From Singulisphaera sp. (GTDB lineage Bacteria; Planctomycetota; Planctomycetia; Isosphaerales; Isosphaeraceae), in assembly GCA_027451445.1 (NCBI GenBank), contig DAIDJG010000589.1, forward strand, positions 1 through 38,338: a stretch of 38,338 nucleotides of DNA, in the 5' to 3' direction. Position 1 is the stretch's first letter. Each line of letters starts with the position of its first letter. Shown one piece after another: positions 1 through 38,338 of the stretch. The translations under genes were made by a program, and so were the position numbers. The notes beneath the pieces are model-generated. The model worked only from the letters and a program-made list of their open reading frames with translations, did no database searches and was not told the DNA's origin.

Positions 1-1011
1 GTCGTGAAGGAGCGTCCCGGTCGTCATTATCCTCGCCCTAAAGACACGAAGACTCGGAATTTAGGATATGGGAGAAAGCAGCAGCCAGCCAAGTTAGCTC
101 GATGAAGCTTAGTGCCATTGGGACGGAGCCTCGCCCTCCCGGCTGTGCGCAGCGCAACTGCAAGGCGCTCTGGGTCTCAGCCCCACGGATCATGGTTTGC
201 CGCAGCGAACCACGCGCCTTGTCAGCGGTCATCCGTGATTGTTGACGAAAAACTTGCCACGCAAAAATCGCGCGAAACCCCGGAAAACACCGCATCGAAT
301 CACCATCGGGGGTGGCAAAAGCTAGCAAGTTACCCGGAGCATATAGAGTAGGGGGCGTGCTAGTCCCGGATCTTCGCGTTGTCCCGGGCAACGGATCCCG
401 TCGACGTTTCGATTCGACGGTGGCTCTTGAGTCCGTCGAATCACGGCAAGGCACAGTCCAGTCTCGCGTGGGACGCTACGGCAGGCGAGGGGTTACGATT
501 CATGAGGGACGCACTCAGCGCACATTCGAGGCAGATTACGCCGCGCTCGAACGCGCTTCATGTACGGGACGGTCGTGTCAGCTACGAGCGTGCGCAACGA
601 CGAGTCGGTCGCGATGACAGCCCAAAGCGACCGTGCGCATGTGCGCGCTCCATTCGGTAATTCGGAACCCCAAGGCTAACAAGGGGTTCCGAATTACCGA
701 ATGGGCGATTTGGCCAACTATTCGGAAGTTCAAGCGAGACAAAGAGTTATGGCAACGCATGAGATAGTAGGCAAAAAATGGCAGGCACAGGCCAGATCCG
801 ACGAACCGTGAAGGCACCGAGAGATTGGCTCCTTCAGCCGCCGTCGCGATTGGGCGGCACGGCGTGCGTCCAACATTCCCGGTGAGTGGTCGGGCGAGGA
901 TCGCAATTCGTTTTGGGACTGCCTCTCCGTCTTCGAGGTGCCTGTCCCCTTTTGGTAGGGTTTTTAAACTTCGCGTCACCGTTCGCCTCAAGTCTGCATG
1001 TGCGTTCTTAA
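1..1011. other. Left-end region without a convincing gene
   Basis: I see no recognisable protein here. The open frames are short, overlap on both strands, and their translations are rich in Arg/Ser/Pro with no domain or secondary-structure pattern. The 3' end of the AlkD-like gene lies at 1012. The only clear structure is the palindrome at 650-704. A related short AT-richer motif (ttcgga...) recurs at about 720. Confidence 0.5.
650..704. repeat. Perfect 22-bp-stem palindrome with 11-nt loop
   Basis: Positions 650-671 and 683-704 are exact reverse complements, separated by an 11-nt loop (672-682). The arms read cattcggtaattcgg... and ...ccgaattaccgaatg. No T-tract follows on either strand, so it is not a textbook intrinsic terminator. 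It may be a REP/MITE-like palindromic unit or a protein-binding site. The nearest gene, the AlkD-like gene, ends about 300 bp to the right and is transcribed towards it, so a role in ending that transcript is possible but not shown. Confidence 0.8.
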
Positions 1012-1749
1012 TCAAGCGCGGCGCTCGAGATACTCACGGCGCAGGGGTTCCGGAAAGCGCTCGATCGCGTACCGCAGGCTGGTCCGGGGCATCGCGAGAC
1101 CGTGTTGCCGGAGAAACGTTTCCAGCACCGGTTGATCGCGCTTGCCGACCTCGCGGAGCATCCAGCCGACGGCCTTGTGGATGAGGTCATGCCTATCCTT
1201 CAGAAGCTTATGAGCAATCGCGAGGGTGTCCGCGAAGTCGTGGCGGACGATGAACTCGTGAGTCGCCACGATGGCGATTCGGCGCTCCCAGAGAACGTCG
1301 GAGGCCGCCAGCCGGTGGAGGGGAGCGCGGTCTTTATCGGCGAGGTAGCCGCCCACGATCGACCGCGCGGAGGCGTCTACCAGGTCCCAGTTGTTGATGT
1401 GTCGCGTGTGGGCGAGATAGAGCTCGTAGACTTGCCGGCGCGTGTCGTCGTCGCCTTTCGCGACGTTGAGGACCAGAACGAGCAGCGCCAGCATCCGGTC
1501 TTCGTGCACGTCGGATTGCAGGAGGAGGACTAACTCGCTCATCGGCAAGCCGCGAACTTCGCGGGCGAGTTGGCGAAGCACCGGGACGCGGATTCCGAGA
1601 AAGACGTCTCCTTCGCCGTAGTCGCCGGGACCCGTCTTGAAGAACCGCGCGGCCAGTCGGGCGGCTTCGGGTGAACCCAGGGTACGCAGTTTTTCCTGGA
1701 CGACGCTCGCCCGTATGGCCTGGCTTGCGGCCCGTTTCGATGGATTCAT
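1012..1749 (-). CDS. DNA alkylation repair protein, AlkD-like HEAT-repeat glycosylase
   Basis: A 245-aa protein of the AlkD family, which excises alkylated bases such as 7-methylguanine and 3-methyladenine from DNA using a solenoid of HEAT-like helical repeats. It contains a central NNWDLVD segment (W121, D122), R157 in LWERRIAI, and HKAVGWMLREVGKR (W197), all hallmarks of the family. The length is normal for AlkD. The frame stays open upstream to about 2004, but the ATG at 1749 was chosen because homology begins here and the upstream stretch overlaps the divergent sigma-factor gene. It is divergent from the sigma/cytochrome gene across a 235-bp gap, so the two may share a regulatory region. 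Function is assigned from family motifs; substrate range is inferred. Confidence 0.9.
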   Translation of the reverse strand: MNPSKRAASQAIRASVVQEKLRTLGSPEAARLAARFFKTGPGDYGEGDVFLGIRVPVLRQLAREVRGLPMSELVLLLQSDVHEDRMLALLVLVLNVAKGDDDTRRQVYELYLAHTRHINNWDLVDASARSIVGGYLADKDRAPLHRLAASDVLWERRIAIVATHEFIVRHDFADTLAIAHKLLKDRHDLIHKAVGWMLREVGKRDQPVLETFLRQHGLAMPRTSLRYAIERFPEPLRREYLERRA

Positions 1750-1984
1750 GCTCTGAGCCTCAGGACACCAGCCTGCCGCCACGCCGTGTCGGACAGGGCG
1801 AGTGTAGGGGCCGTAACGACGCTGGGCAAGACCGCTCTCGACGGCGTGGGGTATCCCGAGCGACAGTCCTCCGCGCCGACGAAATTCGGGGAAAGTCCGC
1901 GCGGGCGGTGAGAATTGAAATAGCGCGAACGCACCGACCCAGTAGTATGACAGAGACTCCTGTCGTTCTATGGAGGTCGTCAAC

Positions 1985-4678
1985 ATGGCGAACGCACAAT
2001 CCAAGGCACTCCCGAAACGGTCGCCGGAGTTGCCGCATGTGGGAATGAGCGACGGTCAACTGCTGGCCCGATTCAGCGCGGGGCGAGACGAGGCGTCCGA
2101 GAGGTCGTTCTCCGTCCTGGTTCACCGGCACGGGCCGATGGTGTTACGCGTGTGCCTCCAGATTCTCGGCGACCGGCATCGCGCCGAGGACGCATTCCAG
2201 GCGACGTTCCTGGTCCTGGCGCGCAAGGCTGGCTCGATCCGGCAGCCGGAATTGCTGGGCAACTGGCTCTACGGGGTGGCCTTGCGTACGGCGTGGGAGG
2301 CGAGAATGCGCGACGGTCGCAGGCAACAGCACGAAGCCTCTGCCTCGGAACTACTCGACGGCGAGCCGGTCGGCAATTCCCCCGCACCTGAGGCGCTGGT
2401 GATGCGCGGCGAAGAATTCGAGGTACTCCACGAAGAAGTTTCGCAATTGCCCGACCGTTATCGTGTCCCCGTGGTGCTCTGTGAAATGGAGGGCCTGACC
2501 TATCAAGAGGCAGCCCAACGGATGCGCTGTCCGGTGAACACGATCGGCGTACGGCTGAAGCGCGCCCGAGAGCGGCTCCGCGTACGCTTGATTCGGCGCG
2601 GCATCCTGCCCGCGGCTGGCTTGACGAGCGCCTTTTTCGCCGTCGAGGGCGCAACGGCGTGGCTACCGGCACCCCTGGTCGATTCCACGGCTCGCGCCGC
2701 CTCGGAGTTCGCCGCGAGCGATGTGGCTGCGGCGGAGGTCGTTTCGGCATCGGTCGTTGCGATCGCGGAGGCGGTCCTCAAAACGATGGCTCTGGCCCGG
2801 ATCAAACTGGCGACGAGTTCCGTCCTGATCGTCGGCCTCACCGCCGCCGTCGGGACGTGGTGCGCGTTCCATCATCCGCGCACCACACCACAGGAAGAGC
2901 AACGGGCCGTCTCCTCAGTCGCTGCGGCATCTGCGGTCCAACCGCCAGAGATCACGGTGCCGGCCCCGCGGTCGGCTCCGGTGCCCCCTCAACCCGCCGC
3001 CGGTTCGCCGACGCTCGAAAAGCCCGAGGTCGCCAAGGTCGAAGATAGACCGGAATCGAAGGCGAAACCTGACGGACGGGTCATCCGGGTTGACGAGCGG
3101 CGTCCTGTCCGCGATGAGGTCGCACGGGGCGAGTTGCTGTTCATGAAGGAGTGGGTGCCGGGCGACCCGATGAGCCCGGATGGCGACGGCCTGGGTCCCC
3201 TCTTCAACGAAACGTCGTGCGTGGGCTGCCACGGCCTTGGCGCTCCGGGAGGAGCAGGGCCGGACGGCAAGAATGTTGTCATGATTACCGCGTTGTCCGC
3301 GGACGGACGGGCCGTGTCACGGGACCTCAGTCGAATTCATCCCGGCTTGCGGAAAGCGCGCAGCACGGTGCTTCACCGGTATGGGACCGATCCAGCCTAC
3401 GCACTCTGGCGTCAAAGGCTCTACGAGAATCAGAACAACGAACAGAACGACCCCGATCAGAACGGCAAAGTCGACCCTGTCACAACTCGCATCCGAAAGG
3501 CCGCGGCACGGACTGTTCTGCACAGCCGGATGAACGACCGAACGCAGGCCCTGCGACCCGAGCCGAACGTGAGTCTCAGGCTCAGCGAACGGAACACCCC
3601 CGCGTTGTTCGGCGCAGGGTTGATCGATGCGATTCCCTCCGAAGTGCTGATCTACGAGGCCGAAAACCAGCCCGAGGGCGTGCGGGGGCGTGTCAGCCAC
3701 GATGCGTTGGGGCGTGTCGGCCGCTTCGGCTGGAAGGCGCAGATCACCAATCTCCACGAATTCGTCCGAGGCGCATGTGCGGGCGAGCTCGGTCTGGAAG
3801 TGCCTGGACATTCGCAGCCCGCCTCGCCGGTCGCTCCCAACGCGAAGCCGAAGGGCCTCGACATGACCGATCCGGAATGCGATGCCCTCGTGGCGTACGT
3901 CCGAGCCCTCCCCGCACCGGTTGTCGTCGACCCATCCGGACCGCAGGGGACGAGAGATATGGTCGATGGACGTCGGCTCTTCGCCGAAGCCGGCTGCGCG
4001 ACGTGCCATGCCCCCTCGCTCGGAGACGTGCGCGGCATTTACAGCGACTTGTTGCTCCACGACCTGGGCCCGAGTTTGAACGACGCGGGCATCTACTACG
4101 AGAGCCCCGGGTTCGTGTCCGGCGGCGGTCCACGTCCGGGCGAGTGGCGCACACCACCCTTGTGGGGATTCCGCGATTCGGGACCCTACCTCCACGACGG
4201 CCGAGCCCAAACTCTCGAAGAGGCCGTCGCGCTCCACGGAGGCCAGGGGGCCAAGTCGGCCCGCGCGTTCTTTGAGCTGACTGAGAAGGAGCGATTTCAG
4301 ATCGAGACGTTCCTGAAGTCGCTCGTCGCACCGTCGTCGAGGGCCACGCGCGGAGTCATGCTCGCGGCCGAACTGGAAGCGAGGATCCTTCCGGATGACA
4401 TCCGGGCGGCCGAGCTCCACGTCCGCAAGCAGCGCGAGTCCGTCGCCGCTCGTGAAGAGCAAAAGCACCGCGAGGAACTGGAGAGACAGCGCGTTGAAGA
4501 GGCGCGACGGCGAGCGCAGGCGCAGTACCCGATCGCAATTAACCTCGACAAAATGGGGAAGACCGAAGGGGCGCTCGAATTCTATCGATCCATCGCACGC
4601 GATGCTCCGGATACGGAAGAAGGGCGATTGGCCGGTGCGCGAATCGCCGAAATGAAAAAACTTGCTGAGGCGCGCTGA
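1985..4678 (+). CDS. ECF-type sigma factor fused to di-haem cytochrome c oxidoreductase domain
   Basis: An 897-aa multidomain protein. Residues ~35-110 form sigma-70 region 2 (RAEDAFQATFLVLARKA, GNWLYGVALRTAW). Residues ~140-195 form region 4 with a helix-turn-helix (GLTYQEAAQRMRCPVNTI). One transmembrane helix follows at ~277-297 (SSVLIVGLTAAVGTW), then a Pro/Ala-rich linker. The C-terminal part has two c-type haem sites, CVGCH (412-416) and CATCH (671-675), and ends with a YLHDGRAQTLEEAV block typical of DHOR/di-haem oxidoreductases. A charged coiled coil and a TPR-like tail (~790-897) close the protein. The ATG at 1985 was preferred over 1970 because GGAGG (1972-1976) lies 8 nt upstream of it. 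The topology implies a cytoplasmic sigma part and a periplasmic haem part. Planctomycetes are known for sigma factors with long C-terminal extensions; redox sensing is inference. Confidence 0.88.
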   Translation: MANAQSKALPKRSPELPHVGMSDGQLLARFSAGRDEASERSFSVLVHRHGPMVLRVCLQILGDRHRAEDAFQATFLVLARKAGSIRQPELLGNWLYGVALRTAWEARMRDGRRQQHEASASELLDGEPVGNSPAPEALVMRGEEFEVLHEEVSQLPDRYRVPVVLCEMEGLTYQEAAQRMRCPVNTIGVRLKRARERLRVRLIRRGILPAAGLTSAFFAVEGATAWLPAPLVDSTARAASEFAASDVAAAEVVSASVVAIAEAVLKTMALARIKLATSSVLIVGLTAAVGTWCAFHHPRTTPQEEQRAVSSVAAASAVQPPEITVPAPRSAPVPPQPAAGSPTLEKPEVAKVEDRPESKAKPDGRVIRVDERRPVRDEVARGELLFMKEWVPGDPMSPDGDGLGPLFNETSCVGCHGLGAPGGAGPDGKNVVMITALSADGRAVSRDLSRIHPGLRKARSTVLHRYGTDPAYALWRQRLYENQNNEQNDPDQNGKVDPVTTRIRKAAARTVLHSRMNDRTQALRPEPNVSLRLSERNTPALFGAGLIDAIPSEVLIYEAENQPEGVRGRVSHDALGRVGRFGWKAQITNLHEFVRGACAGELGLEVPGHSQPASPVAPNAKPKGLDMTDPECDALVAYVRALPAPVVVDPSGPQGTRDMVDGRRLFAEAGCATCHAPSLGDVRGIYSDLLLHDLGPSLNDAGIYYESPGFVSGGGPRPGEWRTPPLWGFRDSGPYLHDGRAQTLEEAVALHGGQGAKSARAFFELTEKERFQIETFLKSLVAPSSRATRGVMLAAELEARILPDDIRAAELHVRKQRESVAAREEQKHREELERQRVEEARRRAQAQYPIAINLDKMGKTEGALEFYRSIARDAPDTEEGRLAGARIAEMKKLAEAR

Positions 4679-4712
4679 ACGCTCTTCAAGGGATGGAGCG
4701 ACGGCGATCCTC

Positions 4713-5714
4713 TTACGATGCCGTCGGCTGATCCTCCCAAACCGAACAGAGGAACGCCGCGATCTGGGGGACCAAGGCGTCCCCCTTTGCCGTGAATTCA
4801 AAACCGTGGCTCGCCCCTGGAACGAGCACCAGCCGGTTCGTATCTCCCGCAGTCGACAGAGCTTTGGAGAGCTCGACGGCCTGCGAGCAGGGAACGATAC
4901 TATCGGCAAGTCCCTGCATGATCATCATCGGGGGATCACCAGCGGTGACATGCGACACAGGGGAAGCGTCGGCGTAGACGAGTGGCAACTGTGCGGGGGT
5001 TCCGCCGAGGTATTGCTCGACAGCCAGCGCACCGATGCGGCTCTCGGCGTCGAGTAGAGCGAGATCGGTCGGCGCATAGAACGCGATCACCGCGTCAACT
5101 CGCGCGGACACGTCCGATGTGGTCCCCTTGGACGGATTGATCACCGGATCGTTGGGATCGGTACCCAACAGCGCCGCCAGGTGTCCGCCAGCGGACTCGC
5201 CCATGGCAACGATGCGCGACGTGTCGAAATGATACGAGCTCGCGTTCGTGCGCACCCAGCGAACGGCATTCTGAACGTCGATGAAGTTCGCCGGCCAGCT
5301 TGGTGCTCCAGGAGCCGAAAGCGTGTAGTTCGGTGCGACGACCACATAGCCCCTCGAGACGAACCGGGCGGCGACTTTCGGGCCGTATTCTTCTCTGTCA
5401 AACTTCCGCCAGCCCCCGCCGTGAATCGCGACGATTACGGGCCACCCGCCCGGGGGCGGAGTGCCGCGCGGCTCGTACACGTCGAGAAGCTCAACGCGCC
5501 CGCTTACATCCTCATACTCAACGTTCCGAACAACGTGTGAACGCCCGTGTTGAGGCCGTTGCGACATTGCGATGGTACCGGGCACGCCCATCGTTGTCGG
5601 CGACAGCACGTTTGCCGAGAGGAGTAAACGGAGTTCACAACCTTCCAACCCCGAAAGGCTTACGGTGTGCGCACGGCGCCGCCTGGCTCGGGTGGAGCGG
5701 CGAAACGTTGGCAT
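4713..5714 (-). CDS. Exported alpha/beta-hydrolase (BD-FAE/carboxylesterase-like)
   Basis: A 333-aa serine hydrolase. It has the oxyanion motif HGGGW (98-102), the nucleophile elbow GESAGG with Ser174, and probable acid and base Asp271 (GLADSIVP) and His303 (GASHGF), the classical triad order of esterase/lipase family enzymes. The N-terminus is Arg-rich and followed by LEGCELRLLLSA (23-34), resembling the short LEPR-XLL-type motif found at the start of many planctomycete exported proteins, so a surface or periplasmic location is likely. The ATG at 5714 has AAGGA 9 nt upstream; an open frame continues further up to 5831 without support. It converges on the sigma/cytochrome gene with a 34-bp gap. 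The ester substrate is not predictable. Confidence 0.85.
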   Translation of the reverse strand: MPTFRRSTRARRRRAHTVSLSGLEGCELRLLLSANVLSPTTMGVPGTIAMSQRPQHGRSHVVRNVEYEDVSGRVELLDVYEPRGTPPPGGWPVIVAIHGGGWRKFDREEYGPKVAARFVSRGYVVVAPNYTLSAPGAPSWPANFIDVQNAVRWVRTNASSYHFDTSRIVAMGESAGGHLAALLGTDPNDPVINPSKGTTSDVSARVDAVIAFYAPTDLALLDAESRIGALAVEQYLGGTPAQLPLVYADASPVSHVTAGDPPMMIMQGLADSIVPCSQAVELSKALSTAGDTNRLVLVPGASHGFEFTAKGDALVPQIAAFLCSVWEDQPTAS

Positions 5715-5881
5715 GTCCGGTGGTCCTTGCAGCACGTGCCCCCGGTGGACGTAGAGGCCGAACGAGTCCGGGGAGAGGTTGAGCCGCGAATCGCGGTGCC
5801 GAAGTGTTCCACGCGGATCCCTGGAACGCAAACACAGCGCTCAAACCATCAAAGCGCAGTGCGTCCAAGGACGCGAGCGGC

Positions 5882-7171
5882 TCAGGGGGTACCCATCGCG
5901 TAGTACGAGAGCAAGCTCGTGAGCCCGATCAACATGCCGACCACCGTCCGAATCGCTCGCCCTGCCGTCGACTGGGCGTACGAATCACCGACGAGCACCA
6001 TTGTCCCGCTCGCCAATGCCGTATAACGGCTGGAGAACTGGTGCGTGATCTTTCCCGGCGCGATCACCATCAACAGCATCACCGCACACAGAAAGAGCCA
6101 GTTGGTGTCGCGTCGTCGTTCATAGAGGTGCTTGAGCGAGCAAACGAAAAACAAGGCCGCGAGGCCAAGCATGGCACTCCCCGCGAGCCGCGGGACGACC
6201 ACGCTGAAAATTGCCGGCAGCCGCGCCACGACCGACCGTGCGACGTGGATTTCCACCATCGCGGTCAAGCCGTTCAGCAATACGACCACGCCGCCAATCA
6301 GCACGATCCAACGCGCCCTGAGAGCAAACCAACCCGGCGCGAGGATCAGCATCGCGGTCGCCGCGTAGGCGAACGAGAGCATCATGTTGTAGAGCGAAAA
6401 GCTCGAAGTGCTGACCGGTACCGCGGAGTGCGGAGGCGTCAGCCCGCCCCAAACCGCCAGCACCGGTGCCGCGATGAGCAGCGTCCCACTGACGAACGCC
6501 GCAATCAGTCGAATCGACCGTCGCCAGTCGGTCCCCACAAGAAACGGCAATGCGCCGAGCATGACCAGCACGGGAGCGCGGCTCAAGAACGCCGAGCCCA
6601 GGGCCATCCCACCGCCAAAGGCCGCAATGAGTGCTGCTGCCGTACGCTCGGAACTGCTGTTGCGTGCCCAAAGGAGCAGGTAGACACTAAGCGTTGATAG
6701 AAACAACGCAGGCAGTTCCGTCAGAACCAACCCCGTCAGGACCCAAATAAACGGTACGCCGATGAGCGTCAGGCTCGTACTCAGCGGCTGCGCCGAGCCG
6801 AGCAAGCGCAATGTGCGATAAGTTAAAAACGTCGTGAAGGCGAGCAAGACCGGGTTGACCAGACGAATCAGAGGCGGCTTCAAGCCGGTCCACGGTTCCA
6901 AAGCCCAATGGAGTACGTTGTGGAGCAACCCAGCCGGTTCGGGATAGAGGCGCAGGAATGCCAGACTCAAGCCGTGCTGCTTCAAGAGCGCAATGGGTTT
7001 GAGGTAGAGCGGTTCATCGTAGATCAAACGTGCGCGCGAAAGTGCTGCCAGGCCGAAAAGGATGAGAAACCCGAGCGTGCAGACAACGATCGTGAGCCAC
7101 GGAGTGACTCGCGAGAGCCGGATCGATGTCGTTTCGCCGCCAACGCGAGCCGGGATGGTGATCGAGGCCAT
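5882..7171 (-). CDS. Multi-pass membrane protein, GT-C glycosyltransferase-like
   Basis: A 429-aa integral membrane protein with about ten hydrophobic segments. The first helix (~25-45) is followed by a loop with LIYDEPLYL (Asp52, Glu53). An acidic pair in the first extracytoplasmic loop, followed by a helix-rich hydrophobic body, is typical of GT-C enzymes such as PMT/ArnT-like dolichol- or undecaprenyl-phosphate-sugar transferases. I cannot identify the donor or acceptor, and the C-terminal periplasmic domain often seen in ArnT is absent. The ATG at 7171 precedes MASITIPARV; frame upstream of it is open but looks non-coding. No obvious Shine-Dalgarno is visible. It is a lone gene between the hydrolase and the amidotransferase-like gene, with over 150 bp on each side. 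Confidence 0.7.
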   Translation of the reverse strand: MASITIPARVGGETTSIRLSRVTPWLTIVVCTLGFLILFGLAALSRARLIYDEPLYLKPIALLKQHGLSLAFLRLYPEPAGLLHNVLHWALEPWTGLKPPLIRLVNPVLLAFTTFLTYRTLRLLGSAQPLSTSLTLIGVPFIWVLTGLVLTELPALFLSTLSVYLLLWARNSSSERTAAALIAAFGGGMALGSAFLSRAPVLVMLGALPFLVGTDWRRSIRLIAAFVSGTLLIAAPVLAVWGGLTPPHSAVPVSTSSFSLYNMMLSFAYAATAMLILAPGWFALRARWIVLIGGVVVLLNGLTAMVEIHVARSVVARLPAIFSVVVPRLAGSAMLGLAALFFVCSLKHLYERRRDTNWLFLCAVMLLMVIAPGKITHQFSSRYTALASGTMVLVGDSYAQSTAGRAIRTVVGMLIGLTSLLSYYAMGTP

Positions 7172-7374
7172 GAGGGAGTCTCGAGGGTGGAGATCGTGAA
7201 GAGCAGGGGGGCGAGACGATTCGAACAGCCGGATACGAGCTTGGGGTGAGGCGAGCTGGGTCCGTGGCCGCCGAGGGTGGACCGTGGCGAGGAATGGGTC
7301 CAAGGGCCGGAGCCGGCACACCCACGTCCTTGCGGGAATGCCGATTCCGGCCCTTATTTGTGCGGGGGCGAGGG

Positions 7375-8139
7375 CTAGCCTGCCTTCGCCAGGGAGAAGC
7401 TCGGCTGCGACGCGCCGGTGTAGGCTGCGGCCGCGGCGGTGAACGCTTCAATCAATTGCATGTCGAGGGAGATGTTCCCCTCGTTCTCGGGGTGCCACTG
7501 CACGCCGACGACCCACCAGGATTGATCCTTCCCCTCAAAGGCCTCGATCAGCCCGTCGGGGGCGAGTGCGCCACAGCGGAAGATCGGCGCGAGCTTGCGA
7601 ATCCCTTGGTGGTGGTAGCTGTTGACCCGGATTTCGCCCGGGCCGTAGATCTCCTCCATGCGCGTTCCCGCTTCCATGATCACGGTGTGGCGGTGGGCGC
7701 CTCCTTGCGGATCACGGTGCGGAATGCCGCGCGGCATGTCTTCGGGCAGGTGGAGATAGATCCCACCGCCGTTGACCACGTTCAATTCCTGCATCCCCAG
7801 GCCAATTCCCAGCACCGGCATCTTGCGCTGCTGGACGAGCTTGCAGAGCAGGCGGTCCGACGTCTCCCGGCGCTCGGGGACGACGGTCACGGAGGGATGT
7901 GGCGACAGCCCCATCTTCTTGGGGTCGAGATCGTCGCCGCCCGTGAGCAGCACGCCGTCGAGCCGGTCGAGGATCGGCGCGAGGTCTTGCTCCTTGGTGA
8001 GCGGCGGAATCATAACGGGAAGCGCGTTCGCGGAAAGGATCACATCGTAGTAGCCGCTGTGCATGAAACTGTGGGGGGTGCGGCCCTTGGCGTTGGCACG
8101 ATAATCGGTGTTGATTCCGATGAGTGGCCGATCCTTCAT
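7375..8139 (-). CDS. Gamma-glutamyl-GABA hydrolase-like (peptidase C26) protein lacking the Cys nucleophile
   Basis: A 254-aa class-I glutamine-amidotransferase-fold protein of the PuuD/peptidase C26 type. It starts MKDRPLIGI, has LLTGGDDLDP near 65-73, and carries the catalytic His-x-Glu as VQWHPE (His216, Glu218). Relatives have a Cys in the GxCxG nucleophile elbow; here the motif reads VLGIGLGMQELN, so residue 113 is Gly (codon GGC). The protein therefore probably cannot perform the usual gamma-glutamyl hydrolysis and may be a binding protein or a pseudo-enzyme. The ATG at 8139 has AAGGAAGGA about 9 nt upstream. It is a lone gene, divergent from the SGNH hydrolase across 757 bp. Family assignment is firm; function is open. 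Confidence 0.85.
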   Translation of the reverse strand: MKDRPLIGINTDYRANAKGRTPHSFMHSGYYDVILSANALPVMIPPLTKEQDLAPILDRLDGVLLTGGDDLDPKKMGLSPHPSVTVVPERRETSDRLLCKLVQQRKMPVLGIGLGMQELNVVNGGGIYLHLPEDMPRGIPHRDPQGGAHRHTVIMEAGTRMEEIYGPGEIRVNSYHHQGIRKLAPIFRCGALAPDGLIEAFEGKDQSWWVVGVQWHPENEGNISLDMQLIEAFTAAAAAYTGASQPSFSLAKAG

Positions 8140-8896
8140 GGTTGGCGTCCTTCCTTGCGTTGGCGTCAGCGAAATCCGTTCGATGACCGCCTCGAAGCCA
8201 GCCGCGCGGTCCTCCATGAACCACGTTCCTCGGCCAACCCCATCTGAGGCGGAGCCAGGGCAGGGGGCAACGCGTCACGGACGACCGCAGGCGCGAGTCC
8301 CCGGGAATTTCGGGCGCGGACGTTGGACGAGAGAACTCCCGCCCGCGGAGCCGCAGTCTACAACCTGATCTTTTGTCAAAGGGTGTGAAGCAGTGTTGAG
8401 GGGACCAATCGCGATTGATCGACGTTTCGCCTCGTGTTCGAGGCAAGGGGAAGTCTAGCCGCGGCGCGCGCGGGACTCAAGAAAAAAAGCCTGCGTTCAG
8501 GCTCTTTTTTCGAAAAACCCGCCTGCTTTCACGATTCGGGAAGACAGGGTGTCGAAATGCCTTGCATCAGCAAGCGAAAGGGTGATCGTCCGTCCCCTCA
8601 GGAAGCCGCGCCAGGTAAGTCGATTGCTCTCTTTCCCGTCGAATGGGAACCGAAAACCCGTATCTTACAAGCGTCAGATTGGCCGCCGAGGCGAGTTGCT
8701 TTAGACGGAGAAACGCTACGACACCCGAGCGCTACGGGTTCCGATCGATCCTGCCTTCGATCGTGTTCGAGCGATTGCGCGGATTGTGTCGGCGCGTTTC
8801 TGAGCCGCGCCACAGCCTCGATCATGAAAGGGCGCAACCAGCCCGATCGTATCTTCGAAGCGGGTTCAGCGTGCGCCGGTCCGCGGACCGTCGACC
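8140..8896. other. 757-bp divergent intergenic region
   Basis: This lies between two divergently transcribed genes. It should hold both promoters, but I cannot assign them with confidence. It contains a strong bidirectional terminator (8482-8510) and a small hairpin at 8430-8445 (gcctcg-tgtt-cgaggc). A frame open from 8434 into the next gene is out of phase with that gene and rich in Arg/Ser, so it is not considered coding. Confidence 0.5.
8482..8510. terminator. Bidirectional intrinsic terminator with no obvious client gene
   Basis: A run of seven A is followed by the stem AGCCTG (8488-8493), loop cgtt, stem CAGGCT (8498-8503), one C, and six T (8505-8510). Read on either strand it gives a 6-bp stem with a U-tract. 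Both neighbouring genes are transcribed away from it, so no known coding transcript ends here. It may terminate an unannotated small RNA or act as a leader attenuator. Confidence 0.75.
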
Positions 8897-9943
8897 ATGA
8901 TGGAGTTGAGCGTGCGGAATCGGTCGAGAACACGCGGTCGATGGTCCTATCAACCTGCCGCAATTCAAGGGCTCGAAGATCGAGTTACGCCCAGCCTCAG
9001 CCACGCGATGATTCATCCGCCTGGGGCAGGACCGCTGTCCCCTTCTCAAGATCAGACAACGGCCGCTTCGATTGGCGTTCTCGGCGACAGCTACTCGGAC
9101 GAATACAAGTTCTACCCTCCCGACCGCAGCAGGGCTCGGAATTGGGTCGAGATCCTGGCAAGCATGCGGAACGCGAACTTCGGCCCGTTCAGCTTGATCA
9201 CCCGTGGTTCGCCTCGAAGACAAGGCTTCGCCTACGACTGGGCTCTGAGCGGAACGGATTCCGCGGGAGTGGCTTTCCTGGAATTGCCGGGCTTGCTGTC
9301 GCAGGTGCAGCAGGGGGCCGTTGAATACGTCAGCCTCTACGTCGGCGCGAACGATTTCTACCACTTTGCTGCACTCAAGACGCTGAGTCACGGCCACGCC
9401 GCACAGCCTGTCACGAATACAATGCTTCAGGATGGCTTGGCGACTGCCGAATCGAACGATTCGCAGGTGGTCCAGGCCGTGTTGAGCGCCAGCCCCAGCG
9501 TCAAGCTCGTGGTTGTCACGCTTCCGCCCGTGACGTTCCTACCGCTCGCTCAGCGCGCTTCAGCGAACCCGCTTGCCGCTCCGCTCCTGGAGGCCATCGA
9601 CAACGTCATCGCCCAGTACGATCGCTGGCTCACAGAACTTGCCGCGGGAAATCCGCGGATCGCTTTGGCCGACTTCGCCGGGGTCACGGATCAACTCGCC
9701 GCGCAGGCGGGCCAAAGCGGTACGATCGATTACGGCGGCACCCTGATCTCGTTGACACACTCGGGCGACGCGGCGAGCCACTTCTTCCTTGCGGATCAAG
9801 CACACCTCGGCACGGTAGGGCAGGGGATGCTCGCCAACACGATTCTGAACGCGCTTGACGCCAGGTTCGGCGCGGACATTGCTCCTCTCTCACCACAAGA
9901 AGTGGTCGGCTTCGCCCGACACGTTCGACCTTCCACTCCTTGA
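8897..9943 (+). CDS. Exported SGNH/GDSL-family hydrolase
   Basis: A 348-aa protein with the SGNH blocks in order: GDSYSDEY (63-70, nucleophile Ser65), VGANDFY (Asn152 of block III) and ADQAHLG (Asp300, His303 of block V). Such enzymes hydrolyse esters on carbohydrates or lipids. The N-terminus is Arg-rich and carries IQGLEDRVTPSL (23-34), a short motif repeatedly seen near the start of Gemmata/Isosphaera-type exported proteins and comparable to the motif in the hydrolase at 4713-5714, so export is likely. Start is ATG at 8897 or 8900; neither has a clear ribosome-binding site. The N-terminus up to about residue 50 looks disordered. Substrate is unknown. Confidence 0.82.
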   Translation: MMELSVRNRSRTRGRWSYQPAAIQGLEDRVTPSLSHAMIHPPGAGPLSPSQDQTTAASIGVLGDSYSDEYKFYPPDRSRARNWVEILASMRNANFGPFSLITRGSPRRQGFAYDWALSGTDSAGVAFLELPGLLSQVQQGAVEYVSLYVGANDFYHFAALKTLSHGHAAQPVTNTMLQDGLATAESNDSQVVQAVLSASPSVKLVVVTLPPVTFLPLAQRASANPLAAPLLEAIDNVIAQYDRWLTELAAGNPRIALADFAGVTDQLAAQAGQSGTIDYGGTLISLTHSGDAASHFFLADQAHLGTVGQGMLANTILNALDARFGADIAPLSPQEVVGFARHVRPSTP

Positions 9944-10140
9944 CCGTCGTCGATCGACGCTAACGGCACCCCATCGAGCGTGCGATCGTGCGCAAAGTGA
10001 CGTTGCGTCGACTTGGGGCGTTTGACATCGGCCATTGGCCAAACATCGACACCTCGCGTTTCGCCGGTCATGCAGATGGACCCTTATCCCCGTTGGGGTT
10101 TACGATGTCGGCACTGATCCGCTCTCCCGGGAGTTCTCCC

Positions 10141-11655
10141 ATGAATTTCGAGATCACGCGTCGAAGCACCCTCCTCCTCGGGCTGTTGTTGTTGATCACG
10201 CCGCAATTCGGCCTCGTCGCCGCTGACGAGAACGAGAAGCCCAAGAAAGTCGAATCGGCACTCGTCATCATGACGCCCATGGACATTGCATCGGTCGCCG
10301 TGCTCGATGAGACATCACCGGCGCACGATGCGTTCATCGAATGGGTTAAGCCGGTCTTCCAGGCCGTGGAGACCCAGTTCGCCAAGGAGACGAAGAAACG
10401 GACGGTCGTCGTCCAGGTGACCCTTCATCCCGATCGCGAGGCGGACGTGGCCGTGGCAGGCCGTCCGGCACCGACCGACGAGGAGATCAAGGCAATTCGG
10501 AAGCTGGCACACGGTGATAAGGCACCGCGGTCACGCATTGTGGATTGCGTGTTCCGAATCTCGACCAAAATCAACGGCGGTGATCCCGACGAGGAGAAGC
10601 CGTTGAGCCCTGAGCTCGAACTACCGGGCGAGCAGCGGCTCGCGGAGTTTCGCGCCGCGTCTGCACCGGAGAGACTCGCGGCACTGAAACGATGGGCGCG
10701 AACCGAGGCGATCCCGTTAATGGCTGAGATCGCTACCGGCGTCAACCCGAAGTACGAAGGCGTCCGCAACGTTGGCAAAGCGTTAAAGGCCCTGTCATCG
10801 AAGGGAGCCATCGACATCGCGGCCCTGACCGATAAGAACCCCGACTACTGGCGCGCGATGTTGGAAATGGCGCCGGGAATCCCGCTGATTCCCGCGGTTC
10901 AGGTGGTGCTCCACACTGCCAACGGAGAGATTAACGCCGCTCGCCGTGTGGCCCAAACATTCGCACCTTTTGATCGGCACCAATCCGCCTACAGCGTGCT
11001 CCTGAGCGAGTTCACGGCGAGGGCGAACGTCTTCCTCGAGGATATCGAGGGCCGGATCCGAAAGGGGATCGCGCTCAACGATGCCGGCCAGTTCGACAAG
11101 GCGCTGGAAGTTTACGACGGGGTGCTTAAGGACTACCCTCAATCGCCCTGGGCCCATTACGAGCGGTTTCAAACCGTGCTCACACAAGGGCTCCAGGCCA
11201 AGAACGCCCCCGAGAAGACTCACGCCGACTGGGCCAAAGCCCGAAAGGCGATCCTCAAGGCCGACCCGCTCTACACTTCGATGGCGGAGGCGACGAGCCC
11301 CGATGAGCTGTACGACTTGCTTCTCCGCAAGCAAATCGACGACCTCTTCAAGGACAAAACAAAGACGATTCGCGACCTCCTCCGCTACGCCGACATCGCG
11401 CTCGATCTTGGCCAGCCGGGGTTTGCCGCGATGATTTACTGGAATCTGGTCGTGAGCGTCAAACCCAAGGAGTACGACAACCGAGAGCTCGTCGAGCACG
11501 TGCTCTATTGCTTGGAGCAACTCGGCGCCAGGGAGATCAAACAGAACTTCAAGGGCGACCATGCCGCCGAGTTCAAGCGCATCGACGCCGAGCGCGCCAG
11601 ACGCCGAAGCGAGAGCCCTTTGGACCGAGCGATCGTCCCGAAAAAGGAGCCGTAA
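10141..11655 (+). CDS. Secreted protein with TPR-like repeat, unknown function
   Basis: A 504-aa protein. It begins with a signal peptide (RRSTLLLGLLLLITPQFGLVAADE) and has a predicted cleavage near residue 27. The middle is charged and without a recognised fold. Residues ~303-340 (KGIALNDAGQFDKALEVYDGVLKDYPQSPWAHYE) form a clear TPR hairpin. The C-terminal third is helical and ends in a Lys/Arg-rich tail. The ATG at 10141 was chosen because GGGAG (10129-10133) lies 7 nt upstream and the signal peptide starts there; frame upstream to 9988 is open but unsupported. It follows the SGNH gene on the same strand after about 200 bp and converges on the cytochrome b/c gene. I do not recognise a named family. 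Confidence 0.75.
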   Translation: MNFEITRRSTLLLGLLLLITPQFGLVAADENEKPKKVESALVIMTPMDIASVAVLDETSPAHDAFIEWVKPVFQAVETQFAKETKKRTVVVQVTLHPDREADVAVAGRPAPTDEEIKAIRKLAHGDKAPRSRIVDCVFRISTKINGGDPDEEKPLSPELELPGEQRLAEFRAASAPERLAALKRWARTEAIPLMAEIATGVNPKYEGVRNVGKALKALSSKGAIDIAALTDKNPDYWRAMLEMAPGIPLIPAVQVVLHTANGEINAARRVAQTFAPFDRHQSAYSVLLSEFTARANVFLEDIEGRIRKGIALNDAGQFDKALEVYDGVLKDYPQSPWAHYERFQTVLTQGLQAKNAPEKTHADWAKARKAILKADPLYTSMAEATSPDELYDLLLRKQIDDLFKDKTKTIRDLLRYADIALDLGQPGFAAMIYWNLVVSVKPKEYDNRELVEHVLYCLEQLGAREIKQNFKGDHAAEFKRIDAERARRRSESPLDRAIVPKKEP

Positions 11656-11676
11656 TCAGCGCAGGCGTTTCGAGGT

Positions 11677-11722
11677 GGGGAAGGGATCGAACCTTCAGAT
11701 GGAAGTTTTGACTCCCTCCCCC
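11677..11722. terminator. Hairpin between convergent genes
   Basis: GGGGAAGGGA (11677-11686) pairs with TCCCTCCCCC (11713-11722) with one bulge. A small inner hairpin (11680-11696, gaagg/ccttc) is an alternative fold. It sits between the convergent stops at 11655 and 11738, so a bidirectional terminator is plausible, but there is no strong T-tract. Confidence 0.35.
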
Positions 11723-11737
11723 GAATCGCGAACGATC

Positions 11738-13537
11738 TTACTTTGCCGGAACGAGATAGTCGCCCTTGAGGAAGCGGATCAGGGTATCCATGTCATTTTC
11801 AGACAGTTGATCACTCCCAAACGCCGGCATCTGGTCCTTCTTGTCGAGGTACCCGTAGCGATCGGCCGCCTCGGGCTTGTGGATCATGCGGGTAATCCAG
11901 GCCTTGGATCCCCAGCCGAAGAGGTTGGGTGCTTCCGGATTCGAGCTGCCCCATTCGGAATGACACGTCGTGCATTCGCCTTCCTTGTTGAAGGCGACGT
12001 AACCGGGGTGTTCCGCAAGACCCTCCTGGGCTTCCCACTCTTCGGGGGTCATCTCGGGAGGCGTGGGAATCACGAACTTCTCGAAGAAGTCGGCGACGCT
12101 GTCGAGCTCCTTCGATGTCAGCTTCGAGTTCTTCTTCCACCGCGCCATGCCGCCGCATGCCTTGACCTTGCCGAAATGGCTGTCTGACCGGGGGTTTTCG
12201 AGCAGGCCCCGCAGCCAGGCGCGGGAGCCGAAGCCTTTCAGGTCGGAGGCGGTTTGGGGCGTGGATGTCTCCTTGCCGGACTCGTCGTGCGAAACCTGTC
12301 CCTTGCCGTCGAAATAGTGGCAGTTCAGGCACTTCCGAGAGAGGACCGACTGTCCGTGCGTGAAGGGATCGCGCAGCAGGACGTACATGGCGCCGTCGGG
12401 AGGGATGCCGTACTTGGGATCGGCGGCCAACGCCAGGGCGCGCTCGCGGGCCTGGTCGGCTCGGACGCGTTCGGCCTGAAAGAGCGTGTCTTTCTCGTCG
12501 GCTTTGACCGCTTCGACGGTGAGGTAGATCGCTCCACCGACAACGGCGAAGACAAAACCGCACGACAGGAAGTAGGCCAGACCGCGCGGTAGCACCTTAT
12601 CGAACAAAGGGATCAAGAGCATCACGACCATCAGGGCCGTGGGGATGACGAACGTGCCGAGGATCACGCGGTCGCCTTCGAAATGCTTGAGCAGTTGGAA
12701 GAGCGAGAGGAAGTACCACTCGGGACGGGCCGGATAGTTGGCACTGGCGGGATCGGCCGGAGCATCAAGGTTGGCGCCATGCTCACTGACAACGAGGAAC
12801 GTCAGGATGCCGAAAACGGCAACACTCACGACCGAATCCATGAAGAGCTGTTCGGGCCAGAACTTGCCGGCGGTCCGCTTCGAAGCGTCGGCGGGGGGGG
12901 TCAGACCGTGTTTGCGGAAGAGCGCTACGTGCGCCGCCAGGCACATCACGAACAAGGCGGGCAACGCCCCCACGTGCAGGCCGTAGAACCGTGTGAGGGT
13001 CTGGTTGCCGTAATCGGACCCACCGACGACAACCTTCGATAGATAAGGTCCGATGACGGGCGTTCCGCTTGCGATGTTCGTGGCGACCTTCGTCGCCCAG
13101 TAGCCTTTCTGGTCCCAGGGAAGCAAGTAGCCGGTCAGGCTGAAGCCGAGGGTGAGGAAGAGGAGGGCCATTCCGAACCACCAGTTCACTTCGCGAGGCG
13201 CGCGGTAAGCGCCCGCGACCAGGACCTGGATCAGGTGCATGGCCAGCAGCACCACCATCGCCTGCGAGCCGAAGTGGTGGATGCCGCGGATAAACCAGCC
13301 GAGCGTCATCTCCTTGCTGATGTAGAAGACGCTTCCCCAGGCCGTGGACGACGATGGGCTGTAGGACGTCATCAGCAGGATGCCGGTCACGGCCTGGACC
13401 ATAAACGTCGTGCTCAGGGCCGACCCGAACACGTAGCGCCAGCGTGCGCCGCCGGGGATCGGCTCCTCGAGCGCCTCGTGCATCATGGCGCGATAGCCGG
13501 TCCGATCGTTGAGCCAGTCCGCGAGTTTGTTAAACAA
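11738..13537 (-). CDS. Cytochrome b fused to di-haem cytochrome c domain (bc complex subunit)
   Basis: A 599-aa quinol oxidoreductase subunit. The N-terminal part is cytochrome b6-like, with haem-b ligand His pairs in GIHHFGSQAMVVLLAMHL and FYGLHVGALPALFVMCLAAHV. The subunit-IV part has the quinol-site motif PEWY (in RPEWYFLSLFQLLK). After the last helix come two c-type haem motifs, CLNCH (403-407) and CTTCH (522-526). The complex would oxidise menaquinol or ubiquinol and pass electrons through the Rieske centre to its own fused cytochrome c. The start codon is TTG at 13537, supported by AAGGAG (13548-13553 on this strand) 10 nt upstream and by an 8-nt overlap with the Rieske gene. An alternative ATG lies about 18 codons in. 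Bacillus QcrC is a related but differently arranged b-c fusion. Confidence 0.92.
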   Translation of the reverse strand: MFNKLADWLNDRTGYRAMMHEALEEPIPGGARWRYVFGSALSTTFMVQAVTGILLMTSYSPSSSTAWGSVFYISKEMTLGWFIRGIHHFGSQAMVVLLAMHLIQVLVAGAYRAPREVNWWFGMALLFLTLGFSLTGYLLPWDQKGYWATKVATNIASGTPVIGPYLSKVVVGGSDYGNQTLTRFYGLHVGALPALFVMCLAAHVALFRKHGLTPPADASKRTAGKFWPEQLFMDSVVSVAVFGILTFLVVSEHGANLDAPADPASANYPARPEWYFLSLFQLLKHFEGDRVILGTFVIPTALMVVMLLIPLFDKVLPRGLAYFLSCGFVFAVVGGAIYLTVEAVKADEKDTLFQAERVRADQARERALALAADPKYGIPPDGAMYVLLRDPFTHGQSVLSRKCLNCHYFDGKGQVSHDESGKETSTPQTASDLKGFGSRAWLRGLLENPRSDSHFGKVKACGGMARWKKNSKLTSKELDSVADFFEKFVIPTPPEMTPEEWEAQEGLAEHPGYVAFNKEGECTTCHSEWGSSNPEAPNLFGWGSKAWITRMIHKPEAADRYGYLDKKDQMPAFGSDQLSENDMDTLIRFLKGDYLVPAK

Positions 13538-14057
13538 GGGGCTTCTTCTCCTTGATCTGGGGCCGGAACCGCTCGAACTTGACGCGGACCTTGGGGTCGG
13601 AATCCTTGGTGACGTCGACCTTCAGCGAATCCATCGCTCGGGGGGGAATCTGGTTGATTGGGTTGCCATTGAACTTGAAGCTGCTGGTGTGGCACGGACA
13701 GAAGAAGCTCTTCCGGTCGCTCGACAGGTTGACCGCACACCCAAGGTGCGGACATTCCGCAGAAAGAGCGAGCACCTCCTCCGTAGAGCCCGCCGGCTGA
13801 CGGATCAGCCAGACCGCGCCCACCGGCTCGGGAGGATACTTCACCCAGGCGTCCTGCCGCTCTTCGATGATCGGGAAGACTTCGGGCACGCCCACCTGGA
13901 GCCGGCTCAGGCTGGTCAATTCCTGGTAATCGCCCTCGCGCCCCTTCTTCTTGAGAATCGGGTCGAGGATGTAGGCCACACCCGGCACGGCCAGCGCAAG
14001 GCTGACCAGACCACCCAGCGCGAGCGTGCCAAAGCGATAGAAGTCGCGTCGGTTCAT
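13530..14057 (-). CDS. Rieske [2Fe-2S] iron-sulfur protein of the bc complex
   Basis: A 175-aa protein that carries electrons from quinol to cytochrome c. It begins MNRRDFYRFG with a twin-arginine-type signal anchor and hydrophobic helix (~10-30), and has the cluster-binding boxes CPHLGC (102-107) and CPCH (120-123), giving Cys102/His104 and Cys120/His123 as ligands with Cys107 and Cys122 as the stabilising disulfide pair. The ATG at 14057 has GGGGAG 9 nt upstream. It is the first gene of a two-gene operon and overlaps the cytochrome b/c gene by 8 nt, implying translational coupling. No separate cytochrome c gene is present; that function is fused to the downstream gene. Confidence 0.93.
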   Translation of the reverse strand: MNRRDFYRFGTLALGGLVSLALAVPGVAYILDPILKKKGREGDYQELTSLSRLQVGVPEVFPIIEERQDAWVKYPPEPVGAVWLIRQPAGSTEEVLALSAECPHLGCAVNLSSDRKSFFCPCHTSSFKFNGNPINQIPPRAMDSLKVDVTKDSDPKVRVKFERFRPQIKEKKPLV

Positions 14058-14178
14058 CAAGGAAGACTCCCCAAGGGTCAAACGGAGGGCGGGTCGGTCG
14101 CACGGCGGGGAACGATACGGGGCGAGGGTTCGCAGGCAGGTCAAAATCAAAGAGGCGGTGGACGCACTTTCGGTTGGA

Positions 14179-15198
14179 TCAGACGGCCGACTTTACGGTT
14201 TGCGTGCCGATGGCTTCAAGGGCCTCGCGCGCAGCGTCCAGCAGGAGTGCCACGCAGTCATCGAGGGGCTCGTTGAGGGTCGCCCCCGCCGCGGCGTGGT
14301 GACCGCCACCGCCAAAGCGAGCGGCCAAACCGGCACAATCCACTCCGCTGCGTGCGCGGATGCTCACCTTCACTCCACCGCGCGCCAGCTCGATAAAAAA
14401 GAGGCCGAGCTCAACCCCCGACATACTGACGGTGAAGTCCACGAGATCTTCGGTATCCGCCGGCACCGCGCCTGTGCGTGCGAGGTCATCGCGGGTCACC
14501 GTGGCGTAGGCGATCCGGCCCCCCATTTCGGTCCGGAGACTCGTGAGAGTCTCGCCCATAAGCTTGAGCCGGCCGAGGGTGTTCTGCTCGAACAGGAGGC
14601 GATAAATACGGTTGATCTCTGCTCCGGCCTCAACCAGTTCAGCAACTGTCCGAAGCGTCTGCGGGGTTGTGTTGGAATGCCGGAACCAGCCGGTGTCCAT
14701 CGCGATCGCCGTCAGGAGCCCGTTGGCAACTTCCGGCGTGATCTTCGCGCCGAGCGAGTGAAAGGCCCGGACGAGCAGGCCGCCCGTGGCCTCGGCGGTG
14801 GTGTCCTTGAAGAACATCGCGCGCATGTCATCTTCACTGACGTGATGATCGATCACCACGCGAGGGCCCGCGAACCCTCGGACGTAATCCGCCATGTCGC
14901 CGAGCTGGTTCCAGGCCGAGAGGTCGAGAATCACCAGGACCTCGCGATCGGCCAGGTCGGCAGGGGTGACCTGTTTTCCGAAGTGCTCGAACAACGTCCG
15001 GTCTTCGTCCAGGTAGTTGTAACGCGGCGGCGTGGGGCTCACGTTCACAACCCGAACGTCCTTCCCCCGCTGCCGCAGCAGACCCGCCATGCCGACCTCC
15101 GACCCGAGCGCATCGCCGTCGGGGCGAACGTGGGTCGTCACCAGAAAGCGGTCGTGGCGTTCGATCAGGTCGGCGAGGGGGGTCCAGTCAATACTCAT
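14179..15198 (-). CDS. DHH-family phosphoesterase, NrnA-like (nanoRNase/pAp phosphatase)
   Basis: A 339-aa DHH/DHHA1 protein. Metal-binding motifs are HVRPDGDALGS (23-33), VILDLS with Asp92, and IDHH (116-119). The C-terminal DHHA1 domain has the substrate-binding GGGGHHAAAG. Family members degrade 2-5-nt RNA oligomers and dephosphorylate 3'-phosphoadenosine 5'-phosphate, using Mn2+. All key residues are present and the length is typical of NrnA. The ATG at 15198 (MSIDWTPL) was chosen because the frame above it has no family similarity. It precedes the Rieske gene on the same strand by about 120 bp and may be a separate transcription unit. RecJ-type exonuclease is excluded by the short length. 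Confidence 0.88.
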   Translation of the reverse strand: MSIDWTPLADLIERHDRFLVTTHVRPDGDALGSEVGMAGLLRQRGKDVRVVNVSPTPPRYNYLDEDRTLFEHFGKQVTPADLADREVLVILDLSAWNQLGDMADYVRGFAGPRVVIDHHVSEDDMRAMFFKDTTAEATGGLLVRAFHSLGAKITPEVANGLLTAIAMDTGWFRHSNTTPQTLRTVAELVEAGAEINRIYRLLFEQNTLGRLKLMGETLTSLRTEMGGRIAYATVTRDDLARTGAVPADTEDLVDFTVSMSGVELGLFFIELARGGVKVSIRARSGVDCAGLAARFGGGGHHAAAGATLNEPLDDCVALLLDAAREALEAIGTQTVKSAV

Positions 15199-15282
15199 GG
15201 GGCGTCCGTCTTGGGTGAGGCCGAATTGGAATGAGTTTAGCCAATGAATATGGCACATCGCAACCCGCGGCCGCCCGCGGGG

Positions 15283-16266
15283 TCAAGTCGTGTACGCGTC
15301 GACACGGAACAAACCAATATTCTCGCGGACCCACGCAATTGTTTCGTCAAGTGCTGCATCCAGCGTGTATTGCGGCTTCCAGCCCCAAAGCGCCTGCGCC
15401 TGGGCGGTACCTGCGAGCAGACGGCCGACCTCACTGGCCGCTGGCCGCACGCGTGCTGGGTCGGACTCAATGGCGATCCGAATCCCCAGTCGCGACCCGA
15501 TGCGTTCCACCAGCTCCCCGATCGTCACATCCTCACCACGTCCCACGTTCACGACCCGCCCCACCGCCGCGTCGCACGCCGCGATCGAGAGGAATCCCGA
15601 GACCGTGTCTTTCACATAGGTCAGGTCACGCCGAGGGTCGAGACTCCCAAGGCGGACCACCGGCCGCTCCAGAGCCTGGCTGATGATCGTCGGGATGATC
15701 GCTCGAGCGGATTGACGCGGGCCAAAGGTGTTGAACGGTCGCAAAATCGCTACAGGGAGGCCAAACGCCCGGAAATAGCTCTCCCCAAGGGCGTCTGATC
15801 CGATCTTCGTAGCCGCATACGGCGATTGGCCGCACAGGGGGTGCTTCTCATCAATCGGCACGTACTGCGCTGTGCCGTAGACCTCCGAAGTCGAGGTGAG
15901 CACAACCCGCTCCAGCGCTTTGCTGGCGCGGCAGGCGTCGAGGACGTGGGCCGTCCCGACCACATTGGTCTGGACGACGTCAAGCGGGTTCTGATACGAG
16001 TATGGGATGGCAATCAGTGCTCCCAGGTGAAACACCAGCGCCCGCCCTTCAACCGCCTTGCGCACCGCCTCGGGGTCTTTCAGATCGCCGCGGTGGACCT
16101 CGACCGCCGCCTGAATGTCACGCGGTAAACGATCGATCTGACCGCGGTCGTCCCGGCCGTTATAACGCACCAGGGCACGCACCTCAAAGCCTTCAAGGAC
16201 AAGGCGTTCGGTAAGGTGACTCCCAATGAAACCGCCCGCTCCCGTCACCAGGGCCGTCTTGCCCAT
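15283..16266 (-). CDS. NAD-dependent epimerase/dehydratase, LegB-like sugar-nucleotide 4,6-dehydratase
   Basis: A 327-aa extended short-chain dehydrogenase. It has the NAD-binding TGAGGFIG (8-15), the catalytic STS (125-127) and YxxxK (Tyr150, Lys154). The blocks FHLGALIAIPYSY, STSEVYGTAQYVPI and FNTFGPRQSARAIIPTI closely match LegB, the GDP-N-acetylglucosamine 4,6-dehydratase of legionaminic acid synthesis, rather than generic UDP-glucose epimerases. The ATG at 16266 has GGGAG 9 nt upstream; an in-frame ATG at 16287 has weaker support. It is not beside other sugar-nucleotide genes here, so its product pathway (surface glycan or glycoprotein) is inferred. Confidence 0.87.
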   Translation of the reverse strand: MGKTALVTGAGGFIGSHLTERLVLEGFEVRALVRYNGRDDRGQIDRLPRDIQAAVEVHRGDLKDPEAVRKAVEGRALVFHLGALIAIPYSYQNPLDVVQTNVVGTAHVLDACRASKALERVVLTSTSEVYGTAQYVPIDEKHPLCGQSPYAATKIGSDALGESYFRAFGLPVAILRPFNTFGPRQSARAIIPTIISQALERPVVRLGSLDPRRDLTYVKDTVSGFLSIAACDAAVGRVVNVGRGEDVTIGELVERIGSRLGIRIAIESDPARVRPAASEVGRLLAGTAQAQALWGWKPQYTLDAALDETIAWVRENIGLFRVDAYTT

Positions 16267-16642
16267 CGCCAGCCGCTCCCTTCGCATCCAAGACCCGTTC
16301 CGAACGGCGTCATCCTACGGGAATTCAGCCGTCAATCAACGCGAAACCGACGCGGAAACTACACCACGACGAGACGCGCTAGATTGGTTCGGGGATGTCA
16401 CATGATCCGTAGCGATCAAACTCTCCGTAACCATGTTGTTTTTCCTGATCCAATGATTTCCATTTAGTTAGCCCGAAGTCCTTAAAGCCGTCATGCTACG
16501 CAGACGATATTGTTTAACAACAAGGATAGGAACGTATCACTCTCCGGATGAGTGGCCTCCTCCCGAAGTTCAGGGACGACGAAGGGTTGAGTTGGGAAGA
16601 TCAATCGCCATGGCGAATCCAATACAACGTGGAGAACGATCG
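16267..16642. other. Divergent intergenic region, AT-richer
   Basis: A 376-bp gap between the LegB-like gene and the exported Pro/Ala-rich protein. It is noticeably AT-richer than its surroundings around 16370-16540. It should contain both promoters, and a short palindrome ttgtttaacaa lies at about 16509. I cannot assign specific -35/-10 boxes. Confidence 0.4.
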
Positions 16643-17641
16643 ATGACGGCACGACTGGTCTTGATCAGCTTGGTGGCATGCCTCGGCCTGACCCTGCCAA
16701 GCGCCGAGCGTTTGGCCCGATGGTCGCGCGGCGGACATGCCGGGCTGAACCGCGACCTGGCCGGCTGGGAGAATGGGGGAGCTATGGACGACCGTTTCGT
16801 CTTCGTCGCCGATGCCCTCGAAGTCCCTACTGTGCCGGAACCTACGGTAGCCCCGAAGCCCGCCCCTGAAGTCATCGCGGTAAACGACGATGACGCGTTC
16901 GAGGCAGCGATGGACGAATGGACGGCCAACGTCCCGAACGAAGAAGCTGCCGCTCCCGCAGTCGCTGTCACACCGGCGCAGTCAGAACAAGCTCTCGAAG
17001 CGCCCGCGTCCGCGCCGACCGAACCAGCTTCCGCTCCGACGAAGCCGGTGGTGGTCGCCCCGGCTCAACCCGAACAAGCGCCGACCCCAGCGGAACCGGT
17101 GGTGGTCGCTCCGGCCCAACCGGAAACCCCGGCCGTTTTCGCTCCGTTGACCGACGAGGAACTGGCGTGGGTGCTCGAAGCCCTCGATCCAGCGCCGTTT
17201 GAAAACGCGGAGCCTGCGGTCGCCCTCGAACCTGCGACGAACCAGACACCCGCCGCTGAGTCACAGGAGCTTGATCAGGTCTTCAGCACGATCGTCGATC
17301 AGATGGCCGTCTCGTTCGCGAAAGACGTCGAAGCCCTGGCTGCGAAGGCGGAAGCCGAGAAGGCGCGTGCCGAGACGCTGGCCGCGACGGACCAATCCGA
17401 CTTCGACTTCGAGTGCTGGGACCTTGCGGAACTCGATGGCAACGAGATTGCCCTCCTCCTGAACCAGCAAGGCGAGCAATTCGGCAATGGCGTCCCGAAC
17501 GTGCCTGCTCTCAATCCGACGGTTGCGGATCGCACGCCGTCTGAAGGAGGAATCGCACATGCGATTCGCCTCACCCGTGAGGCCGTGAACGCCTGGACCA
17601 GCCTGCTGCACGGTCCTGCCATCGTCACGATCGAGCGCTAA
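16643..17641 (+). CDS. Exported Pro/Ala-rich protein of unknown function
   Basis: A 332-aa protein. Residues 1-~20 are a signal peptide (LVLISLVACLGLTLPSAE). Residues ~50-180 are a low-complexity Pro/Ala/Val/Glu region with an imperfect repeat, PVVVAPAQPE, occurring twice at about 132-159. The rest is acidic and helix-forming, with a short FDFECWDL segment and a more basic C-terminus. No catalytic motif is recognised. The ATG at 16643 has GGAG (16631-16634) 8 nt upstream and starts the signal peptide; an open frame further up to 16493 is unsupported. The composition suggests a periplasmic or envelope-associated disordered protein. Confidence 0.7.
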   Translation: MTARLVLISLVACLGLTLPSAERLARWSRGGHAGLNRDLAGWENGGAMDDRFVFVADALEVPTVPEPTVAPKPAPEVIAVNDDDAFEAAMDEWTANVPNEEAAAPAVAVTPAQSEQALEAPASAPTEPASAPTKPVVVAPAQPEQAPTPAEPVVVAPAQPETPAVFAPLTDEELAWVLEALDPAPFENAEPAVALEPATNQTPAAESQELDQVFSTIVDQMAVSFAKDVEALAAKAEAEKARAETLAATDQSDFDFECWDLAELDGNEIALLLNQQGEQFGNGVPNVPALNPTVADRTPSEGGIAHAIRLTREAVNAWTSLLHGPAIVTIER

Positions 17642-17681
17642 TCCGACGCCCCTCTCTCGCACTCATTTCTATCATCACAGC

Positions 17682-17716
17682 GCGACCCTCGGCCCAAGCC
17701 GGCTGCGGGTCGCTTT
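17682..17716. terminator. Terminator-like hairpin between convergent genes
   Basis: GCGACCC (17682-17688) is an exact reverse complement of GGGTCGC (17707-17713), which is followed by TTT. The loop contains a smaller GGC/GCC pairing. It lies 40 bp after the stop at 17641 and before the convergent gene ending at 17793. The T-tract is short, so confidence is moderate. Confidence 0.4.
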
Positions 17717-17792
17717 CCATTTCGAATGATGCCAATTACGGTAGCTTTTACGCGAGGGCGTTCGAGAAGTGTTCGTGTCACGAGAAGTGTTT

Positions 17793-18164
17793 TCAATGAG
17801 TGGGATCCGTTCCCTGATCCTCGGCTCCGTCCTCGGCCGCCTTGCGATAGCCAAGCTGGAAGGCAACCTTGAGCACCTCGCCGTGCGACGGGAATGATTT
17901 CCCCGACTGCACCTTGTAGCGCTGCATGGCGTTCATGAACTCCAGTTCGTCCTCGGTGTACTGCTTTTCGAAGGTGGTCGGATCGATCCGCCTCCGCCGT
18001 TCTTTGCGAGCACGCCGTTCCGGTTTATTCGTGGGAGCGGGGAGGCTGCCATTGGCCTCATCCCGGCGCTGACGCCAGCGACGATCGTGGAATAGCGTCC
18101 CCTCGGGAAAAGAAGAAGGATCGAATTTTGGGTCGGGGGCCAACGTCTCATCATTGTCGTTCAT
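17793..18164 (-). CDS. Small conserved planctomycete-type protein, unknown function
   Basis: A 123-aa basic/acidic protein. The N-terminal half is charged and probably disordered, with an Arg-rich patch (RRARKERRRRIDP). The C-terminal half has a compact helical module, YTEDELEFMNAMQRYK followed by FPSHGEVLKVAFQLGYRK, a pattern I have seen in small planctomycete proteins of unknown role. A winged-helix or DNA-binding role is possible but not shown. The ATG at 18164 has GAGAGGT 8 nt upstream. It converges on the Pro/Ala-rich protein gene. A direct repeat of cgagaagtgtt lies just beyond its stop (17763-17773 and 17781-17791). Confidence 0.7.
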   Translation of the reverse strand: MNDNDETLAPDPKFDPSSFPEGTLFHDRRWRQRRDEANGSLPAPTNKPERRARKERRRRIDPTTFEKQYTEDELEFMNAMQRYKVQSGKSFPSHGEVLKVAFQLGYRKAAEDGAEDQGTDPTH

Positions 18165-18695
18165 GTTCCGGACCTCTCGAAATCGCAGGTAGCGGGCATA
18201 CGCTCGGCCATGGTTTCCCTCAGGATTGGGGCCGTGTCATTTAGAACGAGCTCGCGTCGAGGCGACCCGACGTGCCCATCACCTGGCAACGTTGAGGTTT
18301 GGGTCTTGCTCTGAAGGGTTGATAGGACACACGAGCAGCAGTGTCAAAGATCGTTGCCCGGCGAAATGGTCGTGGATCCGTGGCGGAGTAGCCCCGATCG
18401 TGGGGGATCCCGAATGCTGGTCTCCGGCGACCGGGCAGGTTGCTTTCCGTATGTCATAATGATTGCTGAGGCGGAGGGGCGCTCGATCCTCGGCCGCTCC
18501 GCGAGGTCAGGGAACCCAATCGGAAACGGTGGCGCTTGCGTGCCGGCGGTCTGCCGAGGTGCCGCGACCTCATTTGATGATTGCGAACGCCGGCTTGTGA
18601 GACGGCGCTCGGTGCCGTAGATTGAAGTGTAGAAGAACGTCTGGCGCCTGGGCCGATTCAGGAGCCGGTTCCCCTTCTCCCGGGAGTGAAAGATC
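18165..18695. other. Divergent intergenic region before the TPR/STN-like gene
   Basis: A 531-bp gap between the small conserved protein (minus) and the exported TPR protein (plus). I see no gene. Short frames on both strands are Arg/Ser-rich and unsupported. It should carry the promoter of the downstream gene, whose Shine-Dalgarno GGGAG lies about 9 nt before 18696. Confidence 0.45.
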
Positions 18696-20474
18696 ATGAT
18701 CTCCACCGCGCGACTCTGGAAGAGCGTGGGAGCGTTGGCACTGGGCGGCGCCTTGCTGTCCGGCGGCCTCGCGGCTCGCGCCGCCGATGCTCCGCCGTTA
18801 TCCCAGCAACTCGCCGCGCTCGGGCGGCAGGCCCTTCAGCAGGGCCACACGGATCAAGCGAGAAAGTTCTACCGTAAAGCGCTGGAGCTCGATCCGCAAA
18901 ACGGCGAGGCCCGTCGCGCGCTGGCCGGAAAGGGGGGCGTGCTCCGAGTCGCACTCCAGGATCCCGCCGCCAAGCCCGATGACGCCAAGCCCGACGACGC
19001 CAAGCCGGACGATGCCAAGCGGGCCGACGCCAAACCGGACATGCCCGCGGAACCCGCTGACGGTGCCAAGCCGGATGCACCCGCGAACGATGCGGACGCT
19101 CCCAAGCCGGAGGCCCCGGCCGCGGACGCAATTCCCGCCGACGGCAAACCCCGCGAAGCGCACGCGACCCTCGAAGAGGACGAGCGCCTTGCGGAGGTGC
19201 GCCGGCAGCAGCTCGTGACCGACGTCGAGCAGCGCCTTCAGTTGGCCCATGACCTGGTCGCGAAGGGTGAGCCCGCAGGCGCGTTGAACACGCTGCGACT
19301 GGCCCAATCGCTGGTTCGCAGCTCCCAGCAGGTCCCGAAGGCGACGATCGACGACCTGTCCCGACGGATCGAGGCCCAGATCCTCTCAACCGTCCGGGCC
19401 GAGGAGCGGATCGATGCTCAACGCGCTGAGGCGCTTCGGAAAGAGGCACTCGCGGAGCAGCAACTGCGGGCCCTGGACGTGGATCTCCGCAACCACGACA
19501 CCGTCAATGCGATGATGATCCAGTTCGACAGCCTCATCGCTCAAGGGATCTACAACGTCCTCTACAACGGCGGCACTGGCGACATCCTCGCCGCAACCGC
19601 CCCGTTTATCGACGCGCGTCTGCTGGCGCAGAAGGCGCGGGCCATCGAACCCCAGAACCCCACTCCCCGCGCGGGAATCTTCACCGCGTCAACCGAGGGC
19701 TTCCTCGCCCAGGCGCTGGCCTTCGAGGAAATCAAAGAATACCGCTTCATGCTGACCCTGCAGGACGTCGACCGCGGCGCGGTGCCGTTCCCCGACACGA
19801 TCACGATCGAGTACCCCGAAGCCGAGTCGTGGCGGTATCTCTCCGAGAAACGGATCAAGCGCTACGGCAAAGCCGTCGACCTGCTCGACCGCGACCCGAA
19901 AACCAAGGGCATCCTGGCCAAGCTGGATGAGCCCCTCTCGATGTCGTTCCCGAACGAGACGCCACTCGAAGACGTGCTGAAGTACATCAAGCAGGCGACC
20001 CAGGGTCCCAACGACACCGGCATCCCCATCTACGTCGATCCGGTCGGCCTCCAAGAGGCCGAGAAGACGATGACGTCGCCGGTCCAGTTGGACCTGGAAG
20101 GCGTGCCTCTCAAGACAACCCTCCGCCTTCTCCTGAAGCAGTTGGGCCTCACCTACACGGTCAAGGACGGCATGCTGACGATCACCTCCGAGTCGTCCAG
20201 CGACCAGCCGACCGAAATCCGCGTCTACCCCGTGGCTGACCTTGCGATCATCCCCATGTCCCTGATGGGTGGTGGCATGGGTGGCGGTAGAGGCGGTATG
20301 GGCGGCGGTATGATGGGCGGTGGTATGGGTGGTGGTATGATGGGCGGTATGGGCGGCGGTATGGGCGGTATGATGGGCGGCATGGGCGGCGGTATGGGCG
20401 GCATGGGTATGATGTCCGTACCGCCCGAAGATCCGGACGCCACCGACGGCTTCAGTCAAAAAAAAAGCAACTAG
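18696..20474 (+). CDS. Exported TPR / STN-like domain protein with Gly-Met-rich tail (first frame of an interrupted gene)
   Basis: A 592-aa protein in its own frame. Residues 1-~30 are a signal peptide. A TPR hairpin lies at ~37-70 (GHTDQARKFYRKALELDPQNGEARRAL), then a repeat-rich acidic linker (KPDDA repeats, ~92-150) and a helical, Gln/Ala-rich region. Residues ~403-500 resemble a secretin/TonB short N-terminal (STN) module: a PLSMSFPNETPLEDVLKYI segment and a VPLKTTLRLLLKQLGLTYTV segment followed by a beta strand. Residues ~523-573 are almost pure Gly/Met. The frame ends SQKKSN at a run of nine A residues, and the next frame continues without a stop to 21832. The ATG at 18696 has GGGAG about 9 nt upstream. 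A role in the cell envelope is inferred from the signal peptide and STN-like module. Confidence 0.82.
   Translation: MISTARLWKSVGALALGGALLSGGLAARAADAPPLSQQLAALGRQALQQGHTDQARKFYRKALELDPQNGEARRALAGKGGVLRVALQDPAAKPDDAKPDDAKPDDAKRADAKPDMPAEPADGAKPDAPANDADAPKPEAPAADAIPADGKPREAHATLEEDERLAEVRRQQLVTDVEQRLQLAHDLVAKGEPAGALNTLRLAQSLVRSSQQVPKATIDDLSRRIEAQILSTVRAEERIDAQRAEALRKEALAEQQLRALDVDLRNHDTVNAMMIQFDSLIAQGIYNVLYNGGTGDILAATAPFIDARLLAQKARAIEPQNPTPRAGIFTASTEGFLAQALAFEEIKEYRFMLTLQDVDRGAVPFPDTITIEYPEAESWRYLSEKRIKRYGKAVDLLDRDPKTKGILAKLDEPLSMSFPNETPLEDVLKYIKQATQGPNDTGIPIYVDPVGLQEAEKTMTSPVQLDLEGVPLKTTLRLLLKQLGLTYTVKDGMLTITSESSSDQPTEIRVYPVADLAIIPMSLMGGGMGGGRGGMGGGMMGGGMGGGMMGGMGGGMGGMMGGMGGGMGGMGMMSVPPEDPDATDGFSQKKSN
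18972..19031 (+). repeat. Four tandem 15-bp units encoding KPDDA-type repeats
   Basis: Units of the form aagcccgaygacgcc repeat at 18972, 18987, 19002 and 19017 with a few substitutions, followed by a partial fifth. They encode a disordered acidic linker in the host protein. Such arrays can change length by replication slippage. Confidence 0.8.
20263..20415 (+). repeat. Gly/Met-coding low-complexity repeat
   Basis: Short units of the type atgggcggyggt repeat throughout, encoding MGGG and MGG blocks with a single Arg. This is the C-terminal tail of the first frame of the interrupted gene. The methionine content could allow metal binding or oxidation sensitivity, but this is speculation. Confidence 0.85.
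20458..20466 (+). other. A9 slippery tract at the frame junction
   Basis: Nine consecutive A residues followed by G. In the first frame the codons are caa aaa aaa agc aac tag, so a stop comes within 20 nt of the tract start. Slipping by -1, or adding one A in the transcript, gives aag caa cta gag and enters the frame that is open to 21832. Tracts of nine or more A are known substrates for transcriptional slippage, and A AAA AAA is also a possible -1 ribosomal slip site. A weak G5/C5 hairpin (20488-20492 with 20505-20509) lies 22 nt downstream. An assembly indel in the homopolymer is the main alternative. Confidence 0.7.
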
Positions 20475-21832
20475 AGAAAGCCACGCAGGGGGCGTTTGGT
20501 AACTCCCCCGGTCGGACCTCCAGCCCGGGACTGGGCGGCAACTCGCCGTCCGGTCCCGGTGCCGTTTCCGGGGCGGCTAACAAGGCGGGCAAACCGGGCC
20601 GAGACGCGCTTCCAGCGATCCGTGGTGCAGCTCCTGCCGAAGCGCCCAAGGGCCTTATCCCTATTCAGGGTGGCCGGGGCAATGTCGCCGGAGCTCGCCC
20701 TGCGCACATCAGTCCTTGGAAATTCTGGTCAGACTACTACAAATCCAACCGCCATAAGCCAAGCGCCAAACAATTCAAAGATCCCGAACTCCAGGAGCTG
20801 AAGGACCTTGCCGAAACATTGCGGCTTCTGAACGCCAACAAAAAACACGCCGACGTTCAGGCCGCTTTGACGGCCTATATGCAAAATCGACCAAAGATGA
20901 TTCAGCCGTGGATGTACGATGCGCTCGCACAGTCGATCAAGTTGAACCGCGGCAGGGAGGAAGACGTCAAGCTATATCTTGGCTACGCAGCGGACGCAGC
21001 GAAGATCAGCAAGAACCCCACCTATCTCGTCAGCGCGGCGGACATGCTTTTTCTCAACGGTGACTACGGCCGTGTCGGACCGTTGCTCGATGAAGCCATG
21101 GTCATGGTGCCGCATGAAGCCAATCCGATGATCATGTCGCTCAATCTAGCTCTGAAAACAAAAGATCCCAAGCGGATGGCCGACTCCGCCGAGAAACTGC
21201 TCGCCCTGGGCTGGCCGGGGCAAGACGACCGCGTGCGAGGCGACACCCGGCGCATGGTGGAAGCGCTGGCCAAGTCCCTCCGCGAAGGGGACCGCTCCCA
21301 CGAAGCCGACGAGCTGCTCAATCACCTCGCCGAGTCCGAGGCACGCGATATCTACATCCGCCTCACGTGGCAAGGTGACGCCGGCTTCGATCTCGTGGTG
21401 GACGAACCGTTCGAAGCCACGGCCCGCTACAGCGCGCCTCGCACCGTGCTTGGCGGCTCCATCATCAAGAGCGGGTACGGCAAGCACCCTGAAGACGTCT
21501 ACGTCTGTCCTCGTGCCTTCGACGGCGAGTACGGAATTCGGATTCAAACGCTCTACAACAACCCGGAGAAGCCAGCGTCGAACGTGACGCTGGAGATCAT
21601 CCTGCACGAAGGAACCGCACAGGAGTCGAAAGAGAAGCGCGTCATCACTGCGAAAGGGGATGAGACCGGTCCGATTGTCGTGAAGCTCGCCGGCGGGCGC
21701 CGCAAAACGACGCTACCCTTCATCACACCGAGGTTCGTGGTCCCGCACCAGATGGCTGACCCCAAGCCCGGTACGCCCAAGGCCAAGGACGCGCCGAGCC
21801 AGGCGAAGGGAAACAAGCCGGAATCGCGGTGA
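20465..21832 (+). CDS. Downstream part of the interrupted gene: TPR-like region and beta-rich C-terminal domain
   Basis: This frame is open continuously from within the A9 tract and encodes 455 residues. A Gly/Pro/Ser-rich linker runs to about 20710. A conserved-looking segment follows (SPWKFWSDYYKSNRHKP), then helical repeats resembling TPRs (~20790-21350), and a beta-rich C-terminal domain with RLTWQGDAGFDLVVDEP and DVYVCPRAFDGEYGIRI, ending in a Lys/Pro tail. No ATG or GTG occurs in this frame between the tract and ATG 20879; the only candidate before that is TTG at 20819, which would cut off the conserved start. I therefore read it as the second half of the 18696 gene, joined by slippage or split by an indel. 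The total would be about 1,047 aa. Its partner on the other strand is dnaB, convergent. Confidence 0.72.
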   Translation, partial: KQLEKATQGAFGNSPGRTSSPGLGGNSPSGPGAVSGAANKAGKPGRDALPAIRGAAPAEAPKGLIPIQGGRGNVAGARPAHISPWKFWSDYYKSNRHKPSAKQFKDPELQELKDLAETLRLLNANKKHADVQAALTAYMQNRPKMIQPWMYDALAQSIKLNRGREEDVKLYLGYAADAAKISKNPTYLVSAADMLFLNGDYGRVGPLLDEAMVMVPHEANPMIMSLNLALKTKDPKRMADSAEKLLALGWPGQDDRVRGDTRRMVEALAKSLREGDRSHEADELLNHLAESEARDIYIRLTWQGDAGFDLVVDEPFEATARYSAPRTVLGGSIIKSGYGKHPEDVYVCPRAFDGEYGIRIQTLYNNPEKPASNVTLEIILHEGTAQESKEKRVITAKGDETGPIVVKLAGGRRKTTLPFITPRFVVPHQMADPKPGTPKAKDAPSQAKGNKPESR

Positions 21833-21874
21833 GCCGCGTTACGGCTCAAAGTGACGGGATTGGATCACGGATTC

Positions 21875-21985
21875 ATGGCAGATGGCAGATGCAAGATGGC
21901 ACATGAAGAATGACTCATAGACAAGCGACGCAAAGCGATCCGACTTTCGCATTAACGCCACCGTTCTTCATCTGCCATCTGCCAT
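21875..21985. repeat. 17-bp inverted repeat between convergent genes
   Basis: atggcagatggcagatg (21875-21891) and its exact reverse complement (21969-21985) flank a 77-nt spacer that also contains a paired atgaagaa/ttcttcat (21903-21910, 21964-21971). It lies between the convergent stops at 21832 and 22034. It could fold in the RNA of either strand and act as a transcript-end structure, or be a repeat element. Confidence 0.7.
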
Positions 21986-22033
21986 CCGTTCTTCCAGGAC
22001 CGTCGTCCTGCCCGCACCAGATCAGGCTTCCGT

Positions 22034-23446
22034 TCAAAACACCGGGCCGTCGGTGGGATCAGCGACCGTGGAAAGATTCTCGAATCGAGTGATACTCTTC
22101 TGGAACGCGACCTTCACGGTATCGGTCGCTCCGTTGCGGTTTTTCGTGAGGATGAGCTCAGCGATCCCCGGCTGGTCGTTCACGTCGTAGTACTCGGGCC
22201 GGTGGACCATCAGGACGATGTCCGCGTCCTGCTCAATGGCACCTGACTCGCGCAAGTCGGCCATTCGCGGACGACGGTCCTCGCGGTTCTCAACCGCTCG
22301 GTTGAGCTGAGAGAGCGCGATGACGGGCACGTGCAGCTCTTTCGCCAGCGTCTTGAGCCGGCGACTGATCTTGGCGATCTGCTCTTGCCGGCTGTCGCGC
22401 GACTCTTCAGCGTCGATGAGCTGGATGTAATCGACCACGATGAGACCGAGCTTCTGCCTCATCATCAGCCGTCGGGCGTTCGCGGCGATTTGGAGCATCG
22501 TCCGCGCTGCGGTGTCGTCGATGAAGATCGGCGCATCGCCGAGCTCCTTGTATGCCTTGCCCAGCGCGGCCATTTCGCGCGTGCCGAGATTCCGGCCAGT
22601 GCGGAGGTTATGGCCATCAACCCGGGAGCGAGAACAGAGCAAGCGCTCTGCGAGCTCGATCTTACCCATTTCGAGGCTGACGAAGAGGACGGCGGTCTTG
22701 TTCTGGATCGCGGCGTGATCGCAGATATTTAGCGCCAATGCCGTTTTTCCCATGCTCGGCCGCGCCGCCAGGATAACGAGCTGGTTCGGCTGGAAACCGC
22801 CTGTGATGTCGTCCAGGTCGAAGAATCCGGACGCAACCCCGGTGATTGGGTGTTGCGACTCAGAGCGCAGGGCGATCCGCTCCATCGCCTCGGTCACGAC
22901 ATCCTTGATCTCGACCGTGTCGCCTTTGGTCTGATCTTCGGCGATCGCAAAGACTTTCCGCTCGGCCGATTCAAGCAGTTCGGCGGCCGTGAATTGGTTG
23001 GAGTACCCGTCGCGCAGAATCTCGTTCGACGCTTCGATCAGAAGACGCTGGATTGCCTTTTCACGGACGATCTGCGCGTGGAATTTCACGTTCGCGGCGT
23101 GAGGAACCGCGTTGACCAACTGTGCGAGCGTCTCGTCCCCACCGACCACCTTGAACTGATCGCGCTGGATCAACTCTTCCGCTAACGTGAGCGTATCGAT
23201 CGCTTTCCGCTTGTCGTAGATGTCGAGCATCGCGCGGAAAATGATTTGATGCGTGTCGCGATAGAAGTCTTTCTCATTGAGAAACACGACGATCTCGTGC
23301 AGGACGTCGTTGTCCAGCAGGATCCCGCCCAGCACGCTCTGTTCTGCTTCGAGGTTTTGCGGTGGCAGGCGATCGAAGAGCGCGGAGGGCTCCGCCTTGG
23401 TGCCGCGATGCGACCCGTTGCCGTTGCCGGAAGGAAGGGACGACAT
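22034..23446 (-). CDS. Replicative DNA helicase DnaB
   Basis: A 470-aa hexameric helicase that unwinds DNA ahead of the replication fork. The N-terminal primase-interaction domain (~28-130, PQNLEAEQSVLGGILLD) is followed by the RecA-fold ATPase with Walker A ARPSMGKT (228-235) and the conserved FVSLEM (255-260), VVDYIQLI and LSQLNRAVE blocks. Length is normal and there is no intein. The ATG at 23446 has AAGGAG 12 nt upstream. It is the last gene of the rplY-pth-rpsF-ssb-rplI-dnaB series, about 245 bp after rplI. The coupling to rplI and ssb is conserved in many bacteria. Confidence 0.96.
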   Translation of the reverse strand: MSSLPSGNGNGSHRGTKAEPSALFDRLPPQNLEAEQSVLGGILLDNDVLHEIVVFLNEKDFYRDTHQIIFRAMLDIYDKRKAIDTLTLAEELIQRDQFKVVGGDETLAQLVNAVPHAANVKFHAQIVREKAIQRLLIEASNEILRDGYSNQFTAAELLESAERKVFAIAEDQTKGDTVEIKDVVTEAMERIALRSESQHPITGVASGFFDLDDITGGFQPNQLVILAARPSMGKTALALNICDHAAIQNKTAVLFVSLEMGKIELAERLLCSRSRVDGHNLRTGRNLGTREMAALGKAYKELGDAPIFIDDTAARTMLQIAANARRLMMRQKLGLIVVDYIQLIDAEESRDSRQEQIAKISRRLKTLAKELHVPVIALSQLNRAVENREDRRPRMADLRESGAIEQDADIVLMVHRPEYYDVNDQPGIAELILTKNRNGATDTVKVAFQKSITRFENLSTVADPTDGPVF

Positions 23447-23692
23447 GGTCGAGGGAGACTCCTTGCGAGCGAGCCGGGAACCAAAGGCCGACCCGGCGGG
23501 GCGCTCCTCAAGGGGCGATCGCGTGGAAGCGCTCTCGACGACGTCGGTGCGCGGAAGGGCTCAGCGGGACGGCTGTATCTGAACAATCGTATCGACCAAG
23601 ACGCAACCTGATCATCAACGAATTTTACCCGGTCGATGCGCGCCTCATCCAGGACACACGCCGACCGGGTAGACGCAATTGCTCACGCAGCC

Positions 23693-24343
23693 TCAACTCG
23701 CAGCTTCTTCGGAGTGGGTCGGGACGACCCAAAGCTTGACCTCGGTATCGACGTCCTGACCGAGTGAGATCTTGATGGTATAGAGGCCAAGCTCCTTGAG
23801 CGGGCCTTCGATTTTTACGTTGTCGGCCTCGATCGGGAAGCTGTCGGTGCGCAGGGCAGCGGCAATCTGCTCGGCATTCACCGAGCCATAAAGGTGCCCT
23901 TCGGCGTTCGCATTCGCTTCGATCGTGAGCGAGCGCTGCGCGATCTGGGCCGCGAGGTTCAGAAGGTCCGCGCGGCGAGCCTCTTCCAGCGCACGGAGGC
24001 GCTGGCGGTGTTTCTCAACGATGCGCAGGTTGTGCGGCGTGGCAAAGGTGGCAAGCCCTTGCGGCAGCAAATAGTTGCGCGCGAATCCGGGACGCACCTT
24101 GACCAGTTCGCCCGGATGTCCCAGGTGGGGCACGTCGTGAGTCAAGAGGACCTGCATATGCCCATCCTTTGCGCGCATCGGATGGTTCTTGCGGCGCTCC
24201 ACACCCGGCTGGCGAACCTCGGGCACCAGAGCGGCCGTCGCCTTGTGTCGGGCCGCCTCGGCGGCCTTCTTGGCTGTCGTCGACGCCTTTTGCTTGACCT
24301 TCGCCTTGGCCTTGGCCGGTTTCTTGTCGGTCATCTTGGCCAT
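23693..24343 (-). CDS. 50S ribosomal protein L9 with N-terminal Lys/Ala-rich extension
   Basis: The L9 core starts at residue 63 (MQVLLTHDVPHLGHPGELVKV), with the linker helix and C-terminal RNA-binding domain following. Before it lie about 62 residues rich in Lys and Ala (KKPAKAKAKVKQKASTTAKKAAEAA), like a histone-H1-type tail. The ATG at 24343 has AGGAG about 10 nt upstream, so the long form is likely made. The core ATG (24157) also has AAAGGA 7 nt upstream, so a short form of standard length could be made from the same mRNA. It lies between ssb and dnaB as in many bacteria. Confidence 0.93.
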   Translation of the reverse strand: MAKMTDKKPAKAKAKVKQKASTTAKKAAEAARHKATAALVPEVRQPGVERRKNHPMRAKDGHMQVLLTHDVPHLGHPGELVKVRPGFARNYLLPQGLATFATPHNLRIVEKHRQRLRALEEARRADLLNLAAQIAQRSLTIEANANAEGHLYGSVNAEQIAAALRTDSFPIEADNVKIEGPLKELGLYTIKISLGQDVDTEVKLWVVPTHSEEAAS

Positions 24344-24492
24344 AGTTCACTCACTCCTGCGCTAGTGGGGTGGCGAGAAGGTCGAAGTCCGACGCTCAGC
24401 CGTTCCCGGGTCGAAATCAAAGGGTTCGCGGGGCAGGCCAAGCCCACCCATACTCAATACCGGTCGTCAGTGGGCCTCAACCCACTTCCCAA

Positions 24493-25029
24493 TCAGAATG
24501 GAATGTCCTCATCACCCCCATCGGGTTCTGGGGACCGATGGCTCGGAGGCGCGCTGTTCGTAGGCGGATAACTGGAGCGGGAAGGTCCATTGCTCGAGGT
24601 GCGTGGCTCGCCGCTGCTCATGCCGCGACGAGGCGGGGGAACCTCACGGGCCGCCGGTGGACCGTAGTCCGAATCAGAGCCGCCTGAATCGTCGCGACGG
24701 CTATCCAGAAACTGCACGTTCTCGGCCAGCACCTTCAGCTTTGTCCGCTTCTCACCGGTGTTCTTGTCGTTCCAGCTCTCCATGCGAATCGAGCCTTCGA
24801 CATGCACGGGACGTCCCTTCTTGAGATACTGGCAGCAGTTTTCCGCTTGCCGTTCCCAGACGGTGACGTCGATGAATGTCGCTTCCTCGCGCCGTTCGCC
24901 TTCCTTCGTGGTGTAATAGCGGTTCATCGCCAGCCGAAGGTCCGTGACCGCCGACCCGTTGGGCGTGTACCGCAGCTCAGGGTCGTGCGTCAGGTTGCCG
25001 ATCAGAAAAACTTTGTTCAAACTGGCCAT
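24493..25029 (-). CDS. Single-stranded DNA-binding protein SSB
   Basis: A 178-aa protein with an N-terminal OB fold (SLNKVFLIGNLTHDPELRYTPNG, ..TFIDVTVWERQAE.., KKGRPVHVEGSIRMESW) and a disordered Ser/Pro/Gly-rich tail ending in the acidic tip DEDIPF, the conserved docking site for partner proteins. It coats ssDNA at replication and repair sites. The ATG at 25029 (MASLNKVF) has GGAGG 9 nt upstream, better than the in-frame start at 25047. It is between rpsF and rplI; the rpsR gene often found here is missing. Confidence 0.96.
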   Translation of the reverse strand: MASLNKVFLIGNLTHDPELRYTPNGSAVTDLRLAMNRYYTTKEGERREEATFIDVTVWERQAENCCQYLKKGRPVHVEGSIRMESWNDKNTGEKRTKLKVLAENVQFLDSRRDDSGGSDSDYGPPAAREVPPPRRGMSSGEPRTSSNGPSRSSYPPTNSAPPSHRSPEPDGGDEDIPF

Positions 25030-25249
25030 CGCCTGATCCCTCCCCAAAAAATGGGGGTGCGCCGGTCCCTCAAACCTCCGCTGCGTCGGACGGGCGTAAA
25101 CGGTTGTTCCCTACCGCGAAGTTACCAGATTCCCCGTCGGCACACAAGTGTCAACAAACAGAACATCCATGCTCATCACGGATTGAGCGGCCGGTCGGTG
25201 GGCCGAGGGACGCGGCGGGAATCAACCGAGAGTCCGTGGACGGCCAGAC

Positions 25250-25669
25250 TCAGTCGTCGCGGCGACGGCGTCGAGGACGCTCGTCCATTTCTTCGTCGCG
25301 GCCACGGCCCTGAGCTTCCTCGGCCTCGATGCTCGGGGTCGAAGTCATGGCCTGATTGACCAGGTGGTCGGCCAGCTTCGGGTGGACTTTCAGGACCAGC
25401 TCACGGAGGATCACTTCGCTCAGATGACAGTCGGCGACGATCTCCCGGAGCTCAGCGCCGTCGGTCTTGAAGTAGGTCAGAAGGTACGTACCCTTCTTGT
25501 GCCCGTTGACCGAGTAGGCCAGCCTGCGCTCGTCCCACTGGCGGCTCGCAACGATCTCGGACTGGTGCTTCGTCAAGATGTCATGCACATGCTTGACCGC
25601 GTCGTCCCAGGAGGCAGCGACCTTCGAGCTGTCCAGCAAAAACATCCCTTCATACATGTTTACGGGCAA
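25250..25669 (-). CDS. 30S ribosomal protein S6
   Basis: A 139-aa protein with the standard S6 fold (YEGMFLLDSS...ERRLAYSVNGHKKGTYLLTYF, HLSEVILRELVLKV) and an Arg/Asp/Glu-rich C-terminal tail. The start is TTG at 25669: GAGGAG lies 7 nt upstream and the N-terminus MPVN-x-YEG matches the family pattern. The alternative ATG at 25657 would be 19 nt from that site. S6 binds 16S rRNA together with S18, whose gene is not in this window. Confidence 0.95.
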   Translation of the reverse strand: MPVNMYEGMFLLDSSKVAASWDDAVKHVHDILTKHQSEIVASRQWDERRLAYSVNGHKKGTYLLTYFKTDGAELREIVADCHLSEVILRELVLKVHPKLADHLVNQAMTSTPSIEAEEAQGRGRDEEMDERPRRRRRDD

Positions 25670-25771
25670 GTTCGGGCTCCTCGGAATTCAAGTCGTCGGA
25701 AGACGGTAATCATCGTTCGATCAGAGCGTTGCAGCCGGTTTCGACGGACGCCTCGCCGGCCTCTTCGCGGA

Positions 25772-26350
25772 TCATTTCTCGGCCGTTGCCGGCCCGTTGA
25801 ATCGGTTCATTGCGGCGTCAAGGCCCTGCGAGGCCCAGACAGCAACAGCTTGCGACGCCAGAATCAGGGCGTCATCGATCACGGCACGTTCGGTAGGACG
25901 GAAACGGCTGAGCACAAAGTCGGCGGCATCGACGGCCCAGCGCTCACCGATGCCGATCCGGAGCCGGGGATACTGGTCCGTCCCCAGGTGGGCCGCCACG
26001 TCCCGCAAGCCCTTCTGTCCGCCGTCGGAACCACCACCGCGAATTCGGAGCTTGCCCAACGGCAGGGACAGATCATCGCAAATCACGATCAGATCCGACA
26101 CATCAAGCTTATAAAACCGAACCGCTTGACTGACCGAACGACCGCTAAGGTTCATGAACGTTTCGGGCTTGAGCAGCAACACGCGGCGGAAGTCGATTTC
26201 CGTCTCCGCGACGAGCCCATCGAACTTCCGCGAGAATTTCGCTCCCGAGCCGCCGGCGGCGAGCCGATCGACCACGTCGAAGCCGATGTTATGCCGCGTT
26301 CCCTCGTACTTGCTGCCCGGATTGCCCAGGCCGACGACCAGTTTCATCAT
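25772..26350 (-). CDS. Peptidyl-tRNA hydrolase
   Basis: A 192-aa enzyme that frees tRNA from prematurely released peptidyl-tRNA. It shows the family blocks KLVVGLGNPGSKYEGTRHNIGF with catalytic His20, KPETFMNLSG, VICDDLSLPLGKLRIR and the substrate-binding GGSDGGQKGLRDV, in which Gln-Lys stands where many relatives have His-Asn. Start is one of two adjacent ATG codons at 26350/26347. It follows rplY directly (50-bp gap), a common pairing, and precedes rpsF by about 100 bp. Confidence 0.95.
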   Translation of the reverse strand: MMKLVVGLGNPGSKYEGTRHNIGFDVVDRLAAGGSGAKFSRKFDGLVAETEIDFRRVLLLKPETFMNLSGRSVSQAVRFYKLDVSDLIVICDDLSLPLGKLRIRGGGSDGGQKGLRDVAAHLGTDQYPRLRIGIGERWAVDAADFVLSRFRPTERAVIDDALILASQAVAVWASQGLDAAMNRFNGPATAEK

Positions 26351-26400
26351 TCCCTCGTCGGACCAGTCCCCCAGCGCGAGGGCGGAGCCTACCGAAACCG

Positions 26401-27054
26401 TTACTCCTTCTCTTTCTCCTTACGCTCAGGCTTGATGACTTCAGGTTGGGTCGCCGCCTCACCCGCCGCCCCGGCCGTCGGCTCAGGCGTCGCGGCGCGG
26501 GCGACGATGTGCACGAGCAGCAATTCGGGGTCGGCGTCCACCTTCACGCCTTCGGGCAGCACGAGGTCGCGCACATGGATTCCGTGACCCAGTTGCAGGT
26601 GGCTGACGTCGACTTTGATCGCGTCCGGAATCGCGCTGGCACTACAAATGACCGGAACGGTGTGGACGACGACCTCAAGCACGCCGCCGGCAACCGCGCC
26701 GGGGACGTAACCCCGCAAGTCGAGCCGCACTTCGGTCTCGATCGACTCCTCCGCGCTCACGCGGGCGAAGTCGAGGTGGATGATTTCCTTACCAAGATGG
26801 TCCCACTGCACGTCGCGGACGAGCACGGTCTCCGTCGAGCCGCCGAGGTCGAGCTCGGCGAAGTGAGTCGCTTTCTTGATGAGCTCGTGCACCGCGTCAC
26901 GCGAAAGCGCAATGGGCACCACGGCCTGCTTGTGGCCGTAAATGACCGCGGGGACTTTCCCCTGCGCTCGCAGCTTACGCGCAACCCGAGAGCCCGTGCC
27001 CTTGTTCTTCGCAGGATCTCGCGATTCGACCTTGATTTTGACCGCTTCCGCCAT
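26401..27054 (-). CDS. 50S ribosomal protein L25 (CTC/TL5 type)
   Basis: A 217-aa protein with the N-terminal 5S-rRNA-binding L25 domain (KIKVESRDPAKNKGTGSRVARKLRAQGKVPAVIYGHK) and the C-terminal TL5-type beta domain, ending in a Lys/Glu-rich tail (KPERKEKEKE). The ATG at 27054 begins MAEAVKIKV. It is the first gene of the minus-strand series rplY-pth-rpsF-ssb-rplI-dnaB, so the promoter is expected in 27055-27307. Confidence 0.94.
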   Translation of the reverse strand: MAEAVKIKVESRDPAKNKGTGSRVARKLRAQGKVPAVIYGHKQAVVPIALSRDAVHELIKKATHFAELDLGGSTETVLVRDVQWDHLGKEIIHLDFARVSAEESIETEVRLDLRGYVPGAVAGGVLEVVVHTVPVICSASAIPDAIKVDVSHLQLGHGIHVRDLVLPEGVKVDADPELLLVHIVARAATPEPTAGAAGEAATQPEVIKPERKEKEKE

Positions 27055-27150
27055 AAGTCGCCCTTTGCTTGACCCCGCTCAAGGGCGAAGTCCACGAGGA
27101 GCCGAGAGCACGCTGACTGCCTCGGAGTGCCTGACCCTAAAACCAAGAAT

Positions 27151-27170
27151 CGCGGCCCCATAGGACCGCG
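27151..27170 (-). promoter_or_regulatory. Small hairpin in the region upstream of rplY
   Basis: cgcgg (27151-27155) pairs with ccgcg (27166-27170), with two further C-G pairs inside and a four-nt loop. It lies in the 253-bp gap between the BtuF-like gene stop (27308) and the rplY start (27054). It may be part of the leader or a weak transcript end; no T-tract follows. No promoter boxes could be assigned. Confidence 0.3.
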
Positions 27171-27307
27171 CATCGGGTGATTATGGGGATGGCGAGACTG
27201 TGTTGCAAGAGCAAACGGGCGCGTTTTCGATCAGCTTCGCGTCGTAGCCCTCTTGGGTGCTCTGCGATGCGCGATCGACGAGACCTCGCTTTCCGGGCTC
27301 GCGACCC

Positions 27308-28243
27308 TCAACGCCGAGAGACCACTCCCTCCCCCGTCACCACGGGAGACGCAAGAACACGCGGGCGGATCGCGACCAAGTCGCCGCACACGTCGGGGGC
27401 AAGGGCCGCGGCTGCTATCCGAAGGCTCTCCTCGAGCCGGGGACCCGGCCGCGAGAAGAACGCCGAACCGTCGACGAGCACGACCCGATCCGTTCGCACA
27501 GCTCGAAGCGCCTTCCAGTCCGCTTTCGCGGAAAGCGATCCGAACTCAGTCTCGGACCGTTCAATCGAGAACCCGCACGGCGCGAGCACGATGACGTCGG
27601 GATCCGCCTCCTGGATCTCCTCCCACGTAAGACGTCGCGACCGTGCGCCAGGGCGTCCGATGACTTCGTCGCCGCCGGCCAAGGCGATGATCTCCGGATT
27701 CCAGTGCCCAGAAGAGTAGGGGGGATCGAACCATTCCAGTAGCAAGACGCGAGGCCGTTCCCGACCCTGAGTTCGGCGCGCGACCTCAGTGGCGGTCGCT
27801 TCCATTTGGGCGACGAGAGCATCGGCAGCGTCGCGACGGTTAAGAAGCTCGCCGATCCTGCGAAACATCGCGTACACCCCGGCGAGGTCGGTGGGATTCA
27901 CGCTCTCGACATGCGGCGAGTTTGGCAGGCTGGCCGCGACGCGCCGGACCGTCGCCTCGTTGACCGCGCAGACATCGCACTGTTCTTGCGTCAGGATAAC
28001 GTCGGGGCGCAATTCTCCGAGCGCCAGGGCGTCGAGTTGGTAGAGGCCTCCAGCCTGTTCGGCGACGAGTGCGTCAATGGCGCCGCTCGCTGCTTCGATT
28101 GGAATGAGACTCCGAGTCAAGTGCGGGAGCCGCTCAATGGCCGGCGGATAGTCGCATTCGTGCGTCACCCCCACAAGCTCCCCGCCGCGTCCCAGCGCGC
28201 AAACCAACTCGGTCAGAGAGGGCAGAAGGCTGACGATCCGCAT
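27308..28243 (-). CDS. BtuF-like helical-backbone metal/corrinoid-binding protein
   Basis: A 311-aa protein of the cobalamin/iron-siderophore periplasmic-binding-protein superfamily: RIVSLLPSLTELVCALG, a THECDYP segment, LRPDVILTQEQCDVC and RVLLLEWFDPPYSSGHWNPEIIALAGG. The set resembles cobalamin-binding proteins. It has no signal peptide, so it may act in the cytoplasm or be exported by an unseen route. No ABC permease or ATPase gene is nearby. The ATG at 28243 has AAGGG 8 nt upstream; GTG at 28252 would overlap the upstream Uma2 stop as GTGA. Either start implies coupling with the Uma2 gene. Confidence 0.8.
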   Translation of the reverse strand: MRIVSLLPSLTELVCALGRGGELVGVTHECDYPPAIERLPHLTRSLIPIEAASGAIDALVAEQAGGLYQLDALALGELRPDVILTQEQCDVCAVNEATVRRVAASLPNSPHVESVNPTDLAGVYAMFRRIGELLNRRDAADALVAQMEATATEVARRTQGRERPRVLLLEWFDPPYSSGHWNPEIIALAGGDEVIGRPGARSRRLTWEEIQEADPDVIVLAPCGFSIERSETEFGSLSAKADWKALRAVRTDRVVLVDGSAFFSRPGPRLEESLRIAAAALAPDVCGDLVAIRPRVLASPVVTGEGVVSRR

Positions 28244-28248
28244 GGGGA

Positions 28249-28809
28249 TCACCCTTCCGGGAAAAGCTTCGAGATGGGTAGCGCGATGTCCGGAAAGGCA
28301 AGCGGATGGGCCTCTTGGCCGGGACGATTAATAAAACGTTTCTTATATTCTTCTTCCTCGGGGTCACGCCGGATCTCGAGGCAACGATCCTGAATGTTCA
28401 CGATCCAGTAGTCAGCGATGCCGGCCTGAGCGTAGAGGCGAGCCTTGAGGTTTCGATCACGCGAAAGACTCGAATCGGCGACTTCGATGACCAAAAGCAC
28501 GTCTTCCGGAAGCGGTCTGCCGGCGGAATAGTCGCGCCGGCGCAACCACGCCACATCGGGAATCGCGACACTGTCGACCAGCGGGATACCCAGCGAATTC
28601 TGGATCCGAACTCGCGCTGCGCCGGGCGGTAGGCTTTGAAAACTCCACTCGGCGAGTTCGTCCACAACATCCTCGTGGGGCGGGTCGGGAAGGGGCATGT
28701 GACAGAGCTCGCCGAAGAGGAGTTCGTAGCGATCCTCCGAGTCCGCAAAATCACCTCGGCGGCTCATCTCCTCGAACTGGTCGTAGGTGATTCTGACCGT
28801 GGTGCTCAT
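28249..28809 (-). CDS. Uma2-family (DUF820) putative restriction-endonuclease-fold protein
   Basis: A 186-aa protein with the PD-(D/E)xK-like Uma2 pattern: YELLFGELCHMPLPDPPHEDVV, IPDVAWLRRRD, EDVLLVIEVADSSL, then RDRNLKARLYAQAGIADYWIVN. The family has many copies in planctomycetes and cyanobacteria; its biological role is unknown. The ATG at 28809 has AAGGGAG 7 nt upstream. Its stop lies 6 bp before the BtuF-like start, so the two are probably cotranscribed; nothing suggests a functional link. Confidence 0.87.
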   Translation of the reverse strand: MSTTVRITYDQFEEMSRRGDFADSEDRYELLFGELCHMPLPDPPHEDVVDELAEWSFQSLPPGAARVRIQNSLGIPLVDSVAIPDVAWLRRRDYSAGRPLPEDVLLVIEVADSSLSRDRNLKARLYAQAGIADYWIVNIQDRCLEIRRDPEEEEYKKRFINRPGQEAHPLAFPDIALPISKLFPEG

Positions 28810-28932
28810 GAATGCGCTCCCTTTCCGAGAGCCGTCAAGTGCGTCGCGAGTGAAGTCGGGCTCGCACAAATACTCCCTTCACTCGCCCTATCCATTCTAC
28901 ATGATCGGACCGTTTGCGAGGATGCGCCTCGA

Positions 28933-30177
28933 TCACTCGCTCTCGGGACGCTTGACATCCACCGTCGGACCGACCGAAACAATTGTCAACGGCAGCAAAG
29001 GCCACTGCCGGAGCACCCGGTTGAGGTCGTCGAGGGTAACCCGGTTGTAGGCCTCGAGCTCATCGGCAACCGCCATGTACTCACGGCGATACGTCCAGTG
29101 GAATCCGAGTGATGACAGGCGGCCCATCGGACGCTCGCTCATCAGGACGGATCGGGCAAGAACCTTGTTCTTGGCCTGAGTGAGCTCTTCCTCCGTCGGA
29201 CCTTCACTCAGAATGTCAGCATACAGATCGGTGATCCGACCCAGGTTTTCCTGAGTTTCACCCGGCTCACAGCTCAGGAACGTATAAAAGGTGCCGGCCT
29301 GGTTATAGTCCTGGTACGAAACTTCGGCGCCGTCCGCGAAGCCGGGATCTACCAGCTCCCAGTAGAGCCGGGAACCCGTGTGGTCTCCCAGAATGGTCGC
29401 GAGCAGTTGGGCGACATACCGGTCGGGACTCTCCAGTGGCGGTCCGTCGGCAACGCCAATCACCGTCTGCTGCTGATCGTCCGCTCGAAGGATTGTCTGG
29501 AAGGAACCGGAACCTCTCGGGGCAACCGCCTGCCGGGCGGCCGGCTCGCCGGCCCAATGACCGCAGTGCTTGCGGGCCAGGTCGATGACGGTGTCCCACT
29601 GCGTCTTCCCCGCGAAGGCCAGCACAATATTCGCCGGGCTATAGCGCTTGGCGAAGTATTCGCGCATCCTCTCGACCTTCATGTCGCTGATCGACTCGAC
29701 GCTTCCCAGAATGCTCTGCCCGAGCGGATGTGCCCCAAAGTGTGCGGCCTTCGCGGCCTCATAGGCAACGGACATCGGGTTATCCAAATACATCTTGATC
29801 TCTTCGATAATCACCTGCTTCTCGGTGTCGAAGTCGTCTTCGCGCAAGGTGGGGCGAAGGATGTCGGAGAGAACGTCGAACGACTGGGGCAAGTACTCCG
29901 GCAGGCAGGTCACGTGGTAGAAGGTGTCCTCCTCCGACGTTTGGGCATTGTGCTTGGCACCCACGCGGTCGAAGTCGCGATTGACGGCAAGGGCATCGCG
30001 CCGCGGGGTTCCCTTGAAAATCATGTGCTCGAGGAAGTGGGAGACGCCGGCGACGTCCTTCGACTCGTCTCGGCTGCCGGTCTTCACGAAGAACCCGCAC
30101 GCAACTGAGTGGGCCTGATCGTTCAGTTCAGCAATGACGTGGAGGCCGTTATCCAGGACCGTATTGTGAAAATGCAT
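28933..30177 (-). CDS. M16 family zinc metallopeptidase, catalytic subunit
   Basis: A 414-aa M16B-type peptidase. The inverted zinc motif HFLEH (His47, Glu50, His51) is intact, and Glu125/Glu126 in VIIEEI is the expected third ligand. The C-terminal half follows the usual M16 arrangement (ILGDHTGSRLYWELVDPG). Such enzymes degrade peptides in a closed chamber. The ATG at 30177 has GAGGA 7 nt upstream. It is 55 bp downstream of a second M16 gene that lacks the zinc motif, so the two probably form a heterodimer. Confidence 0.92.
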   Translation of the reverse strand: MHFHNTVLDNGLHVIAELNDQAHSVACGFFVKTGSRDESKDVAGVSHFLEHMIFKGTPRRDALAVNRDFDRVGAKHNAQTSEEDTFYHVTCLPEYLPQSFDVLSDILRPTLREDDFDTEKQVIIEEIKMYLDNPMSVAYEAAKAAHFGAHPLGQSILGSVESISDMKVERMREYFAKRYSPANIVLAFAGKTQWDTVIDLARKHCGHWAGEPAARQAVAPRGSGSFQTILRADDQQQTVIGVADGPPLESPDRYVAQLLATILGDHTGSRLYWELVDPGFADGAEVSYQDYNQAGTFYTFLSCEPGETQENLGRITDLYADILSEGPTEEELTQAKNKVLARSVLMSERPMGRLSSLGFHWTYRREYMAVADELEAYNRVTLDDLNRVLRQWPLLPLTIVSVGPTVDVKRPESE

Positions 30178-30232
30178 GGGAATATCCTCAGCATCTAAGA
30201 AGTTGTTCGACAACATGCGTGCGGACGCCGCG

Positions 30233-31483
30233 TCAGACGGGCATGACGAGGGCGTTCGGGCCCAGCGTGAGAATCGTCATCTCGCGCGTCCCTTGAGACG
30301 CCGCGTACTCACTCACCGACGCCGGCGTGAGCGCATCGAGTGCGGCGGAGATCTCAGCGAGGGAGCGGACCCGGCCGAGGTAGAACCAGTCCGACGCGAG
30401 CGCGCCGGAGCGACTCATGCTTGACTCCTGCTGCATGATGAGCGCGCTTTTCAGCCCTGCACGCATGGTTTCCAGTTCCTCAGCCTCGATCCCGTCGCGC
30501 GTCAGGCGCGCGATCTCGGCGACCGTGACGTCGAGCGTTTGCTGCGCGCGGTCGGCGCTGGTGCCAGCGTAGCAGAGGATCGCAGCGCGGTTGCGGTGGC
30601 TTTCGTAACTGGCATAAACGGAGTAGCAAAGCCCTCGCTTCTCACGGACCTCGGTGAACAAGCGAGCGGACGAGTAGCCCCCAAGAATCGCGGCCGCGGC
30701 GCGGGCGCGGTAGTACTCGGGGCTGGCGACCGTAGCTGCCGGATAGGCCAACGCGATCTGGATCTGTTGCGTCTCGCGCAGGATGTGGTCGCGGGCCGGC
30801 CCGGTCGCACGTTCCACGACCGAAGGCTCGGCTCCCGGTCTCCAGCCGCCGAACAGATGGCCGACCGCGTCGCGCAGACGAGGCCAATCGATCGCGCCGG
30901 CGACGCCCAGGATCGCGCCGTTGGGACGATACCGTTCTCGGTGAAAAGTCCGCAGAGTCTCCGGCGCGACGGCCGCGACGGTCTCAGGTGTGCCGGGGGA
31001 CGGACGTCCCCAAGGGTCGGGAAAGTGGCGCTTGCGCAACTCGTAAATGACCTTCGTGCCCGGATCGTCCTCCAGGCTGCGCAGGGTCTGCAGGGCGAGG
31101 GCCCGGATCGGCTCGACTTCCTCATCGTCGAGGTGAGGCCGGAGCACCACGTCGGCAAAGATTTCGAGCGCCGGGATGAGGTTGCGGCCGAGTGTTGCGG
31201 CGGCAATGCTCGTGTGGAGATTCTGCGCGCTTTCGCCGTGGCTGACGCCGAGGTTATCGAGCGCGGAGAGCACTTCCCGGCTGTCGCGATCGCCCGCCCC
31301 GCGCGTGATCCATTCCGAGAGCATCGACGCCGCCCCGCCCGTCCCTTCCGGTTCGTAGGCCGAACCGGCTGGCAACAGCAGCGTGAACGCGGCGGACTGC
31401 ACGCCCGGCATCGTCTCCGCAACCAGAACCAGACCATTGGGATACGTGTGTTGCGTCACGACTGTCGCGGCAGCGTCGGGCAC
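30233..31483 (-). CDS. M16 family peptidase-like protein, non-catalytic partner
   Basis: A 416-aa M16 protein in which the region equivalent to HxxEH reads ASMLSEW (52-58), so no zinc can be bound in the normal way. The C-terminal half keeps the substrate-binding Arg/Tyr motif SSARLFTEVREKRGLCYSVYASY. In bacterial M16B heterodimers one subunit has the zinc site and the other has the R/Y pair; this gene and its downstream neighbour fit that division. The start is GTG at 31483, with GAGG 6 nt upstream. It leads the M16 pair. Confidence 0.9.
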   Translation of the reverse strand: MPDAAATVVTQHTYPNGLVLVAETMPGVQSAAFTLLLPAGSAYEPEGTGGAASMLSEWITRGAGDRDSREVLSALDNLGVSHGESAQNLHTSIAAATLGRNLIPALEIFADVVLRPHLDDEEVEPIRALALQTLRSLEDDPGTKVIYELRKRHFPDPWGRPSPGTPETVAAVAPETLRTFHRERYRPNGAILGVAGAIDWPRLRDAVGHLFGGWRPGAEPSVVERATGPARDHILRETQQIQIALAYPAATVASPEYYRARAAAAILGGYSSARLFTEVREKRGLCYSVYASYESHRNRAAILCYAGTSADRAQQTLDVTVAEIARLTRDGIEAEELETMRAGLKSALIMQQESSMSRSGALASDWFYLGRVRSLAEISAALDALTPASVSEYAASQGTREMTILTLGPNALVMPV

Positions 31484-31613
31484 GGGGGACCTCAGTGCAA
31501 GTGGCTATGTCTCGAAAACTCAAATGGGGATCGCGCTAAGCGGCGGGTAGACGGCCGCCAGGCATCGTTCGCCCTACTTTGTCCAGTGAGCGAACGACTG
31601 TCTACACCCTTCC

Positions 31614-32144
31614 TTACCCATCGACCGCCTTGTACAGGGTCTTGGCACGCCGAAAGCCGACCGCTCGATAGAGCAGAACCGCGCTCGCGTTCTCCGCGGT
31701 GACCTCGAGGTAGGCCCGCTGAAGCCCGGCCGACTGAAAGCCCTGGAGAGCCCTGCGAATCAACGCCCGGCCGAGCCCGAGCCCGCGATACGACGGCACG
31801 ACTCCCACGTTCTGAATCGCGCCGATCGGTCCACGGTCCATGACCCCCTGGACCGTGCCCACATAGCCGTCGGGACCGGCGATGAGCCAGGTCGCACCCG
31901 GCAGAAAACCGGGCTTACGGCGGATCTCACGCATCAGTCGCTGGCAACCATATCGATCGCCCAGGCAAGGGAAGACGCAGGCATCGATCTCGCTGCGGAA
32001 GCTCAGGTATTTGACCTCGGCGTGCTGGTCGATAAGCGACTCGTCCCAGGACACCCAGACGAACTCCGGGGGCAGGGGAGGCGTGGCGTAGGCGCCTTCG
32101 AGATCGACCTCCATACGGAACCGCTTATAGTACGTGATCGCCAT
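31614..32144 (-). CDS. GNAT-family N-acetyltransferase
   Basis: A 176-aa protein. The acetyl-CoA-binding motif is VGVVPSYRGLGLGRALIRRAL (RGLGLG at 120-125), preceded by a beta-strand core (TWLIAGPDGYVGTVQGV) and followed by LEVTAENASAVLLYRAVGFRR, all standard for GNAT enzymes. The substrate is unknown. The ATG at 32144 (MAITYYKRF) was chosen because the longer open frame overlaps the toxin gene and its extra residues look non-coding; a clear Shine-Dalgarno is not visible. Confidence 0.82.
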   Translation of the reverse strand: MAITYYKRFRMEVDLEGAYATPPLPPEFVWVSWDESLIDQHAEVKYLSFRSEIDACVFPCLGDRYGCQRLMREIRRKPGFLPGATWLIAGPDGYVGTVQGVMDRGPIGAIQNVGVVPSYRGLGLGRALIRRALQGFQSAGLQRAYLEVTAENASAVLLYRAVGFRRAKTLYKAVDG

Positions 32145-32298
32145 CGCGCCAGCACGGTCCGCACATCTGCCCGAACGAAGTCGGCCCCAACTCGTTCGCA
32201 TTTTAGGACAACCGTCAGGAGTGGTCAATCGGGACAACAACTCTTGAGGAATTCGGACGCCCACTGGCGCAGGGTGACAGCGAAAGCTTTTCGCTCTT

Positions 32299-32685
32299 CT
32301 ACCAGATGCGGGTGATCCCGTAAGGATCGAGCAATGCATCGGCGCTCACAAGGGGCACGCCTTCGACCTGGGCTTGTGCCACCAGGAGTCGATCGAACGG
32401 GTCACGGTGATGATTGGGAAGTCGCACCAAGGCGTCGGCGTATTCGAGTGTGATCGGCAGGACCGAAGCACCGAGGTTCATCGTCGCTTGCGTCATCCAA
32501 TCGCGGTAGGGCAAGGAGAGCGAGAGCTTCGTCAGTCCGACTTTAATGGCGATCTCCCACATCGACCCTGCGCTTAACAACAGATCGTTTGCAGGATTCT
32601 GTAGCACGGCGTGCGCGGCGGACCCCAGTTTAGACGGTTGCTCGACAGCCCAGATAAGCGTATGCGTGTCGAGCAGGAGCCTCAT
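32299..32685 (-). CDS. VapC-type PIN-domain toxin
   Basis: A 128-aa PIN-domain ribonuclease of the type II toxin-antitoxin class. Acidic active-site residues are Asp6 (LLLDTHTLIW), Glu44 (SMWEIAIK), Asp98 with Asp95 (HRDPFDRLLVAQA) and Asp116 (LVSADALL). It starts inside the stop of the antitoxin gene (ATGA overlap at 32682-32685), so the pair is translated as a unit. Confidence 0.92.
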   Translation of the reverse strand: MRLLLDTHTLIWAVEQPSKLGSAAHAVLQNPANDLLLSAGSMWEIAIKVGLTKLSLSLPYRDWMTQATMNLGASVLPITLEYADALVRLPNHHRDPFDRLLVAQAQVEGVPLVSADALLDPYGITRIW

Positions 32686-32912
32686 TCCATGTACTCCCGG
32701 AAATCATCCAGGGGAGCATCAAAGTCAGGAGCCATGTACAGTACCGTTCCCTTCATTGTGCCTAGCTTCCGCACCGGCTGGGGAGGCACAGTCGCGACCA
32801 ATCGGGCCACCGGATGGTCATCTTCCGTGATGAGGACTTCTTCGCCAGGACTCAGGCGGCGAATCAATTCGGGCAATGTGCTCTGAGCTTCTTCGATTGT
32901 GACCATGACCAT
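32682..32912 (-). CDS. Phd/YefM-type antitoxin
   Basis: A 76-aa protein: VTIEEAQSTLPELIRRLSPGEEVLITEDDHPVARLV is the usual Phd/YefM DNA-binding N-terminal fold, and the acidic C-terminus (PDFDAPLDDFREYME) would wrap the PIN toxin. AAAGGAG lies 9 nt before ATG 32912; a second in-frame ATG lies two codons in. The 4-nt overlap with the toxin supports an operon in which the antitoxin comes first and represses it. Confidence 0.9.
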   Translation of the reverse strand: MVMVTIEEAQSTLPELIRRLSPGEEVLITEDDHPVARLVATVPPQPVRKLGTMKGTVLYMAPDFDAPLDDFREYME

Positions 32913-33044
32913 GACCGTTGGCTCCTTTTCGGACCGAAAAGGTATCGCAAGAGATTACTGGAATCTTAACGTCTCTGGAGTCGAGGACGGAACCCGGCCC
33001 ATGCCCAGGGCGCGAATCGGCGAAGAACGCTCACGCTCTCGATG

Positions 33045-34694
33045 TCACATCTCCTTCAAGTATTCGTGCACGAACTGCACCACCATCGACCCCTCCCCCA
33101 CCGCCGATGCGACCCGCTTGACCGATCCGGAACGCACATCGCCCGCCGCGAAGACACCGGGGCGGCTGGTTTCGAGCAGAAACGGCGTGCGGCGGGCGCT
33201 CCAATGCGACGATTGCGCCAGGGTCGGCCCCGTTCGGACGAACCCTTTGCCATCCGTCTCGATTTCCGGTGGCAGCCATTCGCTCCTCGGGACCGCGCCG
33301 ATGAAGCTGAATAGCGCAGGGGTTTGCATTGTCCGAGCTTCTCCGGTCTCGCTGTTCGCGAGTTCGACACCAGTCAGGTGGCCGTTACCGTCCATGCGCC
33401 GAACGGTCGTGTTGCAGAGCAACTCGATGTTCTTCGTCTGTTCGATCCGGCGCGCCAGGTAGCTCGACATGCTCTTGTACAGATCACCGCCGCGTACCAC
33501 GAGGCAAACCTTGCGCGCCTGACCAGAGAGAAACACGGCGGCCTGTCCTGCGGAATTCCCACCACCGACCACCACAACCTCCGCGCCTCGGCAGATCTGC
33601 GCTTCGTTGGGCGTTGCGGCATAATAGACGCCACGGCCTTCGAACTGCTGACATCCTTCGATGCCGAGCAGGCGGTAGTCCGCTCCTGTCGCGATCAGGA
33701 GACACTTGGCGACCACCGCCTCTCCACTCTCCAGGCGAAGAACGGGGTAGGACTGCTCGAACGTGAGACCGGCAACAGGCGTGGGAACCGTGAGATACGC
33801 TCCAAACTTGTTGGCCTGCAACACAGCGCGGTCCGCCAGCTCACTGCCGGTAAGCCCTGTGGGGAATCCCAGGTAGTTTTCGATCCGCATGCTACGTCCC
33901 GCCTGGCCACCGGGTGCCATGCGCTCCAGGACGATCGTTTTCAGACCTTCCGAGGCCCCATACACCGCCGCGGCGAGCCCCGCCGGCCCGGCGCCGACCA
34001 CCGCGAGGTCATAAACCGTCTGCTCGATCGGCCGCAGGATCCCCGCCGCCTCGGCCAGTTGGCGGTTCGATGGGTTCCGCAGCAGCACCATCCGCCCGCA
34101 AGCGACGACAGGGGTATCCGCTTCCGACAATCCAAACTGCTTGAGCAGCAGGTCGACCGCGGGGTCGTCTTCCAGATCCAACCAGGTGAAGAGTGCGCGG
34201 TTCTTCGCCAGAAAGTCGCGCACCCGGAAAGTATCTTGTGAATAGCGCGAGCCGATCACCCGCAGTCCCGTGAACGTCCCCGGCTCGCGCAAGAGCCTGC
34301 GCCGGGCGATGAATGCCTGGAGAATGACGTCGCTCAGGTCCGGACACTCGCTCAGGATCCGTCGCAGGGTCGAAGTCGAGATTTCGAGCACCTCGCAGTC
34401 GTCACGGACGATGGCGCTGACGATGGACGAATTCCCCGTCAGATGCGAGACATCCCCCGTGAAAGACCCCGCGACGTGAACCGTAAGAAGGTTGGGCGCC
34501 TCGCCCGAACAGTCCACAATCTCGACGGCGCCCGTCAGGATGACGTAGAACTTGAAATCTCGTTCGCCGACGCGAAAGAGAAATTGCCCGGCGCGGTAAC
34601 GCCGCGACGACGCCTCGGAGCAAGCTCCAAGACGAGCGATCTGGGCATCAGTGAGCTTCGGAAAAGCCGCGGCTTTCAGGTCGTAATCTGCCAT
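33045..34694 (-). CDS. Cyclic-nucleotide-binding thioredoxin-reductase-like flavoprotein
   Basis: A 549-aa protein. Residues ~10-130 form a CNB (CAP-type) domain (LFRVGERDFKFYVILTGAVEI). Residues ~140-215 form a thioredoxin/glutaredoxin-like segment (LRVIGSRYSQDTFRVRDFL, TPVVACG). Residues ~228-549 form the flavoprotein: GAGPAG (234-239) for FAD, ATGA (335-338), VVVGGGNSAG (374-383) for NAD(P)H and the FAAGDVR motif near the end. Where thioredoxin reductase has CxxC, this protein reads YYAATPNEA (357-365), so it cannot be a standard thioredoxin reductase; I recall the same pattern in related CNB-flavoproteins. The ATG at 34694 has GAGGAG 8 nt upstream. A ligand-gated redox role is inferred. 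Confidence 0.88.
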   Translation of the reverse strand: MADYDLKAAAFPKLTDAQIARLGACSEASSRRYRAGQFLFRVGERDFKFYVILTGAVEIVDCSGEAPNLLTVHVAGSFTGDVSHLTGNSSIVSAIVRDDCEVLEISTSTLRRILSECPDLSDVILQAFIARRRLLREPGTFTGLRVIGSRYSQDTFRVRDFLAKNRALFTWLDLEDDPAVDLLLKQFGLSEADTPVVACGRMVLLRNPSNRQLAEAAGILRPIEQTVYDLAVVGAGPAGLAAAVYGASEGLKTIVLERMAPGGQAGRSMRIENYLGFPTGLTGSELADRAVLQANKFGAYLTVPTPVAGLTFEQSYPVLRLESGEAVVAKCLLIATGADYRLLGIEGCQQFEGRGVYYAATPNEAQICRGAEVVVVGGGNSAGQAAVFLSGQARKVCLVVRGGDLYKSMSSYLARRIEQTKNIELLCNTTVRRMDGNGHLTGVELANSETGEARTMQTPALFSFIGAVPRSEWLPPEIETDGKGFVRTGPTLAQSSHWSARRTPFLLETSRPGVFAAGDVRSGSVKRVASAVGEGSMVVQFVHEYLKEM

Positions 34695-34773
34695 GTCCCG
34701 GTCTCCTCACAGGAGCAACTGCGTTCCGACAACGCGGCGAACACACCAGACATTGATCCACGGGCAAGCGATA

Positions 34774-35331
34774 TCACTGGCTTTCAGGTGACGGCCGTGC
34801 CCGGTCCTCGAGGACACGGCCTGGGCAGATGAACGAAACGCCCTGCTGACCGGACGTGCCCACCATCACCGCCTCCACCACGGGCGGGGTGACGGCCTGA
34901 TCGGCAACCCATTCCACCAGAAAACACGCGCCGATCCCGCCAGTCACGTCGTTCTCGGCAACAAAGTAACTCACGGAGGCAAGAGGAGAGATCTGAACCG
35001 GTTTTGGGAGATAGTCGCGAATCAGCTTCCCCTCCTGGTCGTAGTACTTCACGCTCTTGACGATCATCGGGCTCCGCTCATCGGTGTTGCGGACGCATAG
35101 CGTGATCGCGAGACGATACGCATGCCCTCGATCCGAAGTGAAAATCGATGGATAAGCCGGAACGTAGAGCGTTTGTCCCGCGCGAAGACGGTCGTCCGAG
35201 GGCGCCTCAATTTCGGAGACACCCGTTCGAGGAGCGGCGGACGGAAGCTGTTTGTCCGCCGCGGTGTCGGAACCGCAGGAGGTCAGCACAAGGACGGTCG
35301 GGAGAAGGAGGAGCACGGAGAAGTGTTTCAT
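34774..35331 (-). CDS. DUF3124 lipoprotein
   Basis: A 185-aa protein with a lipoprotein signal: hydrophobic stretch LLLLPTVLVLTSC with lipobox cysteine at residue 19. The mature part matches DUF3124: GQTLYVPAYPSIFT, RLAITLCVRNTDERSPMIVKSVKYYD, YLPKPVQISPLASVSYFV, and a GGIGACFLVEW segment. Function is unknown. The ATG at 35331 begins the signal. It is 79 bp upstream of the CNB-flavoprotein on the same strand and may be cotranscribed. Confidence 0.86.
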   Translation of the reverse strand: MKHFSVLLLLPTVLVLTSCGSDTAADKQLPSAAPRTGVSEIEAPSDDRLRAGQTLYVPAYPSIFTSDRGHAYRLAITLCVRNTDERSPMIVKSVKYYDQEGKLIRDYLPKPVQISPLASVSYFVAENDVTGGIGACFLVEWVADQAVTPPVVEAVMVGTSGQQGVSFICPGRVLEDRARPSPESQ

Positions 35332-35470
35332 GACAGCTCGAGTCGTGTAACCGCTCCCGGTTGAGAATGACAACCCATTGACTCTTCAGGAATCGCGTAT
35401 TATCAATACTGTTCAACGAGTTGTAACTTCAGGCGACGCATTGGCTTGTATCACCCCACTCCCACAAGGA

Positions 35471-35686
35471 CATTGGTATCTACAAAACGGCCGGGGCAGC
35501 CCGAACCCCTCACCCCGCCGCAGCGCGGCGACCCGCTCCCGCAAGCGGAGAGGGATGTTTCCCCCTCCGACCGCCGAGAAGCGAACCACACACCTCTCCC
35601 CTTGTGGGAGAGGTCGGCCCTCAACGAGGGCCGGGTGAGGGGTGCGTGGAGAAACCGGCCGTCCGCGGTTTGCGTAGATACCAATG
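35471..35686. mobile_element. MITE-like element, 216 bp, with 13-bp inverted ends and flanking direct repeats
   Basis: CATTGGTATCTAC (35471-35483) and its exact reverse complement (35674-35686) bound the element. Outside them, cccacaagga (35461-35470) and cccacgagga (35687-35696) match at 9 of 10 bases and could be a target-site duplication. Inside is a second inverted repeat, ccccTcaccc / gggTgagggg, and shorter stems such as gctcccgcaagcgg. It has no coding sequence. The inner motifs resemble a palindromic repeat that is widespread in bacterial genomes. Confidence 0.65.
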
Positions 35687-36021
35687 CCCACGAGGAGAAA
35701 GGTGTGAGAATACACCGTCGGCTCGACACGAAACCCATCCCACTGTTACCAAACGGCTTAGGAACAGGCCGGGAACAAGTTACCGATTCAGCGACTGCGG
35801 ATCGCGGGTGGCTGCGGCACTCGCCCCTTGTACGCCGCGACACCTCGGCTTCCCGATTATACGCAACCCGTCGGTAAACCGCTGTCGGCGCTGTGCTTTC
35901 GTCGTTGGCGGCAGCGGGATGAACTGGAAGCCAAGCGAACCGAGACCTGGGAGGCTGTAGGCCCTGTCTTTTCGTCGTTCGCCGCAACGGCTGAGCTTGC
36001 CAATCCGTCGCGCGCCATGGC

Positions 36022-36099
36022 TTCGGAGTTTCGGAGTTTCGGGGAAACTCTGAACTACGCAAGTCGTGGCCTATCAAGAGGTTCGGAGTTTCGGAGTTT
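36022..36099. repeat. 18-bp direct repeat pair (ttcggagtttcggagttt), 60-bp spacing
   Basis: Identical copies at 36022-36039 and 36082-36099; each is itself a tandem of ttcggagtt. They lie in the gene-poor right end. Confidence 0.8.
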
Positions 36100-36438
36100 T
36101 TTCGCGATATCATTCGCTTCACATTCTCCTCCTTCACGACGCCGGTTCGCGGGCGCCGGCTGGGCGACGCTGCGCGCCGTGGAGGTCCGGCAGATCTCGT
36201 TCGTGGTTGCTTCATCTACGCCGATCCGCAAGCCACCATGAGACTTCCCGATTTCAAGTCTCGCTACGCGTGACTCATCGCGAATGCGTGACCACAGTGC
36301 CGTCTCGCGAGATTTGACGTCAGAAAACCGGAAAAACACCGCCGGGATTTCCGAAATATCCCCAGGTCTCGCCAGTTGATGCGCGTTACGTCTTCAGGAG
36401 ATGCCCGTCGAGGGCGGGCGGCTGCGGGTTCGACCGCA

Positions 36439-36510
36439 GCCATCCAACGTTTCCCATCTTCGCGCACCAACTGACGAGCGTTACGAGATTCACGAAATAT
36501 CCGAAATATA
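36439..36510. repeat. Interspersed repeat, copy 1
   Basis: Begins with a 35-bp core (36439-36473) identical to 36701-36735, and ends with acgaaatatccgaaatata (36492-36510). It is preceded by gggcgggcggctg and a small hairpin ggctgcgg/ccgcagcc. The minus-strand peptide QLVREDGKRWMAA recurs in both copies but lies in no credible gene. Confidence 0.8.
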
Positions 36511-36632
36511 CCTCCGCACAGTTCGTCCAATAGGTGCATGAAAAGTGCTCCGAGAATTACGAAATATCCGAAATATACTCTCGTTCAGCCAAACGAATGG
36601 GTGCATGGGCGGGCGGCTGAGGCCGAGCGCGC

Positions 36633-36685
36633 AGGGCGATGCCCCGGTCCATGCGGACGGTCCCAATGTCCGCGGGCATCGCCCT
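36633..36685. repeat. 12-bp perfect inverted repeat inside the interspersed repeat
   Basis: agggcgatgccc (36633-36644) pairs with gggcatcgccct (36674-36685), and gcggac/gtccgc pair inside. It forms the variable middle of copy 2 of the interspersed repeat. Confidence 0.7.
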
Positions 36686-36700
36686 TCGGGCTTGCCGGCG

Positions 36701-36765
36701 GCCATCCAACGTTTCCCATCTTCGCGCACCAACTGGTGAGCGATTACGAAATATCCGAAATACAC
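36701..36765. repeat. Interspersed repeat, copy 2
   Basis: The 35-bp core (36701-36735) is identical to copy 1. acgaaatatccgaaatacac follows at 36746-36765. The same tail motif also occurs alone at 36559-36578, and a partial form at 36349-36362. Confidence 0.8.
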
Positions 36766-36893
36766 CCCGTTTCGGCCGCTCCCTACGGCGTCAGCATAAT
36801 TTTTAGGCCACAAACGCCACACGATTAACGCTACTCAATCCGCTCTCAAATACGCCAAACATTTCGATCTGCCGGTGCGGGCAGCCTTGGCCA

Positions 36894-37190
36894 TCATACC
36901 AACACTGCGGATTCGGAATCGAAGACGCTGAATTGCCAATCGGTTCCTAATCTCCGATAACCGAGATCAACGGCAGTTGTAGATTGCATGACGATCGGGC
37001 CTCCGATTGTGAGCGATCCCGCCGTCCACGCCATGATTCTGAGCGTGTCAGGGGGTTCATAGGGCAATACCCTCTCCGCAGCGCGGGCCATGCCTTCCCC
37101 ACCGCCGTGGGACAGTCGGTCGAACTCGTCGTGCCACGGCCCAAGGCTGATGAACGGGCCGTCATGAGATTGGCGGTCCACCCGACGCAT
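36894..37190 (-). CDS. Possible small hypothetical protein
   Basis: A 98-aa frame with balanced composition (WHDEFDRLSHGGGEG, ILMAWTAG-like hydrophobic stretch RIMAWTAGSLTIGGPIV, DLGYRRLGTDWQFSVF), unlike the Arg/Ser-rich spurious frames around it. GGAGG lies 9 nt before its ATG at 37190, which supports translation. No family is recognised. It could also be the remaining end of a degraded gene. Confidence 0.4.
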   Translation of the reverse strand: MRRVDRQSHDGPFISLGPWHDEFDRLSHGGGEGMARAAERVLPYEPPDTLRIMAWTAGSLTIGGPIVMQSTTAVDLGYRRLGTDWQFSVFDSESAVLV

Positions 37191-38338
37191 CGACCCTTTC
37201 CTCCCTTTTTCCGACCGCTGGCAGGTGGTGTAGCGCGCACCTTACCGGCACGAAACGGGCACACCTGAACTATGGATCACTTAGTATACGCTCGTCGGCG
37301 TCAAATATTCGAAAGAAAAATCCGCAAGTCCTCGGATTTTCGCCCGCGCGTCCGAAACAGCGGACGGGCTCACCGATGGTGTCTGGCCGAAGTGATTTCA
37401 AACGTCCACGTCGAGGTCTGGCTCGGCCGCCGCCGAGCGCCATCCGTTCGTGGATTGGCCGGGCCACGTACATGTCCAGATGGTTCTTTGCATCGCCGGG
37501 GCCGTCGCGGAACTCGTTTCACCCACAGCGTGTGGGAATGCCTTCGACTGTATCTTCGCCACGGCGGTGATGATGTCCTAAATTAACAAATGACGAGTCC
37601 ACCCCTCGAAAACTCGATCATCAGACTCCGCGGCCGCGACAACCTCGCGGACACATCGCTGCGATGCTCCGTGGAGAACTTTGCCCTCGGATTCGACCTT
37701 TTTGTGCGAAAACATCGCTTTTGCTGAAAATTCTGTAGGTCCGTGCGATGAGACGTAAACCCTAAACCAACAATAGTTTTCGATGCGTAAAGAATGACTG
37801 TTGGCGATCACGTTTACCAGAAAATCGTGAGATTCGGCGGCAAGGTATTTACATCGGGCCTACGCCGTGGCTATACCTTGCGTTAATCGGAGCGCCTGGC
37901 TCCGATCACGAAATCGCGGACGCGATCCCGCAAGTTCATCGATTGCGTTCGTCGGTCGTGCGAGTCTCCGACACGTGGGCCGTTTCTCCCCCCTCGGCTT
38001 GCGCGGTCGGTCGGTCAATCGTGACCCGTTCCCTGAGATTGCGCGCCAGCACCGCCCGTTCGTGCTGCGCGCCCGATCGGGGGATGTCCGTGTGGGCGTT
38101 CCACAGAGAGGTGGCATCATGGGCCGTCTCAGCTTCGCGCAAAACCCCTCGCACTTCGCCCGACGTGCGAAGACGCGGACCCGCATCGGTGCGGACTACC
38201 CGGCACCGGATCGGGCGCTTGACATCTCGGCCGAGGGCCACCGCGCCGGTGGCCGTCGGATTTCGGTCGTGTTCTCACGTGTGTGGAACCGGCCGGCGGT
38301 GGTGTGAACGTTGCCTCGTAGGCAGCCGTTGTACAGCA
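37191..38338. other. Right-end region without a convincing gene
   Basis: Apart from the ribosome-binding site of the small frame ending at 36894, I see no recognisable coding sequence. Frames on both strands are short and Arg-rich. Composition is uneven, with an AT-rich stretch around 37720-37860. Confidence 0.45.

Follow-up and report, generated by a model that had tools for sequence, protein, structure and literature searches.

A conserved nine-adenine tract splits an exported-protein gene of Planctomycetia and is a probable site of programmed transcriptional slippage

Among the closest described systems, dnaX of Thermus thermophilus undergoes transcriptional slippage at a run of nine A's (A9) (PMC1088944, PMC5009743), and conserved A9 runs are likewise found in the insertion-sequence genes of Deinococcus and others (PMC1088944). 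A longer run, A11, is the site of transcriptional slippage in tssM1 of Citrobacter rodentium, where both protein forms, as well as the ratio between them, are needed (PMC4256274). Moreover, Baranov et al. regard a nine-A run whose length is conserved among homologues as very likely to reflect purposeful transcriptional slippage (PMC1088944). Our literature searches yielded no reported planctomycete case of either slippage or programmed frameshifting; GeneTack (PMC3711429), which treats the subject, covers only two planctomycete species.

Here, we analysed a gene within a 38,338-nt stretch of DNA (the window), which belongs to a 10.9-Mb genome assembled as 622 contigs. The gene is interrupted at an A9 tract, and its parts are arranged as follows in window coordinates.

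18696..20474, + strand: N-terminal (N) ORF of 592 aa, beginning at ATG 18696 and encoding the short product (sequence and Pfam).
18696..20474, + strand: order of modules within the N ORF, i.e., a signal peptide, then a TPR, an STN-like module, and a Gly/Met-rich tail (sequence and Pfam).
18810..18926, + strand: TPR, residues 39-77 (Pfam TPR_2 at 27.2 bits and TPR_14 at 27.1 bits, both above the curated cut-offs).
20082..20186, + strand: STN (secretin/TonB N-terminal)-like stretch, residues 463-497 (Pfam STN, E=5.9e-4, which falls short of the curated cut-off).
20262..20417, + strand: Gly/Met-rich tail lying 5' of the tract (sequence; fused homologues are Gly-rich at the equivalent place).
20458..20466, + strand: slippery A9 tract, read in the zero frame as CAA AAA AAA AGC (sequence).
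20472..20474, + strand: TAG stop of the N frame, five bases past the A9 (sequence).
20465..21832, + strand: continuation in the -1 frame, 455 residues, part of the full-length product only (sequence).
20819..21340, + strand: conserved helical TPR-like region of the C-terminal (C) part (AlphaFold2 helices, Foldseek, and TPR_14 in homologues).
21350..21688, + strand: conserved beta-rich domain with the motif W.G..D.DL.V.EP...GG (alignment, eight strands in the model, and a weak DUF2135 match).

At its end the N frame reads TTC AGT CAA AAA AAA AGC AAC TAG, and the -1 frame remains open between 20291 and 21832, straight across the tract. The split and its -1 continuation, which the original prediction had described from the window alone, are thus real. 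Also borne out by the sequence is the claim that the second frame has no ATG or GTG start before 20879; its earliest ATG lies at 20879 itself, no GTG is found upstream of this in the frame, and a TTG occurs at 20819. Adding a single A to the A9 would join the two parts into one protein, as had been foreseen, though we compute a length of 1,045 aa for it and not the ~1,047 aa originally given. The arrangement is more than a chance one, as the whole 10.9-Mb genome contains no more than about 28 different A/T runs of at least nine, and among 30 A/T-run places examined there, the A9 at 20458-20466 was the one place where two long ORFs are convincingly joined. Two further places in the same genome (L083 and L084) were considered as A9/T9 slippage sites, and as weak candidates neither was convincing. 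At L084 (C71), a T9 lies within an open frame of 221 codons, about 7 codons short of its end, with another frame open beyond it, and no homology evidence was found for this as a second slippage site. Separately, by eye only, we saw an inverted repeat 3' of the gene at 21873-21995 (catggcagatggcagatg ... catctgccatctgccatcc), which is perhaps a REP-like element or a terminator region.

With regard to the domains, the modules proposed earlier for the N part stand, the TPR by Pfam above cut-off, the STN-like module only weakly, and the Gly/Met-rich tail by its sequence. In NCBIfam, residues 418-513 gave a partial match to Amuc_1098, a family of type IV pilus outer-membrane proteins, but this was weak and far below cut-off. 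A secretin pore domain is absent in Pfam, and so the likeness to secretins does not go beyond the weak STN-like stretch and the partial NCBIfam match. A von Willebrand A domain (VWA_3) was detected in the N parts of one member of the second split family (described below) and of two fused homologues, with E-values down to 5e-16, and is not in the shorter N part of the window. AlphaFold2 modelled the N part poorly (pLDDT 45) and the C part with modest confidence (pLDDT 63.5), the latter as TPR-like helices followed by a beta-rich domain with eight strands. No Pfam match above cut-off was obtained for the C half of the window protein. In Foldseek, its neighbours were generic TPR proteins only, such as MamA and LapB; TPR_14 was matched in the C part of 8 of 14 homologues, while DUF2135 (PF09906) appeared weakly in three of the 14 (E >= 0.017, below the curated cut-off) and gave no match in the window protein. 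Taken with the alignment of homologues, the model and its TPR neighbours support the TPR-like and beta-rich regions first suggested for the C part. By inference, the likeliest role is that of an exported scaffold or adhesion-type envelope protein with a short and a long form.

The C part was found in 57 of 59 close genomes, 44 of 45 genomes of the family, and, at the level of the class, 386 of 397; outside the class, matches to it were weaker or partial only, and mostly lay within long open frames. In the window's own family (f1, probably Isosphaeraceae), every species with a readable junction has the identical anatomy, one A10 species excepted, and in a second family (f2, probably Planctomycetaceae) nearly all species share the split, with the genes of both families broken at an equivalent architectural place. 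In six further families whose genes were read completely (f3, f4, f5, f7, f22, and f23, of which we infer f3 to be Gemmataceae and f5 Pirellulaceae), a single ORF without an A run, mostly of 1,240-1,620 aa, encodes both the N and the C part, from which it follows that the two halves are one protein there. The comparison with homologues that had been put forward as a check on the split therefore came out in its favour, as these related families and two A10 species carry both halves in one frame. As side observations, a single assembly (G041, family f6) has its N and C parts in different frames without an A run at L061, for which an indel, an error, or another type of junction remain open alternatives, and single in-frame stop codons were reported within the C-domain match in G020, G389, and G140.

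This breadth bears directly on whether the interruption is merely an assembly or sequencing error, or the mark of a pseudogene. Homopolymers are indeed error-prone, and the 622-contig state of the assembly could be held against it, but the identical A9 split is common to 143 species of 67 genera, closed genomes among them, and the C part persists across the class as described. Hence, the indel, real or of assembly, that the original prediction had kept as its alternative is rejected; we give error or pseudogene almost no credence and treat it as ruled out, for the family, by the recurrence of the split. Since 143 of the 149 related species examined share the A9 break, it looks, on sequence evidence, like a deliberate route to two proteins from one gene and not a sequencing mistake.

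Our junction sample comprised 149 distinct genomes from 67 genera, i.e., 44 from f1 (21 genera) and 105 from f2 (46 genera). Because the search accepted runs of at least seven A's, lengths of 7, 11, and 12 were detectable, yet none of these was met among the 149 junctions, in which the counts of A8, A9, and A10 were 4, 143, and 2, respectively. At least one A9 member is present in each of the 67 genera. In the two A10 species (G065 at L042 and G164 at L165), both frames are fused into one, and their congeners have A9 (or A8); in the four A8 species, the run is always followed by G. The alignment columns flanking the run mostly have a commonest base at 30-70%, as against 100% for the nine columns of the run, the latter by construction in A9 rows. 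Nor is the run a matter of codon preference, as AAA accounts for just 22% of nearby lysine codons in f1 and 42% in f2. Such constancy is also what weighs against phase variation, in which DNA mutation between A9 and A10 would switch cells between the short and long proteins. Homopolymers do serve as contingency loci elsewhere, and the two A10 species with fused frames speak for it. A contingency locus, however, would show many lengths, and here two families keep to nine in 143 of their 149 sampled species, with no run-length polymorphism of that kind among close relatives and with consensus assemblies nearly always in the off state. We thus consider phase variation very improbable.

While its length is constant, the position of the A9 relative to the codons is not. 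In f1, phase 1 prevails (n=41, with n=2 in phase 2), and in f2, phase 0 (n=79, with n=9 in phase 2 and n=5 in phase 1). Nor is the direction of the shift fixed, for a +1 shift is required with the A9 retained in genus g45 (G084, G143, and G260 at L145, L197, and L198) and, outside it, in the single species G075 (L171) and G292 (L204). Two of these five cases rest on single assemblies; G239 and G369, where frames were called automatically at contig edges, were excluded from the +1 count, and automatic misassignments of frame at L065 and L136 were resolved by hand. Beyond the run, the N-frame stop follows shortly in nearly all species, at a genus median of 5 nt, and the third frame is closed at a genus median of 18 nt versus a background of 93.5 nt (off-frames of the linker), this distance being shorter than the genus's own background in 62 of 65 genera.

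Programmed slippage of RNA polymerase on the A9, giving a short and a long protein from one gene, is in our judgement the probable explanation, albeit one for which there are no transcript or peptide data. We put transcriptional slippage first because the length of nine is kept over three codon phases. Moreover, both directions of shift, including that of the +1 cases, are open to a slipping polymerase but not to a ribosome shifting by -1; the third frame would be used by transcriptional slippage alone, so its early stop points the same way; and a codon-based -1 mechanism needs only seven in-phase A's, not nine. Those features of such slippage that can be judged from sequence are satisfied, namely an A/T homopolymer of about 9 nt at a frame change within a coding region, with its run length conserved in homologues and independent of codon phase and shift direction. 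As the criterion of Baranov et al. for a nine-A run of conserved length is also met, the reading of purposeful slippage is strengthened.

According to this proposal, RNA polymerase on nine A's would sometimes realign and yield transcripts with one A more, and less often those of other lengths. On the unslipped A9 mRNA, the ribosome would stop nearby and release the 592-aa exported short protein, whereas on the A10 mRNA it would read the next frame and make the 1,045-aa protein, which additionally carries the TPR-like region and the beta-rich domain of the C part. What can be read from the sequences themselves is that the gene is split, that its A9 is conserved, that homologues exist with both parts joined, and in which direction the frame has to shift. 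That slippage occurs, that it is mainly transcriptional, in what ratio the products arise, and whether both are relevant are all inferred. As for the suggestion made at the outset that slippage yields two products, it gains support from the recurrent A9 split and the fused homologues, though the slippage itself and the accumulation of both products remain an inference.

Apart from the run, we considered candidate RNA signals. When windows on either side of the run were scanned for a stimulatory structure, no peak recurred consistently, and control windows were equally strong in places. Strong hairpins downstream of the run are found in some genomes only, notably in genus g9, where four f1 species have strong-looking inverted repeats and three of the four rank with the most stable hairpins predicted. 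Located about 15-55 nt past the A9, the g9 hairpins reach -25.4 (L052), -34 (L051), and -25 (L053) kcal/mol over 60 nt; their stem sequences vary between species with the pairing kept, and a similar inverted repeat is visible by eye at L050.

These signals matter for programmed -1 ribosomal frameshifting, whereby the mRNA has nine A's throughout and two tRNA-Lys slip back by one base on A_AAA_AAA, so that both proteins are made by the ribosome. A slippery heptamer of the X_XXY_YYZ type is indeed present, as every A9 junction contains A_AAA_AAA in any phase and the four A8 species retain A_AAA_AAG, one of the motifs that work most efficiently in E. coli (PMC4066793). In addition, -1 is the shift needed at most junctions, and some downstream hairpins, in particular the inverted repeats of g9, fit ribosomal frameshifting better. 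Left unexplained by it, however, are the two surplus A's that never vary, the constant run length over three codon phases, and the A9 retained with a +1 shift, nor does it require an early stop in the third frame. An upstream Shine-Dalgarno-like element is not enriched (14 of 134, compared with 18 in a control stretch), no downstream structure emerged as shared by the families, the z-scores did not surpass those of some control windows, and the best heptamers without stimulators attain only about 0.3% in E. coli (PMC4066793). Ribosomal frameshifting as the explanation thus appears unlikely to us, yet it is the foremost rival and cannot be dismissed, and the two kinds of slippage may act together. 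That slippage of either kind yields the full-length protein is firmer than the choice between them.

Alternatively, there might simply be two genes, with the N ORF complete in itself and the C part translated independently by reinitiation. Homologues with two separate genes, each with its own start, had been named beforehand as what would refute the slippage reading, and this case was met in 1 of about 150 homologues. In that exception, f2 species G277 (L116), which was omitted from the 149 junctions, what looks like a separate signal peptide precedes the C part. The C part is solitary there, with the A9 run in frame, and we see it as a natural gene fission. Elsewhere, a C-frame ATG or GTG falls within -30 to +40 of the N stop in only 17 of 136 A9/-1 junctions, so reinitiation is no general solution. 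Counting further against independent translation are the late first ATG of the window's C frame, the single ORF of other families, and the lack of an export signal in a C part made alone, and we find two separate genes scarcely credible.

Turning to the age of the split, a C-domain tree of 171 sequences showed f1 and f2 to be each monophyletic (support of 1.0 and 0.98, respectively) but not sisters, with fused families between them. Either the A9 split is ancestral to the class with later fusions, or it has two origins at an equivalent place just past the Gly-rich tail. Later fusion is feasible, as one inserted base suffices (G065 and G164). Building on transcriptional slippage, we can suggest, tentatively and with more doubt than confidence, that an A9 slippage element has been kept since the Planctomycetia ancestor, fused in other lineages, and would set the short-to-long ratio of a secreted scaffold protein, being selected for its length and not for its codons or shift direction.

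If slippage at the A9 is real, few conserved cases of programmed slippage in non-mobile bacterial genes would be as broad, with 67 genera sampled, and gene callers are likely to split the gene or lose half of it in these genomes. Moreover, the natural variants (three phases, a +1 genus, A8, A10, and fused relatives) are a ready-made test of RNA-polymerase versus ribosomal slippage, and can also help to address what cells gain by retaining an envelope protein in two lengths.

When set beside the known systems, the planctomycete gene resembles Thermus dnaX in having an A9 within a cellular gene, alternative frames that stop soon, and two proteins sharing their N part. The proteins are unrelated, however, and the outcome is reversed, since in Thermus it is slippage that leads to the short product, the long one coming from unslipped mRNA, whereas here the unslipped mRNA would give the short. 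In tssM1, likewise, the templated frame stops just past the A run and an extra A restores a full-length envelope protein, but its run is A11 and has been reported from C. rodentium and Yersinia, while the planctomycete A9 spans two families. Insertion-sequence genes share a conserved nine-A run between two ORFs and differ as mobile elements, the planctomycete gene being chromosomal and, across its class, present in 386 of 397 genomes. To E. coli dnaX and its A_AAA_AAG, there is a likeness in the A-rich heptamer and the -1 shift; in contrast, we found no shared stem-loop or Shine-Dalgarno stimulator at the planctomycete junctions, and it is the run length, not the codon phase, that is conserved. 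The mechanism is therefore of a known kind, and what is new is the gene family, its breadth, and its apparent age.
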